A stretch of DNA of 64,000 nt from Polynucleobacter antarcticus (GTDB lineage Bacteria; Pseudomonadota; Gammaproteobacteria; Burkholderiales; Burkholderiaceae): positions 1,116,001-1,180,000 of the forward strand of contig NZ_CP028941.1 in assembly GCF_013307245.1 (NCBI RefSeq), read 5' to 3'. Of the stretch, positions 1 to 64,000 are shown one piece after another. A program made the position numbers and the translations under genes. Below the pieces are notes generated by a model. That model was not told the origin of the DNA. It was given only the letters and a program-made list of their open reading frames with translations, and did no database searches. The first letter of the stretch is position 1, and each line of letters opens with the position of its first letter.

Positions 1-1
1 C

Positions 2-283
2 GCGGTCGTAGCACTTACTCATGATCCCAAGCTGGATGATATGGCTTTGATGGAAGCCCTTAAATCACCTGCTTTTTATGTAGGCGCCTTAGGCAGTCGA
101 GTCAATACTCAAAAACGTAAATCCCGCCTACTGGACTTTGATGTGACGCAAGAACAAGTGAATCAACTCCATGGCCCTGTTGGCTTGCACATTGGCGCAC
201 TCACTCCACCAGAAATGGCGATTTCTATTTTGGCAGAGGTTATTGCCGTCAAATATGGTGTTTCTATTCCGAAGAAAAACTAG
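2..283 (+). CDS. XdhC/CoxI-family protein, C-terminal part
   Basis: Only the last 93 codons are inside the window; the frame is open from base 2 and ends in TAG at 281-283. The segment reads as the Rossmann-like C-terminal domain of XdhC/CoxI proteins, with YVGALGSR followed by [24 protein letters not shown]. Family members help insert or sulfurate the molybdenum cofactor of xanthine dehydrogenase-like or CO dehydrogenase-like enzymes. An internal ATG at 41 exists, but homologous-looking sequence continues upstream, so it is not the start. The gene converges on parC and their ends overlap by four bases. The specific target enzyme cannot be told from this fragment. Confidence 0.85.
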
Positions 284-2718
284 TTCGCTTTAAGTTTGCC
301 ATCTTTTAAGCGGGGCTCTACGAAGTGACCTTTACGTGCGCGGTTACCTGCAAAAGATTTCAAGGTTTTTGCATCCAGATTTAATTCCGTCGGCTTACCG
401 GCACGACCAGCACCAGAATACGTAGCCCCATCCGGTCCTACCGCAATCGCTGAAGCCAGTTTTTCTTTATCGTCTAGCCCCATCAAAATAACGCCCTTGC
501 CACCCGTTGGTAAGCGTTTTAATTCAGTCAATGGGAACACCAAGAGCTTAGAACTTTCGGAAAGGCAGGCCACCTGCTTCATACCAGGAGTTACTTTAGA
601 CGCACCTAGTGGTGCATCGCCTCCAATAAACTTACTATCGATACCAACAAACGATTTGCCTGCTTTATTGCGGGTAGTCATATCTGCCACATTAGCCAGG
701 AAACCATTTCCGGATCGAGTAGAAATCAATACCAAATCATCTGCTTGGCCAGCATAGTAGGCAACCATTTGGGATCCTGCTGCGAGATTCACAAAGCTCG
801 TTAATGGTGAGCCATCGCCCCGAGCTCCTGGTAATTCGCTCACAGGCACGGTATAGACACGGCCATCACTTCCAAAGCCTTGCATCACATCAACGGTACG
901 GCACTCAAAAGTTTCATAGAGGCCATCGCCAGCCTTAAAGCTAAATTGGCTAGCGTCGTGTTCATGGCCCTGACGTACCCGTACCCAACCCTTTTGGGAA
1001 ACAATCACAGTTACAGGCTCATCAAGCACTTTAGCCTCAGCAACAGCACGCTTATCTTCTAAAATTAAAGTCCGGCGCTCATCACCGAATTCTTTCATGT
1101 CAGATTCAATTTCTTTGATGATGCATTTACGTAATACGGAATCGTTCTGTAGCAAACCCTCAAGATCATCGCGCTCTGACTTCAACTCTTTCAGTTCTTG
1201 TTCAATCTTGATGCCTTCAAGGCGGGCTAATTGACGCAAACGAATATCCAGAATATCTTCTGCTTGACGGTCGCTGAGCTTAAATTCTTTGATTAAGTCG
1301 GCCTTAGGCTCATCGCTATTACGAATGATCTTGATGACCTTATCAATATTAAGAAGAACGGTTAAGCGCCCTTCTAATATATGCATCCGGTCTTTGACTT
1401 TACCTAAGCGGTATTGTGTCCGGCGAGTGACTGTGCCTACTCTAAAAGAAATCCACTCTGTAATGATTTCTTTTAAGCCCTTTTGACGCGGGCGACCATC
1501 TGTGCCAATCATCACTAAGTTCATTGGCGCATTGCACTCTAAGGAAGTATGTGCAAGCAATAGATTCACAAACTCATTCACATCAATATTTTTACTCTTT
1601 GGCTCAAAGACCAAACGAACTGCGGCATCCTTGCTGGATTCATCGCGCACGCCGTCAAGCACATTCAAAATAGTGGCCTTCAAATTACTCTGCTCAGGCG
1701 TGAGCGTTTTCTTGCCCACTTTGACTTTGGGATTCGTGATCTCTTCAATTTCTTGCAGTACACGCTGTGATGAAGTAGACGGAGGTAGTTCATTGACAAT
1801 GATTTGCCATTGACCTCTTGCCAGCTCTTCAACCGACCAACGAGCACGAACCTTTAAGCTACCTCGGCCTGCTTCATAGATCTGGGTAATTTCTGCTGCA
1901 GAGGAAATAATTTGACCACCACCAGGGTAATCGGGACCAGGGATGATCTCTAGAAGTTCTGCCGTACTCATCTTCGGGGACTTCATTAAAGCAATAGCTG
2001 CACTGGCTACTTCACGAAGATTATGTGAAGGAATCTCAGTAGCCATTCCCACCGCAATACCTGAAGCTCCATTTAGAAGAACAAAAGGTAAACGCGCTGG
2101 CAATAACTTAGGTTCCTGAAAGGAGCCATCATAATTTGGAGCGAAATCAACGGTCCCTTGATCAATTTCACTTAATAGCAAGCCCGCAATCTTCGTTAAG
2201 CGTGCCTCGGTATAACGCATTGCCGCCGCACCATCACCATCACGTGAACCGAAATTGCCTTGGCCGTCAATTAAGGGGTAGCGCAATGAAAAGCTCTGTG
2301 CCAGTCGTACTAAAGCATCGTAAGCAGACTGATCACCATGAGGATGAAACTTGCCTAAGACATCCCCTACTACTCGCGCACTCTTCACAGGTTTTGCATC
2401 AGCACGCAAACCCATCTCGCTCATAGAGAACAAGATACGGCGTTGAACAGGCTTTTGGCCATCCGACACATCTGGCAAGGCACGGCCCTTTACTACGCTA
2501 ATCGCATAATCTAAGTAGGCGCGCTCTGCATACACCGCTAAAGTTAGACTATCTTTATCATCTTCGTTAAGCTCAATTACTTTAGGGTCATGCGGATCTT
2601 TAGGACCGCCAGTGGTGGTAACTTCGATAGAGTCCTTTTCTATTGCTTCGGGAGCATTCGAAAATAAATCTGCTTGCTCGGTAGAGCCAGTGTTACCCGG
2701 AGTTTTTTTAATTGCCAT
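280..2718 (-). CDS. parC: DNA topoisomerase IV subunit A
   Basis: This 812-residue protein is the breakage-reunion subunit of topoisomerase IV, which decatenates daughter chromosomes. The catalytic tyrosine is in [10 protein letters not shown], near residue 169. The quinolone-determining region reads [12 protein letters not shown], with Gln where E. coli ParC has Ser80 and Asp where it has Glu84; I recall this form as common in betaproteobacteria. A polar, low-complexity N-terminal extension of about 55 residues precedes the conserved core and makes the protein slightly longer than usual. The C-terminal half has the beta-pinwheel-type repeats of GyrA/ParC. The start ATG overlaps the parE stop by one base (TAATG), so the two subunits are translationally coupled. 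Confidence 0.96.
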
Positions 2719-4706
2719 TAAATGTCCGCCTCCACTTCGTTACCGCGCTCTTCTAACCAATCACGCCGCGCCCCAGACTCGGATTTACCCATCAACATAT
2801 CCATAGTTTTGATTGTTTCATCCTCGGTCCACGTGCCTAATGTCACGGGTAATAAACGACGGGTATCCGGATTGAGCGTGGTATCCCATAATTGTTCTGC
2901 ACTCATCTCACCAAGCCCCTTAAAGCGGGAAATTTGCCAAGCGGATTCTTTAACACCGTCTTTACGTAACTTATCTTCAATCGCTTGTAATTCATTCACA
3001 TCTAAAGCATAGATTTTTTGAGCGGGCTTTTTACCACGTGCTGGAGCATCGACTCTAAACAACGGTGGTCTAGAAATATAAATATGTCCCAAATCGATTA
3101 ACTTGGGGAAATGCTTGTAAAACAAAGTAAGAAGGAGCACTTGAATATGCGCCCCATCGACGTCCGCGTCAGACAAAATACAGACCTTGCCATAACGCAA
3201 ATTAGACAAATCAGGAGTGTCATTGGCGCCATGAGGATCAACACCAATCGCTACTGCAATGTCGTGTACTTCATTATTTGCAAAGAGGCGATCACGCTCG
3301 GCTTCCCACGTATTTAGTACCTTACCTCGCAAAGGCAAAATCGCTTGATATTCTTTATTGCGACCCATCTTCGCAGATCCGCCTGCTGAATCGCCCTCTA
3401 CGAGGAAGATTTCATTTAGGCCGATATCTTGACTTTCACAATCGGTGAGCTTGCCTGGTAAGACAGCTACACCAGAAGATTTTTTCTTTTCTACTTTTTG
3501 GCCAGCACGAGTTCTTGCTTGAGCTTGTTTAATGACAAGATCTGCTAGCTTGCGGCCGTAATCAACGTGCTCATTGAGCCAGAGCTCTAAAGCAGATTTA
3601 GCGTAACCAGAAACTAAACGCACCGCATCTCTAGAGTTGAGACGCTCTTTAATTTGTCCCTGAAACTGTGGGTCTAGAACTTTGGCAGACAAAATAAAGG
3701 ATGCCCGAGCAAACACATCTTCAGGCATCAACTTCACGCCCTTGGGTTGCAAAGCGTGCATCTCGATAAATCCCTTGACTGCATTAAAAAGACCTTCACG
3801 TAGCCCACTTTCATGAGTACCGCCTGCTGGCGTCGGAATGAGGTTGACGTAACTTTCACGAACAGGAGCGCCATCTTCCGTCCAGCTTACGACCCATGCC
3901 GCACCTTCGCCTTCAGCAAATGAATCATCATCACCATTACCAGTAGCGTACTGCTCACCCTCAAATGGAGGAATCACTTGTGCGCCATGGCCTGCTTGCA
4001 CCATCGCCTCATTCAGATAACCCAATAAGCCTTGAGCGTATTGCCAAGTTTGACTATCACCCGATTTTTCTTGAATCAGGGTGACTTTTACACCTGGTAA
4101 TAACACTGCCTTGGATCGCAATAAGCGAATCAGCTCTGGCATAGGAATAGTCGGACTATCAAAATACTTCCCATCGGGCCAGGCACGCACGCGGGTACCG
4201 CGAGTCTTATCTTCTTTGGTAGCGCGGACCGATTTAAGCTTTTCAATCACTTTGCCATCAGCAAAGGTCAAAGTAGAAACTTGATCATCACGCCAAACAG
4301 TGACTTCAAGGCGCTTAGATAAAGCATTGGTAACCGAAACGCCCACACCATGCAATCCGCCGGAGAAGGCGTACGCACCACCGGTGCCTTTTTCAAACTT
4401 ACCGCCGGCATGTAATTGGGTAAAAACAATTTCTACTACGGGCAATTTCTCTGTGGGGTGCATTCCAACCGGAATTCCGCGCCCATCATCTTCCACACTG
4501 ACACTGCCGTCAGTGTGCAAAGTCACAATCATTTGCTTACCAAAACCCCCTAGGGCCTCGTCAGAGGCGTTGTCTAGTACCTCTTGAATGATATGAAGGG
4601 GGTTATCGGTACGGGTGTACATTCCCGGCCGTTGCCGAACGGGTTCCAATCCCTTAAGGACCTGAATCGATGATTCGCTGTATTCGGAAGTTTTACGAGT
4701 AGCCAT
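2718..4706 (-). CDS. parE: DNA topoisomerase IV subunit B
   Basis: This 662-residue protein is the ATPase subunit of topoisomerase IV. The GHKL ATP-binding fold is visible near the N-terminus ([13 protein letters not shown], then [10 protein letters not shown] and GGLHGVG). The TOPRIM domain carries [12 protein letters not shown] and DADVDGAHI, the acidic residues that bind magnesium, and a typical C-terminal SRFKGLGEM segment follows. It is first in a two-gene operon with parC, overlapping it by one base. It is divergent from the CoA-transferase gene, with 88 bases between the starts that must hold both promoters. No strong ribosome-binding site is seen before the ATG at 4706, but the conserved core begins immediately. 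Confidence 0.96.
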
Positions 4707-4794
4707 GCGCGCAAATTGTAGTCATGTCTGAATCAAAACCCGAATTTTCAGTCTTTTCCGGTTAATAACCCTTCGTTCATGCCAAAATTGAGGG

Positions 4795-6015
4795 ATGGGT
4801 GCTTTAAGTCATATTCGTGTTTTAGATCTCAGTCGTGTTCTGGCGGGCCCATGGTGCGCCCAAAATCTGGCTGATTTAGGCGCCGATGTGATTAAAGTGG
4901 AACGACCTGGCGCCGGAGACGATACCCGCCACTGGGGGCCTCCCTTTGCAAAAGACCCAAAAGGCAATGACACAGCAGAATCGGCCTATTTCATCTGCAT
5001 TAATCGCAATAAACGCTCGATCACGGTGGATATCAGTAAACCTGAGGGTCAAGAGATCATTCGCCAGCTAGCAAAAGAGTCGGATGTGGTGATTGAGAAC
5101 TACAAAGTGGGTGATTTAGCCAAGTACGGGCTTGATTACCAAAGTCTTAAAGAGCTCAAAAGCGATCTGATTTACTGCTCTATTACGGGTTTTGGCCAAA
5201 ATGGTCCCTACGCACATCGTCCAGGCTATGATTTCATCATCCAAGGAATGGGTGGTTTTATGAGCGTTACCGGAGAATCCGATGATTTTCCGGGCGCCAG
5301 CCCTCAAAAGGCCGGGGTTGCCATTGCTGATATTTTTACCGGTATGTATGCCAGTACGGCTATTTTGGCGGCTGTAGTACACCGCGATCGCACGGGTCAA
5401 GGCCAATATATTGATATGGCCCTCCTCGATACCCAAATCGCAGTAATGGCCAACGTCTCAAGCGCCTATTTATGCTCCGATCAGGTCCCGCGCCGTTGGG
5501 GTAATGCTTCCCCCATTATTGTTCCCTACCAAACCTTCCCCACCTCAGATGGGTGGATGATTGTAGGAGTAGGTAATGATGGGCAATTCAAGCATTTTGT
5601 CACTGCTGGAGGGGAAGCACATCTTGCTAGCAACCCCCTCTACCTGACCAATCCTTTGCGAGTAGAACAAAGAAAGGCCTTGGTGCCTATTTTGGAAGCC
5701 ATGACCCGTCAGAAAACCAAAGCCGAATGGATTGATCTGCTAGAAGCTGCCAAAGTACCTTGTGGCCCGATCAATAATTTCCAAGAAGTCTTTGATAATG
5801 AACAGGTTAAGGCACGGGGCGTTCAAATCAATGTACCTCATCCCACTGCCGGCAACATGAAGCTGGTTGCTAGCCCCATGCACCTCTCAGAAACGCCGGT
5901 AGAGGTTCGGCTTGCACCCCCAACGCTGGGCCAACATACGGATGAAATTTTGCGAGAACGCTTAAATCTGGATAGCGCTGCCATCAATACCTTGCATACC
6001 AAAGGCATCGTTTAA
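4795..6015 (+). CDS. CaiB/BaiF family CoA-transferase
   Basis: This is a 406-residue class III CoA-transferase, an enzyme moving CoA between carboxylic acids. The N-terminus (RVLDLSRVLAGPWCAQNLADLGADVIKVE) is diagnostic for the family, and the segment DMALLDTQ contains the position of the nucleophilic Asp. Length matches the family. The ATG at 4795 follows a GAGG ribosome-binding site. It is followed after four bases by an MFS transporter, so the pair probably imports and activates an organic acid. The substrate is not determinable: formyl-CoA, carnitine, succinyl-CoA and mesaconyl-type enzymes share these motifs. Confidence 0.9.
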   Translation: MGALSHIRVLDLSRVLAGPWCAQNLADLGADVIKVERPGAGDDTRHWGPPFAKDPKGNDTAESAYFICINRNKRSITVDISKPEGQEIIRQLAKESDVVIENYKVGDLAKYGLDYQSLKELKSDLIYCSITGFGQNGPYAHRPGYDFIIQGMGGFMSVTGESDDFPGASPQKAGVAIADIFTGMYASTAILAAVVHRDRTGQGQYIDMALLDTQIAVMANVSSAYLCSDQVPRRWGNASPIIVPYQTFPTSDGWMIVGVGNDGQFKHFVTAGGEAHLASNPLYLTNPLRVEQRKALVPILEAMTRQKTKAEWIDLLEAAKVPCGPINNFQEVFDNEQVKARGVQINVPHPTAGNMKLVASPMHLSETPVEVRLAPPTLGQHTDEILRERLNLDSAAINTLHTKGIV

Positions 6016-6019
6016 TACG

Positions 6020-7252
6020 ATGTCCATAGCGCAGAACAATCACACTCTATCGCTAAAGCAAGTACTCATATTTGGCGGGCTGATGGTCACCTTATCCATG
6101 GGTATTCGTCATGGATTTGGCCTCTTCAATCTTCCCATTACCTTTGCCAACGGCTGGGGACGTGAAACATTTGCACTAACGATTGCACTGCAAAACCTGA
6201 TCTGGGGAATCTTTCAGCCTATCACGGGTGCCTTAGCTGATCGCTATGGGGCATTAAAAATTATGGTGGCCGGTGGCGTACTTTATGCACTCGGTTTAGC
6301 CGGCATGGCAATCTCAACAGATGCCTTAAACTTTTCAATTGCTGGCGGCTTACTCATCGGTCTTGCACAAACGGCAACTACCTATAGCGTGATCTATGGA
6401 ATTCTTGGTCGCAATGTAATTGCAGAAAAACGAGTTTGGGCTATGGGAATTGCTGCAGCAGCTGGATCATTTGGGCAATTTCTCATGATTCCGGTTGAGC
6501 AAGGTTTATTAAGTCACTTCGGTGCGAATGATGCATTACTGATGCTAGCCATCATGGCAAGCTTAATGATCCCGATTGCATTTATGTTGCGTGAACCTAA
6601 TAATGGTCAACATCATCAAGGTAGTAATCAAACGATCAAAGAAGCGCTAACGGAAGCGACTCGAAACCCGAGCTTTCGTTTTCTCACACTCGGTTATTTT
6701 GTGTGTGGATTCCAAGTAGTTTTTATTGCTGTACATCTAGCGCCCTACCTCAAAGATCTTTCTACTACATACCCAGCAGTAGGTGCGCCTGTTGTGGCAA
6801 CTACTGCACTGGCTTTGATTGGGCTCTTTAATATTTTTGGAACCTATAGTGCTGGCATCCTAGGCCAACGCTACCCTAAGCGCTACCTGCTATCAGGCAT
6901 CTATTTGGCTAGATCTATTGCCATTATTGCTTTCATATGGCTACCCTTAAGCCCAACAACTACCTACCTCTTCGCCTCTATCATGGGCTTTCTTTGGCTA
7001 TCAACTATTCCACTTACCAACGCCATTGTGGCGCAGATTTTTGGGGTGAAATATCTATCGATGTTGTCCGGATTAGTTTTTTTCTCGCACCAGCTAGGCA
7101 GTTTTTGCGGCGCCTATTTAGGTGGCTATCTATTTGATCTCACTGGTTCTTACACCATTATGTGGAATATTGCGATTGGTTTAGGTGTCTTTGCTTTTCT
7201 GGTGAACCTACCTGTAAAAGAGCGTGCACTGCATCGCACCATAGCCGCTTAG
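6020..7252 (+). CDS. Major facilitator superfamily transporter
   Basis: This 410-residue integral membrane protein has about twelve hydrophobic helices and an MFS loop signature between helices 2 and 3 (GALADRYGALKIMVAGG). A short cytoplasmic loop near residues 195-215 (EPNNGQHHQGSN) divides the two six-helix halves. The start lies four bases after the CoA-transferase stop, so the two are co-transcribed and probably serve the same carboxylate. It is likely a secondary importer in the inner membrane. The substrate is inferred only from the neighbour. Confidence 0.88.
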   Translation: MSIAQNNHTLSLKQVLIFGGLMVTLSMGIRHGFGLFNLPITFANGWGRETFALTIALQNLIWGIFQPITGALADRYGALKIMVAGGVLYALGLAGMAISTDALNFSIAGGLLIGLAQTATTYSVIYGILGRNVIAEKRVWAMGIAAAAGSFGQFLMIPVEQGLLSHFGANDALLMLAIMASLMIPIAFMLREPNNGQHHQGSNQTIKEALTEATRNPSFRFLTLGYFVCGFQVVFIAVHLAPYLKDLSTTYPAVGAPVVATTALALIGLFNIFGTYSAGILGQRYPKRYLLSGIYLARSIAIIAFIWLPLSPTTTYLFASIMGFLWLSTIPLTNAIVAQIFGVKYLSMLSGLVFFSHQLGSFCGAYLGGYLFDLTGSYTIMWNIAIGLGVFAFLVNLPVKERALHRTIAA

Positions 7253-7261
7253 GAACTCTAT

Positions 7262-7402
7262 ATGCAGAAACAGAATGTCATGCTTAAAGTTATCCTCTAC
7301 CCTCTGGCGCTTTTTATTTTGGCTTTGGTTTTTACTGCCTACTTTGCTCCTGACACGATGGTGGCATTAACCAATCAAGTATGGGCTTTATGTGGATGGT
7401 AA
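7262..7402 (+). CDS. Small single-pass membrane protein
   Basis: This 46-codon gene begins nine bases after the MFS stop and has an AGGA ribosome-binding site before its ATG. The protein has one hydrophobic helix (VILYPLALFILALVFTAYF), then APDTMVALTNQVWALCGW at the C-terminus. Its placement suggests it is the third gene of the CoA-transferase/MFS operon and perhaps a small partner of the transporter. I do not recognise a named family. Coding support rests on the spacing, the ribosome-binding site and the clean membrane-protein composition. Confidence 0.6.
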   Translation: MQKQNVMLKVILYPLALFILALVFTAYFAPDTMVALTNQVWALCGW

Positions 7403-7456
7403 TCATTCAACAAGCCATGGATAATGCGTTTCAGATTAGTAGCGTTAAATTATTTT

Positions 7457-7531
7457 CTCGCCGTAGCACAATGGATAGTGCACATGCCTCCTAAGCGTGG
7501 GATACAGGTTCGATTCCTGTCGGCGGGACCA
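7457..7531 (+). tRNA. tRNA-Arg (anticodon CCT)
   Basis: A full cloverleaf can be folded. The acceptor stem CTCGCCG pairs with CGGCGGG (one G-T pair), followed by A and an encoded CCA. The D stem is GCAC/GTGC. The anticodon stem CATGC/GCGTG encloses the loop CTCCTAA, giving anticodon CCT, which reads AGG. The T arm is ACAGG-TTCGATT-CCTGT. The gene is 75 bases long including CCA. Confidence 0.95.
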
Positions 7532-7545
7532 GAATGGAATAAAAC

Positions 7546-7568
7546 TTATCCACAGCTTATGTGGATAA
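7546..7568. promoter_or_regulatory. Inverted pair of consensus DnaA boxes
   Basis: TTATCCACA at 7546-7554 and its exact inverse TGTGGATAA at 7560-7568 are separated by five bases (GCTTA). Both match the consensus high-affinity DnaA box. They lie just downstream of the tRNA-Arg gene and about 170 bases before the Nudix gene. They might titrate DnaA or regulate a neighbour. No dnaA, dnaN or AT-rich unwinding region accompanies them, so this is not read as oriC. Confidence 0.5.
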
Positions 7569-7741
7569 ATCCTGAAAAGTTTTCGTAAGTCGTAGATTTG
7601 TATAGAGTGACCTTAGTTGCCTAAATAATAAGCAGGGTATTCTGATAAAAATTCCAGTAAAAAATGATTGACATTGCAAGTTTGTTATCAACTCTTTCTA
7701 GAAATTTTCACCATTTTCTGACGATCCCTTAAACTTCCTAG

Positions 7742-8581
7742 ATGCACACACTTTCTGTTAGTACCCTAGCTGCTTTAGAGGAGCTTCTCCAAAATACTGC
7801 TAGACCAGCACCGCCAGACCTCATGCCCATATATTTTGCAAACGGGATTGAAGCAGCTCAGGTTATTGGCCACATCAATCCTGAATACGTCCTCTTTTTA
7901 CAAGCATCCTTAAGTAAAAAATCTATTGCGCTTCTTGAAATTGCGCATGAGCGCTTGACTATTCAAAAAGGATCGCCTGCTGCTATTTCTGACAGCCTGC
8001 GTCAGTTAGCTGAGGAACTACGCCAAGGTGGGTTTATTCCAGGATGGCGCAATGAGGACTTTGCTTGGATCGATCAAAATGGACATGCATGCTTTCGTTT
8101 AGAACGTGCTGCGTTCAGGACTTTGGGACTGCAAAGCCGAGCAACCCACATTAACGGATTCACCAAAACGGGCAATATCTGGCTTGGGCGCCGTAGCGAT
8201 ACCAAAAAGACCGATCCTGGACGCCTAGATAACATCGCCGCCGGTGGCATTGAGGCCGATGAGACCCCTTGGGTCAATGCACGCAGGGAATTATGGGAAG
8301 AAGCCGGTGTTCCCAGTCAAATTTCTGAGCAAATATCCCCTGCAGGGCGAATTCATATGCGCCGCCCCACCCCTCAAGGCGGCTTTCATGACGAACAGCT
8401 CTTTATTTATGATTTGGAGCTAGCTGAGAACTTCATTCCCACTAATCACGATGGTGAAGTGAGTGGATTTATTGAAATCAGCCATTCAGAGGCTGCAGCA
8501 CGTATTTTGGCCGATGAATTCACGAGTGATGCCGCCTTTGTAACGGCGGACTTTATTTTAAGAAGCTCAAATTACCGCTAA
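7742..8581 (+). CDS. Nudix hydrolase with N-terminal DUF4743-like domain
   Basis: This 279-residue protein has a complete Nudix box at about residues 160-185, GGIEADETPWVNARRELWEEAGV in pattern, with the RELWEEAG helix that binds divalent metal. The N-terminal half is the extra domain typical of DUF4743-type, thiamin-pyrophosphokinase-related Nudix proteins. These hydrolyse nucleoside or thiamine diphosphate derivatives; the fungal/plant relative Tnr3 acts on oxidised thiamine diphosphates. It sits directly before the TPP riboswitch and thi operon, which fits a thiamine-salvage or clean-up role, although that is inference from position and family. The start at 7742 is the first ATG of the open frame. 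Confidence 0.85.
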   Translation: MHTLSVSTLAALEELLQNTARPAPPDLMPIYFANGIEAAQVIGHINPEYVLFLQASLSKKSIALLEIAHERLTIQKGSPAAISDSLRQLAEELRQGGFIPGWRNEDFAWIDQNGHACFRLERAAFRTLGLQSRATHINGFTKTGNIWLGRRSDTKKTDPGRLDNIAAGGIEADETPWVNARRELWEEAGVPSQISEQISPAGRIHMRRPTPQGGFHDEQLFIYDLELAENFIPTNHDGEVSGFIEISHSEAAARILADEFTSDAAFVTADFILRSSNYR

Positions 8582-8651
8582 ATTGACTTATTTAGTTAAC
8601 GCTGCCTCTCCTGTAAAAGTGGGATTCGTGGTTAAATAAAGCTTAAGGATG

Positions 8652-10737
<2,086 letters not shown>

Positions 10738-10759
10738 GCCTTTAGAAAAACGGTAGATC

Positions 10760-11932
10760 ATGAGCAGTACTTTCGCTAACAGCAAATACGCCATCGTTGG
10801 TGCCGGCCTCATAGGTCGGCTACTAGCGGTTGCGCTTGCTAAACGCGGAGCCCAAGTAACCCTATTTGAAAAAGGGGGGCCTGAGGCTTTAGACTCAGCT
10901 GCTCGTGTTGCTGCTGCCATGCTGGCCCCGCTCGCAGAATCTGCTATTACCGAAGATAACGTAGTAAGAATGGGTATTCATAGCTTGCCGCGTTGGCAAC
11001 AGATTATTAATGAGCTAGCTAAGCCGGTATTTTTTCAGCAAGATGGCACGCTCATTTTGTGGCATCGGCAAGATGCTAGCGATGCAGAGCGATTCGTTAC
11101 ACACCTTGAACGCAATAGTCGCAATAACCGATTGCTAGTAGCACCGCAAAAACTTGATAGCCATGCTCTTCAAAATATTGAGCCAAGTGTTGCAGAACGA
11201 TTTTCGCAAGGACTCTTTTTACCGAATGAAGGGCAACTCGATAATCGTCAATTACTAGAAGCCTTGCTCGTTGAGCTTACTCTCATGAAAGTCGACTGTC
11301 GTTGGCATCAAGCGATTGAGCCTGAGAAACTTCGTCAAGACCATAAAGAATATGACTGGGTACTGGACTGTCGGGGCTTGGGAGCAAAAGCGAATTGGCA
11401 GTCCCTCAAAGATGCAAGGGATTTACGAGGAGTGCGTGGCGAAGTGATTCGCTTACATGCACCTGAAGTGAAGTTACGTCGCCCTACGCGCTTGATTCAT
11501 CCGCGCTATCCCATTTACATTGCTCCAAAAGAAGATGATGTCTATGTGGTGGGTGCTACGGAGATTGAATCTGAAGATATGTCACCGATGAGTGTTCGCT
11601 CTGCGATGGAACTACTCAGTGCCGTCTATACCGTCCATAGTGGTTTTGCTGAGGCGCGTATTCTGGAAATGGCAACGCAATGTCGCCCTACGCTCAAAGA
11701 CAACTTACCTGAAATCACGATTAATAAAAAATCTGATAGCCCTCACCTCATGATGATCAACGGCTTATATCGCCATGGTTATATGATTTCTCCTGCCATT
11801 ATGGATTGCGCATTAGAAATCTTGAGTACTGGCAACAGTAACACTGCGCTTGAGCTAGGGCTATCGATACATTCAGGCGCTGCTCCAAAAGAAACACAAG
11901 GCAAAGATGCCAAGGTAGTCTCATGCGTGTAA
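10760..11932 (+). CDS. thiO: Glycine oxidase, FAD-dependent
   Basis: This 390-residue protein is an FAD-dependent D-amino-acid-oxidase-type enzyme. The N-terminal dinucleotide fold is AIVGAGLIGRLLAVALAKRG, and the C-terminal part has CRPTLKDNLPEI and NGLYRHGYMISPA, typical of the family. ThiO oxidises glycine to the imine (dehydroglycine) used to make the thiazole ring in aerobes. It lies between thiC and thiS and overlaps thiS by ten bases, which supports thiO over other amine oxidases. The ATG at 10760 follows a CGGTAGATC leader with a modest ribosome-binding site. Confidence 0.92.
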   Translation: MSSTFANSKYAIVGAGLIGRLLAVALAKRGAQVTLFEKGGPEALDSAARVAAAMLAPLAESAITEDNVVRMGIHSLPRWQQIINELAKPVFFQQDGTLILWHRQDASDAERFVTHLERNSRNNRLLVAPQKLDSHALQNIEPSVAERFSQGLFLPNEGQLDNRQLLEALLVELTLMKVDCRWHQAIEPEKLRQDHKEYDWVLDCRGLGAKANWQSLKDARDLRGVRGEVIRLHAPEVKLRRPTRLIHPRYPIYIAPKEDDVYVVGATEIESEDMSPMSVRSAMELLSAVYTVHSGFAEARILEMATQCRPTLKDNLPEITINKKSDSPHLMMINGLYRHGYMISPAIMDCALEILSTGNSNTALELGLSIHSGAAPKETQGKDAKVVSCV

Positions 11933-12120
11933 TCGTGAATCAAATTGAACAACAGGTTGCTGAAAAGAGTTCGATTAGTGATGTGCTTTCACTGATCGAA
12001 GCAAAGATACCCTATGCTGTTGCAGTGAATCTGCAATTTGTTCCAAAGACGATGCATGCTCATCATCTTCTAAATGAGGGTGACCAGCTTGAGGTCATCG
12101 CTCCCGTCACCGGCGGTTAA
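11923..12120 (+). CDS. thiS: Thiamine sulfur carrier protein
   Basis: This 65-residue ubiquitin-like protein ends in VTGG, the diglycine tail that is adenylated and converted to a thiocarboxylate to donate sulfur to ThiG. The fold pattern VIVNQIEQQV at the start and EGDQLEVIAPVTGG at the end fits ThiS. The start lies within the last codons of thiO (ten-base overlap), so translation is probably coupled. The gene that would activate ThiS (thiF) is not present in the window; another E1-like protein elsewhere must serve. Confidence 0.93.
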   Translation: MRVIVNQIEQQVAEKSSISDVLSLIEAKIPYAVAVNLQFVPKTMHAHHLLNEGDQLEVIAPVTGG

Positions 12121-12141
12121 TGCCGGCAAATATTTATTTAT

Positions 12142-12960
12142 ATGACTGCTCCACTTCCTAATACCTTACGCCGCACCGATACGCTTGAGCTTTATGGCGA
12201 AAGCTTTGCCAGTAGATTATTGCTTGGGACATCACGCTACCCCTCTCCTCAGGTTTTAGAGAATGCGGTGCAGATTGCCAATCCTGGGATGATTACGGTG
12301 AGCTTGCGTAGACAAGGGACCTCTACAGCTGAGGCCCATTCTGGATTTTGGGATCTGCTTAAAAAGATGGCTGTTCCGGTCTTACCGAATACTGCTGGCT
12401 GTCACAGCCCACAGGAAGTGATTACTACTGCCCAAATGGCGCGCGAAGTTTTTGAGACAGACTGGATTAAATTAGAACTGATTGGGGATGATTACACCTT
12501 ACAACCAGATACCCTGAGACTTGTTGCCACTGCAGAAACCTTAATTAAAGATGGCTTTAAGGTCCTGCCATACTGCACAGAAGATCTGATTTTATGTCAA
12601 CGCTTGGTGGATGTCGGATGCCAAGCAGTAATGCCATGGGCAGCACCCATTGGTACTGGACAAGGACCACTCAATCCCTATGCTATGCAATTACTACGTG
12701 ACCGCCTTAAAGTACCCCTATTAGTAGATGCTGGACTAGGCTTACCTTCCCATGCCTGCACTGTGATGGAGTGGGGCTTTGATGGTGTCCTACTCAATAC
12801 TGCAGTGGCGTTGGCAGATGATCCAGTAGCAATGGCTAAAGCCTTTGCTATGTCGGTAGAAGCAGGTCGCACCGCCTATCTCTCAGGAGCCATGCAAGCA
12901 CAATCTTCTGCGCAGGCCAGCACGCCACTAGTAGGCACTCCGTTTTGGCATCAAAGTTAA
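12142..12960 (+). CDS. thiG: Thiazole synthase
   Basis: This 272-residue TIM-barrel enzyme assembles the thiazole phosphate from DXP, dehydroglycine and ThiS thiocarboxylate. The lysine that forms the Schiff base is in [10 protein letters not shown], and the phosphate-binding region is [12 protein letters not shown] followed by [12 protein letters not shown]. Length is typical. It follows thiS by 21 bases and precedes thiE by a few bases within the operon. Confidence 0.95.
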
Positions 12961-12965
12961 GTTCA

Positions 12966-13901
12966 ATGAGTTTAGTTCGGGATCTTGCTGATCAAATTAT
13001 TGCTGCTCATAGCAAAGATGATCTGTGTTTACCTATACCCAGCTATAGCATCATCTCTCCTCCGCCAAAAATTGATAACGAGCATGCCAGTGATCACTAT
13101 GAACTAGCCGCAACGATTGCAGCTATTCAGATGGGCTTTATTGAAAGAGATGCCAAGGTTTTAGGTAAGGCATGGTCTCGTATGGCTCATCAGGATGGTG
13201 GATTCAATCCCTCACATTGGCCTTCGCGGCCAGAGCATTTTGATCTACTGCCATGGACTCGTAGCATGAACCCCGAAGCTTTTTTGGAGTGTCCAAAGCA
13301 CTTAGGTCTCTACGCGATCATGCCTGATGCCGACTGGGTAAAACGAATGGTCGAGGCTGAACTTCCTACAGTGCAATTACGCTTTAAACCAACAGATCCC
13401 AAAAATTACGGTGAGATTAAAAAACAGATCGCTCAATCAGTCGAGGCAGCTGCAGGTAGCAACACCTTGCTCTTTATTAATGATTTTTGGCAAGAGGCCA
13501 TTGAAGCGGGTGCTTATGGTGTCCATCTAGGTCAAGAAGATATGGAATTAGCAGACTTAGAGGCTATTCGGGCAGCCGGTCTGCGCTTGGGCTTAAGTAC
13601 CCATGGCTATGCAGAAATGGTTTATGCGGATCGTTTTTGTCCAAGCTATATTGCTATGGGGGCTGTATTTCCGACACAACTAAAACAAATGGAAACTGCA
13701 CCACAAGGTTTAGGTCGTTTATATAAATATACACAACTCATGGATCACTACCCCTTAGTCGCTATCGGCGGTATTGATGAGAGCAGTATTCATGCGGTGG
13801 CACAAAGTGGTGTAGGTTCCGTAGCTGTAGTCAGAGCCATTAGCGGATCAAGTGATCCAAAGGCTGCAGTCAAAAGACTTCAAGAGTTAATGAAAACCTA
13901 A
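12966..13901 (+). CDS. thiE: Thiamine-phosphate synthase with N-terminal extension
   Basis: The C-terminal 200 residues are a ThiE barrel: LGLYAIMPD, TVQLRFK, LLFINDFWQEAIEAGAYGVHLGQED, GLSTHGYAEM, YIAMGAVFPT and AIGGIDESS. ThiE couples HMP-pyrophosphate to thiazole phosphate. The product is 311 residues from the ATG at 12966, about 100 longer than E. coli ThiE. The N-terminal part (YELAATIAAIQMGFIERDAK and nearby) is vaguely like the C-terminal end of ThiD-type kinases and may be a degenerate remnant; that is inference. A TTG at 12945 inside thiG is an alternative start. It is the last gene of the riboswitch operon. Confidence 0.9.
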   Translation: MSLVRDLADQIIAAHSKDDLCLPIPSYSIISPPPKIDNEHASDHYELAATIAAIQMGFIERDAKVLGKAWSRMAHQDGGFNPSHWPSRPEHFDLLPWTRSMNPEAFLECPKHLGLYAIMPDADWVKRMVEAELPTVQLRFKPTDPKNYGEIKKQIAQSVEAAAGSNTLLFINDFWQEAIEAGAYGVHLGQEDMELADLEAIRAAGLRLGLSTHGYAEMVYADRFCPSYIAMGAVFPTQLKQMETAPQGLGRLYKYTQLMDHYPLVAIGGIDESSIHAVAQSGVGSVAVVRAISGSSDPKAAVKRLQELMKT

Positions 13902-13915
13902 ATCAGAGAGCAGAT

Positions 13916-14800
13916 TTAATACTTACCCTCTTCTGCTGGCAATGCGCTTGGATAGAAATCATGCATATGCCATAAGGGTCCTGGGCCCTCACCAATACTT
14001 AAGAATCGACCCGCTTCTAAGCCCGCCTCTACATACGAAATCGCCTTGGCAACTGAATGCCCCAAATCATGACCTCCAGCTAAATACGTAGCAATAGCAG
14101 ATGATAAAGAGCAGCCCGTGCCATGGGTGTTCATAGTATTGACTCGATAATGCTTAAACTCTTTTGACTGAATTACTTCTAGGCCATCTTCAATCGTGCG
14201 CCACATTAAAAAATCGGTCAGCTGAGTATGGCTTGAATCTAGATGCCCTCCTTTTATCAATACTGCTTGAGGGCCCATATCTAAGAGTTCGTGTGCTGCT
14301 TGATTAAAGTCTGCCACGCTCACAATCTCGCGCCCTAAAAGTAAGGAGGTTTCCTCTAAATTAGGAGTAATGATGCTGGCCATCGGAAACAAATCCGCCA
14401 TCATTGCCTGTGCGGTGTCGTCACCACCCAAGCTTGCCCCAGAGGTTGCCCTTAAGACGGGGTCTAAGACAATTCTTTTGGCACCATGCCGCTTTAAAGC
14501 AGAAGCTACCGTGCGAACAATCTCGGGACTAGCCAACATCCCGATTTTGACAATATCGACACCAATATCTAAAAATACGGCATCTATTTGAGCTTCAACT
14601 ACATCAAGATCTACGTCCTGAATACGGCTGACCCCCAAGGTATTTTGAGCAGTAATAGCAGTAATCACGGACATCCCATAGCCGCCAAGGGCCGTAATCA
14701 CCTTGAGGTCTGCCTGTAAACCTGCACCACCACCACTATCTGAACCAGCGATAGTCAAGACTCTAGGGATCTGTATAGAAGATGGGGAAGATGATTTCAT
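13916..14800 (-). CDS. thiD: Hydroxymethylpyrimidine/phosphomethylpyrimidine kinase
   Basis: This 294-residue ribokinase-fold enzyme phosphorylates HMP and HMP-P. The substrate loop TIAGSDSGGGAGLQADLK near the N-terminus and the anion hole NTHGTGCSLSSAIA with the catalytic cysteine are both intact. It is transcribed towards thiE and ends 15 bases from it, so it is outside the riboswitch operon. No TPP riboswitch is seen upstream: the 21 bases between its start and the tRNA-Asn gene, together with that gene, leave little room for one. This suggests separate control of the salvage step. Confidence 0.93.
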   Translation of the reverse strand: MKSSSPSSIQIPRVLTIAGSDSGGGAGLQADLKVITALGGYGMSVITAITAQNTLGVSRIQDVDLDVVEAQIDAVFLDIGVDIVKIGMLASPEIVRTVASALKRHGAKRIVLDPVLRATSGASLGGDDTAQAMMADLFPMASIITPNLEETSLLLGREIVSVADFNQAAHELLDMGPQAVLIKGGHLDSSHTQLTDFLMWRTIEDGLEVIQSKEFKHYRVNTMNTHGTGCSLSSAIATYLAGGHDLGHSVAKAISYVEAGLEAGRFLSIGEGPGPLWHMHDFYPSALPAEEGKY

Positions 14801-14821
14801 CTTGCTATAATATCGGCTTAT

Positions 14822-14897
14822 TCCTCGATAGCTCAGTTGGTAGAGCGCCGGACTGTTAATCCGTAGGTCCCTGGTTCGAGCCCAGGTCGAGGAGCCA
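14822..14897 (+). tRNA. tRNA-Asn (anticodon GTT)
   Basis: The cloverleaf folds with acceptor TCCTCGA/TCGAGGA, discriminator G and encoded CCA. The D arm is GCTC...GAGC, the anticodon loop CTGTTAA gives GTT, and the T arm is CCTGG-TTCGAGC-CCAGG. The outermost anticodon-stem pair is a C-U mismatch. A TATAAT box lies about 12-17 bases upstream, at 14805-14810. Divergent from thiD. Confidence 0.95.
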
Positions 14898-14905
14898 AAT
14901 TAGCG

Positions 14906-14942
14906 AAGGGTTTAAAGGCAGATGTGCTTTTAAACCCTTTTT
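14906..14942 (+). terminator. Rho-independent terminator of tRNA-Asn
   Basis: AAGGGTTTAAA at 14906-14916 is an exact inverse of TTTAAACCCTT at 14929-14939, followed by a short T run. It lies eight bases after the encoded CCA of the tRNA. Confidence 0.8.
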
Positions 14943-15144
14943 AATTTAGCCTTCAATCCGCACAGGCAGGCTTCGAAGGTAGCCCAAGACACCCTGTAGT
15001 TGAGCTTACATTCACTATTTATAAAATATAGAACTTTGACAGCCCTCCTTATAAGGGTCATTCCCCATTGTATTTTTATGCTTAAGTCATGAATATATAA
15101 AAAATAATAATAGCTAAATATTGTTCATCTACTGGGGATCAAAA

Positions 15145-16176
15145 ATGAGTCAAAGTAACTCGCTTAGTATTGCTGCACGAGTAATGCAATTGCTTGTAAT
15201 GGTATTCACAATGCTTATTGGAAGCATGTCGATTGCGATAGCTCAATCAGACTATCCAAATAAACCGATTCGTTTGGTAGTGCCATTTCCACCTGGCGGC
15301 GCAACTGATAATATCGCCCGTCCTCTCCAAATTGAACTGCTTACAACCCTCAAATGGAACGTATTAATTGACAATAAGCCAGGAGCTGGCGGCAATATTG
15401 GCGCAGAAATTGTTTCTAAAGCACCGGCTGATGGCTACACCTGGCTGATGGCTTCTGTTGGCACTCATGGTATCAACCTTCCCCTTTATACCCAGGGTGG
15501 CGGCAAACTTCCGTTTGACCCAATTAAGGACTTTACGCCGATTTCCTTAGTCGCAGAACTGCCCAATGTTTTGGTTTTAAACCCTGAGTTTGCTGCTAAA
15601 AATAAAATTAATTCTGTGAATGACTTAATCGCTTATGCCAGAGCAAACCCAGGCAAGGTGAATATGGCATCAAGCGGTAATGGCACATCTATTCATATGG
15701 CAGGAGAACTTTTTAAGTCAATGACTAAAACCTATATGGTGCACTTACCTTATAGAGGCAGTCCACCTGCCGTCACAGACCTCATAGCCGGTAATGTCGA
15801 CATCATGTTTGATAACCTGCCATCTTCCATTAACTTTATTCGCACAGGCCGACTCAAAGCTTTAGCGGTTACGAGTGCTAAGCGCTCACCTGCATTTCCA
15901 GATTTACCAACTATTGCTGAAGCAGCCAATTTACCAGGGTATGAAGCAACGTCTTGGTTTGGAGTAGTTGGTCCTGCCAATATGCCGGCAGACGTTCTGA
16001 ACAAAGACAGTGTTGCCTTAATGGCGGCTATTAACAGCTCTTCTGTGAAGGAAAAGTATTTAGCGATGGGCGCGCAGCCAGTTGGAAATACACCAGCACA
16101 ATTTGCGACCTTCATTAAAAATGAAATCACCAAATGGACTAAGGTAGTAAAGGACTCTGGCGCAAAGGTTGATTAA
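15145..16176 (+). CDS. Bug/TctC-family periplasmic substrate-binding protein
   Basis: This 343-residue secreted receptor belongs to the tripartite tricarboxylate transporter (TctC/Bug) family. A signal peptide is clear: a hydrophobic stretch [18 protein letters not shown] followed by [19 protein letters not shown], the last part being the family hallmark. The conserved [20 protein letters not shown] is also present. The start is ATG at 15145 behind GGGGATC; a TTG at 15121 is unlikely. No TctA or TctB membrane subunits lie nearby, as is usual for orphan Bug proteins in Burkholderiales. Neighbouring organic-acid enzymes suggest a carboxylate ligand, but this is inference. Confidence 0.92.
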
Positions 16177-16196
16177 TCAACAGTCATTGCAAAAGA

Positions 16197-16229
16197 GGGA
16201 GCTAGTAAATCTGTACTGCTCCCTTTTTT
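16197..16229 (+). terminator. Rho-independent terminator after TctC gene
   Basis: GGGAGC at 16197-16202 pairs with GCTCCC at 16218-16223, followed by six T. It lies 20 bases after the TctC stop. An A run precedes the stem, so it could also act on the opposite strand for the convergent TPP-enzyme gene. Confidence 0.8.
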
Positions 16230-16272
16230 ACATTGCTAAAATCAAGAATTGGGTGATTTTCTAGTAAGTACT

Positions 16273-17958
16273 TCACTTGCCGAGCTGAGAAAGTAACTTG
16301 CTTGGGGAGATCACTTCAGGATCTTGCACCAATTCAATCAGTGCACCCTTTTGACTCGCTAATGCAGCAGAAAAAGCAGCAGCAAAATCTGCTGTCTTGG
16401 TCACTCGAAAGCCTGGCATACCAAAGCTATCCGCAAACTTTATAAAGTCTGGATTAGTTAACTCCGTTGCAATTACGCGAGACTTAAATTCACGCTCTTG
16501 ATGCATGCGAATCGTTCCCAGCATACTATTGTTAACCAACAAGATGATGGGATACGCCCCATAACGGGCTGCTGTCGCTAACTCCTGGCAGTTCATCATA
16601 AAGTCACCATCCCCACAAACAGCAATCACCACCTTATCGGGGCTCACGATTTTTGCAGCAATCGCAGCAGGCAGGCCGTAACCCATTGAACCATTAGCTG
16701 GTGCAAGCTGGGTCTTAAAATCACCGTAAGGATAGAAGCGATGGACCCAGGTGGCAAAGTTTCCAGCACCATTAGTCACAATGGCATTACGTGGAATCAG
16801 ATCTTTTAATGAGCCCATAATCTGGGCCAATTGCAACTCCCCTAGAACCGAAACTGGCGTGGAAAAATTCAGATACTCTGCGTGCGCCATTGCCATAGCT
16901 TGGCGATCATATGACGTAGCCATCTTGATTGAAGATAAAGCGCTGCAAAAGTGATCTGGACTACAGTTAATAGCAAAGTCAGGTCGGTAAACGCGACCTA
17001 ATTCTTCTGGGCCAGAAAGGACATGAATGAGTTTAGCCGTCAGTGTTGGCGGCGTCAGAATGGTGTAGCCCGCCGTTGTCATTTCACTTAGGCGCTCTCC
17101 AATAACTAATAGAACATCAGCCGCTTGAATGCGTTTAATCAAGGCAGGATTTGCACCAATGCCGAGATCACCAGCAAAACAAAGGTCAAGGTTATCGATG
17201 ACATCTTGGGAGCGAAAGCTAGTTGCAATCGGTAAGCCTTCTCGGTTTGCCCATGCCTTTAAGTCAGCGCAGGCTGATTGATTCCAGTTACCACCGCCAG
17301 CGATGATCATCGGATGCTTAGCAGCTGAAAAAGCATTCATCGCTTCTGAAAATAAGGTGAGATCTAAACCAGGCTGAACAATATGTGCTGCCTGAACTGG
17401 ATACTCTTGCCCCATCATGTACAACACATCTTCGGGCAAGGCGAGTACAACGGGTCCTTTACGTCCAGCCTGCGCCACATGAAATGCATGGGAAACGAAT
17501 TCTTCAATACGATCTACCCGATCAATACTGCCCACCCATTTTGCGCACTCGGAATACATTCGGCGGTAGTCAATCTCCTGAAAAGCTTCACGCTCGACCA
17601 TATCCGTACCTACCTGACCGACTAAGAGCACCATGGGCGTCGAGTCTTGATAGGCGGTATGCATGCCAATCATGGCGTTAGAGGCGCCAGGTCCACGAGT
17701 TACCATGACTATGCCCGGCTTGCCAGTTAACTTGGCGTAGGCTTCAGCCATATACGCAGCACCGCCTTCATGACGACAGGTAATAAACTGAAACTGCGGA
17801 TGATCAACTAGACCATTTAATAGCGGCAAAAAGCTTTCGCCCGGTACACCAAAACTAATTTGAGCACCCTGCCTAACCAGCGCATTGGCCAAAATTTGGC
17901 CACCATTGAGCAATTCATTTGTAGTCCCCATGCTCTTATCTACTTTCTTATTAGTCAT
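16273..17958 (-). CDS. Thiamine pyrophosphate-dependent enzyme, acetolactate synthase-like
   Basis: This protein of about 561 residues has the three TPP-enzyme domains. The PYR domain at the N-terminus contains GVPGESFLPLLNGL and CRHEGGAAYMAEAYAKLTG with the activating Glu. A central Rossmann domain follows, and the C-terminal PP domain has the metal/TPP motif GDGDFMMNCQELATAAR...LLVNNSMLG. It resembles the acetolactate synthase/benzoylformate decarboxylase superfamily, but no small regulatory subunit is nearby and the substrate is unknown. Start choice is uncertain: ATG at 17958 is used; a later ATG (MGTTNELL) has a weak AAGAG before it and a TTG at 18006 is also possible. Sits between a TctC receptor and a FAH enzyme, suggesting carboxylate metabolism. 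Confidence 0.85.
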   Translation of the reverse strand: MTNKKVDKSMGTTNELLNGGQILANALVRQGAQISFGVPGESFLPLLNGLVDHPQFQFITCRHEGGAAYMAEAYAKLTGKPGIVMVTRGPGASNAMIGMHTAYQDSTPMVLLVGQVGTDMVEREAFQEIDYRRMYSECAKWVGSIDRVDRIEEFVSHAFHVAQAGRKGPVVLALPEDVLYMMGQEYPVQAAHIVQPGLDLTLFSEAMNAFSAAKHPMIIAGGGNWNQSACADLKAWANREGLPIATSFRSQDVIDNLDLCFAGDLGIGANPALIKRIQAADVLLVIGERLSEMTTAGYTILTPPTLTAKLIHVLSGPEELGRVYRPDFAINCSPDHFCSALSSIKMATSYDRQAMAMAHAEYLNFSTPVSVLGELQLAQIMGSLKDLIPRNAIVTNGAGNFATWVHRFYPYGDFKTQLAPANGSMGYGLPAAIAAKIVSPDKVVIAVCGDGDFMMNCQELATAARYGAYPIILLVNNSMLGTIRMHQEREFKSRVIATELTNPDFIKFADSFGMPGFRVTKTADFAAAFSAALASQKGALIELVQDPEVISPSKLLSQLGK

Positions 17959-18131
17959 TAAATACAAGGCTAGAGTATTGAAAATTATTACATTTTTATA
18001 AGCCAACAGGATAATTCGTATTTTTACTCAATTACAGACTCTAATGGCTCCTTATCAGAACCCCTCTAGCAATAAAATAGCCCCTAGTTCACCTATACTG
18101 GCAAGCTATAAATATCTAACAAAAGAATGAC

Positions 18132-19001
18132 ATGAGACTATTTAGCTTTGAAAATACCCATGGCCAAAGTGGCATTGGCGCACTCATTAAAAACAATGCT
18201 TCTCAATTTGTAGATTTATGCAGCACCGATTCAAAAATACCTAATAACTTGCTCAGCATCATCCAGTCTTCAGATCTCATGAATAGAGCTTCTGCTGCAC
18301 TATCTAAACTCGACTCAATAAAGGGTCACTTAGAAGATATCTCTTATAAACCTCCTATCGAGAAACCTGGGAAAATTGTGTGTATGGGCTTAAATTATGC
18401 AGACCATGCAAAAGAAGGTGGAAATGCTAGACCAGAATATCCGAGCTTCTTTATGCGGGTGCCTAGCTCACTCACTGCCCATGCCAGCCCCATTATTCGC
18501 CCCAAGGTTTCCGATAAACTAGATTACGAAGCAGAATTAGCATTTGTAGTGGGAAAGCGTATACGCCACGCCACACTTGATAATGCCCTGCAATGCGTTG
18601 CTGGTTACAGCATTTTTAATGATGGCAGCATTAGAGACTATCAGCGCAAAACAACGCAATGGACTATTGGTAAGAATTTTGATCAGACTGGTGCATTTGG
18701 CCCCTACCTAGTGACCCCAGATGAGTTACCCCCTGGATGCCATGGCTTGAATATCCAATCGCGCTTAAATGGTCACATCATGCAAAACGCGAATACCAAA
18801 GACTTTCTATGGGGGGTTGCAGAAACGATAGTATTGATTTCTGAATGCATGACTTTAGAGCCTGGCGATCTCGTCATCACTGGAACCCCTGCTGGTGTAG
18901 GCTATGCAAGAACACCTCCTGTATTTATGAAGCCAGGTGATATTTGTGAAATTGAAATCGAATCGATTGGCACACTCAGGAACTCAATAGCGGATGAATA
19001 A
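18132..19001 (+). CDS. Fumarylacetoacetate hydrolase family protein
   Basis: This 289-residue protein has the FAH fold: KIVCMGLNYADHAKE, a metal-binding DYEAELAFVVGKR, and the C-terminal VITGTPAGVGYARTPPVFMKPGD. Such enzymes act on 2-oxo acids with magnesium (hydratases, decarboxylases, acylpyruvases or FAH itself). The first 80 residues form the smaller N-terminal domain seen in longer members. It is divergent from the TPP enzyme by about 170 bases. The exact substrate is not visible in the sequence. Confidence 0.88.
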   Translation: MRLFSFENTHGQSGIGALIKNNASQFVDLCSTDSKIPNNLLSIIQSSDLMNRASAALSKLDSIKGHLEDISYKPPIEKPGKIVCMGLNYADHAKEGGNARPEYPSFFMRVPSSLTAHASPIIRPKVSDKLDYEAELAFVVGKRIRHATLDNALQCVAGYSIFNDGSIRDYQRKTTQWTIGKNFDQTGAFGPYLVTPDELPPGCHGLNIQSRLNGHIMQNANTKDFLWGVAETIVLISECMTLEPGDLVITGTPAGVGYARTPPVFMKPGDICEIEIESIGTLRNSIADE

Positions 19002-19039
19002 GCTCTGTACATCCGCATCTTCAAGACTAAAATAACCTC

Positions 19040-20296
19040 ATGACTAAGATCCCAGAACTCCTTGCCCCTGCTGGTAGCCTCACGATGCTTCGTACTGCCT
19101 TTGATTTTGGCGCCGATGCTATTTATGCTGGACAGCCCCGTTACTCCTTACGGGTTCGCAATAATGATTTTGGCAAGATCGAAGTTCTGCAAGAAGGCAT
19201 TGATACGGCTCACACTTTGGGTAAGAAGTTTTACCTTGTATCCAATTTATTACCGCATGGCGCAAAGACACGCACTTATATCAAAGATATGTCTCCCGTC
19301 GTCGATCTCAAACCAGATGCCCTCATCATGTCTGATCCGGGCTTAATTATGATGGCAAGAGAAGCCTGGCCCGATATGCCCATTCATTTATCAGTTCAAG
19401 CCAATACCGTTAATGGCGCTTCTGCAAAATTTTGGCGCTCCGTGGGTATCGGTAGAGTAATTTTGTCGCGTGAACTGTCTTTTGATGAAATCGAAGAAGT
19501 ACGCCAAGATTGTCCTGAAATGGAGCTCGAAGTATTTGTCCATGGCGCTTTATGTATTGCGTACTCAGGCAGATGTTTGCTATCAGGCTATATGTCGCAT
19601 CGCGACCCTAACCAAGGGGCTTGCACCAACGCTTGTCGCTGGGATTACAAGGTAAAACCAGCTGAAGAAAATTCCAGTGGTGATGTTGTGCTGCTCCAAG
19701 AAGCGCGTAGGCCAGATGACTTAATGCCTATGGAGGAAGATGAACATGGAACCTACATCATGAACTCGAAAGATTTACGTGCAATTGAGCATATTGAAAG
19801 ACTCACTGCAATGGGTGTAGATTCTTTTAAGATCGAAGGCCGCACTAAATCACCCTACTATGTATCTCGCACCTGCCAAGCTTATCGCACCGCGATTGAT
19901 GATGCGGTTGCTGGTCGCCCTATGAATACCTCTTTAATTGGTAACTTAGAAGGCCTTGCCAATCGCGGCTATACCGATGGATTTTATGAGCGCCATCATG
20001 ATAAGGAATACCAACTCTATATGAGAGGTCATTCTTTATCAGGTAGAAGCTTGTATGTAGGCGACACGCTAGAAGTAGATTCAGTATCAGGAAGGATCAA
20101 AGTGGATGTGAAAAATCATTTTTCCTTAGGGGATCAGTTGGAAGTGATTGAACCTGAAGGTAATCAAAACTTCACTTTAGATGCTATGTGGAATCTGGCT
20201 GGCGAGCCTATTGAAGTAGCGCCAGGCTCTGGTCATATAGTGTGGATTAAATTTCCGATTAAAGGAAAACACGCCTTTATTGCACGCTATGTTTAA
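19040..20296 (+). CDS. trhP: U32-family protein, YegQ/TrhP-like (tRNA hydroxylation)
   Basis: This 418-residue protein begins PELLAPAGSLTMLRTAFDFGADAIYAG, the U32 signature. It has the cysteine-rich centre VFVHGALCIAYSGRCLLSGYMSHRDPNQGACTNACRW in pattern, with four conserved cysteines suited to an iron-sulfur cluster. The family is annotated as peptidase U32, but E. coli YegQ is TrhP, needed for 5-hydroxyuridine at tRNA wobble positions. Size and C-terminal beta domain fit the YegQ branch rather than RlhA or UbiU/UbiV. The last eight bases overlap the next gene. Confidence 0.85.
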   Translation: MTKIPELLAPAGSLTMLRTAFDFGADAIYAGQPRYSLRVRNNDFGKIEVLQEGIDTAHTLGKKFYLVSNLLPHGAKTRTYIKDMSPVVDLKPDALIMSDPGLIMMAREAWPDMPIHLSVQANTVNGASAKFWRSVGIGRVILSRELSFDEIEEVRQDCPEMELEVFVHGALCIAYSGRCLLSGYMSHRDPNQGACTNACRWDYKVKPAEENSSGDVVLLQEARRPDDLMPMEEDEHGTYIMNSKDLRAIEHIERLTAMGVDSFKIEGRTKSPYYVSRTCQAYRTAIDDAVAGRPMNTSLIGNLEGLANRGYTDGFYERHHDKEYQLYMRGHSLSGRSLYVGDTLEVDSVSGRIKVDVKNHFSLGDQLEVIEPEGNQNFTLDAMWNLAGEPIEVAPGSGHIVWIKFPIKGKHAFIARYV

Positions 20297-20819
20297 AGAT
20301 AGACAGCACAAGCAAGCATCCACATCTTTAGAAATAAAGATTAAAGACGAAGCAAAAAAAGCACTATTTCTGACGGCGTATTTTGGCGTATGGTTTTGTG
20401 CAATTTCATTTTTAGGGGCAGCTTTATTACACCAAAATCCTATTTTGATCACTATGTTTGGCTTTGCTCTGCTGAAAGCTGCACTGTGCGCTAAGTTCAT
20501 GCTCCTTGGGCAAGCCATGTTTCCGATCCAATTAAATAAAGAGCATGGGATTATTGGCTCATTAATTGGTGCATCGCTATTTTATTTGGTTGTAGTGTTG
20601 ATTCTATCTGCGCTAGAGGAAGGCGTAAAGGCGCTCATTCATGGACATGCATTTGTTCCGGCTTTATTACACTTTTTCGATTTAAACCCCATGAAATTAG
20701 CTGCCCAGAGTATCATTTATTGGTTGATTGTTTGGCCTTGCCTCATTTTTTCTGGCTTAAAACTATCGCTAGGTGATGAGGCAACTCACGATATGCTGTT
20801 TGGGTCTCCTAAAAAATAG
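20289..20819 (+). CDS. Integral membrane protein of unknown function
   Basis: From the ATG at 20289 the product is 176 residues with a charged N-terminal 25 residues and about four hydrophobic helices (AYFGVWFCAISFLGAALL, ILITMFGFALLKAALC, LIGASLFYLVVVLILSAL, IIYWLIVWPCLIFSGLKL). The start overlaps the U32 gene by eight bases (ATGTTTAA), implying translational coupling. I do not recognise a characterised family; the layout resembles small conserved inner-membrane proteins. No catalytic motif is seen. Confidence 0.7.
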   Translation: MFKDRQHKQASTSLEIKIKDEAKKALFLTAYFGVWFCAISFLGAALLHQNPILITMFGFALLKAALCAKFMLLGQAMFPIQLNKEHGIIGSLIGASLFYLVVVLILSALEEGVKALIHGHAFVPALLHFFDLNPMKLAAQSIIYWLIVWPCLIFSGLKLSLGDEATHDMLFGSPKK

Positions 20820-20834
20820 AGCTCAATCATTCAG

Positions 20835-21731
20835 ATGAGAATTCCTAAGGCCCATATACAGATAATTTTTTGTTATGGGTTTTTGATTTTTAGCTCTATA
20901 TATTCTCACGCTATTTTTGCTCAAGAAATTGAGGCTCGCACCTACTCCAATGCCCCTATTGGAATTAACTTTGTCAGCGCAGGTGTCGTACAGGCCAAGA
21001 GCGGTAATTACAAACTGACTAGCGAGGTGGTTAGCTTGACGCATGTTTTTGCTGCGGGCAGCCAATCTGGCAAGATCACTTTGGTTCTGCCATATGGACA
21101 GTTGACTGGAACGAGTAAATTAGGCGGGCAAACGGTCAATGCCAGTACAGAAGGCTTATCAGATCCCATAATTAAAGCATCCATTAATCTCTATGGTGCA
21201 CCGGCACTTAGCCTAGATCAATTTAAGAACTATCAACAAGATCTTATTATTGGCGCAAGTTTGGCCGCCTCTGTACCTTGGGGGAAATATGATGACAATC
21301 AAATACTCAATGTAGGGGCCAATCGGTGGTTCGTACAACCGGGCATTGGTGCCTCTAAGGCAGTAGGTTCATGGAGATTTGAGCTAGCTGGTACAGGTAT
21401 TTTTTACACCAGCAATAGTAATTTTTCAGGAGGTAATACCCTCTCTCAAAACCCAGTGTATTCAACACAAACTCACGCAATTTATTATTTCCAAAATACT
21501 GCTTGGATATCAGCAGATGCAACTTACTTTATCGGTGGGCAGTCCTATTTAAATAGTAGTCCGATTAGTAGCAGCCAAGAAAATTGGCGCTTTGGTAATA
21601 CTCTGTCTTACCCAGTAAACAGACAGAATTCAATTCGACTTTCAGCAAGCACTGGTGCGTACTCAAGAACCAATAATAGTTATGACTTATTTGGTCTTTC
21701 TTGGCAGTATCGCTTTGGGGGTGGTCTGTAG
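20835..21731 (+). CDS. Outer-membrane transporter-like protein (Phenol_MetA_deg family)
   Basis: This 298-residue protein has an N-terminal signal peptide (FCYGFLIFSSIYSHAIFA, then QE). The motif EARTYSNAPIGINFVSAG is characteristic of the MetA-pathway phenol degradation/SphA-like family, predicted outer-membrane beta barrels. The rest alternates in the way of beta strands and ends WQYRFGGGL with an aromatic near the C-terminus. It may carry aromatic or hydrophobic substrates, but this comes from the family name rather than a demonstrated role. It converges on the acyl-CoA ligase with 19 bases between the stops. Confidence 0.8.
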   Translation: MRIPKAHIQIIFCYGFLIFSSIYSHAIFAQEIEARTYSNAPIGINFVSAGVVQAKSGNYKLTSEVVSLTHVFAAGSQSGKITLVLPYGQLTGTSKLGGQTVNASTEGLSDPIIKASINLYGAPALSLDQFKNYQQDLIIGASLAASVPWGKYDDNQILNVGANRWFVQPGIGASKAVGSWRFELAGTGIFYTSNSNFSGGNTLSQNPVYSTQTHAIYYFQNTAWISADATYFIGGQSYLNSSPISSSQENWRFGNTLSYPVNRQNSIRLSASTGAYSRTNNSYDLFGLSWQYRFGGGL

Positions 21732-21750
21732 GAAATTCAAACAGTAAGCA

Positions 21751-23469
21751 CTATAAATCCCTTAAATACCGACGTAATATTTTCCCGACATTGGATTTTG
21801 GCATCTCATCTACAAACGCGACTTTTCTAGGGCGCTTATAGCTAGTCATTTGCTGCTTGCAATAAAGCATAACCTGGGCTTGCGTCAGATCTGGATCATC
21901 TTTCACAATAAAGACTTTCACAATCTCCCCTAGCTTGCGATGCGGAGAGCCAATCACGGCACACTCTCTTACACCTGGCATGGAGGCAATCACTTCCTCG
22001 ATTTCATTGGGGAAAACCTTAAAGCCCGCAACGATAATCATATCTTTCTTGCGATCCACAATATGGACTTCACCCTGAGCACTCATGGTGCCAATATCAC
22101 CCGATTTAAAATAACCATCGGCAGTCATAGATTGCTGCGTCTCATCCGGTCTATTCCAGTACCCTGCCATGACTTGGGGGCCCTTAATGCAGATCTCTCC
22201 CGTTTCACCAAATGGCACCTCAATACCCTCTTCATCCAAAATGATGACATCCGTACTAGGGACGGGCATACCAATCGATCCGGTAAATTGTGTGATTAAG
22301 GGCGTATTGACACAGACTACTGGGGAGGTCTCTGATAGCCCATAGCCTTGTGCAATAGGAACACCCATCAATTTCTGCCAAAGATCGGCTGTTTTCTTTT
22401 GTACTGCCATTCCGCCACCAATAGTAACCAAGAGATGGGGTAGTTTTACTTTCGAAAATTCAGGGCGATGAATTAGTGCATGAAACAGCGTATTAACACC
22501 AGGAAAAATATTGATATTCGGATGCTTCATCAAAAATTGAATAAATCCGGTGATGTCTCTCGGGTTAGGCACCAGTAATAGAAGTCCGCCTTTGCGCATA
22601 CCCAGTAGAGCACAAGCGGTAAGCGCAAAAATATGGGTCATCGGTAAGGCGCATAAAAAGACCAGTTGCTTTTGCTCTGATTTAGCTTGTTCGCTTACCT
22701 TCTGATTTAAATGGCGATGCTGAAATACAGGATCAAGCCAGTGTTCAATTTGAATAATATTGGCGAGTATATTTTTATGAAGCAGTACTGCGCCCTTTGA
22801 AACACCTGTTGTTCCACCCGTATATTGCAGAAAAGCTACGTCATCCAAAGTCAATTCTGGTTTCACGTAGGGATGTTGCCGCCCAATTTTGAGAGCCGCA
22901 TTAAATCGGATGTGAGGAAAATTCCATTTTGGTACAAGCTTTTTAATATGCCGCACTACTACATTAACAATCAAACCCTTAGCACCCAGAGTCTCTCCTA
23001 GACTACCAACAATGACCTCTTTTAAGATAGATTGATCTGCTATAGATTGATAGACATGCGCAAAATTTTCTAAGATCACCAGCACACTTGCACCGCTATC
23101 ACGTAATTGATGTTCTAACTCACGAGACGTATACAGCGGGTTGACATTCACCACGATATAGCCTGCTCGTAATGTACCCAGCATAGCAATCAGATATTGC
23201 GGCACATTCGGAAACATAATAGCAACACGCGCTCCAGAATCGAGCTTGAGCGTTTGCAAATAAGCAGCGAAGTTTTTTGACAGAATATCAAGCTGGCGAT
23301 AAGTCATGGACTTGCCCATAAATTCTAAGGCAAGATGGTCCGGATATTGGTTAAATGACTCGTCTACTATCTCCAACAAGGATGTGTAATCACCCAAGTT
23401 AATCTCAGCAGGGACGCCATCTAGATAATTTTTTAACCAAGGGGACTTTGTATTTATTGTATCTGCCAT
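21751..23469 (-). CDS. Long-chain fatty acid--CoA ligase (AMP-binding)
   Basis: This 572-residue adenylate-forming enzyme has the P-loop-like motif LQYTGGTTGVSKGAVL, the A5 motif GYGLSETSP, YFKSGDIG with the ribose-binding Asp, and the C-terminal catalytic lysine region PKSNVGKILRRYLRDL. It matches FadD-type acyl-CoA synthetases, which activate fatty acids with ATP and CoA. Its start lies one base before the end of the upstream nucleosidase gene, so they form an operon. Chain-length preference cannot be read. Confidence 0.92.
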   Translation of the reverse strand: MADTINTKSPWLKNYLDGVPAEINLGDYTSLLEIVDESFNQYPDHLALEFMGKSMTYRQLDILSKNFAAYLQTLKLDSGARVAIMFPNVPQYLIAMLGTLRAGYIVVNVNPLYTSRELEHQLRDSGASVLVILENFAHVYQSIADQSILKEVIVGSLGETLGAKGLIVNVVVRHIKKLVPKWNFPHIRFNAALKIGRQHPYVKPELTLDDVAFLQYTGGTTGVSKGAVLLHKNILANIIQIEHWLDPVFQHRHLNQKVSEQAKSEQKQLVFLCALPMTHIFALTACALLGMRKGGLLLLVPNPRDITGFIQFLMKHPNINIFPGVNTLFHALIHRPEFSKVKLPHLLVTIGGGMAVQKKTADLWQKLMGVPIAQGYGLSETSPVVCVNTPLITQFTGSIGMPVPSTDVIILDEEGIEVPFGETGEICIKGPQVMAGYWNRPDETQQSMTADGYFKSGDIGTMSAQGEVHIVDRKKDMIIVAGFKVFPNEIEEVIASMPGVRECAVIGSPHRKLGEIVKVFIVKDDPDLTQAQVMLYCKQQMTSYKRPRKVAFVDEMPKSNVGKILRRYLRDL

Positions 23470-23470
23470 A

Positions 23471-24028
23471 TTAAAGTAGACCTTTTAATTGACTTAAAAA
23501 TAATGCTTGGCCATGATGTACTTTTTCTTGCCAATCATTACCAGCATGTTCATTGGCATCATCGGTAATATATTTAAATGACTGCCACGGAATATTTAAC
23601 TGATGAGCACTTGCTGCAATAGCGAAAAGCTCCATATCCACTACATCAACCCCCTGCTCGACTAGCCATGGATCATGCGCCGTAACAAAGCTATCCCCAG
23701 AACCACAAATATATTTACCACTAAGTGCATAGTATTCATGTGGGCGTGAGCAAAAGGGGATCCGGCCTCTTACAGTCAAGGGCTCGGCAAGCATATCGCG
23801 CTGAATCACCTTAGTAATTTCTAGTAAGCCGCTTAAACTGGTATTCACTTTACCTGCCGTACCAAAGTTGACTACTAATTTGGGCTGAAACTCTTGCATT
23901 GCTGCAAAGCTAGTAAGCGCAGCATTTATCTTGCCAACTCCGGAATACACGATATTCATTCCTGGTGGCAAAACCTCACGCCTGAGCTCAGACTCGAGTG
24001 CGGTGATAATAAGAAGGTCTATTTTCAT
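23471..24028 (-). CDS. MTA/SAH nucleosidase-like phosphorylase-superfamily protein
   Basis: This 185-residue protein is in the purine nucleoside phosphorylase superfamily: ITALESELRREV, YSGVGKINAA, NFGTAGKV, and the purine-site VVDMELFAIAASAHQ, with DDAN after it holding the general-acid Asp. This arrangement fits methylthioadenosine/S-adenosylhomocysteine nucleosidases, but the protein is shorter than E. coli Pfs (232 residues), so the exact substrate is open. It is divergent from apt, with only eleven bases between the starts. Both deal with adenine: the nucleosidase would release adenine that Apt salvages. Confidence 0.8.
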   Translation of the reverse strand: MKIDLLIITALESELRREVLPPGMNIVYSGVGKINAALTSFAAMQEFQPKLVVNFGTAGKVNTSLSGLLEITKVIQRDMLAEPLTVRGRIPFCSRPHEYYALSGKYICGSGDSFVTAHDPWLVEQGVDVVDMELFAIAASAHQLNIPWQSFKYITDDANEHAGNDWQEKVHHGQALFLSQLKGLL

Positions 24029-24039
24029 ATTGGCGAATA

Positions 24040-24558
24040 ATGAATTTATTAGATTATCTACCCGGAGTCCCTGACTTTCCTAAACCCGGTATTTTGTTTA
24101 GGGATATATCCCCTCTTTTGGCAAATCCTACCGCCTTTCAGGAGGCTATCCTTCGACTAGAAAGACTCGCGGAAGAATTTAACTATACCCATATTCTGGG
24201 CATTGAATCCCGTGGCTTTATTTTTGGTGCTGCCCTAGCTCACCATACCCATAAGGGTTTTGCACTAGCCAGAAAGCCTAACAAGCTACCCTTAGCGAGT
24301 CATAGAGAGTCCTATGGCTTGGAATACGGATCAGATGCCCTGGAAATTGCGCAATCAAGCCTTCCATTAGGATCGCGCGTATTGATCGTAGATGATGTGT
24401 TGGCAACTGGTGGGACTATTGTTGCCGCAAGCAAATTATTAGAAAAAGCAGGTTTTAAGGTAGCTGGTGCACTTACCTTGCTGGAGATTTTCGGACTGAA
24501 TGGCGGTCAGCTACTTACGGATACAGGGATTGTGAATAAAACGGTCTTAATTGCTTAA
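24040..24558 (+). CDS. apt: Adenine phosphoribosyltransferase
   Basis: This 172-residue enzyme makes AMP from adenine and PRPP. The PRPP-binding motif VLIVDDVLATGGTI and the adenine-site ILGIESRGFIFGAALA are intact. The N-terminus DYLPGVPDFPKPGILFRDISPLL is typical of Apt. Only eleven bases separate its start from the divergent nucleosidase start, so its promoter must lie within that gene. Confidence 0.95.
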   Translation: MNLLDYLPGVPDFPKPGILFRDISPLLANPTAFQEAILRLERLAEEFNYTHILGIESRGFIFGAALAHHTHKGFALARKPNKLPLASHRESYGLEYGSDALEIAQSSLPLGSRVLIVDDVLATGGTIVAASKLLEKAGFKVAGALTLLEIFGLNGGQLLTDTGIVNKTVLIA

Positions 24559-24601
24559 GTAGCTAACTAGTTAAGTAGTTAAGTAAGCAAGCAGCCTTCA
24601 T

Positions 24602-24883
24602 TTAAATCAAACTCTTGGCGCTTTTCAGTAATTTCATAGCACCCCAACCGACCGCCAATGCCTTACTGGCGAGCTTAGGTTTGTAGTGGGCCAGCACAGC
24701 AAATGCACTTGTCCACAATATGGGGTTTCCTTTAAGAAAATGGACCGCATCCATACCTTTATCAGCCCATGACAAGGGCTTTTCTAGTGGCTCAAAGTGT
24801 AAGGCAATATCAGCGCGCTCTTGAGCGGCCCTCGCCTGCAAGGCATGTTTACGAGCCTCTAATTCCCCTAGTGTTTGACTCAT
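24602..24883 (-). CDS. YqjK-like protein
   Basis: This 93-residue protein has a charged N-terminal coiled region (GELEARKHALQARAAQERADI) and a moderately hydrophobic C-terminus (WTSAFAVLAHYKP... GWGAMKLLKSAKSLI). The layout and position third after DUF883 and holin-like genes match E. coli yqjD-yqjE-yqjK. It overlaps the preceding gene by four bases. The function of YqjK is not established. Confidence 0.7.
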   Translation of the reverse strand: MSQTLGELEARKHALQARAAQERADIALHFEPLEKPLSWADKGMDAVHFLKGNPILWTSAFAVLAHYKPKLASKALAVGWGAMKLLKSAKSLI

Positions 24884-25248
24884 CGCTTGCTTAACTCCTG
24901 TCGATCTTTAGCTAACTCAGCAATAGTTGCCTCAAATAAACTCGGCATATTCTTTAGGGATCGTAAAACTACAGCGGCTAATATCAAACCTACAGAAATA
25001 AATCCAGCCGTAAGAAGGCTTAACGCCAGCATACGATCGCTTTCCCAGCTATAAATCACAATCAGCAGTGCCAGCATCACCAGCCCGAAAAATAAAAAGA
25101 ATAAGGTAAAGGCGATCATCACCAATAGACTTAGAAACTTACTTCGCGCAATCTGAACATCAACTGAGAGTAGCTCTAAACGTGTCTGCGCTATCGAGGC
25201 ACTCGTAGAGACTAAATTCTTCAAGGAAGATAAAAGATTTTCTGACAT
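24880..25248 (-). CDS. Phage-holin-3-6-family membrane protein (YqjE-like)
   Basis: This 122-residue protein has a short amphipathic N-terminus followed by two hydrophobic helices (LSLLVMIAFTLFFLFFGLVMLALLIVIYSW in pattern and LSLLTAGFISVGLILAAVVL) and a charged tail. This is the YqjE/holin-superfamily III layout; such proteins are chromosomal and not phage lysis proteins. It is the middle gene of a yqjD-yqjE-yqjK-like operon. Confidence 0.78.
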   Translation of the reverse strand: MSENLLSSLKNLVSTSASIAQTRLELLSVDVQIARSKFLSLLVMIAFTLFFLFFGLVMLALLIVIYSWESDRMLALSLLTAGFISVGLILAAVVLRSLKNMPSLFEATIAELAKDRQELSKR

Positions 25249-25254
25249 AAAAAC

Positions 25255-25593
25255 CTAACGTCTTCCAATAAAAAGGCCAATCAACAAACCCAAGCCAGCA
25301 GCAACACCCACCGCCTCCCAGGGATTACGATGCACAAAATCATCGGTGCCAGCAGCAGCCTCTTTAGCTTTATCTATTACCGAACCCTCTATCGCCGAGA
25401 TATTCTCCTTCGCGCTTGATAAAGAAGCCATTGCTTTTGAACGAATAGAGCTTAAAGGCCCCTCTTCATCATGAGCAGTCGCTTTGATCAGCGCCTCGGC
25501 ATCAGCCATCAGAGTCTTAAAATTGTTCATGAGATCATCAGCGCTAGGGCTTGCTCCCAAATGATCTACAGCGCTTGATTTTTTTGCAGTCAT
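25255..25593 (-). CDS. DUF883-family protein (YqjD/ElaB-like)
   Basis: From the ATG at 25593, preceded by GGAG with good spacing, the product is 112 residues; a GTG two codons earlier is less likely. The long alpha-helical region has repeated ala-rich segments and ends in a glycine-rich hydrophobic anchor (GVAAGLGLLIGLFIGRR). E. coli YqjD and ElaB have the same layout and tether stationary-phase ribosomes to the inner membrane. Three genes follow in one operon. Confidence 0.85.
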   Translation of the reverse strand: MTAKKSSAVDHLGASPSADDLMNNFKTLMADAEALIKATAHDEEGPLSSIRSKAMASLSSAKENISAIEGSVIDKAKEAAAGTDDFVHRNPWEAVGVAAGLGLLIGLFIGRR

Positions 25594-25645
25594 ACGCACT
25601 CCTATGAAGTCATTAATGCATGGATGATGAAGATATGATTCTATT

Positions 25646-26107
25646 TTAAGTAGTTCTAGTCTGTGTGCCTAGAATTAATATAGTCATACCCGCATTCCCT
25701 ATTTTAAAGTGCTTAAGATGACTTTTTAAGCTGGGTTTTCTTCGCAAAAGCGTGTGATAGGCCTCGCTCCCAAATGCTGTTTGCTCACCAAAATGATACT
25801 CATCTACGCGATCTGAGAAATAATTATTCTCTAGGGCATCATGAACAGCCCATTTAATTTTGCCGCCTGCTCCACTGGCGCCATATCCATGAATCAAGAT
25901 AATAGCCTTAATCCCAACTTCTGAGGCTCGCCGAAGTGCTATGGTTAATCGATCTAAAGCCTCCTCTACCGTTGGTCCATCATGCTTTAAATTTAAAACC
26001 ATGGTGTCGTTCAAGACTGTAGGCAAACCTACGCTGCCGCAATGACAGCATTCCTCGGACATTCCTCTTGGATTGCCGCACTCTTGGCACTCAAAAGAGA
26101 GTGTCAT
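25646..26107 (-). CDS. Smr-domain protein with N-terminal zinc ribbon
   Basis: The 153-residue protein begins with CQECGNPRGMSEECCHCG, a likely zinc ribbon. It continues with an Smr domain: LNLKHDGPTVEEALDRL, IILIHGYGASGAGGKIKWAVHDAL and AYHTLLRRK. Smr domains bind or nick nucleic acid; the usual conserved GxGxxxG-like loop is GYGASGAGG here. The zinc ribbon fused to a stand-alone Smr domain is unusual but the sequence is clear. A GAGG-containing leader precedes the ATG. No partner is seen. Confidence 0.75.
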   Translation of the reverse strand: MTLSFECQECGNPRGMSEECCHCGSVGLPTVLNDTMVLNLKHDGPTVEEALDRLTIALRRASEVGIKAIILIHGYGASGAGGKIKWAVHDALENNYFSDRVDEYHFGEQTAFGSEAYHTLLRRKPSLKSHLKHFKIGNAGMTILILGTQTRTT

Positions 26108-26168
26108 TGATCATCCTCAGCTTTTCTGAGGAAAAATACCTCTCTGATTAAGGCATGACGCAGATAAA

Positions 26169-26465
26169 CTATGAACAATACTTTGCCTCTAAGCCTGCAG
26201 TCGTAATGACGCGATCATCCACCATACGATTAAGTGTTTCCTGAGCAGCGTCTTTATTCTCTTGTACTTTTAAGCTCACGTTGATCAAACCCGATACGTC
26301 TTTACGGATAACGGTATTGCCGTAGCGCAATTCTTTTAATGTAGAAACCGCTTCTGCAGAAATTTTGCATTGTTGACTTAGTAGTGCAGGAGAATCGGAT
26401 GCACTGCTTGCATAAGCAAATGCGGCTACAGAGATAGATATCACTGCCAGTAGCGTCTTTTTCAT
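26169..26465 (-). CDS. Small secreted protein of unknown function
   Basis: This 98-residue protein has a signal peptide (KKTLLAVISISVAAFAYASS) and then a soluble domain with two cysteines, one in QQCKIS and one two residues from the C-terminus, which could form a disulfide. The ATG is two bases after the stop of a 59-codon HTH gene (TAAAATG), so the two are an operon. I do not recognise the family. Confidence 0.6.
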   Translation of the reverse strand: MKKTLLAVISISVAAFAYASSASDSPALLSQQCKISAEAVSTLKELRYGNTVIRKDVSGLINVSLKVQENKDAAQETLNRMVDDRVITTAGLEAKYCS

Positions 26466-26466
26466 T

Positions 26467-26646
26467 TTATTTCCTTAATTTGTGACCACATGTTGGACAA
26501 CAACCTAAATCTTTAGCTCTTGTTTTTCTTAGTGCGGCATACACACTAGATTCTGATATTTCCATTTTTCTAGCTGCCTGAGCGGCAGATAGACCCTTCC
26601 CCACCCAATCCAAAGCCTGATGTGTTTTCGGTATTACTGTTTTCAT
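26467..26646 (-). CDS. Small HTH and zinc-ribbon protein
   Basis: This 59-codon gene starts with ATG at 26644-26646, behind a strong GGAGGAG ribosome-binding site, and ends TAA at 26467-26469. The product has a helix-turn-helix-like stretch (GLSAAQAARKMEISESSVYAALR) and a C-terminal CCPTCGHK zinc-knuckle. It thus resembles a tiny DNA-binding regulator. The next gene begins two bases later. Two tandem eight-base repeats lie 28 bases upstream and may be its operator. It is not a named family to me. Confidence 0.65.
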   Translation of the reverse strand: MKTVIPKTHQALDWVGKGLSAAQAARKMEISESSVYAALRKTRAKDLGCCPTCGHKLRK

Positions 26647-26674
26647 TTCTCCTCCTCGTGATAACTATACTACA

Positions 26675-26693
26675 GAAGTTGTGAAGTTGTGAA
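26675..26693 (-). promoter_or_regulatory. Tandem repeat operator candidate
   Basis: GAAGTTGT occurs twice in tandem at 26675-26682 and 26683-26690, followed by a third GAA. On the minus strand it reads ACAACTTC repeats next to a TATAGT -10-like box at about 26666-26671, about 20 bases before the GGAGGAG site of the 59-codon HTH gene. An autoregulatory operator is inferred. Confidence 0.4.
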
Positions 26694-26826
26694 CAATATT
26701 AATTACGTTGTAATAAGGACACATGCCAAAGAAAAGCATCCCAGGGCAATAAAAACATGGAAGTACTACGGAAATAGTGGGGAGTGATACAGTAAAGATC
26801 TATTTAAATAACGAATCTATTACCTT

Positions 26827-28143
26827 ATGAAACCAGCCCTTGGACTAGTAGAAGCCTGTGATCAGATTCAGGAGAGTCAGCTCAGCACTAAAGACTATTT
26901 AAGCCAATGTAGTTTGCGTGCTGATGAGCTTGAGCCTACCCTAAAGGCCTTTACGGTAAGAGGTGAACTACCAGAGCTGATTGCGCAATCTAGACCAGGC
27001 CCACTTTCGGGTATACCCGTCGCTGTCAAAGATATTATCGCTACCCAAGGTTTTGTGACGACGAACGGTTCACCTATTTATCAAACACACACACCCAAAG
27101 AAGATGCGATCATCGTTCAAAAGATTTGTGAATTAGGGGGTGTGATCTTTGGGAAAACAGTGACCACTGAATTTGCTTGGCGCCAGCCCGGCCCTACTAC
27201 CAATCCCTGGAATAGCGCCCATACACCTGGTGGCTCGTCTAGCGGATCTGCCGCTGCAGTAGCCAGTGGCATAGTGCCTTTAGCTATTGGATCCCAAACA
27301 GTGGGCTCACTGATTAGACCTGCTAGCTACTGTGGCATTGTTGGGTTTAAAGCAAGTTTTGGCGCTATTCCTAGAATGGGTGTTTTTCCAGTATCTAGCT
27401 CACTGGACCACATTGGATTTTTTACTCGATCTGTCCAAGACGTAGTGCATGCATTTAACTTACTAAAAAATAACACTACCACCGAAGAAGAATCCATCAT
27501 TATTCCAGATGTATCAGTGCAACCGATCAAGCTATTTTTGGGTAATAGGATGCCAAGAATAGCCGTACTAAAAACGCCGTATGACGATTTATTAGACCAG
27601 GAGCAAGTCAATACTCTCAAGCTCGCTGCTGATCAATTAAAGTCTGCTGGAGCCATGGTCGAAGATCTCACCCTAGCGCAAACTTATTGGGATGGGGTAG
27701 ACGCCACACTGCTCATCATGAATTGTGAAGCTGCTGTAGTTCACGAGCCTCATCATGAGAAATTCCCTGATTTATTGAGTATCCACATGAAAGAGTTAGT
27801 TGCCAAAGGAAATAGCTACTCGGCAAATGAATACATCCAAGCCAGAAATCTCCAAAAGGAATTACGCCACTCAATTAATGAGATTTTTGAACGATACGAT
27901 GCGATCTTGGCAGCTCCCGCTACTGGTGAAGCACCTAAGGGCCTTGACTTTACTGGTAACCCTGTCTTTTGTGCGCTGTGGTCATTTATTGGAACACCAG
28001 CAATTGCTCTGCCAGTAACGAAATCAGCGAATGGACTTCCCTTAGGTATTCAGCTCATCGGCAACTATAAAGATGATGGAAAACTATTAAACATCGCTTC
28101 TTTTGCAGAAAGCTGCTTTACCAACTTGAAGATAAATAAATAA
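26827..28143 (+). CDS. Amidase-signature enzyme
   Basis: This 438-residue protein is an amidase-signature hydrolase. The catalytic lysine is in AVKDIIATQG, the cis-Ser in GGSSSGSAAAVASG, and the nucleophile region reads GSQTVGSLIRPASYCGIVGFK. The usual form is GTDTGGSIR, so Gln replaces Asp and Val replaces Gly, variants seen in non-GatA amidases. It is not GatA because no gatB or gatC lies nearby. Substrate unknown. It converges with the SAF-domain gene. Confidence 0.85.
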   Translation: MKPALGLVEACDQIQESQLSTKDYLSQCSLRADELEPTLKAFTVRGELPELIAQSRPGPLSGIPVAVKDIIATQGFVTTNGSPIYQTHTPKEDAIIVQKICELGGVIFGKTVTTEFAWRQPGPTTNPWNSAHTPGGSSSGSAAAVASGIVPLAIGSQTVGSLIRPASYCGIVGFKASFGAIPRMGVFPVSSSLDHIGFFTRSVQDVVHAFNLLKNNTTTEEESIIIPDVSVQPIKLFLGNRMPRIAVLKTPYDDLLDQEQVNTLKLAADQLKSAGAMVEDLTLAQTYWDGVDATLLIMNCEAAVVHEPHHEKFPDLLSIHMKELVAKGNSYSANEYIQARNLQKELRHSINEIFERYDAILAAPATGEAPKGLDFTGNPVFCALWSFIGTPAIALPVTKSANGLPLGIQLIGNYKDDGKLLNIASFAESCFTNLKINK

Positions 28144-28159
28144 AGGCCTGCTAAAGACC

Positions 28160-29497
28160 TTATCTAAAGCTAGACTCCATCTCCCGACGAACCGTAATAG
28201 CCTGCAAGCTGGCATCGTAATTGACATCGTCCCAGGATATGATCGAGCCGACACTAATGTCCTTGTTTAGCACCATATTGTGAGCTAAGCCAATCGGTAA
28301 GGCGCTGCGCCTTAGAGAATCGGCAACCGGAATGAGCTTTCCATAAACCGTAAAGCCACCCTCTCCGTCTAACTTTTCACCTACTTGTAATGCTCTTTTA
28401 GCAGTAGCCACCACATCACCATTCCAAGCACCAGAGGTGCCTGTAGATTCACCTCGGACAGCAATTGTTGCAACGGAGATCCCCAACTCTAAACCGATGA
28501 GATGATAAGGCTTATACATGGCAGCATATTTACCTGTGCCGTCTGTTTTGAGGCCATATTGTGCAAAGCAATCCATTACATAAGGACTTGGCGCTTCAAA
28601 AACTGTATAGACACCCCAGCGCAGATCTCTAAATACAGGACGGCCATCTCGCTCAATCGAGGAAACTACTTCAACGGTTCCCTTGCGTGGCAATACTCCA
28701 CCTTCATTGATTGGTCGCAAAATATCGGGTAAGTCATCCACGCCACAAGGCGGAAAAAGCAAGCCATCATCTGGCGGAAGTAAATCGCATGCATTAGCAA
28801 CAGCAGCCATTTCAAGAGCAGACTTAGTGCCATCCAAAAAAGAATTAAACATTTGGGCATTAAAGTCACCGCCAGCTACTTGTTCTTCTGAAAATCCGTA
28901 GTGTCCCCACACTGTTTTCGGGGTCGATTGGTGATAGATGGGTAAATACTTCGTACCCTTACCGGCGCAGATGACATCTAAGCCAATAGTTTGTGCCCAG
29001 TCAACCATCTCCGCAATCAAAGCAGGTTGATCACCAGACGCCATGGAGTAAATCACCCCAGCCTCTTTTGCCTTGCGTGCTAATAAGGGCCCCGCTAAAA
29101 CATCCGCCTCCACATTTACCATAATGATGTGCTTGCGATGCGTTATGCAAAGCAAGGCATGGGCAATGCCCGCCGCTGGACTGCCTGTAGCATCAATCAC
29201 AATATCAAGATATTCACTATGGATCATCTTTTCAGCATCATCAGTGATGAAGGTAGCGCCCGAGTTAGCCGCATCTTGCAGTGAAGAGGCGCTGTAACGT
29301 GGCTCATCCCAACCAACCCGGGCTAATGAAGCCCTGGCACGATCTGGAGAAATATCTGCAACACAAATCAGATGAATTCCTGGCGTCCTAGGGGCCTGAG
29401 ATAGATACATCGACCCAAACTTACCGGCACCAATTAAGCCAACCCGTACAGGTCTATTTTGTTCGGCTAAAGCCTTGAGCTTTTGGATGAGGGACAT
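28160..29497 (-). CDS. SAF-domain NAD(P)-binding oxidoreductase
   Basis: This 445-residue protein has an N-terminal Rossmann fold (VRVGLIGAGKFGSMYL) in the homoserine dehydrogenase/Gfo-Idh style and DATGSPAAGIAHA. It has a C-terminal SAF-like domain (LPIGLAHNMVLNKDISVGSIISWDDV). Such fused proteins occur beside sugar-acid and carboxylate catabolic genes. It has no detectable partner here except the convergent amidase. The substrate is not known. Confidence 0.78.
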   Translation of the reverse strand: MSLIQKLKALAEQNRPVRVGLIGAGKFGSMYLSQAPRTPGIHLICVADISPDRARASLARVGWDEPRYSASSLQDAANSGATFITDDAEKMIHSEYLDIVIDATGSPAAGIAHALLCITHRKHIIMVNVEADVLAGPLLARKAKEAGVIYSMASGDQPALIAEMVDWAQTIGLDVICAGKGTKYLPIYHQSTPKTVWGHYGFSEEQVAGGDFNAQMFNSFLDGTKSALEMAAVANACDLLPPDDGLLFPPCGVDDLPDILRPINEGGVLPRKGTVEVVSSIERDGRPVFRDLRWGVYTVFEAPSPYVMDCFAQYGLKTDGTGKYAAMYKPYHLIGLELGISVATIAVRGESTGTSGAWNGDVVATAKRALQVGEKLDGEGGFTVYGKLIPVADSLRRSALPIGLAHNMVLNKDISVGSIISWDDVNYDASLQAITVRREMESSFR

Positions 29498-29781
29498 TGC
29501 ATCGACTCCATGAAGAATGTGGGGATATCACCGAAAGAATATCACGGTACTTTATTTTGATGATTTCTATATTTATCACTGATATAGGTAAAGATGCCTC
29601 AATAAAAAATTTGGGAATGCATTCCATAAAAAACCTTGTTTACTAATCAGTCTTTTGAAGCCCCTATTTACTACATTGTCATCCTCACTACTTAAAATTA
29701 TGGGGTGGAGTTTGTAGTTTAGGTCAATAAATATAGGGATATTCAGGTGTGTGCGTTTATAACACATCTGATATACAATGA

Positions 29782-30129
29782 ATGAATAGAAAAAAATTGG
29801 CTAATCAAAAAATAGAATGCTTACTAGAGCGAGAAGTCATTAAGCTAAAAAGAAAAAGTGGGGGTGGGCTACTCAGTTATGAAGTGTGGGGAACCCAAGA
29901 AGATAAAATTATTAAGGTCACAAGATACAACCTGGCATACATTAATCATGAACTATGCAAAAAAGATAATGGACGGGTTTTAGGTTACGACAATGCCCAC
30001 AACTACCATCACCGTCATTACTTAGGAGAAATTGAGACTGTTAAATTTGAAAGCTATGAAAAGACTGTCGAGAACTTTCAAAAGGAATGGCAAGCTATCA
30101 GCACAGAATATTTAAGGAGTAAAAAATGA
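29782..30129 (+). CDS. TumE-like toxin (DUF6516 family)
   Basis: The 115-residue product has the segment RYNLAYINHELC...DNGRVLGYDNAHNYHHRHYLGE, which I associate with the DUF6516/TumE toxin family. It overlaps the next gene by four bases (ATGA), a classic toxin-antitoxin arrangement. It lies at the edge of the mobile region, left of the candidate attachment site. TGTG and CACA half-sites flank the promoter around 29748-29765. Toxicity is inferred, not shown. Confidence 0.7.
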   Translation: MNRKKLANQKIECLLEREVIKLKRKSGGGLLSYEVWGTQEDKIIKVTRYNLAYINHELCKKDNGRVLGYDNAHNYHHRHYLGEIETVKFESYEKTVENFQKEWQAISTEYLRSKK

Positions 30130-30500
30130 CTAAAGTTGTAATACGGACTGGGGATATAGATTCATTCTTCTCCAAGGCTAAAAAGGCAGCTAAACGGGCT
30201 GACCAAAATGAGGTGCTTGACGGAACCATTACCCTTACTTTTGAGGATCCGCAGGAATTATTTAAGATACTTTCGGATGCACGGCGGAAACTCATGCGTG
30301 AGATTATGAATCAACCTAAAAGTATTAATGAACTCAGTAGTAAGCTGCATAGGGATCGTGCGGCAATTACAAAAGATGTAGGACTACTTGAAAAAGCGGG
30401 ACTGTTAGTGTCACAGCGCAGACCCAACCCTGGGCATGGGATAGAGAAAATAGTTCGTGCCGTAGCTCCAACTATTCAAATGGTAGCGGTACTTCATTAG
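30126..30500 (+). CDS. TumA-like antitoxin, winged-HTH
   Basis: This 124-residue protein has a MarR/ArsR-like winged helix (IMNQPKSINELSSKLHRDRAAITKDVGLLEKAGLL) and ends VRAVAPTIQMVAVLH. The layout matches the HTH antitoxins found behind DUF6516/TumE genes. It starts inside the toxin stop codon. The antitoxin coming second is the arrangement normally seen for TumE/TumA. Confidence 0.68.
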   Translation: MTKVVIRTGDIDSFFSKAKKAAKRADQNEVLDGTITLTFEDPQELFKILSDARRKLMREIMNQPKSINELSSKLHRDRAAITKDVGLLEKAGLLVSQRRPNPGHGIEKIVRAVAPTIQMVAVLH

Positions 30501-30658
30501 ATATAGTCTGATGAAGTACCCGTGTAGCCCTTTATCACTTAACTAGACTTAAATCAGAGCTAGTTTTAATCTATTCATGAAAATCTCAGGGAAATCCATA
30601 GAAATCCATCTTTAAGCAATGTTTTAGTGGTGGGTAGGCTGGTGGGTAGAGAACCCAC

Positions 30659-30689
30659 AAAATAAAAGAGCCTTATAGAATAAGGCTCT
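30659..30689 (-). terminator. Intrinsic terminator reading leftward
   Basis: AGAGCCTTA at 30667-30675 and TAAGGCTCT at 30681-30689 are perfect inverses around TAGAA. On the minus strand the stem is followed by TTTATTTT (30666-30659), so it works as a leftward terminator. It directly follows an 11-base string resembling a tRNA 3' end. Confidence 0.65.
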
Positions 30690-30860
30690 CAGGGCGTAGT
30701 TGGCGGAGACGAGATCTCAATCTTGCCACTCCTTTGCAGTTTATACCCATCCATAAAACCATTCATTTATATGGGTTAGAAGGTAGACCCTACTCCTGAG
30801 TAACCCATCCAAACTTATTAAAATCTATGTATTACTGGTAAGCGAGATGGTAAGCAATAC
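30690..30860. other. Candidate attachment region and integrase arm repeats
   Basis: On the minus strand 30711-30701 reads CGTCTCCGCCA, which could be the last bases of a tRNA-Ser (or similar) acceptor with CCA. Towards the integrase there are two ACCCATCCA copies (30745-30753, 30803-30811) and an inverted TGGGTTA at about 30772-30778. Two GGTAAGC copies stand just before the integrase ATG. Such repeats could be integrase arm sites. No matching core was found to the right in this window, and the tRNA reading is inference. Confidence 0.35.
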
Positions 30861-32189
30861 ATGGATATAAATAGTGGCGAAGAAAGATCGAAAGGTCAGA
30901 AATCAACTAAATTTACTGCTAGAGGAATTCTAGCGATAAACCATCCTGGATGGTATGCAGACCCAGAATCCAAAGGTCTGTATTTGAGGGTGTTTGAAGG
31001 ATGCGACGAACTTGCCCGATGCTGGCTCTATAGGTTTACCAGCCCTGTTAGCGGCAAAAGACGGGCAATGGGGCTCGGATCGTTGAGAATTTGTTCACTA
31101 GCCACTGCCAGACAAAAGTCTCTAGACCTCAGAAGAGTAATTTTTGAGGGGGTGGATCCCATTGAACAGCGTCAAGCGAAACAATTTAAGGTAAAGGAGT
31201 CCCATCAGCATTCCATCACCTTTAAAGATGCTGCAGATAGGTGTATCAAAACTAAGCAGGCCGAATGGTCAAACTCAAAGCACAAGGATCAATGGGTAAG
31301 CACTATCAATACTTACGCACTGCCAATAATCGGAAAACTAAAAGTAGATCAGATTACAACTGCTCATATAGTTAAATTGCTGGAGCAAGATATTAAGAAA
31401 AAGGATGGCACTTTAGAAGGCTCTTTCTGGAAAGTTAGAACTGAGACAGCTACACGTGTAAGACAACGTATTGAAGTAATTCTTGACTGGTGTAAAGCGC
31501 ACAAATATATTACTGGAGACAACCCAGCTAGATATCAAGGCGCCCTATGCCATCTTCTTCCAAAAGCGAGCAAGATTAAGAAAGTGGTTCACCACCCTGC
31601 TCTACCGTTTCAAAGAGTCGGAGAGTTTATGAAGGACCTTAGAGCACATAGTGGATATTCTGCTTCTGCGCTTGAATTGCTTACTCTTACTGCCACCCGA
31701 ACCAGTGAAGTTATTGAAGCTCAATGGGATGAGTTTGATTTGGGGAAAAAGGTATGGACTATCCCCGCTGAGAGAATGAAGGCCGGCAAAGAGCATCGAG
31801 TACCGCTAAATACAAGGACAATGGAAATCCTCGATCAATTGAAGACAATCAGGGTGAATTCGTATTTATTCCCTAGCTTCCTACATAAGGAGCGCCCTCT
31901 GTCTAACATGGCTCTACTTACAATGATGAGGAAGATGCCCAAGTACTCTATGTACGTCCCACATGGCTTTAGATCAACGTTTAGAGACTGGGCCGCCGAG
32001 ACTACTGAGTATTCAAATGAAACCGTGGAATTAGCCCTAGCTCATAGCATTCAGAATAAAGCTGAGGCGGCTTATAGAAGACAGGATCAATTAGATAAAC
32101 GCTCCTTACTAATGGCTGATTGGCAAAATTATATTGATGCAGGTATCAATGCATTCTCTCAAAGTGCGGCACATCCACAAATCCCTTGA
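30861..32189 (+). CDS. Tyrosine integrase, P4-type
   Basis: This 442-residue recombinase has the DUF4102-type N-terminal domain (YADPESKGLYLRV... RRAMGLGSL), a SAM-like core-binding domain, and all catalytic residues. These are the first Arg in LTATRTSEVIEAQW, HGFRSTFRDWAAE, and ALAHSIQNKAEAAYRR with the nucleophile Tyr. It would integrate and excise the element, normally at a tRNA 3' end. Its last 44 bases overlap the endolysin gene on the opposite strand. ATG at 30861. Confidence 0.93.
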   Translation: MDINSGEERSKGQKSTKFTARGILAINHPGWYADPESKGLYLRVFEGCDELARCWLYRFTSPVSGKRRAMGLGSLRICSLATARQKSLDLRRVIFEGVDPIEQRQAKQFKVKESHQHSITFKDAADRCIKTKQAEWSNSKHKDQWVSTINTYALPIIGKLKVDQITTAHIVKLLEQDIKKKDGTLEGSFWKVRTETATRVRQRIEVILDWCKAHKYITGDNPARYQGALCHLLPKASKIKKVVHHPALPFQRVGEFMKDLRAHSGYSASALELLTLTATRTSEVIEAQWDEFDLGKKVWTIPAERMKAGKEHRVPLNTRTMEILDQLKTIRVNSYLFPSFLHKERPLSNMALLTMMRKMPKYSMYVPHGFRSTFRDWAAETTEYSNETVELALAHSIQNKAEAAYRRQDQLDKRSLLMADWQNYIDAGINAFSQSAAHPQIP

Positions 32190-32487
32190 AGTTCCCTCCC
32201 CATCGATTCTTGGGGCTGAGACTTTCCCAATATTCGCCTACTGTTCGAATAAGCTCCTTGTCCCAAATAAGCTTTCCATTCCAGAAGAAGTTCAGATCAA
32301 TAGCGCAGCGTCTTAGGTGATTGCTATTCATGGTTTTAGATCTACCGGTCTTAAAGTAAATCTCTTGCTGTTCTGGTGAACGCCAGAGCTCTCCTCCGGT
32401 TAACACCCAGCCTTCTGCATGAGCAAATTGAACCAGGCGACTAACATCTAATAAGAATGCTGCTTGCTCTGTTACTAGACTACTCAT
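32146..32487 (-). CDS. Endolysin, M15-type D,D-peptidase
   Basis: This 113-residue protein has the M15 metallopeptidase pattern: GGELWRSPEQQEIYFKTGRSKT, then HLRRCAIDLNFF with metal His and Asp, and VPHFE with the third ligand. It would cut peptidoglycan peptides during lysis. It overlaps the holin by four bases and the convergent integrase by 44. Confidence 0.8.
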   Translation of the reverse strand: MSSLVTEQAAFLLDVSRLVQFAHAEGWVLTGGELWRSPEQQEIYFKTGRSKTMNSNHLRRCAIDLNFFWNGKLIWDKELIRTVGEYWESLSPKNRWGGNFKGFVDVPHFERMH

Positions 32488-33020
32488 TCTTGTTGCTCTT
32501 TTCTGTTTTGACCATGCATACGCATCTCAAAGATCTTCTCAACTGACCTGCCGCCAAAGTACGCCAGCATGACTAGCTGACCCCACTCTCCTAAGAGCCT
32601 CACATAGGCTTCGTTGATGTCGATTCCCATGGCAGATAGAAGAGCAAACAAAAGATAGGCTGTGAGAATGTATACGAGCGTACCAGGACGAATGTTCTTG
32701 GATAGCTTGGAATCACTACCCATATCCGATTGCCAGCGCTGAGTGGCATTCTCTTGAGCTGCTCTATGCATCTCAGCAAGTAACTTGGATTCTTCTATCT
32801 CAAGTTCTTTTTGCTTGATGTTGTATTCAAGTAATAGTTGCTCTTGCTCGATCTCTAGTTGCTTGAGCTTGATCAGGTCCTCATGATTGGGGTTATCCGG
32901 AATGCGCGCTCCGATCTTGCTCTCAATAAATTCCTTTCCTTTGGCTTGTACCGCGCCCGCAAGTAATCCAAGGCCATTGACGGCCAAGGTTTGTACTAGA
33001 GAAGAAATGATTGGAAGCAT
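32484..33020 (-). CDS. Holin with long coiled-coil segment (3TM type)
   Basis: The 178-residue protein has a hydrophobic N-terminal region (LVQTLAVNGLGLLAGAVQ), then a charged coiled coil (LIKLKQLEIEQEQLLLEYN and following). Near the end come two membrane segments (PGTLVYILTAYLLFALLSAM and GQLVMLAYFGGRSVEKI). This matches the 'holin of 3TMs, for gene-transfer release' family. It precedes the endolysin with a four-base overlap, forming a lysis cassette. Confidence 0.75.
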   Translation of the reverse strand: MLPIISSLVQTLAVNGLGLLAGAVQAKGKEFIESKIGARIPDNPNHEDLIKLKQLEIEQEQLLLEYNIKQKELEIEESKLLAEMHRAAQENATQRWQSDMGSDSKLSKNIRPGTLVYILTAYLLFALLSAMGIDINEAYVRLLGEWGQLVMLAYFGGRSVEKIFEMRMHGQNRKEQQE

Positions 33021-33203
33021 GTATCTGGTTTTTTATTAGATGCTTGAGTTATATATTTCCTTTGGAAGTCCACCGCCCCACAGCCGCCATAGGTTTTTTG
33101 TGGGTTGGCAGTGAGGCGCAGTTACGTGCGCCCCACACCATCGCTCATTGCACACCCACAGCCGCACCCAAACACCCGCTAGTTTTGGCTATCATCCCTA
33201 CTG

Positions 33204-33650
33204 CTAGGGTTTCTTGGCTCCCTTGATCTCTGGTGGCTGAGACTGTTGCGATTGGTTCGACTCTCCCCCTAGTTCGGGTACTTGCTCTGTCGCATCCTCT
33301 TGGTTTGACTTAAGGCGTTTTTCTGCCATCAGCCCTTCTACGATTTCCATTAGGCGATCACCGTCATCTTCTCCAAAGACTTTAGCTACGACTTCGTGTC
33401 CATACTTGGCACATAGACGGTCATACTCTTGCTCTGGGGTAATGGTGGTCTCTTGCGCCCTTTCCAATACCGTGACATTCTCGCGCCCAAACAAATTACG
33501 CAAAATATTGGTTTCATAGGGCGGCACATGCACATGAATGGTCGTAAAGGCATCTCTTCGCACCACCGCTTCCACCTCTCGTATTTGAAAATCACTATGG
33601 ACTAACTCCTTATGCGTTGGTTGCTTGTTATCTGATAAATGGGATTGCAT
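33204..33650 (-). CDS. Phage protein of unknown function
   Basis: This 148-residue protein has a mixed N-terminal half (VVRRDAFTTIHVHVPPYETNILRNLFGRENV) and a polar low-complexity C-terminus (SNQSQQSQPPEIKGAKKP). It lies directly downstream of the capsid gene with an AAGGAAAAAGA ribosome-binding site. The position is where head-decoration or connector genes are usual, but no family is recognised. Confidence 0.55.
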   Translation of the reverse strand: MQSHLSDNKQPTHKELVHSDFQIREVEAVVRRDAFTTIHVHVPPYETNILRNLFGRENVTVLERAQETTITPEQEYDRLCAKYGHEVVAKVFGEDDGDRLMEIVEGLMAEKRLKSNQEDATEQVPELGGESNQSQQSQPPEIKGAKKP

Positions 33651-33663
33651 TCTTTTTCCTTTC

Positions 33664-34710
33664 TTATTGAATAGCTAATACCGCATGGGCATTGGCTCGT
33701 GAGATAGATAAGGCGCAGCGCAGGTTCACCATCGCATACATCGCTAGGGTGTCGTGCGGACGAATTGGGGCAACGATGTCTAGATCGTCATCGCGCAGCT
33801 TCATAAAGCGGGTATTGAGAAAATAGCAGCGCTTACTCCACTCCACTGTTCTATTGGCCATCGCATCTAACTCATCAAACTGCGGATCCCATACAATCTC
33901 GACGCCTTTAAACGCGAGCCCGGTATTGACTCCTGCACCCACTCCGGCATCGATGTACTTGGTCTCCCCTGATCCAGCAATATGGGTCACCGTGACTTGT
34001 TTGCGATAGGTGTCAATGAACTTACCCCCAGCAATAATGAAATCAGGACTACCGCCGTTCTTAATACATTGGCGCCAAGCAGTCTCCATCTCGCCCACCA
34101 AGTTACCGGGCGCTGTTGATGTGATGTCTTTGACAGCATAGTTGCGCCAGTACACTGCTTTGGCTCGATCAATCCCGCCAACGGTACCGGCATCAGGTGC
34201 AAGGCTGACTAAGCTATCGAGACCAACCAATGCATCAGCACCGTGCGAGCCATCGCGGTGCAACTCTAGGTCTAATTTATTGAGAAAGCCTTCTCTGAGA
34301 ACTTCTAGCTGTTCATCCAATAGATTGATCAGCTGCACGCGCTCGTTGTATTCAAGCTGAAAGCCTCGCGCCCCACCTTCACGTACCTTAATGCCGTTAC
34401 TAAAGAGTCGGTCATAGTCGATATATAGACCATCAACGGCTCTTCGCCATGGGAATGAGGCTTGCTCAGTGGTATTGCGCTTATTGAACTTGACGGTCTC
34501 TTCTCCAAAGGCCCAGGAGAAATTACTCCCATGCTCTTTACGGATGTTCTCTACGACGTTCTGTTTTGCGCCCAATAGGCTTTTACGTCCTTCCATGAGT
34601 TTTTTCAGGAAAGGTCTCTCTACAGCGATCTGGTCTACCGGTAGATTGCGCAAGTACTCATCTAAGGAAACCTTAGCAAGCTCTTGCAAGTCTGTATTTG
34701 AAATTGGCAT
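33664..34710 (-). CDS. Major capsid protein
   Basis: The 348-residue product reads as a phage major capsid protein. It has an N-terminal helical segment, FPWRRAVDGLYIDYDRL, a central DALVGLDSLVSLAPDAGTVGG, and a C-terminal beta-rich VDIAPxRPHDT-like end with RTVEWSKRCYFLNTRFMKL. Its neighbours (scaffold and portal upstream) fit. An HK97-type fold is likely but was not verified. No head protease gene accompanies it. The AGGGG ribosome-binding site before ATG at 34710 is good. Confidence 0.75.
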   Translation of the reverse strand: MPISNTDLQELAKVSLDEYLRNLPVDQIAVERPFLKKLMEGRKSLLGAKQNVVENIRKEHGSNFSWAFGEETVKFNKRNTTEQASFPWRRAVDGLYIDYDRLFSNGIKVREGGARGFQLEYNERVQLINLLDEQLEVLREGFLNKLDLELHRDGSHGADALVGLDSLVSLAPDAGTVGGIDRAKAVYWRNYAVKDITSTAPGNLVGEMETAWRQCIKNGGSPDFIIAGGKFIDTYRKQVTVTHIAGSGETKYIDAGVGAGVNTGLAFKGVEIVWDPQFDELDAMANRTVEWSKRCYFLNTRFMKLRDDDLDIVAPIRPHDTLAMYAMVNLRCALSISRANAHAVLAIQ

Positions 34711-35085
34711 ATGCCACCCCTATTAATGTTTATTGATTGATCTATCTATAAATTAGTTAGCTTCATTACCGTTTGATGGAGCGTGGACCCATCCATTGCT
34801 ACGCTACTAGGCGCGACTCTAGCTTTAACGCGTTGGTGTGAAGCAGTAGCTTGGGTTTTAGCCTTCACTACATCTATTGATTATTGGGGTGCTGAGTATG
34901 GGCTTGGGATATTTCTGGGGTTTTTCTTACGGCACTTAAATAAGTCGCCTTTAGTCTTTATGCCCAATGTGTCTTTGTGCCACTTTGGGCATTAATAAGC
35001 GTTTTTTTGCTTGTAGCCGTCAAGGGTGTGCAAGCCACCCCTTTGGGGTGCCCTTGACGGAATTTTGATCCAGCTAATTAAACTT
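34711..35085. other. Intergenic segment with nested hairpin
   Basis: No convincing gene is seen. CCGTCAAGGG (35017-35026) and CCCTTGACGG (35051-35060) form an outer stem, and CACCCC/GGGGTG (35036-35041, 35045-35050) an inner one. The structure separates the capsid gene from the nucleotidyltransferase gene and could terminate or process that transcript. T runs are weak on both sides. A GTG-started 70-codon plus-strand frame (34783-34995) is unconvincing. Confidence 0.4.
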
Positions 35086-35847
35086 CTATAAAAAAGTAGC
35101 TCTTAATTGGTCAAGCACCTGTGAATATGTAACGCTTTTTGCATGTCCAAGCTCTTTTATGTCAACCGCTTCTTTTGCGGCTTGAGCAAGAAACTGTTTG
35201 ATATCAACTTGAATAGATGCTGGTATGGCAATCTTTTGATTTTCGGGTATGGTTGCCAGCAGCAAAACAACATCTCTCAAATGCTTCCGAATCTTCTTGG
35301 AGTCTATTGCTACTCCACTCTCACCCCTTTGGCGCAAGTCTAACCATGCTTTTGCTTTCAGGGGAATCAGTATTGATGCATCGGCCCAGCACACTCCATC
35401 ACGCATCCCACTGCGAATCAATCCGTAGTAATCTTCATCGAGCAATATCGCTGAGAGGCTCGATACCTCATCATCAAATGTAATCGGTGTAATATCGCCC
35501 GGCTCCCCATCTACCAAGATATCCTGCTTACGCGAAAATAACTCAATCTCTTTAGGATATCCAGATGCTTGGGGCTGACTAAAGCGATAAAACTGCCTCC
35601 CATCATCACCCTTCATCTTGTTCTCGTAGATACCAGCTTTAATAAAACTCCAAAAACTTTTTGCAAAGTTAACATCCAATGCCTCTACGATTAAAACAAT
35701 ATCCAAATCCTTGGTAACCCTCCCCAATGGTAGTCCAGCCTCTTCTGTAGCAAGATAGGTCGCCATACCGCCAATCAATACAAACTGATTCTCATGACCT
35801 CGAAATGTATTTTGGAATAACTCCAATCCTACTGGTCCAGCCATCAC
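35086..35847 (-). CDS. Nucleotidyltransferase, AbiEii-like toxin candidate
   Basis: This 253-residue protein has the nucleotidyltransferase GG motif and acidic pair in FVLIGGMATYLA...VTKDLDIVLIVEAL, as in AbiEii/MNT-type proteins. The C-terminal half is helical. It overlaps its partner HTH gene by four bases. AbiE-like pairs act as toxin-antitoxin or abortive-infection systems by modifying cellular RNA. Catalysis is inferred from motifs only. It interrupts the capsid gene cluster, between capsid and scaffold. Confidence 0.7.
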   Translation of the reverse strand: MMAGPVGLELFQNTFRGHENQFVLIGGMATYLATEEAGLPLGRVTKDLDIVLIVEALDVNFAKSFWSFIKAGIYENKMKGDDGRQFYRFSQPQASGYPKEIELFSRKQDILVDGEPGDITPITFDDEVSSLSAILLDEDYYGLIRSGMRDGVCWADASILIPLKAKAWLDLRQRGESGVAIDSKKIRKHLRDVVLLLATIPENQKIAIPASIQVDIKQFLAQAAKEAVDIKELGHAKSVTYSQVLDQLRATFL

Positions 35848-36854
35848 TTCGCCCCTATTCTAATTTCAGTTAATGCTATTTGCACTCGATCGTCGTTCAT
35901 ATCCTCTAAACTCAGAAGTAAAGAATATGGATCCACATAGTCATTTCTCTCTTGCTTATGTTGAGTTCGCCAAGGCGCATAGCGCCAAACCTCTAGCTCT
36001 AGAGCGCCTTCAATTGCCTCAGGTAACATCTGCTCGGCAATCAACTCTTTTTGCGTACTGCGCCACTCCATTTCACCTATAGCTCGGACTACGTTTTGCG
36101 GTTCACCCAACATAGTTTGCTCTGCCAGTGCGCTTAATCCCGCTAGCGGCAACTGCAGAAACTTATCGTGCGGATTACGAAGCCAAATGCGCTTCCGCAC
36201 AGGGTTTTGCAAACAAGGCTTGACGGCATCCCATAGTGCGCTACCCTGAAGATTCAGGCGCCAAATTCGCTCATTCTTATATGCGCCAACATCCAGCCAA
36301 CCATGCTCCATCAGCTCGCTTTTAATGCGAGTCATGGTCATCAAACTATAATCAAGGTGAGCGGCGATCTCTTTCGGGTTTAATGTATCGGGTAAATTTC
36401 CAAGTAGTACATTGATCAAAAATACCTGCGTTGCCACATGTAGCTTTTCTTTGGCATCAACACTTGTTGCCAAAGCGCGCTCTTGAAACTCGACACCCAA
36501 TGGAGGCAAGTAGACCTGTTTAAACGGAATGATAAAAGGCATACGCCTTGCAACCATCTCTTTGCGCGCATAAGCCTGAAGAGTATCTCCAACCCAAATA
36601 ACCGGCACCCCAGCCTCTTTCTGAATCAGCGCTCTTTGCTTTAGCAACGCTGGTAATGCTTGAACACCATCCTTGTTAGCCATCAGAAGAACCTCTATTC
36701 CAGCTAATCTAGCTTTGCCAATATCGTATGTTTGGGCAATATAACGAGGCAATTGTGCCCCTCTCTCCCAGGCGCCCTCCTGCACCAAATCCTCTCCTAG
36801 GGTTTGGTGCAAGTAGGTAATCGCCTGATTAAATAGATTATGTGCATCCTTCAT
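35844..36854 (-). CDS. HTH partner of nucleotidyltransferase (antitoxin candidate)
   Basis: This 336-residue protein has a winged helix near residues 180-210 (LNPKEIAAHLDYSLMTMTRIKSELMEHGWL). Its N-terminal part contains RLAGIEVLLMANKDGVQALPALL. The C-terminal region is mixed. It overlaps the nucleotidyltransferase start by four bases and precedes it, as AbiEi-like antitoxins do. It has its own intergenic operator candidate. The ribosome-binding site is GGAAGA. Confidence 0.65.
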   Translation of the reverse strand: MKDAHNLFNQAITYLHQTLGEDLVQEGAWERGAQLPRYIAQTYDIGKARLAGIEVLLMANKDGVQALPALLKQRALIQKEAGVPVIWVGDTLQAYARKEMVARRMPFIIPFKQVYLPPLGVEFQERALATSVDAKEKLHVATQVFLINVLLGNLPDTLNPKEIAAHLDYSLMTMTRIKSELMEHGWLDVGAYKNERIWRLNLQGSALWDAVKPCLQNPVRKRIWLRNPHDKFLQLPLAGLSALAEQTMLGEPQNVVRAIGEMEWRSTQKELIAEQMLPEAIEGALELEVWRYAPWRTQHKQERNDYVDPYSLLLSLEDMNDDRVQIALTEIRIGAK

Positions 36855-36874
36855 TCTTCCATTTTAACACTATT

Positions 36875-36922
36875 TGTTAATCATTAACATACACAATGTT
36901 AATAATAAATAAAGTATGTTAA
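36875..36922 (-). promoter_or_regulatory. Palindromic operator candidate of the AbiE-like pair
   Basis: TGTTAA-TCA-TTAACA at 36875-36889 is a perfect palindrome with three-base spacer. TTAACATAC at 36884-36892 is an exact inverse of GTATGTTAA at 36914-36922. They lie 20-70 bases before the HTH gene start. Autorepression by the HTH protein is inferred. Confidence 0.5.
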
Positions 36923-36947
36923 ATATCTGATTTAATTGTTATTAATA

Positions 36948-38294
36948 TCAAATTCCCATATTTCCTAGGTGCTGGGCAATACGATCCATTGGATTACCTA
37001 CACTAGCCAACGGTGCTCCTAATGTTGAGGTTCGCGCCCGAATAGGCTGAAAGCTTTGATTTGCAATCGGCTTGTTATTTGCAAGGCTGGGCTCTGGCCT
37101 CTCAATGGACTCATAAATAGACTCAATCATGGTTTGCCATTGTTCGGGTTGATTGCTTTGCACAAAGACCTGCATATAAAACGGGTCTGACATGTATTTA
37201 TTAAAACAGTTTGCCTTATCGATATGATCAATTTCATCTGAACGAGTATTTAAGAACTTAAGCATTTGCAGCTTTGCCTCAGTCACTAGCTCTGATGGTT
37301 TTTTCTTGGCATCAGCCAAAGTCATCACATTACCCACGAAATTACCCTCTATTTCATATTTACGAACCGCATCCTGAAGCGTAGTCACCATAGTTTGCAA
37401 ATCAACAACCTGCTTTTCTAGGTCACGCTTCTCGTTGATAATTTTCTGCATCCGTTCGCGCCCTCGCTTTGACTTGATGTCGCTAGAAGCTTCTGCATCA
37501 ATACCCTCATCTAGCTCGGGATTAGAGTCCGTAGACTGTGGGTTCAAGACCCTAGAGAGCAACTCCTCTGCGGTTTCAGCTGGCGCAGAAGACTGTGCAA
37601 GGGCCTCTACGGTAATGACTGATGGGGTAGGCAATAAGGCGCCAAGATCATATGCCTGAGGTTCTGACTGGGGCTCTAATTTTCCTTCTATAGTAGCCAT
37701 AGAAGCGGGGATATACACTTCGCCTTTTACTGGATTAAATGTTGTCTGGGCTTCTAGGTCTTCTACCCCCTCTACATCTAGCTCTACCTCTACCTCTTCA
37801 CCTTCTTCAAGGTCCTCCGCAAGTTTTGAAAGGCTAGGGCAAAGGTTTGAGTTTGAGTTTGAGCTTGGATTGATTTTCTCTTTACTGAGATCATCTAGCA
37901 AACTTACTGCTTGGCTTTTACGCTCTGCTTTTTGGGCTTCTTTTGCCGCCTTCTGAATTTCAAGCTCTTGTTGTCTTACTAAGCGAGCCGCTTCTTTGAT
38001 TGCAATGCTTTTAAGCCTTTCTTCTTCATCACGAATGGATTTATCACGAGCGATTCTTTGACCCTCCTCATAGGCAGCCTTTTTTGCTTGTGCCTGTGCA
38101 ATGAGCTCTAGAGCGCGCTCCTCCCTAGCCTTATTGCGTTTTGCGGCGCTCTCAGCAGCCTGCTTTTCATAAGCCTCTTTTTCAAGACGCTCTCGTTCTT
38201 TTTTGGCCTCTCGCTCTTGCTCTCTCTGAATAGCACCACCATTCGTTAATACACCCGAACTAAACTCTTGCACCCTATCAACCCCCTGTGTCAT
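36948..38294 (-). CDS. Scaffold-like coiled-coil phage protein
   Basis: The 448-residue product has a highly charged N-terminal 120 residues rich in Glu, Lys and Ala. An acidic middle (EDLEEGEEVEVELDVEGVED) is followed by a coiled coil (RMQKIINEKRDLEKQVVDLQ) and a C-terminal end with GNVMTLADAKKKP. This is the layout of capsid scaffold proteins that precede the capsid gene. It overlaps the portal gene by 17 bases with an AGGAG ribosome-binding site. Alone it would be hard to assign. Confidence 0.6.
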   Translation of the reverse strand: MTQGVDRVQEFSSGVLTNGGAIQREQEREAKKERERLEKEAYEKQAAESAAKRNKAREERALELIAQAQAKKAAYEEGQRIARDKSIRDEEERLKSIAIKEAARLVRQQELEIQKAAKEAQKAERKSQAVSLLDDLSKEKINPSSNSNSNLCPSLSKLAEDLEEGEEVEVELDVEGVEDLEAQTTFNPVKGEVYIPASMATIEGKLEPQSEPQAYDLGALLPTPSVITVEALAQSSAPAETAEELLSRVLNPQSTDSNPELDEGIDAEASSDIKSKRGRERMQKIINEKRDLEKQVVDLQTMVTTLQDAVRKYEIEGNFVGNVMTLADAKKKPSELVTEAKLQMLKFLNTRSDEIDHIDKANCFNKYMSDPFYMQVFVQSNQPEQWQTMIESIYESIERPEPSLANNKPIANQSFQPIRARTSTLGAPLASVGNPMDRIAQHLGNMGI

Positions 38295-40230
38295 TACCTG
38301 TCTCCTCTTTTAATAAATTACTGTTATTACTTGTTTCGATATTTACTCTTTGGCGCCGTTCTGAAAAGAGATTGATTCCTAAGCTGGGATCAACATAACC
38401 CTCTGCTTGCTTTTCAATATTTGGCATAAATAGATTTGAATCGATACGATCGTCATACCGCAAGAGCGTTTCGCGTAGGAGATTACGGATATGTTCGTAA
38501 TCCATTCCTCTGGCTTGTAGGTTTTGCATCTGTATTGATAGATTTGTAATCATGGGTAGGACCTTGAGCCAACCCTCTTTTTCTTCTATGCCATCAGGTG
38601 CGCCAGTAGTGCCTGCGCGTATACGTAGATCTACTAGGTCAAAGATCTTCTCTTTGGTGAGCTCAGGCCAATCAAAGGTTTTTTCTTGGGTGATGGTTAA
38701 CTTGCCATCTAGCATCGTGGTCTTACTCAGTGGCGCTCCCATATAGCGCTCTACTTGCTCTTTGGAGAGTTCTTGTAAGAGCACTTGGGCACTGTATTGC
38801 GCTATCTCTTGTAACCAATCTTCGATCTGGTCTTTGAATTCGAATACGCGCCCAGATAAGGCTCTTTGCAAGATATTGGCTTCAGTGGCGGTCTTGGGTC
38901 GCACTACCGTTGATCGGGCAGCATCTTGTAAGCCTGTGACTTGCTCCCAGTCATAGCGCACTGCGCTGGTGTCATACACAATCGGATCGATCTTGGGGTG
39001 ACCTCTCGGAATGATCACTTGGTTTAAAGGTTTACCTTCGGTATCGACGATGGTAATTTCGCCAAAACGACTATCTGAATGCTTCTTGATAGTTTTTTCG
39101 TTTATGTCAGCCGAGGCTACCCATCCCGGTATACAGAGGTCTCTATGTTGATTAAATCGATCTCGTGTTTCGTTATGCTCTTCTTGTAGGCGCTCAGTTA
39201 GATCGACCAAGCTTGGACCAACAAATTGGCCATCGACAACTTGGTATGGAAGTAGAAAGAATGGATACCAGCGCTCTCCTGCCCTTGGTGGTGAATAGGG
39301 TTCACGTAGCCATTCATTCGCGCCCTCTACCATGGTGTACACACGTTGGGTTGTTCTATCCCAGATCTCTAGTACTGCTATTTGTTGATCATCAGCCACT
39401 GGGGCTGTGCTGGCATCTAAGTGCATGGAGGCTAAACGCTTAGCCTTTTTGTATGAGAACTCCCCTTGCCCTGGTTGATACATCTTTGCGCTAGCTAGGT
39501 TCTTTTTATAAAGGGCTTCTGCTTGACCGCGTTTCATGGGGATAACTTGGCAGATCCAGTCGGCATCTAGATAATCCCAAAACTCACAGATAGAGGGGTC
39601 AATCAGAAGGTTCTCGGTCAGTACCCGATCAATGACAAGCCCTTCAGCTGCATGCACTTCAGTTTGTTCTTGTAGAGATTGAATAAGCTCTTCTAGCTCT
39701 GCCTTCTTACTGGCTTGCTTAGATTGATCATCTCTAAGGCCTCGTTCTAACTCTTCTATGGCTAGCAGGTTCTCTTGGGCATCGTTGATGCGTCCCTGTA
39801 TGTACCCATCCTTACTGGGATCTCGTTGATACATCACTTTGAGTATTCCAAAGCTACAGGTCAGAGCTGCCCTTACGGTGGCTTTTGCTCGGTTCTTGAG
39901 TTGGGCATGCTCTAGGGATTTATTGGTGACTTTCTCCAGCGTATTGCAAAAGAGCTTGATATCCGCGCCCGCATGGGATGGGGCAATGGAGATCTCTGGG
40001 TTACGCGCATAGACGTTAGGTAGAACTGCGGAGATCGTGCCATGAATGAGGTTGGCTCGTAAGCTATAAAAGTCTTTACTTGTGGGGTCGGCATTCCAAT
40101 TAAACCCAGCTACCGTATTGCGGTTATGTCTTACGCGCTTATGAAATGTCGCCCAGTGAGCACGCGCATGGGTAATGCGGGCGATCCATTTTTGTTGAAG
40201 GATTGTGGAGGCTTGGGTCTGCTTAGGCAC
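38278..40230 (-). CDS. Portal protein
   Basis: The 650-residue product has the layout of podovirus-type portals: an N-terminal domain with GTISAVLPNVYARNPEISI, a stem region with PFFLLPYQVVDGQFVGPSLVDLTERLQEEHNETRDRF, and a C-terminal helical part. The start is GTG at 40230, immediately after AGGGG, so spacing is tight; no other start fits. It forms the DNA entry vertex with terminase. Confidence 0.8.
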   Translation of the reverse strand: MPKQTQASTILQQKWIARITHARAHWATFHKRVRHNRNTVAGFNWNADPTSKDFYSLRANLIHGTISAVLPNVYARNPEISIAPSHAGADIKLFCNTLEKVTNKSLEHAQLKNRAKATVRAALTCSFGILKVMYQRDPSKDGYIQGRINDAQENLLAIEELERGLRDDQSKQASKKAELEELIQSLQEQTEVHAAEGLVIDRVLTENLLIDPSICEFWDYLDADWICQVIPMKRGQAEALYKKNLASAKMYQPGQGEFSYKKAKRLASMHLDASTAPVADDQQIAVLEIWDRTTQRVYTMVEGANEWLREPYSPPRAGERWYPFFLLPYQVVDGQFVGPSLVDLTERLQEEHNETRDRFNQHRDLCIPGWVASADINEKTIKKHSDSRFGEITIVDTEGKPLNQVIIPRGHPKIDPIVYDTSAVRYDWEQVTGLQDAARSTVVRPKTATEANILQRALSGRVFEFKDQIEDWLQEIAQYSAQVLLQELSKEQVERYMGAPLSKTTMLDGKLTITQEKTFDWPELTKEKIFDLVDLRIRAGTTGAPDGIEEKEGWLKVLPMITNLSIQMQNLQARGMDYEHIRNLLRETLLRYDDRIDSNLFMPNIEKQAEGYVDPSLGINLFSERRQRVNIETSNNSNLLKEETGNDTGG

Positions 40231-40277
40231 CCCTATTTATAAATTCAGCATGAATGCATTAGGAATTTATTGCGGAT

Positions 40278-40784
40278 TTATCTTCCCTCAAAATGCGTCA
40301 ATAATTTATCAAGCTCCACTAAAAAAACTCTAGCTTTCTCCACTACTTCTCGTGAAAAACATGACTCATAGTGTCGCCACTCAGTCATGTCTGCATTTGT
40401 ATGCGACTGAAGAGTCCTCTTGCAGTCCTTGGAGCTTGTTGACGCAGGCATTTTTAGCATGCTCAGCAGTAAACCTTCTAAGCACGGCTTTGAACCAAGC
40501 ATCAAAATGCCGTGGTCCTTGGCAGTTTTTTTAAGCTCAGCAGGCCATGCAAGGTCCGTATCCAATAGAACAATTTTCTTGTCATAGTTATTTAGCCTCG
40601 TAAATCGAATGACTTGAGTCACAATGCTAATTGGGCTACCTCCCTGAGCATTTCTGATAGTGACAGAGACCCCCTCATTATCAGAGCAGTAGATATTTCT
40701 GAGGTGTCGCAAAAAAGCCTCTTCACAATCTCCCTCCCCCATCACAAGCAGCGTTTTACGCTGATAACGAATTCTTTTGATCAT
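40278..40784 (-). CDS. RloB-like TOPRIM protein (AbiLii/PARIS effector-type)
   Basis: The 168-residue protein has the RloB-type TOPRIM pattern. The catalytic Glu is in MGEGDCEEAFLRHL (about residue 17), the DxD in KKIVLLDTDLAW (residues 75 and 77), and the conserved SKPCLEGLLLSML further on. RloB proteins pair with AAA ATPases in AbiL, and AriB is the TOPRIM effector of PARIS. It follows the ATPase by eight bases. Phage-triggered toxicity is inferred from family and pairing. Confidence 0.78.
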   Translation of the reverse strand: MIKRIRYQRKTLLVMGEGDCEEAFLRHLRNIYCSDNEGVSVTIRNAQGGSPISIVTQVIRFTRLNNYDKKIVLLDTDLAWPAELKKTAKDHGILMLGSKPCLEGLLLSMLKMPASTSSKDCKRTLQSHTNADMTEWRHYESCFSREVVEKARVFLVELDKLLTHFEGR

Positions 40785-40792
40785 TTAAAAAA

Positions 40793-41977
40793 TCAGACCC
40801 GTGGTATGGCGCCATAAGCACCAGCCATATACTTCGCATACAAATTATCGTCAGCTCTTACGCCTTTCACGCTATCTAAACGCCACGCATCGCTGACGCA
40901 CTCTGAGTTTTTTTCAACCAATACAACTTGTGACTTGTGTAGGAGACTCAACACCTCAACTGAGTGGCAGGTGAAGATAATCTGGGCATTTTTTGGATTA
41001 GTCTTTTTTGAGAAGAATAAATTCAGTATCGGATGAAGCATATGGGGATGTAGGTCTGCTTCGAGCTCGTCAATGATTGCAAGACCACCGTTATTTAATA
41101 CTGGCAATATTCTTGAGAGCAATAGGTAAGCCCCCTGAGTTCCGCTAGACTCATGTTTGAATATTAGCGCATGCTCAACGCCATTGATCTTGTGCATTCC
41201 GATAGGGACAAATATGTCCTCCTCTTTACCGGATTCTTGAGTGTGAATCTGCTTCTCAATCTTGATACTCGAGAGTCCTAAATCCCAGTCACATAAGAGC
41301 TGATTCATTTGAGTACGAATATCTTCATTTCCTGCATACATTGCAGAAGCACTAATAATTTGAATATCATCCAAATACTGGCGGCCTAATATATTGACAT
41401 TGCTAGATACAAATCCCGAAACTATCTGCAATGCTAGAGGAACCTCATATTGAGCAGCAGTTGCGATTAGCGAAGCATTCTCACGAACTTTCTCGGCCTC
41501 CTTTTGCAAAAGACCAAACTGCTTCTGCTTGATATTGTATTTTTTATCTTCCTCGTCCCAATCTCTAGTGAAGACGTAAGAAAACGCACGACTTTGCTTG
41601 CAATATAAAGACTCAGAATAAACACGATGTTCATCAGCATCCAGAGAGTATCTCCACTCCTTTTCGTCCATCTCAAATTCAACTTCAAAATGGCTTGGCT
41701 CACCTTTGGCTAAAAAGTGAGCTACCAGAGGAATTGGTGCATCCACCCTACTTTGAAACGAATGCTTAATGAACCAATCCAAAAATGCTATTGATTTGAT
41801 AAGGGCAGTCTTTCCGCTTGCATTTGGCCCGATAATTGCCATTGCTTTGGATAATCTGTTCTCGTGTATGGTGCTAAATGAGCGATCATCTATAGGAACA
41901 TGCTGACTCATCTTCATCGAAATATGAGCTTCTTCCAAAAAAGACTGAAAATTCTTGATTTTGATTGAATGAAGCAT
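40793..41977 (-). CDS. AAA ATPase, RloA/AbiLi-like
   Basis: The 394-residue protein has an OLD/SMC-like ATPase layout: N-terminal KIKNFQSFLEEAHISM, Walker A IGPNASGKTALIKSI (about residues 49-63), an ABC-signature-like SSGTQGAYLLL, and Walker B GGLAIIDELEADLHPHML near residue 300. Together with the following RloB-like gene it forms a two-gene defence candidate of the AbiL or PARIS kind. It is located between portal and the lipoprotein module of the element. Confidence 0.8.
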   Translation of the reverse strand: MLHSIKIKNFQSFLEEAHISMKMSQHVPIDDRSFSTIHENRLSKAMAIIGPNASGKTALIKSIAFLDWFIKHSFQSRVDAPIPLVAHFLAKGEPSHFEVEFEMDEKEWRYSLDADEHRVYSESLYCKQSRAFSYVFTRDWDEEDKKYNIKQKQFGLLQKEAEKVRENASLIATAAQYEVPLALQIVSGFVSSNVNILGRQYLDDIQIISASAMYAGNEDIRTQMNQLLCDWDLGLSSIKIEKQIHTQESGKEEDIFVPIGMHKINGVEHALIFKHESSGTQGAYLLLSRILPVLNNGGLAIIDELEADLHPHMLHPILNLFFSKKTNPKNAQIIFTCHSVEVLSLLHKSQVVLVEKNSECVSDAWRLDSVKGVRADDNLYAKYMAGAYGAIPRV

Positions 41978-42294
41978 TTATGTCATATTCCTTTAATTTA
42001 AACAATATTTTGTTGAAATTGATTGTAAACGAATATATTAGACCTGCCAATAGCTGGTTAATAGCCCTAAATTGCGGTCAAACTGTTTTTTGGGGAATAA
42101 TTGGATCAGTGACGGGGCGGAATAAGTAATTACACACCCAAGTGGCTTGCGACAAATTCCGTCATTATCGTAAGCGCGTTGTAAACGCGCCAAGTTTGGG
42201 TACCGCATTCTTCTAAATTGATCTGTGTCTATGAATAGATACAAATAGTAATGGGCTCATGAGCTTCATTTCAACGTCTCATTGCTAGCAATCC
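41978..42294. other. Segment without convincing gene
   Basis: About 317 bases before the AAA ATPase. A TTG-started frame (42038-42244) of 68 codons lacks a ribosome-binding site and known motifs. The segment probably contains the promoter of the ATPase/RloB pair. GCGCG-TTGTAAA-CGCGC at about 42176-42192 is a small hairpin. Confidence 0.3.
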
Positions 42295-42498
42295 CTACTC
42301 CAGAATACGAACCACCTTACTTGTACTGTCATGATAGGTAAGCTCAAGATCATAAGCTCCAATAATCTGAGCGGATACCAAGTTACTTCCCGTGATGGGA
42401 ATACTGATCTGTAGGCCAAAGTCCTCATCCTCTAACTCCAAAACTTCTGCATCCTTATTAATTGAAACGATCTTAAATGCACTGATTTGTTCTGCCAT
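42295..42498 (-). CDS. Small protein of unknown function
   Basis: The 67-residue product (AEQISAFKIVSINKDAEVLE at the start, SKVVRILE at the end) is acidic and predicted beta-rich. It has no membrane segment. The ATG has a weak leader. It is downstream of the lipoprotein pair in the same direction. No family is recognised. Confidence 0.45.
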   Translation of the reverse strand: MAEQISAFKIVSINKDAEVLELEDEDFGLQISIPITGSNLVSAQIIGAYDLELTYHDSTSKVVRILE

Positions 42499-42531
42499 GA
42501 TTTATTTAGTCAACGTTTTTAATCAACGCTT

Positions 42532-42981
42532 TTAATCAACATTATTGGCCGTTAAGAACATGGACTTTTGAAGGGATACAAAGAAATCTTGGTATGGCTT
42601 AGGATCTGTCACAGCCATATTGTTGTATTGAGCATTAGCCCGAACGATCATATTCTTGCCCGAGGCTCCTGGACGCACTGATACAGTCATTCTTAAGGCA
42701 TACCCACTTAACTTGGTAGCTGATACAGAGCCAAGCTCTAGGTCAGCCTTATCCACTACGAATCCTAAATCCTGTAATGTAGCAATAACTGTGCGCATGG
42801 TCTTTGTCTTGTCCGTAGTGTCAAAGGCGCGTGATTGAATAGCTCTAAGTTCCACTGAAGTCTGCCCATCAGCAGAAGAGTCTAAAACTCGCTCTTTCAT
42901 GGTCTGACAGCCAGTTAACAGCACGGTAGAAGTAGTAATCGCTATTAGGGTGATTCGCACTGCTGTAGATTTATTCAACAT
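42532..42981 (-). CDS. Lipoprotein, paralogue of the upstream gene
   Basis: From the ATG at 42981 the product is 149 residues with a lipobox (STVLLTGCQT) near residue 25. The C-terminus YQDFFVSLQKSMFLTANNVD resembles that of the preceding gene (YKEFYDKLSKSIFLQAQNVE), so the two are paralogues. The start overlaps the upstream stop by eleven bases. Exported to an envelope location; function unknown. Confidence 0.68.
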   Translation of the reverse strand: MLNKSTAVRITLIAITTSTVLLTGCQTMKERVLDSSADGQTSVELRAIQSRAFDTTDKTKTMRTVIATLQDLGFVVDKADLELGSVSATKLSGYALRMTVSVRPGASGKNMIVRANAQYNNMAVTDPKPYQDFFVSLQKSMFLTANNVD

Positions 42982-43573
42982 TTTGAGCCTGTAAGAAGAT
43001 GGATTTGGATAGCTTGTCGTAGAACTCTTTATAGATCTCTGGGTCATTGACCCCTTCAATCTTTGTCAGAATTCCTCTTTGATTCCAAACCAATCTTTGG
43101 AAGGTAACCCTCACTACAAAGCCACTGCCAGCTTCGACGGGTTGATCAAACTTAATGTTTTTACCCGCCTTGGTCTCTACGGTTACACGAATAGGATCAT
43201 TAGTTACAGCAGGCTTGGTAACGAGTGAAGCTCGAATCTTTTGATCCTTGTCATAAGTTACCGCAGCCGCCCCAAATAAAACACCTAATAGAATGGCGCC
43301 GGCAATTTGTCCACCATCCGTCGCATCTCTGCTCTTAGAGGCCACAATGACACCAAGGGGCACTTGTGACTCATCTAAGTTAAAACCCATGTCTTGTAAT
43401 ACATTAGAGGATGCGCTTAGTAGCTCTTTTTCACTCTTGATGTCGTATTTACGAGATTGAATCTGACGATTAGCTAGCGTATCAGGTTGCATTTGCAGTG
43501 CTTCTGGCGGGATCGTTGCCGCGCAACCTGCGAGCATAGACACAATACATAGGCTAGCTATGATTTTTTTCAT
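42971..43573 (-). CDS. Lipoprotein with glycine-rich membrane loop
   Basis: The 200-residue protein has a lipoprotein signal (ASLCIVSMLAGCAAT). The middle has GGQIAGAILLGVLFGAAAVTY, a glycine/alanine hydrophobic stretch. The C-terminal part matches the next gene in sequence. Between OMP-type and BamE-like genes, it seems part of an envelope module carried by the element. Function unknown. Confidence 0.7.
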   Translation of the reverse strand: MKKIIASLCIVSMLAGCAATIPPEALQMQPDTLANRQIQSRKYDIKSEKELLSASSNVLQDMGFNLDESQVPLGVIVASKSRDATDGGQIAGAILLGVLFGAAAVTYDKDQKIRASLVTKPAVTNDPIRVTVETKAGKNIKFDQPVEAGSGFVVRVTFQRLVWNQRGILTKIEGVNDPEIYKEFYDKLSKSIFLQAQNVE

Positions 43574-43586
43574 TGAGTTAGCCTAC

Positions 43587-44009
43587 TTAGAATTTAGAGG
43601 TGTTGTACGCGAAATCTCTAACCATGCCTTTTTCATCAAACTTGATGACGATGGTTAATGTTTTCTGAGTACGGCTTGCCACGGCGTTTCTATCAGCAGG
43701 GAGCCAAAAGAATGAGCGTCCTGTAGATTCTGATCCCATTGCTTCAGTTGAGACCTTGTCGTAAACCCAAGATTCACGCCTTTTATCATCTGTAGTCACC
43801 ATATTGGGGGAGCCTAAAATAGTGACAACATCAGAAGAGCTCATACCTATTTTGATTTCTTTTTGTACTTTGGCAATAGAAAGGTTATCGCCCTCGCCTT
43901 TTGCGGCATTCATATCCTTTGCTTGATCTGAAAGTGATGTTGGGTAGCAGCCTACAAGTAAATAAGCAGATGCTAATAAAGATATTGCCGCAATAATATT
44001 TCTTAACAT
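43587..44009 (-). CDS. BamE/SmpA-like lipoprotein
   Basis: The 140-residue protein has a lipobox (YLLVGCYP) and the SmpA/OmlA-type core KVQKEIKIGMSSSDVVTILGSPNMVTTDD, followed by SWVYDK and KTLTIVIKFDEKGMVRDF. This matches the fold of BamE, a subunit of the outer-membrane protein assembly machine. A second copy carried by a phage could change OMP assembly; that is inference. Confidence 0.75.
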   Translation of the reverse strand: MLRNIIAAISLLASAYLLVGCYPTSLSDQAKDMNAAKGEGDNLSIAKVQKEIKIGMSSSDVVTILGSPNMVTTDDKRRESWVYDKVSTEAMGSESTGRSFFWLPADRNAVASRTQKTLTIVIKFDEKGMVRDFAYNTSKF

Positions 44010-44024
44010 TTAAACCTTTAATAT

Positions 44025-44046
44025 AAAAAAGGGGCTCCATAGCCCC
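44025..44046 (-). terminator. Terminator after the outer-membrane-protein gene
   Basis: On the minus strand GGGGCT-ATGG-AGCCCC is followed by six T. It lies about 14 bases after the OMP stop and 16 before the start of the BamE-like gene. Confidence 0.8.
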
Positions 44047-44059
44047 TATTACCGAGTAA

Positions 44060-44770
44060 TTAAAACTTGTATCCAATACCAACAAGAAAGTTAGTTACAT
44101 TGGCGCTGATTGTTGAATTTTGTGATAGCCGATAGGTACCAGCTGATACCGTTTCATTTGAAGTGTTATTGCTGTAGCTTGCATAATTAACCTCACCGAA
44201 GCCATACAAACCACCAGTAATAAATTGCTTATATCCTAGGCCTAGGGAGTAGCCAGTTAAGTTACTTGTCGAGGAGCTTCCGCCATTAATTTGAGCTTTA
44301 ACTGAGGCGCCTGTAAATCCCACTTTGCCGTACAGTAATCCATCCTTACCGATTGGAGTTGCTGGCGATAAAAATATATTGTATGAATTTTCTTTATTGT
44401 ATTGACCGTTAGCAGATCCCAATTGTGCGTTACTTCCGCTGTAGTTTGCCTTTGTGCCAGCAATTGGAGAATACTCAGCACCCAGCCCTAGTAAAAAATC
44501 TTTTGAAAATGCATAGTTATATCCAATTGTTACTGTTCCTGCAAAACTATTTGAATTACTAACGCTTGATGAAAAAGGGTAAGAACCAACCGCAGGGCCT
44601 GTACCAGTGACATTTATATTGCCAAGACTCAGAGATGGAGAAACCATTTCGTAACCAATACCAGCCTGTCCATAAAAGCCTTCAAACGTTGGGCTTGATT
44701 GAGCGTGACTTGCTGTACTTGCTACCGCTAATAATCCTGATGTCAGTAAGATTTTTGAAATTATTTTCAT
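44060..44770 (-). CDS. Opa-like outer-membrane beta-barrel protein
   Basis: From the ATG at 44770, behind a strong AAGGAGAGG site, the product is 236 residues. A signal peptide (ILLTSGLLAVASTASHAQ) is followed by repeated beta hairpins of an 8-strand barrel: FEGFYGQAGIGYE, AGTVTIGYNYAF, YSLGLGYKQF, and C-terminal NFLVGIGYKF with terminal Phe. Such proteins often act as adhesins or receptors. A phage-borne copy could affect superinfection, which is inference. Confidence 0.78.
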   Translation of the reverse strand: MKIISKILLTSGLLAVASTASHAQSSPTFEGFYGQAGIGYEMVSPSLSLGNINVTGTGPAVGSYPFSSSVSNSNSFAGTVTIGYNYAFSKDFLLGLGAEYSPIAGTKANYSGSNAQLGSANGQYNKENSYNIFLSPATPIGKDGLLYGKVGFTGASVKAQINGGSSSTSNLTGYSLGLGYKQFITGGLYGFGEVNYASYSNNTSNETVSAGTYRLSQNSTISANVTNFLVGIGYKF

Positions 44771-44874
44771 TGTTACCTCTCCTTTTAAAAACCTAGTATC
44801 GGGAGGTGTGCTAAGAACAGCAATAAAATTCAAACATGATTAATATGCAAATAAGATATGTATATTTTTGTTAC

Positions 44875-45210
44875 CTAATCAAAAAAATGTTTACCTAATT
44901 CATTAATGAGTTTTTTCAACTTATCAGTTGGCTTGAGTAGCCTTTGGCGCTTGTCTTGAGTGTCTTGCTCCAATACAACCCAGCCATGCTTAATCAAATG
45001 ATTTAAGTGCTTGCGTGTGTTGAGCATACTTTGAGTTGATTGGGTGCAAACCTCTTTGATCGTCGTCGGCTTGTTCTTTAGGTTCGACTCTAGGATGCGT
45101 AAAAGTAAATCATAGGTCACTAGAGAGTGGCCGTTGTAAAGAGACTGATCTAGATACTTTTTGACACTTACTATTTTTCTTAAATTTTCTACGTATTCCA
45201 CTTTCTTCAT
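44875..45210 (-). CDS. Winged-helix regulator
   Basis: This 111-residue protein has a winged-HTH pattern: LLLRILESNLKNKPTTIKEVCTQSTQSMLNTRKHLNHLIKHGWVVLEQDTQDKRQRLLKPT. This fits a MarR-like DNA-binding fold. The AGAGGG ribosome-binding site is close to the ATG. It lies before the envelope genes and after terminase, so it might control them. Specific ligand or target unknown. Confidence 0.65.
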   Translation of the reverse strand: MKKVEYVENLRKIVSVKKYLDQSLYNGHSLVTYDLLLRILESNLKNKPTTIKEVCTQSTQSMLNTRKHLNHLIKHGWVVLEQDTQDKRQRLLKPTDKLKKLINELGKHFFD

Positions 45211-45439
45211 CCCTCTATGTATAAAGATTGTTTATAAAAAAATCTATAAAAGAAATAGAAGATAAGTTGAACAATTAAATATGCATAGTTACGTTGTCTA
45301 TTTCCCATTTGCTTTCTTTGGGTGAAATCAGATTAGTAACTTGGTGGCTCGTTGATTGAGCTAGTGGAAAAGTTCCAACGTTTAGAACCACTGTTCGTTT
45401 GTACAGTTATTTTATTTTTTAAATTTATGTTTCAGACTT

Positions 45440-47740
45440 TTATTCAACTCTTCTTGCCCGCATTACCCCATACCTAGTGGCATCCCAGGCATGATCCTCG
45501 GCATCGGTATCTACGTCTTCTGGGTTTAATGAATCTGGAGGTAATTGGGGAATGGTTCTTAGCCAATGTTTGCAGGTCGAGAAGATTTTGAGTCTTTCTT
45601 CAGCTAAGAGGCGAATGATTTCTTGTGCTCCATTGACTCTGCTTCTTGGTGCGTTGTAGGCTTCAGTCCATTTGACCCCCTTGTCTCTAAAGATTTGACC
45701 TATTGATCGCTCTGCTCCTATTTTGGAAAAGATCGATGGGTCGGCTAAGTTCATGCGGTACTCATAGCCAAGGCGTTGATCGTGGACTTCGATCTTCTTG
45801 ATCTTCTCCGCTACTACGGTGGCATCTTCTCTTGTCCCGGTGTTTTCTTTATCGCCATATCCGTAGAGTTCTCTCCAGAGGTAATAGACTCCATCGTTAG
45901 ATAAGGCAAACCAGTAAACGGCATAAGGCCTTGCATATCCCCAATCCATCGAGCGCCAGATCTTCCAGCTTGGCGGTATGGCAAAGGGTTCCACAACGTG
46001 TTTAGAGGGCTGCCACACGCCTTCCAAGAAACTTCCCACGTGGATATCCCAATCTCCTTCTAGCCAAGCTCTGCGCCTGTTTGGATCACTCAGTGACTCT
46101 AAGTTAATGAGGTAGTCTGGATCATTCTTGAGTAGATGAACGTTCTCATAAATCGTTGAATGAATACGTACTCTTGCTAACGTGCCCTCTTGCTTAATGA
46201 TCTTTCCAGCGGGCACTACGCCTATCTGAAATCTTTCCTTTACAGATGCATGACCTACTCCAAATGGATTGCAAGTAGCCCTGACCATTTTAGGGATTTT
46301 GGGTTGTGTGGAACGGCATGTTGAAAGCATCGTCTCGTAAAATGAGAGGTTACGCCAGTTAGTGAGCTCTTCAAATCCTAACCAGCAATTTTTATTAATT
46401 AAGCCTGTTTTAGTAATGTAGTGATTGCTTGTTTCAACCTCAATATCCATTGTTAAAGCGGAACCACATGATTCATATACAACCCACCCGTCAGTCAGTG
46501 CCCGTGTTGTTTTCTGAGTTTGCCCACTGTAGGGATGAGGGTAGGTTACTGCGCCATCACAGTGGTTATGTCTATGAACGTTGCCCGAAACATCCGCAAG
46601 CAGATTTACATGGACGGGTTCTCCAGCATCGCCGTGAGATGGAGCGTTATTTAGGTCGATTCTTAACAGCGCATGAAGTTGTTCATCACTTAAATGGTAA
46701 GAAGGATGACAATCGTATTGAAAATCTCGAATTGCTGGGCTCATCCCGGGAGCATATGCAGGCTCACTCAAAACGGCGCAATCAGGAAGTGATCGAGCAA
46801 GTTCGGCAGGCTGCAAAAAATCCCAAAGCCACTCTTCTTTCACTCGGCATAAGCCCTGTTCTTGCTCGCGCAATTTGTCGCGATAATGCAATTGAATGGA
46901 TTCCTGCAAGTGAAACGCACCTTGCGCCAGATGATGTAAGGCAGGCATTGATTGGTCGAAAAACAGCGGATGCTGCAAAGTTGCTGGGGGTATCTGTGGG
47001 AACTTTATATCGTAATTTTCCTGACCTTTTAAGTAAGCGTAAGCCACCTGGTTTTTTGGATGGTCACAAAAAGACGATTTGTATCCTTGCCATGACCCTG
47101 AGCACCAATCAGATTGCAAAGTATTTTGAGACAACTCGGACGACCATGAACAAGGCTTTTGAGCGCTGGTCAAAAGCCGGTGATCTACCGATTGAACTTG
47201 CGTCCCGATTAAACGCAGATGGTCGTCGTAAACAGAAACTTTAACGCACTCTTTAAGCTGTGGTTTGAATACGCGTGTTACGGGACGAACCCCATCTAAG
47301 GTGACGACTTTATCCCCAACACGGAGCCTATCAATTGGGACTAGTCCTTCAGGTGTCAATACTTGAGTATCTAATGCTACGCAATATTCGTGTCCGTGGT
47401 AATTCCAGTAGTCATCCTCGTTGGCTCCATACCGAAAGTACAACATTTCTCCGGTTGGCCACTTCCATACGTAATCAGATTCATTGAACTTAGCGCCAGG
47501 GAAGATTTGATAGAACCACCGTTTACTCTTAGCTACGACGTCAGCTAATTGTGGATAGGTCAGGCGAAAGAGTACGCCTCGCCAATGATCTCCAAAACCT
47601 CTTCCTACATGCTGGGCGTAACTCATGAGTAAGGTATCGGTCTTGCCCCCGCCTCTTGTACCTTCCAGCAATACCTCATAGACCGGGCATGTCAGAAACA
47701 AAGTCTGACTCCCCGGCAATGGTGTCCAGATGGCTTTCAT
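45440..47740 (-). CDS. Terminase large subunit interrupted by an intein
   Basis: The 766-residue precursor contains a packaging ATPase/nuclease split by an intein. The N-extein (1-119) has Walker A GTRGGGKT at residues 27-34. The C-extein (452-766) has the Walker B segment CWLGFEELTNW at the junction, the nuclease motif MDWGYARPYAVYW, LADPSIFSKIG, and DHAWDATRYGVMRARR near the end. Splicing would give 434 residues with GHEY joined to CWLGFEE, exactly through the ATPase active site. The intein is residues 120-451. A complete HNH gene lies on the other strand opposite the intein. Confidence 0.9.
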   Translation of the reverse strand: MKAIWTPLPGSQTLFLTCPVYEVLLEGTRGGGKTDTLLMSYAQHVGRGFGDHWRGVLFRLTYPQLADVVAKSKRWFYQIFPGAKFNESDYVWKWPTGEMLYFRYGANEDDYWNYHGHEYCVALDTQVLTPEGLVPIDRLRVGDKVVTLDGVRPVTRVFKPQLKECVKVSVYDDHLRLIGTQVQSVDHRLLTSAQKPCSWSSELSQNTLQSDWCSGSWQGYKSSFCDHPKNQVAYAYLKGQENYDIKFPQIPPATLQHPLFFDQSMPALHHLAQGAFHLQESIQLHYRDKLREQEQGLCRVKEEWLWDFLQPAELARSLPDCAVLSEPAYAPGMSPAIRDFQYDCHPSYHLSDEQLHALLRIDLNNAPSHGDAGEPVHVNLLADVSGNVHRHNHCDGAVTYPHPYSGQTQKTTRALTDGWVVYESCGSALTMDIEVETSNHYITKTGLINKNCWLGFEELTNWRNLSFYETMLSTCRSTQPKIPKMVRATCNPFGVGHASVKERFQIGVVPAGKIIKQEGTLARVRIHSTIYENVHLLKNDPDYLINLESLSDPNRRRAWLEGDWDIHVGSFLEGVWQPSKHVVEPFAIPPSWKIWRSMDWGYARPYAVYWFALSNDGVYYLWRELYGYGDKENTGTREDATVVAEKIKKIEVHDQRLGYEYRMNLADPSIFSKIGAERSIGQIFRDKGVKWTEAYNAPRSRVNGAQEIIRLLAEERLKIFSTCKHWLRTIPQLPPDSLNPEDVDTDAEDHAWDATRYGVMRARRVE
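46388..47383 (-). mobile_element. Intein in terminase, with antisense HNH gene inside
   Basis: The 332-residue intein starts at Cys120 (block A CVALDTQVLTPEGLV...VGDKVVTLDG) and has a block B-like QSVDHRLLT. Block F is TMDIEVETSNHYI, and it ends in TGLINKN followed by Cys at +1. The penultimate residue is Lys instead of the usual His. No LAGLIDADG or other nuclease appears in the sense frame; the sense middle (about 240 residues) is unrecognisable. It lies just before Walker B, a conserved site of the kind inteins favour. Confidence 0.88.
46468..47244 (+). CDS. HNH homing endonuclease, antisense within the intein
   Basis: From the ATG at 46468 the product is 258 residues; a TTG at 46429 would add 13. 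The HNH_3-type core is GRVLQHRREMERYLGRFLTAHEVVHHLNG with the His pair, DDNRIENLELL and REHMQAH. Two C-terminal HTH-like parts follow (ADAAKLLGVSVGTLYRNF and LSTNQIAKYFETTRTTM), typical of DNA-recognition modules in homing nucleases. The gene lies wholly within the intein on the opposite strand. With the ATG start it avoids intein blocks F/G but overlaps block B. No clear ribosome-binding site is seen. Confidence 0.88.
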   Translation: MIHIQPTRQSVPVLFSEFAHCRDEGRLLRHHSGYVYERCPKHPQADLHGRVLQHRREMERYLGRFLTAHEVVHHLNGKKDDNRIENLELLGSSREHMQAHSKRRNQEVIEQVRQAAKNPKATLLSLGISPVLARAICRDNAIEWIPASETHLAPDDVRQALIGRKTADAAKLLGVSVGTLYRNFPDLLSKRKPPGFLDGHKKTICILAMTLSTNQIAKYFETTRTTMNKAFERWSKAGDLPIELASRLNADGRRKQKL

Positions 47741-47756
47741 CTACTTTTAATGGGAA

Positions 47757-48176
47757 TCAGGGCTTTGTTTGGGCTGCTTGCTCCCATTCATCCACACTCA
47801 TAGCACTAGGCACTACCAATACTCCGCTTTGTAGAGGCGCACCATCTTTGCCAGTATGTTCAATGGCAGATAGACGGGGGTGCATATAAGGCGCTGCATG
47901 CTTGGCGATATTGGCAGCCATGTTCAAAAGCTTAATTCGGTTCTCTGCCATCACTGCTGCATCTTGATGGTCTTGATTAGTCGCCTCATCCAATATCTCC
48001 TGCATCGTCCTGATCATGACTTCTAAGGGGGTAATACCTTGATTGACTGCTATCTCGGCTATCTCTCGGGTTCGCTTAGTCAGACTTCCCTCTTTACGCC
48101 CTGCTCCTTGCCTTGCCCCTCCCTTGGTTTTTGTCGTTGTGGTTTTCTTTGATTTTGTTTGATTATTTTCAATCAT
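47757..48176 (-). CDS. Terminase small subunit-like protein
   Basis: The 139-residue product has GGARQGAGRKEGSLTKRTREIAE, GITPLEVMIRTMQEILDEA and AAPYMHPRLSAIEH. This pattern occurs in phage proteins directly upstream of large terminases and is usually annotated as small terminase. It ends 16 bases before the large terminase start, which suits. The Thr/Lys-rich N-terminus is low complexity. Confidence 0.7.
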   Translation of the reverse strand: MIENNQTKSKKTTTTKTKGGARQGAGRKEGSLTKRTREIAEIAVNQGITPLEVMIRTMQEILDEATNQDHQDAAVMAENRIKLLNMAANIAKHAAPYMHPRLSAIEHTGKDGAPLQSGVLVVPSAMSVDEWEQAAQTKP

Positions 48177-48187
48177 GGGGTATTGGC

Positions 48188-48469
48188 TTAAGTTGTAGTT
48201 GCTGTTGTTGCTGCTGTTGTTGCTGCTACTGATGGCTTTTGAATGATGGTCAAAAGATAAGGTTGTAGTGCTACTGAATCTCCCATCGGATCATCAAATT
48301 CAATAATGATTCTTTGAAAGAGATCAAAGCGGCTTTGGGCTCCTCGATGCTTTACAACTGTTCCGATTCGCCCACTAGGTGTTTTAACAATCGATCCGAT
48401 GGGAAAGTCTTCCATATCAGGTCGATTCACCACTCCAGCCATAGGTTGAATGAGGTGATTAGGCTGCAT
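48188..48469 (-). CDS. Small phage protein of unknown function
   Basis: The start is taken as ATG at 48469, because AAGGAGG stands seven bases before it; the frame is open further upstream. The product is 93 residues with SH3-like beta character (FPIGSIVKTPSGRIGTVVKH) and a Thr/Ala repeat tail (AATTAATTATTT). It overlaps the DUF1376 gene by eleven bases. The tail is encoded by GTTGTTGCT-type microsatellite DNA (48193-48230). Confidence 0.6.
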   Translation of the reverse strand: MQPNHLIQPMAGVVNRPDMEDFPIGSIVKTPSGRIGTVVKHRGAQSRFDLFQRIIIEFDDPMGDSVALQPYLLTIIQKPSVAATTAATTATTT

Positions 48470-49352
48470 CACTTGCCTCCTTGCGCTTTCGAAGCTCGGT
48501 AAAAATTCTGGCTTTAAAAGCTTCATAGCTTTCTGAGCCTTGGGCTTTCATATCCAGCTCGCGCCCTTTGGTGTCTATTCCTTCATTGGTTTTCCACCAG
48601 CCGTCCTCCTCTAGATTTCCAGCCTGGGCTTTCTTACGCGCCCCTTTGAGAATGGCCAGTACGTAGCCCGCATTGATGGGGGTGTTGTTTGAGGCCTTCA
48701 TTCGGGTTTCTTTGGCTATGGTGATGGCTTCCACAACTTCTGCTTCTGTAGCGCCCAGATTGACCATATCGTTAATCCGCTGATCATCGACAGTAATGGT
48801 TTTGCCTTCTTTGCTTATGAGGACTGCAAAGCTTTTATATTTTTCCTGTGGGGTCGGTAGTCCTTGGGTAATTTTTTCCTTTTCGCCTCCTTTGTTTTGT
48901 TTGCCTGGGGTATGGAGATTGGTGACTGGTGTTTGGTGACTGGTGACTGGTGAGCATTGCGTTGGCATTGCGGACGCAATGCGTTCGCATCTGTTTTCAG
49001 GGGTAATTTGTACTTGTGGCTCATCTAACTGCATTGCTTGCCAGCGGCCTTCTGCGCTTCGCCTAGCTTTAATCTGCTTATCTTTAAAGCGGGCTATTTC
49101 ATGATCACAGCGATCTTGTCTCCAGCCATCATCGGTAAGGATAAAAAATTCATTGAGAACGGAAATCACTGCATTTTTTTCTTCTTTTGACCTGGCATTG
49201 ATCAGGCGCTGTACTAGCTTGATATCTGCCGGTATCGGCTTTTCTGTAGCGTAGTACTTCCTAATCAAACGGCTATAAGTTGCATCTTCAACAAAGGTGA
49301 GATGGGATGTTGCTTGTGAGTAGTCCCCAATGTGATGCTCGTAGTAATTCAT
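48459..49352 (-). CDS. DUF1376 (YdaU-like) replication-associated protein
   Basis: The 297-residue protein starts with NYYEHHIGDYSQATSHLTFVEDATYSRLI, the DUF1376 winged-HTH signature found in phage replication modules. The C-terminal part (APINAGYVLAILKGARKKA-like; actual NNTPINAGYVLAILKGARK) resembles helicase-loader ends. The central linker is polar, encoded by tandem TTGGTGACTGG repeats near 48917-48952. It is the first gene of the leftward operon. Confidence 0.78.
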   Translation of the reverse strand: MNYYEHHIGDYSQATSHLTFVEDATYSRLIRKYYATEKPIPADIKLVQRLINARSKEEKNAVISVLNEFFILTDDGWRQDRCDHEIARFKDKQIKARRSAEGRWQAMQLDEPQVQITPENRCERIASAMPTQCSPVTSHQTPVTNLHTPGKQNKGGEKEKITQGLPTPQEKYKSFAVLISKEGKTITVDDQRINDMVNLGATEAEVVEAITIAKETRMKASNNTPINAGYVLAILKGARKKAQAGNLEEDGWWKTNEGIDTKGRELDMKAQGSESYEAFKARIFTELRKRKEASDAA

Positions 49353-49778
49353 GTATGACGGTCTCCGTATTGATCTCTGGCTGCGTAATATTTTTCGCAG
49401 GACATGAATCTATCAATTGAAAAGCGTATCGTCAATCCAGTTTATTTTGGATTTTTCTTAAACTTATTTTTCTACAAATTTACTGTCAGTGATTTTTTAA
49501 ATATTTGACAGAATATATTTTTACATTTGAAGTGTTAATGACTCCACATGTATCCATTGCTTCTTAAGGCCTATCAGATATGACTGAGCGCCCTGTAGTC
49601 ATTTATTGACGCCTGTCGTGTTACTTCTGTGAATAAATATTTTTTTGTAGTCAAAAAATAGTTTGTCATCTTAAAGTGGGTATTGATATTTGATTGACCA
49701 CTGAAATTTCATTGACTACATTGCACCTTAGTAACACCCTAAATGATGCATAACAAAATGTAAAAGGAGATATTTTTG
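49353..49778. promoter_or_regulatory. Divergent control region of the element
   Basis: No gene is seen in these 426 bases between the leftward DUF1376 operon and the rightward AlpA cluster. TGTAGTCA occurs at 49594-49601 and 49646-49653, with its inverse TGACTACA at 49713-49720. CTGTCA and TGACAG at about 49481-49510 form an inverted pair. These may be binding sites for AlpA or another regulator. A replication origin is possible but untested. Confidence 0.45.
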
Positions 49779-49907
49779 ATGGTCGCAATTCGGTTATATA
49801 GCTTGTATCGCTCTTATGGATACACAAAAATGAGTTCAGCCAAGATGGCATTGAATGTGTATCGAAAGAATTTGAAGCGCGCCCGTCAAGGGGGTCATCA
49901 TGAGTAA
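49779..49907 (+). CDS. 42-residue basic protein coupled to alpA
   Basis: The ATG at 49779 follows AAAGGAGATATTTTTG, a good ribosome-binding site. The protein is basic (VAIRLYSLYRSYGYTKMSSA... YRKNLKRARQGGHHE) and has no known motif. Its stop lies after the AlpA start, overlapping by eight bases, which supports translation and coupling. Confidence 0.6.
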   Translation: MVAIRLYSLYRSYGYTKMSSAKMALNVYRKNLKRARQGGHHE

Positions 49908-50109
49908 TACGAATCAACAATCTTCACCCATAACCTTAATGAGGATTCCTCAGATTTTGAAGGTCATGCCGATTTCCAAATCGAAATTTTGGCTGATGGT
50001 GCAAAAGGGAGAGTTTCCAAAGCCCATCAAGATAGGTAGGTCGTCGTTTTGGACTATTGATCAGGTTCAGGGATTTATTAGGGAGAGGAGTGGACAATCC
50101 TGTAATTGA
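49900..50109 (+). CDS. AlpA-family transcriptional regulator
   Basis: The 69-residue protein is an AlpA/HTH_17 regulator: LMRIPQILKVMPISKSKFWLMVQKGEFPKPIKIGRSSFWTIDQVQGFI. Family members control excision and integrase genes of P4-like and satellite elements. It is coupled to the 42-residue gene before it. It belongs to the only rightward module other than the integrase. Confidence 0.88.
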   Translation: MSNTNQQSSPITLMRIPQILKVMPISKSKFWLMVQKGEFPKPIKIGRSSFWTIDQVQGFIRERSGQSCN

Positions 50110-50168
50110 GAAGTGGGTATCTCCTGAGGTTAAGATTAAAGTCCTACGGAAAACTTCAGGAGATCTTT

Positions 50169-50480
50169 ATGCAATTAGCTGCGCCAGTAAAATCTTTTCG
50201 AGTCAATTTATTTAATGATAATCAGACTCTAGGCTCTAGTCCTTGGGTATCCCTAGGTGAATATGATGAGCTTGGTCAAGCTATTGATGTTTGCAAAAAA
50301 GTAATTGATGACTCTGTTCATGATCTACCCAATAAAGGACTTAAGGGTGATGAGCTAGTGACACAATTTCTGCAATTTGGGAATGTGCCATGCATTATTG
50401 GTGCAGAAAATTTAAAAGTCTTCCATATCTATGATTACCTAGAAAGTCTATGCACTGGCTCAAATGGCTCCTATTCTTAG
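50169..50480 (+). CDS. Protein of unknown function
   Basis: The start is ATG at 50169, behind AGGAG; the frame is open from 50106 without a good start. The product is 103 residues (QLAAPVKSFRVNLFNDNQTL at the start). It is polar with no membrane segment. It may belong to the element's AlpA operon or be the last gene before the defence island. Confidence 0.5.
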   Translation: MQLAAPVKSFRVNLFNDNQTLGSSPWVSLGEYDELGQAIDVCKKVIDDSVHDLPNKGLKGDELVTQFLQFGNVPCIIGAENLKVFHIYDYLESLCTGSNGSYS

Positions 50481-50488
50481 GATCTTGT

Positions 50489-51118
50489 TTAAGCTTCATC
50501 TACTCCAGTATCGTATGAGTCCGTCCTTAAAAAACGCCTAAATCTCAGGACTCGGCTTGCGGTAACTTTAGAATACTGAGCATGTAATTCGGGATGGTCT
50601 CTTTCAAAAAGGCTTGAATCAAAGCGCGCTGATTGCTGAATCTTCCAGGTAGCAAGACCAGATACTCCCGCGCTTGTGCCAATTCTTTGCATTAAGTGCT
50701 TACGTAAAAGCTCTTGCTCAACTTGCAAGTCTGCTATCTGTGACTCTAGGCTGCTCAACTCATTTACTAATTGCCAATCTCTTTCGTCTGGCATTCGTAT
50801 GTCGGCTAATTCCTCCGCCTTTAGAAAATCATCGATCTTGATCTGATCCATTTCCTTTAAAACTTGATGGGCTTTATTGAGGTAAACGATTGCCACATCG
50901 GATTCCACCTTAAAAAATTCTCCTTGCTCCCTATGGGATGCGAAGTGCTTGTGGAGCATATTTTCTAATTTAGAGGCAAATTCAGTCTCCTCCTTGTGGA
51001 CTACTGAAAGCCTAGGATTGGCAGTTAACAAACTGGCCATTCTTTCAGGAAAATTGGTAGCCCGTCCAATTTTGATCAAACTCACCTCAGGATCCAGCAA
51101 TATATATACGGTAGCCAT
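50489..51118 (-). CDS. GIY-YIG (T5orf172-type) nuclease-domain protein
   Basis: The 209-residue protein starts VYILLDPEVSLIKIGRATNFPERMASL, a T5orf172-like GIY-YIG domain, with LENMLHKHFASHREQGEFFKV carrying the conserved His and Glu. The C-terminal half is a helical/coiled region with RASRVLRFRRFLRTD-like basic end. Similar domains occur in phage and plasmid proteins. The role is unknown; nuclease activity is inferred. Confidence 0.72.
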   Translation of the reverse strand: MATVYILLDPEVSLIKIGRATNFPERMASLLTANPRLSVVHKEETEFASKLENMLHKHFASHREQGEFFKVESDVAIVYLNKAHQVLKEMDQIKIDDFLKAEELADIRMPDERDWQLVNELSSLESQIADLQVEQELLRKHLMQRIGTSAGVSGLATWKIQQSARFDSSLFERDHPELHAQYSKVTASRVLRFRRFLRTDSYDTGVDEA

Positions 51119-51176
51119 AATTGATTACTTATCTCCAGAAGTTATTATTTATAGTGGAACTCATAAATTCTTTTTA

Positions 51177-52529
51177 CTAGCTTTGTGAATCCGTATTACG
51201 CCCCTGCGCTACTTTCTTGCGAAGATGGGCAGGCTCTAGCGCCTCCATTGACATACAAAATAACATTGAGTCGTTCAAGCTTGCTGAGCGGTTCTTCAGT
51301 TTGCTAGAGGAATACATCAACTCTTTTTCCATAGCTTCGTGATCCCGCAATTCCAATAGCTTACGAAGATACTTCACGGTTTCAGTAAGCCAAGGGTTAT
51401 CTTTTCCCTTAGTCTCTAACTCCTCAATTAAACCTTCTACCGCTTCCCAATTACGCACCTTGACATGTGCGCGTGCCTCTCGCTGAATATCAGCAGACTC
51501 TATTTCATTAAAGCGACGAGCCACAAGTTCATTCTCAGTTGCCATACGATATTCAGCTAAGCCTACCACTGGCAACTGAGGAAGCGTTACAGAAAACTCA
51601 TATTCGCGCCCTGTCTGATCAATGGTACAAATAATGCACCGCAAGACTGTACCGCTCTCTTGTAAGCGAATGACCTCATGCATAGATAAGGAAATGCCCA
51701 TCCAGACTTCTGACTGAACTGCAATAGAGGGTAGGCACCAATAGTCACGTGCATCTTTTACATAATCATTACGTACTTTGATTTGTCCTAAACGAGGTAA
51801 GAGCGGTGTCTCAAGCTTGACGCGAACGTCTTGCCATACTAAGGTAGTTAATGAGCTCAGTTCAGCATCAAACGATTCTGCTAAATCATCTGAGCGCTCT
51901 CCGTACCAAGAATTACCCTGCCCCGCATTAGCTATAGCTGTCATCAGCTCCTCATTAAAGCCAAGTCCAATTCCTACGGTACTTGTACTAACCCCAGCAG
52001 AGGCAAGCTCACGCACTTGCTCGCAAATTGAATCAACATGAGTTAGACCATGATTAGCTTGGCCATCAGATAGCAAAATGACTCTACTCATAACCCCACG
52101 ACCAGTACCTGGGGCTAGAGTTTCTGCACCTTTTAGCCAGCCTTGATGTAATGCTGTTGTACCTCTAGGCTCCACTGACTCTAGGCGAGTTGGTAGGAAT
52201 GTTTTAGCCATACGTACCGCCATCATCTCGAGTAAGACTTCAACACGCTCGTCATAGATCACTACTGAAATGCGATCTTCATCCGACAATCGATCCAATA
52301 GGTTCAGTGCGCAGCGCTTTGCCTCTGCCAATTTTCCGCAATTCATTGAACCAGAGCGATCAATCACGAGAGAGATTGCTAAGGAGGCACGCTCTTGCGC
52401 ATTACCCTGTGCCATCTCTTGGGCAGGGGCTCGTAAGCGCAAAAGCATATCAAGGCTTTGTCCTAAGTTGTTAGCAACGACTTCTTTGCGGGTATCTAAC
52501 AGTACCTCTAATTGCTTTCCGTTAATCAT
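51177..52529 (-). CDS. von Willebrand A-domain protein (MIDAS intact)
   Basis: This 450-residue protein is cytosolic (no signal peptide). The vWA domain has the full MIDAS: DRSGSMNCGKL, RGTTALHQGW and LSDGQANHGLTH. The C-terminal part is helical, ending with an SLNDSMLFCMSMEALEPAHL-like tail. It overlaps the MerR-like gene by eight bases and is coupled to it. Partner function unknown; MIDAS proteins usually hold protein partners via magnesium, sometimes with MoxR ATPases, but no ATPase is here. Confidence 0.82.
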   Translation of the reverse strand: MINGKQLEVLLDTRKEVVANNLGQSLDMLLRLRAPAQEMAQGNAQERASLAISLVIDRSGSMNCGKLAEAKRCALNLLDRLSDEDRISVVIYDERVEVLLEMMAVRMAKTFLPTRLESVEPRGTTALHQGWLKGAETLAPGTGRGVMSRVILLSDGQANHGLTHVDSICEQVRELASAGVSTSTVGIGLGFNEELMTAIANAGQGNSWYGERSDDLAESFDAELSSLTTLVWQDVRVKLETPLLPRLGQIKVRNDYVKDARDYWCLPSIAVQSEVWMGISLSMHEVIRLQESGTVLRCIICTIDQTGREYEFSVTLPQLPVVGLAEYRMATENELVARRFNEIESADIQREARAHVKVRNWEAVEGLIEELETKGKDNPWLTETVKYLRKLLELRDHEAMEKELMYSSSKLKNRSASLNDSMLFCMSMEALEPAHLRKKVAQGRNTDSQS

Positions 52530-53355
52530 GTTCTTTTCCTTTGTTTTGGGCTGTCATCGCTATCAATTGATTTAATTTGTCTTGTAGTTCAAAAAATTGC
52601 TCTCGCCGTTCATGGCGCTCTCTTTCCATCAGGTCTTGCCACTGTGCTTGTTGGTCTCGAACTATTAGCTCTAATCGTTTAAAGTTTTCTCTCAATACCG
52701 CTCGCTCTTTTTCAGAAGTCACCATGCTCCGCTCCAACATCTCTTGCATCCCGTTCTTGATAGATTCAGATAAGTTGATGAGTTGATCATTTAATTGGTT
52801 TAAGTGATCCGTATTGGGGGGCTCGATACTGCCCTGTACACGGCTGGCAAAAGCATTTAAATCTGCGCTAAGTACATCTACGAGGCCATCTTTCATAGCG
52901 TTGCTGGTGCGTATTGAGGGGGTTGGGATGCTCCACGGGATTTGGGGTAAGGATGCTTCCTTCTTTGTATGAGCTCTCTCTATAGGTTCATTCCGAAAGG
53001 AAGCCACTAAAAGTTCTGCCATATTGGGTTTGGTCTTGTTCATGACCAGAGCCTCTAGCTGTGCTTCATTGAGTGAGGCTAGATAAGGGGCCACCTTTTG
53101 CATAGGAAAACCGGCATCGACTAAAAAGCGGCCTCCTAATAACTGTAAAAGATGCAAATAGCCGTATTGGGCATCGCGCCCTATTCTTTTGGGTTTTTCT
53201 ACTAATCCTTCAGCAACGTAGTACCGGACTAGGCGTTCATTGATCTTGTCTAGGTCTCCTGGCATTTGCAGGTTTTGTGCACACTGACTTGCAAGCAAGG
53301 CCATTTCCACGGCATTGCCGCTAAACCCTTGATATTGATTAATAAAGAATCCCAT
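52522..53355 (-). CDS. MerR-like DNA-binding protein with coiled-coil tail
   Basis: The 277-residue protein has a MerR-like winged helix near the N-terminus (INERLVRYYVAEGLVEKPKRIGRDAQYGYLHLLQLLGGRFLVDAGF) and a long coiled-coil C-terminal half (RDQQAQWQDLMERERHERREQFFELQDKLNQL). It precedes and overlaps the vWA gene. Palindromic sites 43-91 bases upstream suggest autoregulation. Likely a regulator or scaffold for the vWA protein. Confidence 0.75.
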   Translation of the reverse strand: MGFFINQYQGFSGNAVEMALLASQCAQNLQMPGDLDKINERLVRYYVAEGLVEKPKRIGRDAQYGYLHLLQLLGGRFLVDAGFPMQKVAPYLASLNEAQLEALVMNKTKPNMAELLVASFRNEPIERAHTKKEASLPQIPWSIPTPSIRTSNAMKDGLVDVLSADLNAFASRVQGSIEPPNTDHLNQLNDQLINLSESIKNGMQEMLERSMVTSEKERAVLRENFKRLELIVRDQQAQWQDLMERERHERREQFFELQDKLNQLIAMTAQNKGKEHD

Positions 53356-53397
53356 TCAACCATCTCCTAAAAGCAATACTTAACCTAAAACATCATT

Positions 53398-53446
53398 ATT
53401 GACACCTATTACTGTCAATATGACATCAATAACTGTTGGTGTCAAT
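53398..53446 (-). promoter_or_regulatory. Symmetric operator array of MerR-like/vWA pair
   Basis: ATTGACACC (53398-53406) and its exact inverse GGTGTCAAT (53438-53446) flank the palindrome TGTCA-ATA-TGACA (53413-53425). The half-sites share the TTGACA/TGTCAA core. The array lies upstream of the MerR-like start. On the minus strand a TTGACA followed after 17 bases by CATATT could be the promoter, overlapping the array. Confidence 0.6.
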
Positions 53447-53586
53447 AGCATTGGATTGCTATTTTTGGCATATATGAATAGATGAGGAGCTTATAGATCA
53501 ATCTAAATTAGGAAAGGCTCAAGGGGTGAGCTAGGGAAGCTAGAAATAAAAGAATAGAAAAAAATCTGGAATGAATTCACCAAATT

Positions 53587-55260
53587 CTATAAAAAACCTT
53601 TTTCGATAAAGAGTTTTTCAGTAACTTTAGACATTACTAGATTTATTGTCAGTCTGGCTCTAGTTAAGCCTACAAACAATTTATTTTTTGTGACTTGATC
53701 CCACTCCGTAAAATCAATCTCGGTTAAGACTATGGCGTCAGCACACTGCCCTTTGAATCTATACAAGGTATCAACTAACAGCTCTCCGCTTGACCAAGTT
53801 GAATTGCTATCCTTGTCATAACCAGTAGATTTTTTAATAGAGAATCCATTGATCTTCTCAACTTGATCCGAGAGAAATACACTATTCTTCGCTCCACGAA
53901 AACTAAGAACAGCAATAGATTCGGGGGCAAAACCTTGGCCAATCAGATCTTGAACTGCATCAGATGTTTCACTGACAACATCTCCATCCTGATAAACAAA
54001 GTGGCCAGGAGGGAGACCTGCATATCCATTACCAGTCTCAAGATAGTCATCTGTCAAATTTAGGCCATTGATCAAAGTCAAAATATGCTGAGGAGAGCGA
54101 TAGTTAGTTGGGGATGAAAGTTTGACCCATCCCTCAGGCTCAATCGAGGGTCTGCCATAGATTCTTTGTGAATAATCTTCAAGCCAAATCATTCTGCCCT
54201 CAGGCTTGACTAGCTCTAATAAGACGGAAGCCCATTCAGGGTAAAAGTCCTGCCCTTCATCAATCACCAATACATCTAGTTGCTCCTTTAGCTCATCGTA
54301 ATGAGTTAGAAAGTAATCCACTATTTGTTTAAAGGTGGCCTCATCACCAAAATCAACCACTTGCCCTTGGCTTTCGGCCACAAATCTCGCAAGTTCGTGA
54401 AACGTCCAACAATTTTTCGGGTTAGGGGCGCTCATCTTTACAGAATCAACCAATGATCGATTAAAGCAGATATACATGGCAGTTTTATTCTGGACTTCTG
54501 CCTTGCGCAATTCTTTTAAAGCTAGCTGCGTTTTTCCCGAGCCTGCCGTACCCTGCACCCAAAGTCTAAATGGCGAGAAATCTAATCGCTCAGCCCATTC
54601 CGCAAGTCCGCTGGACAGCCTTGTGGTTCTCTGTCTAGCAGATTGACCAATTAAGCCAATTTGCGGGCACACATCCGCCTTGTCTAGGAAAAATGTCTGA
54701 ATATCAAGCGTTTTAGCCGTGTGATCTCCAGTAGGCATGGGATTTTTATCAAACATCTCATTGATGATTGATACCAAGGATTCACGGTTAGTGGAATCTA
54801 CAATTCTTCCAAGCGCAATATTAGCGGGTAAATTCTTGCCCACCTTAGCATTCGGAACATAAAGCAAATGATCAATTTCTAAGCGCTGTTCTGGATAACG
54901 ATTCTGGTACTCAGTGCGTAAAGAACCAATATTTCTGCTAACTTGTGAATTAATCGTTCTAGAGGACTTACTTAGCCCGTTTGCATCTTTATAAATCGGG
55001 ACAAGTTCACCCTTTAAATTCACTTCTATTTGGGTTTCTTTTTGCTCAATTGCCAAGACGCGGCCATAAGGGTTAAGTATTAAGAAATCGATCTCACCAT
55101 AGATCGCTGCGTCTTCTTCAACTCTAGTCCAATGTACCCCATGAAAAACCATGTATTGGTCGTTTAGACCTTCTTTCAGCATTTCCAGGGTTTTAAATTC
55201 TCCTTTATGCAAGACCTCGCCTTCGGCTAATTGGTAGTCTTCTGGAAAAAGTTGAGCCAT
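53587..55260 (-). CDS. NERD-domain nuclease fused to UvrD-like helicase
   Basis: This 557-residue protein has an N-terminal NERD domain (EIDFLILNPYGRVLAIEQKETQIEV, nuclease-like D and ExK). It then has superfamily 1 helicase motifs: Walker A VQGTAGSGKTQLALKEL, motif II LVIDEGQDFYPEW, LYRFKGQCADAIVLTEIDF, and KLFVGLTRARLTINLV. NERD-helicases are frequent in defence islands. Nicking or DNA unwinding of invading DNA is inferred. The ATG at 55260 has an AGG-containing leader. Confidence 0.85.
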   Translation of the reverse strand: MAQLFPEDYQLAEGEVLHKGEFKTLEMLKEGLNDQYMVFHGVHWTRVEEDAAIYGEIDFLILNPYGRVLAIEQKETQIEVNLKGELVPIYKDANGLSKSSRTINSQVSRNIGSLRTEYQNRYPEQRLEIDHLLYVPNAKVGKNLPANIALGRIVDSTNRESLVSIINEMFDKNPMPTGDHTAKTLDIQTFFLDKADVCPQIGLIGQSARQRTTRLSSGLAEWAERLDFSPFRLWVQGTAGSGKTQLALKELRKAEVQNKTAMYICFNRSLVDSVKMSAPNPKNCWTFHELARFVAESQGQVVDFGDEATFKQIVDYFLTHYDELKEQLDVLVIDEGQDFYPEWASVLLELVKPEGRMIWLEDYSQRIYGRPSIEPEGWVKLSSPTNYRSPQHILTLINGLNLTDDYLETGNGYAGLPPGHFVYQDGDVVSETSDAVQDLIGQGFAPESIAVLSFRGAKNSVFLSDQVEKINGFSIKKSTGYDKDSNSTWSSGELLVDTLYRFKGQCADAIVLTEIDFTEWDQVTKNKLFVGLTRARLTINLVMSKVTEKLFIEKGFL

Positions 55261-55331
55261 GACCTATTTACTAAGGAAGTTACGTATAAAAGTAATAATA
55301 GCTTCATAAATGCTAATAAACTATCTGAAAT

Positions 55332-55709
55332 ATGCCTAATTGCCCCTTTTGTACTCTTCCTGCCGATCGAATTATTGACTCGAATGAGTATGGGCTTGTG
55401 ATTCGTGATGGCTTCCCAGTATCACCAGGGCATACCTTAATAATCCCCAAGCGACATATTGGATCTTGGTTTGAGATTACAGAGGAAGAGCAACTAGGTT
55501 TACTTAGTCTTCAAGCTAGAGCGCAAAAGATTCTTGAAAAAGAATTTAAGCCTGATGGTTACAACATCGGCATCAATGATGGGCCTGCTGCTGGACAAAC
55601 AGTGCCTCACCTACATATTCATCTCATTCCACGCTTCAAAGGCGATTTAGAAGATCCCAGGGGTGGTGTGAGATGGGTGATACCAAGTAAAGCGAAGTAT
55701 TGGTCCTGA
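55332..55709 (+). CDS. HIT-family nucleotide hydrolase
   Basis: This 125-residue protein has the HIT triad HLHIHLIPR, an N-terminal CPFC, and GINDGPAAGQTVPHLHIHLIPR. It looks like a diadenosine or AMP-lysine hydrolase type. Its stop overlaps the next gene by one base (TGATG). Its role beside a restriction gene is unclear; nucleotide signalling is one possibility only. Confidence 0.85.
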   Translation: MPNCPFCTLPADRIIDSNEYGLVIRDGFPVSPGHTLIIPKRHIGSWFEITEEEQLGLLSLQARAQKILEKEFKPDGYNIGINDGPAAGQTVPHLHIHLIPRFKGDLEDPRGGVRWVIPSKAKYWS

Positions 55710-57121
55710 TGATGATTGAAGCTGATCTTCTTCTCTTGTTTAGCAAAATCAATTGTGCTCGCGTAGGCAATGGCTATGCACCACATAAGCCTATTTTGCT
55801 TCTCTTGGCTTTAGAGAAAATTCTGAATAATCATGCAAATTATTTTTTCTTTGCAGATTTCGACCATGACCTTAAACGATTACTTGAAAAATACGGGTCT
55901 AACAATGCCTCCAATACTCGTAATGAGCCCTTCTGGCGCCTGAAGAATGACGGCATCTGGGATATTCAAGCTCCGACCTATTTACTCTCCCAAATCAGTA
56001 CACCAACACCTGCACAACTCATTGAAGAGAAAGTAGTAAGCATATTTAAAAGTGAGATCTTTGATGCGCTTGCTCAAAACCCAGATCTGATTAAAAAGTT
56101 AGCAGATCAGCTATTAAATCAATTCGTTGATCAAACACTTCAGATTACCCTACTTGCAGATGCAGCCCCCAGTATCAAGCTACTTGATCGTCAATATTGG
56201 TGGGTAAGCCAGAACCAAACTTATAAGCAAGAGGTGCCAGGTAACTTTATGTGGTCACCTAAGACCAATAGAGATGGTGGAAGCAACCCGTCATATAACT
56301 TTATGACCCAAATGCGACCTGGTGACGTGGTGTTCTCGTTTGCAGATACCTTTATCAAGGCTATTGGAGTGGTAACCCATGAAGCAGTATCGAGCGTTAA
56401 ACCCGATTTTGGCTCTGCAGGGGCAAATTGGCTTAACGATGGTTGGCTAGTAGACGTTGCATTTGAAGAGCTAAACACAGCCGCTTTTAAACCCAGTGAA
56501 TACATGGATCTATTAGCCCCTACATTACCGGGTCAATATTCCCCTATAAGAGCAAATGGTATGGGTAATCAAATTTATTTAGCCCAAGTGCCAGAGGCTA
56601 TGGCAGCAGCGTTACTCTCTCTCGCAGGTCCAATTGGACAGGCTGCTGTAATGGATTTATCAGAGTGCGTTGAATATGACACCCCAGTAAAAGCAGATGA
56701 TATTGAATCAGAAATTGAGATGCGTACCGATATTGGTGAAACTCAAAAAATACAGATTATTACCTCTCGCAGAGGACAAGGCGTGTTTAAAGCTAATGTG
56801 CGCTTAGTAGAGTCTTATTGCAGGGTTACGAAAGTCGCAAATCCAAAACATCTGATAGCAAGTCATATCAAGCCCTGGTCCAAATCAACTGATACTGAAA
56901 AACTGAGTGGATACAATGGGCTACTGCTCTCCCCTCACATTGATCATCTTTTCGATAAGGGATTTATCTCATTTGAAGGTAATGGGAGTTTAATTTTATC
57001 GAGTTATTTAGATAAGTCAGTACTAGATAAATGGCGGATTGATAAAAATATTTATGTGGGTAATTTTAGAAGTGAACAGCAAAAATTCCTGGAGTACCAC
57101 AGGGATGTGGTTCTGGCCTAA
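55709..57121 (+). CDS. Modification-dependent restriction endonuclease (SBD-like, EVE-like, HNH)
   Basis: The 470-residue protein has three parts. The N-terminal part resembles the sulfur-binding domain of ScoMcrA (NGYAPHKPILLLLALEKILN, NEPFWRLKNDGIW). The middle has an EVE/SRA-like layout (YWWVSQNQTYKQE, MRPGDVVFSFADTFIKAIGVV). The C-terminus is HNH_2-type (LIASHIKPWSKS, NGLLLSPHIDHLFDKGFISF). This order suits type IV restriction of phosphorothioated or methylated DNA. No dnd genes are in the window. Substrate is inferred. ATG at 55709 is next to the HIT stop; ATG at 55712 is also possible. Confidence 0.72.
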   Translation: MMIEADLLLLFSKINCARVGNGYAPHKPILLLLALEKILNNHANYFFFADFDHDLKRLLEKYGSNNASNTRNEPFWRLKNDGIWDIQAPTYLLSQISTPTPAQLIEEKVVSIFKSEIFDALAQNPDLIKKLADQLLNQFVDQTLQITLLADAAPSIKLLDRQYWWVSQNQTYKQEVPGNFMWSPKTNRDGGSNPSYNFMTQMRPGDVVFSFADTFIKAIGVVTHEAVSSVKPDFGSAGANWLNDGWLVDVAFEELNTAAFKPSEYMDLLAPTLPGQYSPIRANGMGNQIYLAQVPEAMAAALLSLAGPIGQAAVMDLSECVEYDTPVKADDIESEIEMRTDIGETQKIQIITSRRGQGVFKANVRLVESYCRVTKVANPKHLIASHIKPWSKSTDTEKLSGYNGLLLSPHIDHLFDKGFISFEGNGSLILSSYLDKSVLDKWRIDKNIYVGNFRSEQQKFLEYHRDVVLA

Positions 57122-57240
57122 TAGCTGCTTCGTCCAATGCTTAAGGTAACTAACCACATATCAGTATCAGCTTGAATACCGATGCAATTCTCAAGGCGTT
57201 GTTAATTTTAGCTGCCCAATATTTATGTGGCTTTAAGTCT

Positions 57241-60200
57241 TCAGGCTGCCATCTCAGCCCACTCTTCACCAAGAGCCTGAACTTGCTGTAAGACTAGCTC
57301 TACGGCTTCATCTTGTTCATCGGGTGGATACTTGTATTTCCGCAATATGCGTCTAACCATCAAACGTAGACTAGCTCTAACGCTTTCACGCTCAGCCCAA
57401 TCAACCTTTATATTCTTTCGAAGATTCTCAGTTAGTTCGTGAGCAATCTTTTTTAAGATTTCATCATCGAGCATACGCACAGCAGACTCATTGTTTGCAA
57501 GAGCGTCATAAAACTTCACTTCATCTTCACTCAGACCAAGATGTTGACCACGAGTAGTAGCTTCACGGAACTTCTTAGCCATTTCTATTAGCTCTTCCAT
57601 TACCTGTGCTGTTTCAATTGCACGGTTTTGATAACGTAAAATCACGTTATTTAAAAGGTCACTGAATTTCTTTTCTTGAACCACATTACTCTTAAAGCGA
57701 CTCTTGATTTCTCCCTGCAAGAGCCTTTCTAGCAACTCAACTGCTAGATTACGCTCTGGTAAGTTTTTAACTTGGGCCAAAAACTCATCACTTAGTAATC
57801 CAATATTAGGCTTTTCTAGCCCGACTGCATCAAAGATATCCACAACACTATCAGACACTACGGCTGAGTTAATGATTTGGCGAATCGCTAAATCACGCTC
57901 TTCATCTGTTTTACGTTTGGCAGTGATATCTCGCTTTGTTAGCAAGACCTTGACGCCTTGCATAAAAGCAACTTCTTCACGTACTTCTTTTGCTTCATCT
58001 AAGGTGCAGCAAAGTGTGAATGCCTTGCTCATTGCAATAGCAGTATCGGCAAATCGCTTTTTACCGTCCTTTATACCCAATATGTGATTAGCTGCTCCAG
58101 CCAAGCCTTTATGGCCAGCCGTTAAGAAATTGCTGTAATCAAAGCCGTGCAACATTCCACGCAAGATATCTAACTTTTCAGCTAAGACGCTATATGCCTC
58201 ACGAGCATCTACTTGAATCTGTCCACGTCCTTTACTGCCCGTGTACTGCTTCATTGCCTCTTTTAACTCATTGCCAATACCAATGTAATCAACAACCAAT
58301 CCACCTTGCTTATCCTTAAATACCCGATTCACACGGGCAATGGCTTGCATTAGGTTGTGACCCTTCATTGGCTTATCAACATAAAGTGTATGAACACAAG
58401 GAGCATCAAAGCCTGTTAGCCACATATCTCGCACAATCACAATTTTTAGATCATCATTTGGATCTTTGAATCGCTTTTCTAGTCGCTTTTTAGTCTTACT
58501 ATCGTAGATATGAGGGCGTAGTAAGGCTTTATCGCTGGCAGAACCAGTCATTACCACCTTAATCTCACCTTTTTCAGGATCTTCGTTATGCCAATCTGGA
58601 CGGATCTTAATGATTTCGTTATAAAGGTGAACGCAGATATCACGGCTCATCCCTACAACCATTGCCTTTCCAGCCATAGCCTTATTACGCTCTTCAAAAT
58701 GCTGAACAATATCTGCAGCTACTTGAGCAATACGAGGCTCTGCTCCTACTACCTTTTCTAAGGCTGTCCACCGACTCTTAAGTTTTGCCTGACTTCCTTC
58801 TTCTTCATCTTCAGCTAATTCATCAACTTCAGCATCAAGTATCGTTAAATCTTCTTGTTTAAGTTTTAACTTAGCAAGTCTAGATTCATAATAAATGGCT
58901 ACGGTTGCGCCATCTTCTTTAGCTTGCTGCATATCGTAGACGTGAATGTAATCTCCAAAAACAGCTCGAGTATCTCTATCCTCGCCACTAACTGGTGTTC
59001 CCGTAAACGCCACAAAGGTTGCGTTAGGCAAGGCATCTCTTAGGTGTTGCGCATAACCCGACTGATAACGCTCTTCTCCAGGTTTACCTTTTAGTTTTGC
59101 CTCAAAGCCATATTGGGTTCTATGTGCTTCATCTGCAATGACTACGATATTGCTACGATCAGAAAGGACCGGGAAAGCAGTTTCATCATCATCGAGCATA
59201 AACTTTTGGATCGTAGCGAACACAATGCCACCCGATGGGCGGTTACCCAGCTTATCTCTTAAATCTTGCCTACTAGTTGCTTGAACTGGCTGCTCACGTA
59301 AAAGGTCTTGCGCTAGGCTAAAAACCCCAAACAATTGGCCGTCTAAATCGTTACGGTCAGTAATCACCACAATGGTTGGGTTTTCCATAGCAGCCTCTTG
59401 CATAACCCTAGCTGCAAAGCAAGTCATCGTAATACTCTTACCGCTACCCTGCGTATGCCAAACAACTCCACCTTTATGATTACCGTCAGGTCTAGAGGAC
59501 TTAACAACCTGATTAATGGCAGCTCTTACTGCGTGAAATTGATGGTAACCAGCAATCTTTTTAATTAATTGGCCATCATCTTCGAATAGTACAAAGTAGC
59601 GCAGATAATCTAAAAAATACTCGGGTGCCAGTAAGCCACGAACTAAAGTTTGTAACTCATTAAATTGACCTAGAGGGTCGAGGATTGCACCATCAATAGT
59701 GCGCCAAGCCATAAAACGCTCGGGATTAGAGGATAAAGAACCTAAGAGCGCTTCTGTTCCATCGGATATAACCAATATCTCGTTATATTGAAATACGTCG
59801 GAGATCTGCTCTTTATAAGTTTGTATCTGATCGTATGCCTTCCAAATATCCGCATTTTCATCAGCTGGGTTTTTTAGTTCAATCAGTACAAGCGGTAGCC
59901 CATTTACGAACAAAATAATATCGGGACGCCTCGTGTGTTTCGGTCCCTTGATCGTGAATTGATTAATTGCCAACCACTCATTATTTACAACATCAGCCCA
60001 ATCAATTAATCGAACAAAGTCGCCCCGTGTTTCACCATCTTTTTGATACTGAACTGGAACGCCAGTTACTAGTAGTCTATGGAATTCACGGTTTGCCGAT
60101 AACAAAGCAGGAATACCTAAATCAACCACCTGCTTAAAGGCATCTTCTCGAGCATTTGGTGGAATATTTGAATTTAACTTATTGATTGCTTCACGCAAAC

Positions 60201-60339
60201 GAAACGGGAGCGTTGTTTGCCGATAATCATCTCGTTCGGGTGATAGGCCATCAAAAGCAATATCTGGGCCATAAAGATGCGTATACCCGACATCTACTAA
60301 CCATTCAAGCGTCTCTTGTTCGAGTTGATCTTCTGTCAT
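57241..60339 (-). CDS. hsdR: Type I restriction enzyme R subunit
   Basis: The 1032-residue protein has an N-terminal nuclease ([24 protein letters not shown], the D and ExK triad). The SF2 motor follows: Walker [26 protein letters not shown], and motif [14 protein letters not shown] helical C-terminal region completes the subunit. It is downstream of hsdS with two bases between. It needs HsdS and HsdM for assembly. Confidence 0.96.
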
Positions 60340-60341
60340 TA

Positions 60342-61668
60342 TTAGGGAGGTACATTTTCAGTTTCTGTCTCAGCATCAGCAATACGAAGCTGTCCAGAAA
60401 TCAATTGTGGCAGCAATGTGTCGCGAAGGTCAACAAGTGTGTTTACTCGCATTGCATTTTGAAAAATCTGATGCTGAATGCTTCCAACAACCCCTTCAAA
60501 TGCATCAAGAATTTTTTGCTCGGGTTTAGTAATTCGTAATCGCTTTAAATCAGCTACTGTGACGTGGCCCAAGCCTGTTGTTTGCTTGTTCCTTGCTAAC
60601 TCAGCGAAAACTGGACGTAAATATCTAAGTGCCTGAAGAACAAAGGCTCTCTCATTTTTTTGGATGTGGTAGAACTCTAAAGATATGTTGGTTTAACCAA
60701 CCGGGATCAAAGGACCACACAAAAGTATCAATAGATGTGTCGGGATTTCCTGACCAAGAAAATAAAATATCACCTGTCTCAATTCGATATTTTTTTGGCA
60801 TCTCGATATTTGAATATGCAGTATTTTCTGTAACGCCAGCCTTAAGTTCAGCAATTTTGATAATCGGTAAGCCTCGTCTATACATATTGGGCTCAAATGC
60901 TTTGTATGCAGCACCATTGATAAAAGTTGCAAGGTCATAAATTACAAATAATCTCCAATCTTTTGGTACCGTCTCTAACTCTGTCTCTTCAAAGCTATCA
61001 GGAAATAATTCAGCAGTTGCTTCGTCCATTCCTTCGGGCATAAGTCCCCTCGCTTTAGCGTGGACTGGATCAAAGTCTATAAACCAAGATTTGAATAAGG
61101 CTTGGGCTATGGATTCGAGAGTATCGTTGGTTTCACGCAGGAGGTTAATACGGCTATCAAAATTCGATAGGAAATCGCCTATAAACTTTTGCTCAGCCAA
61201 AGACGGAATAGTAATTTTAGTAGCGAGTAAGTGAGGAACTTTAATGCTTGGCTGAACAGAGCTAATGTCTAAAGTCTTAAGATATGACTGCATCTTAGGA
61301 TGGACTAGAGAATAGTAAAGAAAATCAGGCAAAACTATCTCTAAATTTGGCCTAAGCGCAATAAGATTTTGTGCAATACATCCATTTCCAGCTTCAAAAA
61401 GAGCGACTTCAGCTATAGAGCCGACCGTAGAAAAAATAATATCTCCGGGCAATGGGTGTCCAGCACGAAACCAATTTTTATAGGTTCCTTCAGTTACAAA
61501 CTTTTTGATGGCGGAAAAGTTAGGACTTTTAGCAGCCCCAACAATCGCATTCACTTCAATCAATGGATATGGCGAAATTGCATCTGAAATGGGTGGTGTT
61601 TTACCACGGTTATCTACTACCTTGATCAGGCACTCTTTGAGAGTCAACTCAATCCGCTTAGAGATCAT
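60342..61668 (-). pseudogene. hsdS: Type I specificity subunit, frameshifted at a seven-A tract
   Basis: The 5' part (61668 to 60652) encodes 338 residues of an HsdS with first target domain, spacer (LRETNDTLESIAQALFKSWF) and most of the second. It stops at TGA immediately after seven A (60661-60655). In the other frame the continuation is perfect HsdS (NERAFVLQALRYLRPVFAEL...GHVTVADLKRLRI...LLPQLISGQL). Removing one A gives 441 residues. The start is ATG at 61668; a TTG at 61674 also exists. It overlaps hsdM by eleven bases. Confidence 0.88.
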
Positions 61669-63205
61669 ATCCAAGGCTCTTAAGATTTTGGCGAATTAAT
61701 GCATCTAACTCAGCACCTTTTGCCATCTGCTCACCCAACTTCTCAGAAAGTTTTTGCATCTTTTCAGCAAAAGCCTCGTCATCATCTTCTACATCTTCTG
61801 CGCCTACATATCGACCAGGGGTTAATACGTGACCGAGATCGGCGATTTCTTTCAGTGAAACACTCCGACAAAATCCCGCAATATCTTCATATACGCCACC
61901 TTCACCACGCCAAGCCGCAACAGTCTGCTCAATTTTCGATATCACCTCATCAGTAAATTCAGCCTGTACCCGACTAATCATTGACCCAACTTTGCGTGCA
62001 TCAATAAATAGCACTTCACCCCTACGCTTGGTTTTTTGTTTAACCAAGAACCACAAACAGGCTGGAATTTGAGTGTTGAAGAACAACTGGTTTGGCAATG
62101 CAACCATCACTTCCACTACGTCAGCTTCAACCATTGCAGCTCGAATAGAGCCTTCGTTATTAGTGTTACTACTCATACTTCCATTAGCTAGAACGATGCC
62201 AGCACGTCCAGTCGGCTTGAGGTGATACAGCATATGCTGCAACCAAGCATAGTTAGCATTACCCTGTGGAGGCTCGCCATAGACCCAGCGAGGATCACCC
62301 ATTAAGCTACCGTGCCACCAATCACTTATATTAAAAGGTGGATTGGCAAGGATGAAATCTGCTCGTAAATCTGGGTGTTGATTCTTGGTAAAGGTGTCGT
62401 CAGGCTCCCGACCTAAATTAAAGTCGATTCCACGAATAGCTAGATTCATTGCAGCTAAACGCCAAGTAGTTGGATTAGCCTCTTGTCCATAGATAGCTAC
62501 GTCACCGATCTTGCCACCACGAGCCTCAATGAACTTTTCCGACTGAACAAACATTCCACCAGAACCACAGCAAGGGTCATAGACCTTGCCTTCGTGCGGC
62601 GAGAGAACTGCAACTAGAGTCTTAACAATAGAAGCTGGCGTATAGAACTGTCCGCCACGCTTACCTTCAGCGTTAGCAAACATTCCTAAGAAGTACTCAT
62701 AAACCTGCCCCAATATGTCACGAGCAGTACTTGGGTTATCGCCAAAGCCAATAGTAGAGATTAAATCTACCAACTCACCCATTTTTCCATCAGGCAATTG
62801 AGCGCGGGCATACCGTTTATCTAAAATTCCCTTTAGCTTAGGGTTTTCAGTTTCAATAACCGTTAAGGCTTCATCAATACGCTTGCCAATATCCGTAGAC
62901 TTAGCTGCCGCTCTGAGGGTTTCCCAACGAGCGGATTCAGGAACCCAAAATACGTTTGCTTCGGTGAAATAGTCTCGCTGTTCTAATTCAGCTTTAATTT
63001 GTGCATCATTTGCCTCGCCAAAGAAATACTCATCCTTGGGATCGCGTAATCGAAGATTAAGTTCTTGCTGTTTTGCTGCAAAAGTATCCGAGATATACTT
63101 AACAAATATCAAGCCAAGAACAAGATGCTTATATTCAGCTGCATCCATATTGGCACGTAGCTTGTCTGCCGTTGCCCAAAGGGTCTTTTTAATGTCGTCC
63201 AGCAT
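61658..63205 (-). CDS. hsdM: Type I DNA adenine methyltransferase
   Basis: The 515-residue protein has the N6-adenine methyltransferase motifs DPCCGSGGMFVQS (SAM binding) and NPPFNISDWW (catalytic NPPF). The HsdM N-terminal helical domain (DDIKKTLWATADKLRANMD) is present. The gene is intact. It is first of hsdM-hsdS-hsdR. Confidence 0.96.
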   Translation of the reverse strand: MLDDIKKTLWATADKLRANMDAAEYKHLVLGLIFVKYISDTFAAKQQELNLRLRDPKDEYFFGEANDAQIKAELEQRDYFTEANVFWVPESARWETLRAAAKSTDIGKRIDEALTVIETENPKLKGILDKRYARAQLPDGKMGELVDLISTIGFGDNPSTARDILGQVYEYFLGMFANAEGKRGGQFYTPASIVKTLVAVLSPHEGKVYDPCCGSGGMFVQSEKFIEARGGKIGDVAIYGQEANPTTWRLAAMNLAIRGIDFNLGREPDDTFTKNQHPDLRADFILANPPFNISDWWHGSLMGDPRWVYGEPPQGNANYAWLQHMLYHLKPTGRAGIVLANGSMSSNTNNEGSIRAAMVEADVVEVMVALPNQLFFNTQIPACLWFLVKQKTKRRGEVLFIDARKVGSMISRVQAEFTDEVISKIEQTVAAWRGEGGVYEDIAGFCRSVSLKEIADLGHVLTPGRYVGAEDVEDDDEAFAEKMQKLSEKLGEQMAKGAELDALIRQNLKSLGYDL

Positions 63206-63283
63206 AATTTGATTTCTTTTTAGGGGTATTGTCTATGAGACATTATCACCTAAATTACTATCAAATTTAATACTACCTACGCA

Positions 63284-63724
63284 CTACATAAGCTTTGCTA
63301 GCTCTCTATTCTTCTTAGCCTGCTTGGCGGACTTGTAGTTTTCCTCATCCTTGGTATCTACTTCAATCAGCTTTCTGGTGGCGCTACCCCTTAGCTGCTC
63401 AATAGCCTGTATTACCTGTAAGTGGCTATAGTGACGCTCAATCATTAATACACTAGTACCCATTTGCTTAGCCAGCGTATGAATGGGTACGCCATCATGC
63501 GTAAGAGACAAAGTAGCGTAGGTATGCCGTAGGCTATAGAACACCCGCTTTTGATTGGTCTTGGTATCAATTAACAAGCCATGGTCTGATAAGTAGTTAT
63601 CAAACATATGGTTTAGTACATCACCTAAGTTTCTACACTCTTTGTTTCTAAAGATATAGTCATCATTAGTGGGTTTAATTAAGACAAAATTCCTTATAAA
63701 AGCATCTACCTGATTTGAAAGAAA
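63284..63724 (-). pseudogene. Truncated tyrosine recombinase
   Basis: The frame is open from 63724 (TGA above it) to 63284. It encodes the C-terminal catalytic half of an integrase: DYIFRNKECRNLGDVLNHMF, then FYSLRHTYATLSL (Arg, His) and GTSVLMIERHYSHLQ (His, Tyr). The first catalytic Arg and N-terminal domains are missing, as is a proper start. ATG at 63607 could only give a smaller peptide. Remnant of an integrated element. Confidence 0.8.
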
Positions 63725-63788
63725 TCAATCGTTACTTAAAGAACTTAAACCCTCAAATCACCGATACAAATTGTAACGGTGCAGACTC

Positions 63789-64000
63789 TTATTTGTAGAG
63801 CTTATATAAAGTATCTTCAAAGCTTTTCGCTAATATTGGTGCTACCTTATTTTCCTGCAACCACTCCAACATAGTCATTCTTGCCATCATCTGGGCATTG
63901 CCTAATGAGGAAATATTTTGAGCATCCTTAAAGAAATTTAGGGCGATAGATAAAGCCAAATCTTCAGTTGAATAGGGAATGGGACCACTCTCTAGCTTTG
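63789..64000 (-). CDS. Unknown protein, C-terminal part running off the window
   Basis: The frame is open on the minus strand from 64000 to TAA at 63791-63789. It encodes about 70 C-terminal residues (IPYSTEDLALSIALNFFKDA, MMARMTMLEWLQENKVAPIL, FEDTLYKLYK). The composition is helical and coding-like. No family recognised. The start lies beyond the window. Confidence 0.5.
   Translation of the reverse strand, partial: KLESGPIPYSTEDLALSIALNFFKDAQNISSLGNAQMMARMTMLEWLQENKVAPILAKSFEDTLYKLYK

Follow-up and report, generated by a model that had tools for sequence, protein, structure and literature searches.

Where does an intein keep its homing endonuclease when the intein polypeptide holds none? 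The question is raised by a terminase large subunit gene (terL) in a 2.15-Mb Polynucleobacter genome, at what looks like a prophage locus. The stretch of DNA analysed, called the window here, covers 64,000 nucleotides (positions 1,116,001-1,180,000 of the single contig). Mobile inteins are single polypeptides with two activities, as in PI-SceI, a bifunctional mobile intein with an in-frame homing endonuclease domain. Judged by its sequence, the insert in this terL works like a mobile intein, with predicted splicing and homing, but has no endonuclease in the intein polypeptide. Very probably it is a mobile intein in which a complete, separately translated antisense gene, and not an in-frame domain, supplies the homing endonuclease.

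The terL gene lies on the minus strand (45440..47740) as a stop-free frame of 766 codons, and its product matches the PHROG terminase large subunit family at 4e-31. The frame runs unbroken through an intein of 332 aa (46388..47383, minus strand), which extends from C1 to N332 (ORF residues 120-451) and is followed by a +1 Cys; the junctions, marked by slashes, read GHEY/CVALDTQVL...LINKN/CWLGFEEL. Intein-less homologues show clean exteins, and an intein-less terL allele reads GHEYPWLGFEEL. The terL product matches 622 phage records, and all 40 among the matches listed are split in two pieces with 55-56% of the product covered. A close TerL relative carries the name Polynucleobacter sphagniphilus. 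On the plus strand, wholly within the intein, lies an HNH endonuclease gene (46468..47244, stop included) encoding 258 aa from an ATG, with an HNH domain followed by helix-turn-helix (HTH) modules; a TTG at 46429 is a possible alternative start and gives 271 aa. The layout of the original prediction, an intein on one strand and a homing-type HNH nuclease on the other, therefore holds. Its claim about phase is likewise read directly from both frames: HNH codon position 1 lies opposite intein position 1, and positions 1, 2, 3 face 1, 3, 2.

The intein consists of two conserved ends and a long middle. The N-terminal half of the HINT splicing fold (47168..47383, minus strand; intein residues ~1-72) holds block A and the block B His68, and the C-terminal half (46388..46549, minus strand; residues ~279-332) holds the HPY motif, block F and the NKN end. 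Between them, the frame opposite the HNH gene (46550..47167, minus strand; residues ~73-278) is open, matches nothing in Pfam at E values of 1 or lower and lacks a confident AlphaFold fold. In an alignment of 31 rows, including one member (L177) without its start, nine residues never vary (H68, H283, P284, Y285, D313, N320, H321, N330 and N332), and C1 and K331 are almost invariant. The class 1 residues C1, H68, H321, N332 and the +1 Cys are all present; the blocks, including the B and F histidines, are taken to have the roles they play in inteins generally. A textbook intein has His ahead of the last Asn and Thr in block B; here the penultimate residue is Lys, not His, and Ser or Pro replaces the Thr. 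An AlphaFold model built with the 31 aligned rows gives block pLDDT values of 94-98 for residues 1-70 and 89-97 from residue 281 to the end, mostly in strands, and 33-68 for residues 71-280. Foldseek returns 102 matches to this model at E up to 10, eight of them below E 0.001, and each of the 50 among the matches listed is an intein or an intein-like HINT domain. The top matches are to gp41-1 (E 3e-5) and to DnaB inteins; 2imz, the Mtu RecA intein, aligns with a TMt of 0.74 over 344 columns. The intein family profile matches PI-SceI at 1.6e-5, and the terL product matches Pfam Hint_2 at 5e-6 with 27.3 bits, below the cut-off of 28.4. Residues and model together identify the insert as a class 1-type intein with a predicted HINT fold built from both ends and with predicted splicing. 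The in-frame endonuclease domain of the canonical bifunctional intein is absent, and the endonuclease is antisense.

An insert of this kind might also stay in the host protein unspliced, as a tolerated loop that hides an HNH gene, as proposed for the ShiLan domain. The available excerpts of one report offer a precedent for such an open-frame insertion (PMC11855218), and the penultimate Lys would suit this reading. It is very improbable nevertheless: the HINT fold is confidently modelled, splice residues are conserved at both ends, and the intein ends outside the overlap evolve at a dN/dS of 0.08-0.23. Moreover, the insert breaks the Walker B motif of TerL, a protein that tailed phages require.

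The plus-strand protein shows the motif and fold of an HNH homing endonuclease and matches Pfam HNH_3 at 9e-9. The HTH-like modules of the original prediction are recovered as weak matches at ~172-199 and 220-251 (TTG numbering), below the Pfam cut-offs. Residues H54, H73, H74, N82 and H96 are invariant across 43 HNH sequences. Foldseek with the HNH model yields no match below E 0.001, and the HNH profile finds no match among PDB sequences; sequence identity is 18% to I-HmuI (PDB 1u3e), whose gene lies on the sense strand of its group I intron. When the first ATG is assumed to be the start in each member of the family described below, AGGA, GGAG or GAGG lies at -15 to -4 in 14 of 28, against a background of 7.6% at other codons of the same HNH ORFs. 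The window's own leader, the purine-rich AAAGCGGAA (46438..46467, plus strand) ahead of the ATG, is weakly Shine-Dalgarno-like and contains none of these three 4-mers, and a promoter scan found no plus-strand site.

The nested layout is not peculiar to this locus but belongs to a large family found in many environmental phages. The codon pattern of the intein C-terminus alone, searched over IMG/VR without reference to the HNH gene, identifies 41 viral loci, of which 34 have an antisense HNH profile match, all in one phase; four of these matches are short or cut pieces (L145, L156, L167, L173). A same-strand HNH match occurs in none of the 41, and no in-frame ancestor was found from which the HNH gene could have moved to the other strand, as had been proposed. 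Six loci without an HNH match carry inteins of 147-178 aa (L144, L149/L178, L160/L166, L164), and L158 was rejected as a chance pattern match with a 19-aa ORF. Broken-frame loci may have escaped the scan, but in 40 of the 41 loci the ORF that contains the motif is 493 aa or longer. Pattern loci and HNH-found loci together make 48, with L158 left out, and clustering at 95% reduces them to 35: 28 whose antisense ORF is 200 aa or longer, two truncated at contig ends, four short, and one remnant (L145) with an antisense ORF of 95 aa. The HNH lies inside the intein in 28/28. Members occupy two adjoining insertion sites, QGHEY/C-WLGFEE and QGxPHDLI/C-FDE, both of which we take to be Walker B; the intein studied here is inserted at the Walker B strand (GHEY/CWLGFEEL). 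Other queries reached less far. The intein alone matched nothing in viral contigs, the HNH at 1e-15 matched 2 of 150 relatives (its own genome and G071), and A2 at 1e-20 matched only its own genome among 398 genomes of the phylum. The genome collection holds three loci, namely two nested relatives and one distant HNH.

The two frames of the overlap are under different kinds of constraint. The HNH frame has a dN/dS of 0.10-0.14, which indicates strong purifying selection, and the intein frame of the same stretch a dN/dS of 1.1-1.4. Sequence change in the overlap thus tracks the HNH frame: in eight equal-length pairs of close relatives from the second set described below, most changes fall at the HNH third position (22, 19 and 68 in L201/L202, for example). 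At the same time, the intein frame remains open. When HNH codons are shuffled synonymously at the window locus, 8.45 intein-frame stops are expected and none is observed, and 0 of 1000 shuffles are stop-free; this rules out a chance open frame, in agreement with the original argument. Across the 28 non-redundant Walker B members, intein-frame stops number 0 against 246 expected, and HNH-frame stops 0 against 159 expected. The supposition that both frames are constrained accordingly stands for the HNH protein and for the openness of the intein frame but not for the intein sequence, which by these rates is unconserved as protein within the overlap, the splicing blocks at the ends excepted. An assembly artefact is ruled out as well, because the same nested layout occurs in the separate contigs L001, L002, L021 and L022 and in the divergent phages L106, L107 and L110.

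These counts also bear on two other readings. The HNH gene might be a decaying passenger, of real ancestry but functionless now in most carriers, and the loci that have lost it or keep only a fragment (L144, L145, L149, L160, L164) would agree with this. Such decay is scarcely probable given the low dN/dS of the HNH frame, the five invariant residues, the complete lack of HNH-frame stops and the frequency of Shine-Dalgarno 4-mers at its starts. Alternatively, the insert might be a group I or II intron that is removed as RNA and bears its endonuclease gene antisense, the intein frame being incidental. Antisense homing genes do occur in nuclear group I introns, as the original prediction noted and as the available text of one study describes (PMC9548176). 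Like the gene studied here, Dsq.L2066 and the related genes in that text are nested on the strand opposite their host element; there, however, the host is an rDNA ribozyme whose strand need not be open, and the enzyme is of the His-Cys type (PMC9548176). In the window, no Rfam intron family is found at E up to 10 in 45000-49000, which leaves the group I ribozyme core without a match; together with the HINT fold and a frame open in 28/28 members against 246 expected stops, this makes removal as RNA almost certainly wrong. A protein-splicing intein with a functional antisense gene is the reading retained.

A second set of loci, mostly in P-loop proteins, extends the layout beyond Walker B. It emerged from a control set of 18 supposedly free-standing HNH ORFs, 13 of which have 2-13 antisense stops each (99 in all), while the other five (L006, L007, L010, L011, L017) have none and lie antisense in inteins at Walker A. 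Since they are nested in P-loop inteins, these five were regrouped as cases. A wider HNH scan of viral contigs gave at least 600 stretches, of which at least 334 were confirmed and 80 kept; with phage Ymer, the set numbers 81. A locus was called nested when it is stop-free in the 1:1 phase opposite an ORF more than 40 aa longer than the HNH. Among the matches listed, 53/81 have zero antisense stops in that phase, a proportion that is no population frequency because the ranking of the scan favours sequences resembling its nested query. The other 28, non-nested, have 2-18 antisense stops and HNH ORFs of 125-313 aa. By phase, loci with zero stops among the 81 listed number 53 in phase 1, 0 in phase 2 and 5 in phase 3; two of the last belong to the 53 and lie in GC-rich DNA, and the other three face ORFs of 186-455 aa with no intein ends by eye. 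Among the 53 nested loci listed, 36 end in N[CST]GK[ST], six have other intein-like ends and 11 are pattern-negative. After clustering at 95%, at least 45 nested cases remain, with 0 stops observed against 238 expected. The 28 non-nested HNHs listed contain 273 stops against 297 expected, an agreement with chance that reflects bimodality and not an independent sample, as this set was chosen by having antisense stops.

To identify host genes, Pfam was run on 20 of the 53 ORFs opposite an HNH, and PHROGs on 10 of these. Terminase families are matched by 13 of the 20, some weakly; L230 is SbcC-like, L239 Sak4-like and L228 a DEAD-type helicase, and four (L197, L216, L217, L225) show no clear host family. 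Pfam Intein_splicing exceeds its curated cut-off in five of the 20 (L194, L197, L225, L227, L260), a further argument against an unspliced loop. The SbcC-like, Sak4-like and helicase hosts indicate that the nested intein-HNH element is not bound to packaging, and this weighs against a further explanation, that the HNH protein is a terminase packaging accessory of the kind often encoded beside terL, stored antisense by chance. The host gene here is indeed a terminase, and the accessible part of the literature describes HNH proteins with a helper role for terminases (PMC11855218). This explanation is nonetheless highly unlikely, as the HNH lies inside the intein in every Walker B member and, among the matches listed, recognised intein ends lie opposite the HNH in 42/53 second-set loci. 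In addition, the short inteins without an HNH (L149, L160, L164) suggest that packaging proceeds normally in its absence, and relatives with ~93% identical exteins lack the gene. An HNH that serves the mobility of its intein remains the preferred reading.

The distribution of the insert is compatible with such mobility. A search of 186 same-genus genomes gives a terL match in 28, and three of these carry the intein (G000, G071, G235); the rest comprise 23 intein-less ORFs of 434-449 aa and two fragments. Among viral terL loci, 2 of the 80 kept (137 found) match through the intein. The close relatives with ~93% identical exteins are without the intein-HNH insert, so that the HNH gene nested in its intein is sporadic among relatives. 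Third positions of three carriers (L002, L021, L022) differ by 5-7% in the HNH gene, by 12-24% in the first 100 codons past the intein, and by 28-38% in the N-terminal and distal C-terminal parts of the extein. In the pair L002/L021, a tract of high identity begins near the HNH stop and does not fall below 95% until ~250 nt beyond the intein; in the other two pairs the tract extends ~150 nt beyond the intein at no less than 94%. Between the window and L001, the same site classes differ by 38% (HNH) and 35-42% (extein), and these similar rates indicate that the overlap by itself hardly slows HNH third positions. The identity tracts fit what gene conversion around a cut would be expected to leave.

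The extein trees show three changes of carrier label but weigh against this reading: a single clade of carriers is not rejected (p 0.64), and the constrained tree outscored the free search. The motif could be located in 94 of 104 exteins; in these, the +1 position is Cys in five carriers and Pro (88) or Gly (1) in intein-less alleles, so the Cys codon seems to move together with the insert. A quick tree was also made from 106 HNH proteins. In it, the Walker B group (26) falls on one side of a branch with support 93, and 70 nested and 36 free-standing HNHs are separated by four changes, compared with 30 for shuffled labels; many deep branches of this tree are weak. The simplest reading of these sequences is one or few origins followed by spread of an intein-HNH cassette. 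The constant phase would then be inherited and would not speak for repeated choice.

The proposed cycle has several steps. terL would be translated across the whole insert, and both insert ends would form the HINT domain, splice the insert out and join the terminase. Transcription and translation of the opposite strand would yield an HNH endonuclease that carries HTH DNA-binding modules in its C-terminal part, and this enzyme would cut insert-free terL alleles at the conserved Walker B codons. Repair would then copy the intein together with the HNH gene into the cut allele, a step with which the tract data agree. The pattern of sequence evolution shows that selection keeps the HNH protein and a stop-free intein frame, so that splicing would survive, and leaves the intein middle otherwise free. 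In its broader form, the proposal is that these elements are a widespread, long-lived class of mobile inteins, with the endonuclease uncoupled as a nested antisense gene in one phase, with the two-strand cassette carried into Walker A/B sites of terminases and other phage P-loop proteins, and with homing timed independently of the host gene; this is probable, if with less confidence than the reading as a mobile intein with an antisense homing gene. Independent timing would follow from expression of the endonuclease from the other strand.

Known systems share parts of this arrangement. Bifunctional mobile inteins likewise place a HINT splicing domain within a conserved ATPase motif, be it in TerL or in a different P-loop protein, have an associated homing endonuclease and are sporadic in their presence; in them, however, the endonuclease is a domain of the same frame, whereas here it is a separate opposite-strand gene and the intein keeps a spacer without a confident fold. 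For mycobacteriophage TerL inteins, the available excerpts report an identifiable endonuclease domain in TerL1-b and -c (PMC5050341). The ShiLan domain and the Pacc40 insertion also hide an out-of-frame HNH gene, and the inserted DNA likewise leaves the frame of the phage host gene open, but the ShiLan HNH lies in the third frame of a methylase, with no detectable splicing domain (available text of PMC11855218). The present HNH is not in another frame of the same strand but antisense, the host frame is an intein, and a HINT domain is present. The words antisense, reverse and opposite are missing from the accessible portion of that paper (Arsenault, Gosselin and Gogarten 2025; PMC11855218). Viral antisense overlapping genes also yield two proteins from overlapping frames, to judge from excerpts of e.g. 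PMC8781085 and PMC8227390; unlike these, the present family pairs an intein with an endonuclease, in one antisense phase, and recurs in 28 plus at least 45 nested HNHs. Among the matches listed from open-access full-text literature, no intein with an antisense endonuclease gene was found, in line with the suspicion of the original prediction that the layout is undescribed for inteins.

Here splicing and mobility fall to separate genes, one on each strand of the same DNA, and several host genes carry the layout across its 28 plus at least 45 non-redundant nested cases. The overlap is a dense natural instance of antisense dual coding, and it allows the constraint to be measured frame by frame. 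The reason for decoupling the endonuclease from the intein, whether timing, dosage or freedom from the splicing fold, becomes testable. Gene finders that bar antisense overlap can miss one half of such a pair.

Named phages carry the layout as well. Eight records show it, those of Pectobacterium phages Ymer, Abuela, Sabo, Koroua, Amona, Taid and Pappous and of Dickeya phage Setonix, and when the coordinates of both searches are compared, the HNH in all eight lies on the opposite strand within the terminase ORF. Six tblastn searches with nested HNHs over 50,697 phage records reached at least 80% query coverage with one query only, in 8 of 212 records. Ymer, the sole record of the eight that was read, has a 754-aa ORF with the junctions GFG/CVHPHTKV...HIHHN/TGKSQ; its matches to Terminase_6N and 6C exceed the cut-offs, and its match to Intein_splicing (7e-5) stays under the cut-off. 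Relatives of the Ymer terminase, such as that of Escherichia phage KW1E_UTAR, give a two-piece match with 59% covered. Ymer CDS0009 is annotated as a hypothetical protein, which the nested layout explains; the available text of the paper on the genus of Ymer does not contain the words intein, homing, HNH or antisense (PMC11445585). The HNHs of SOVA965, Javan74, Manatee Spring phage and phage Jack were set aside, as they are not antisense to an annotated gene. The HNH match of Cr-LKS3 shares its strand with the gene that contains it, which is annotated as a DNA methylase.

The residue that follows the intein in the terminase large subunit gene (terL), encoded at window positions 46385-46387, is cysteine in all five intein carriers, and proline (88) or glycine (1) in intein-less relatives. 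The spliced terminase would therefore differ from the uninvaded one at the +1 position. In L106 (IMGVR_UViG_3300004463_000594), a relative with the same nested arrangement, a TerL reading frame of 1362 aa occupies L106:2010-6098. In addition to the nested intein, this protein carries Hint-type matches at residues 777-850 and 1246-1283, and near its N-terminus a GGGK motif is followed by an insert-like start; TerL of L106 thus seems to contain further inteins.

In G071, a genome of the same genus that carries the intein, a second place holds a terL fragment (L141:4661-5626), whose start falls within the intein's C-terminal part and which continues into the C-extein. The remaining terL is absent around this fragment, which is a remnant.

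Between two other nested relatives, L002 and L021, the first ~140 nt of the intein have diverged to the same degree as the exteins. The tract of high identity starts close to the stop codon of the HNH gene, as if the HNH part had moved together with the C-terminal side. In Cylindrospermopsis phage Cr-LKS3, a gene annotated as DNA methylase contains a same-strand HNH match (OM373202.1, 39679-39912), possibly a hidden HNH resembling the published ShiLan insertion.

Other genes in the window include a pair in the phage region downstream of terL (40278-41977, minus strand) with PADLOC matches to AbiLi (8e-76) and AbiLii (1e-13). Type I restriction-modification genes (REase, specificity and methyltransferase) occupy 57241-63205 on the minus strand, and beside them lie a NERD/helicase-like protein (53587-55260) and a 473-aa protein (55700-57121, plus strand) whose C-terminus matches HNH restriction models.
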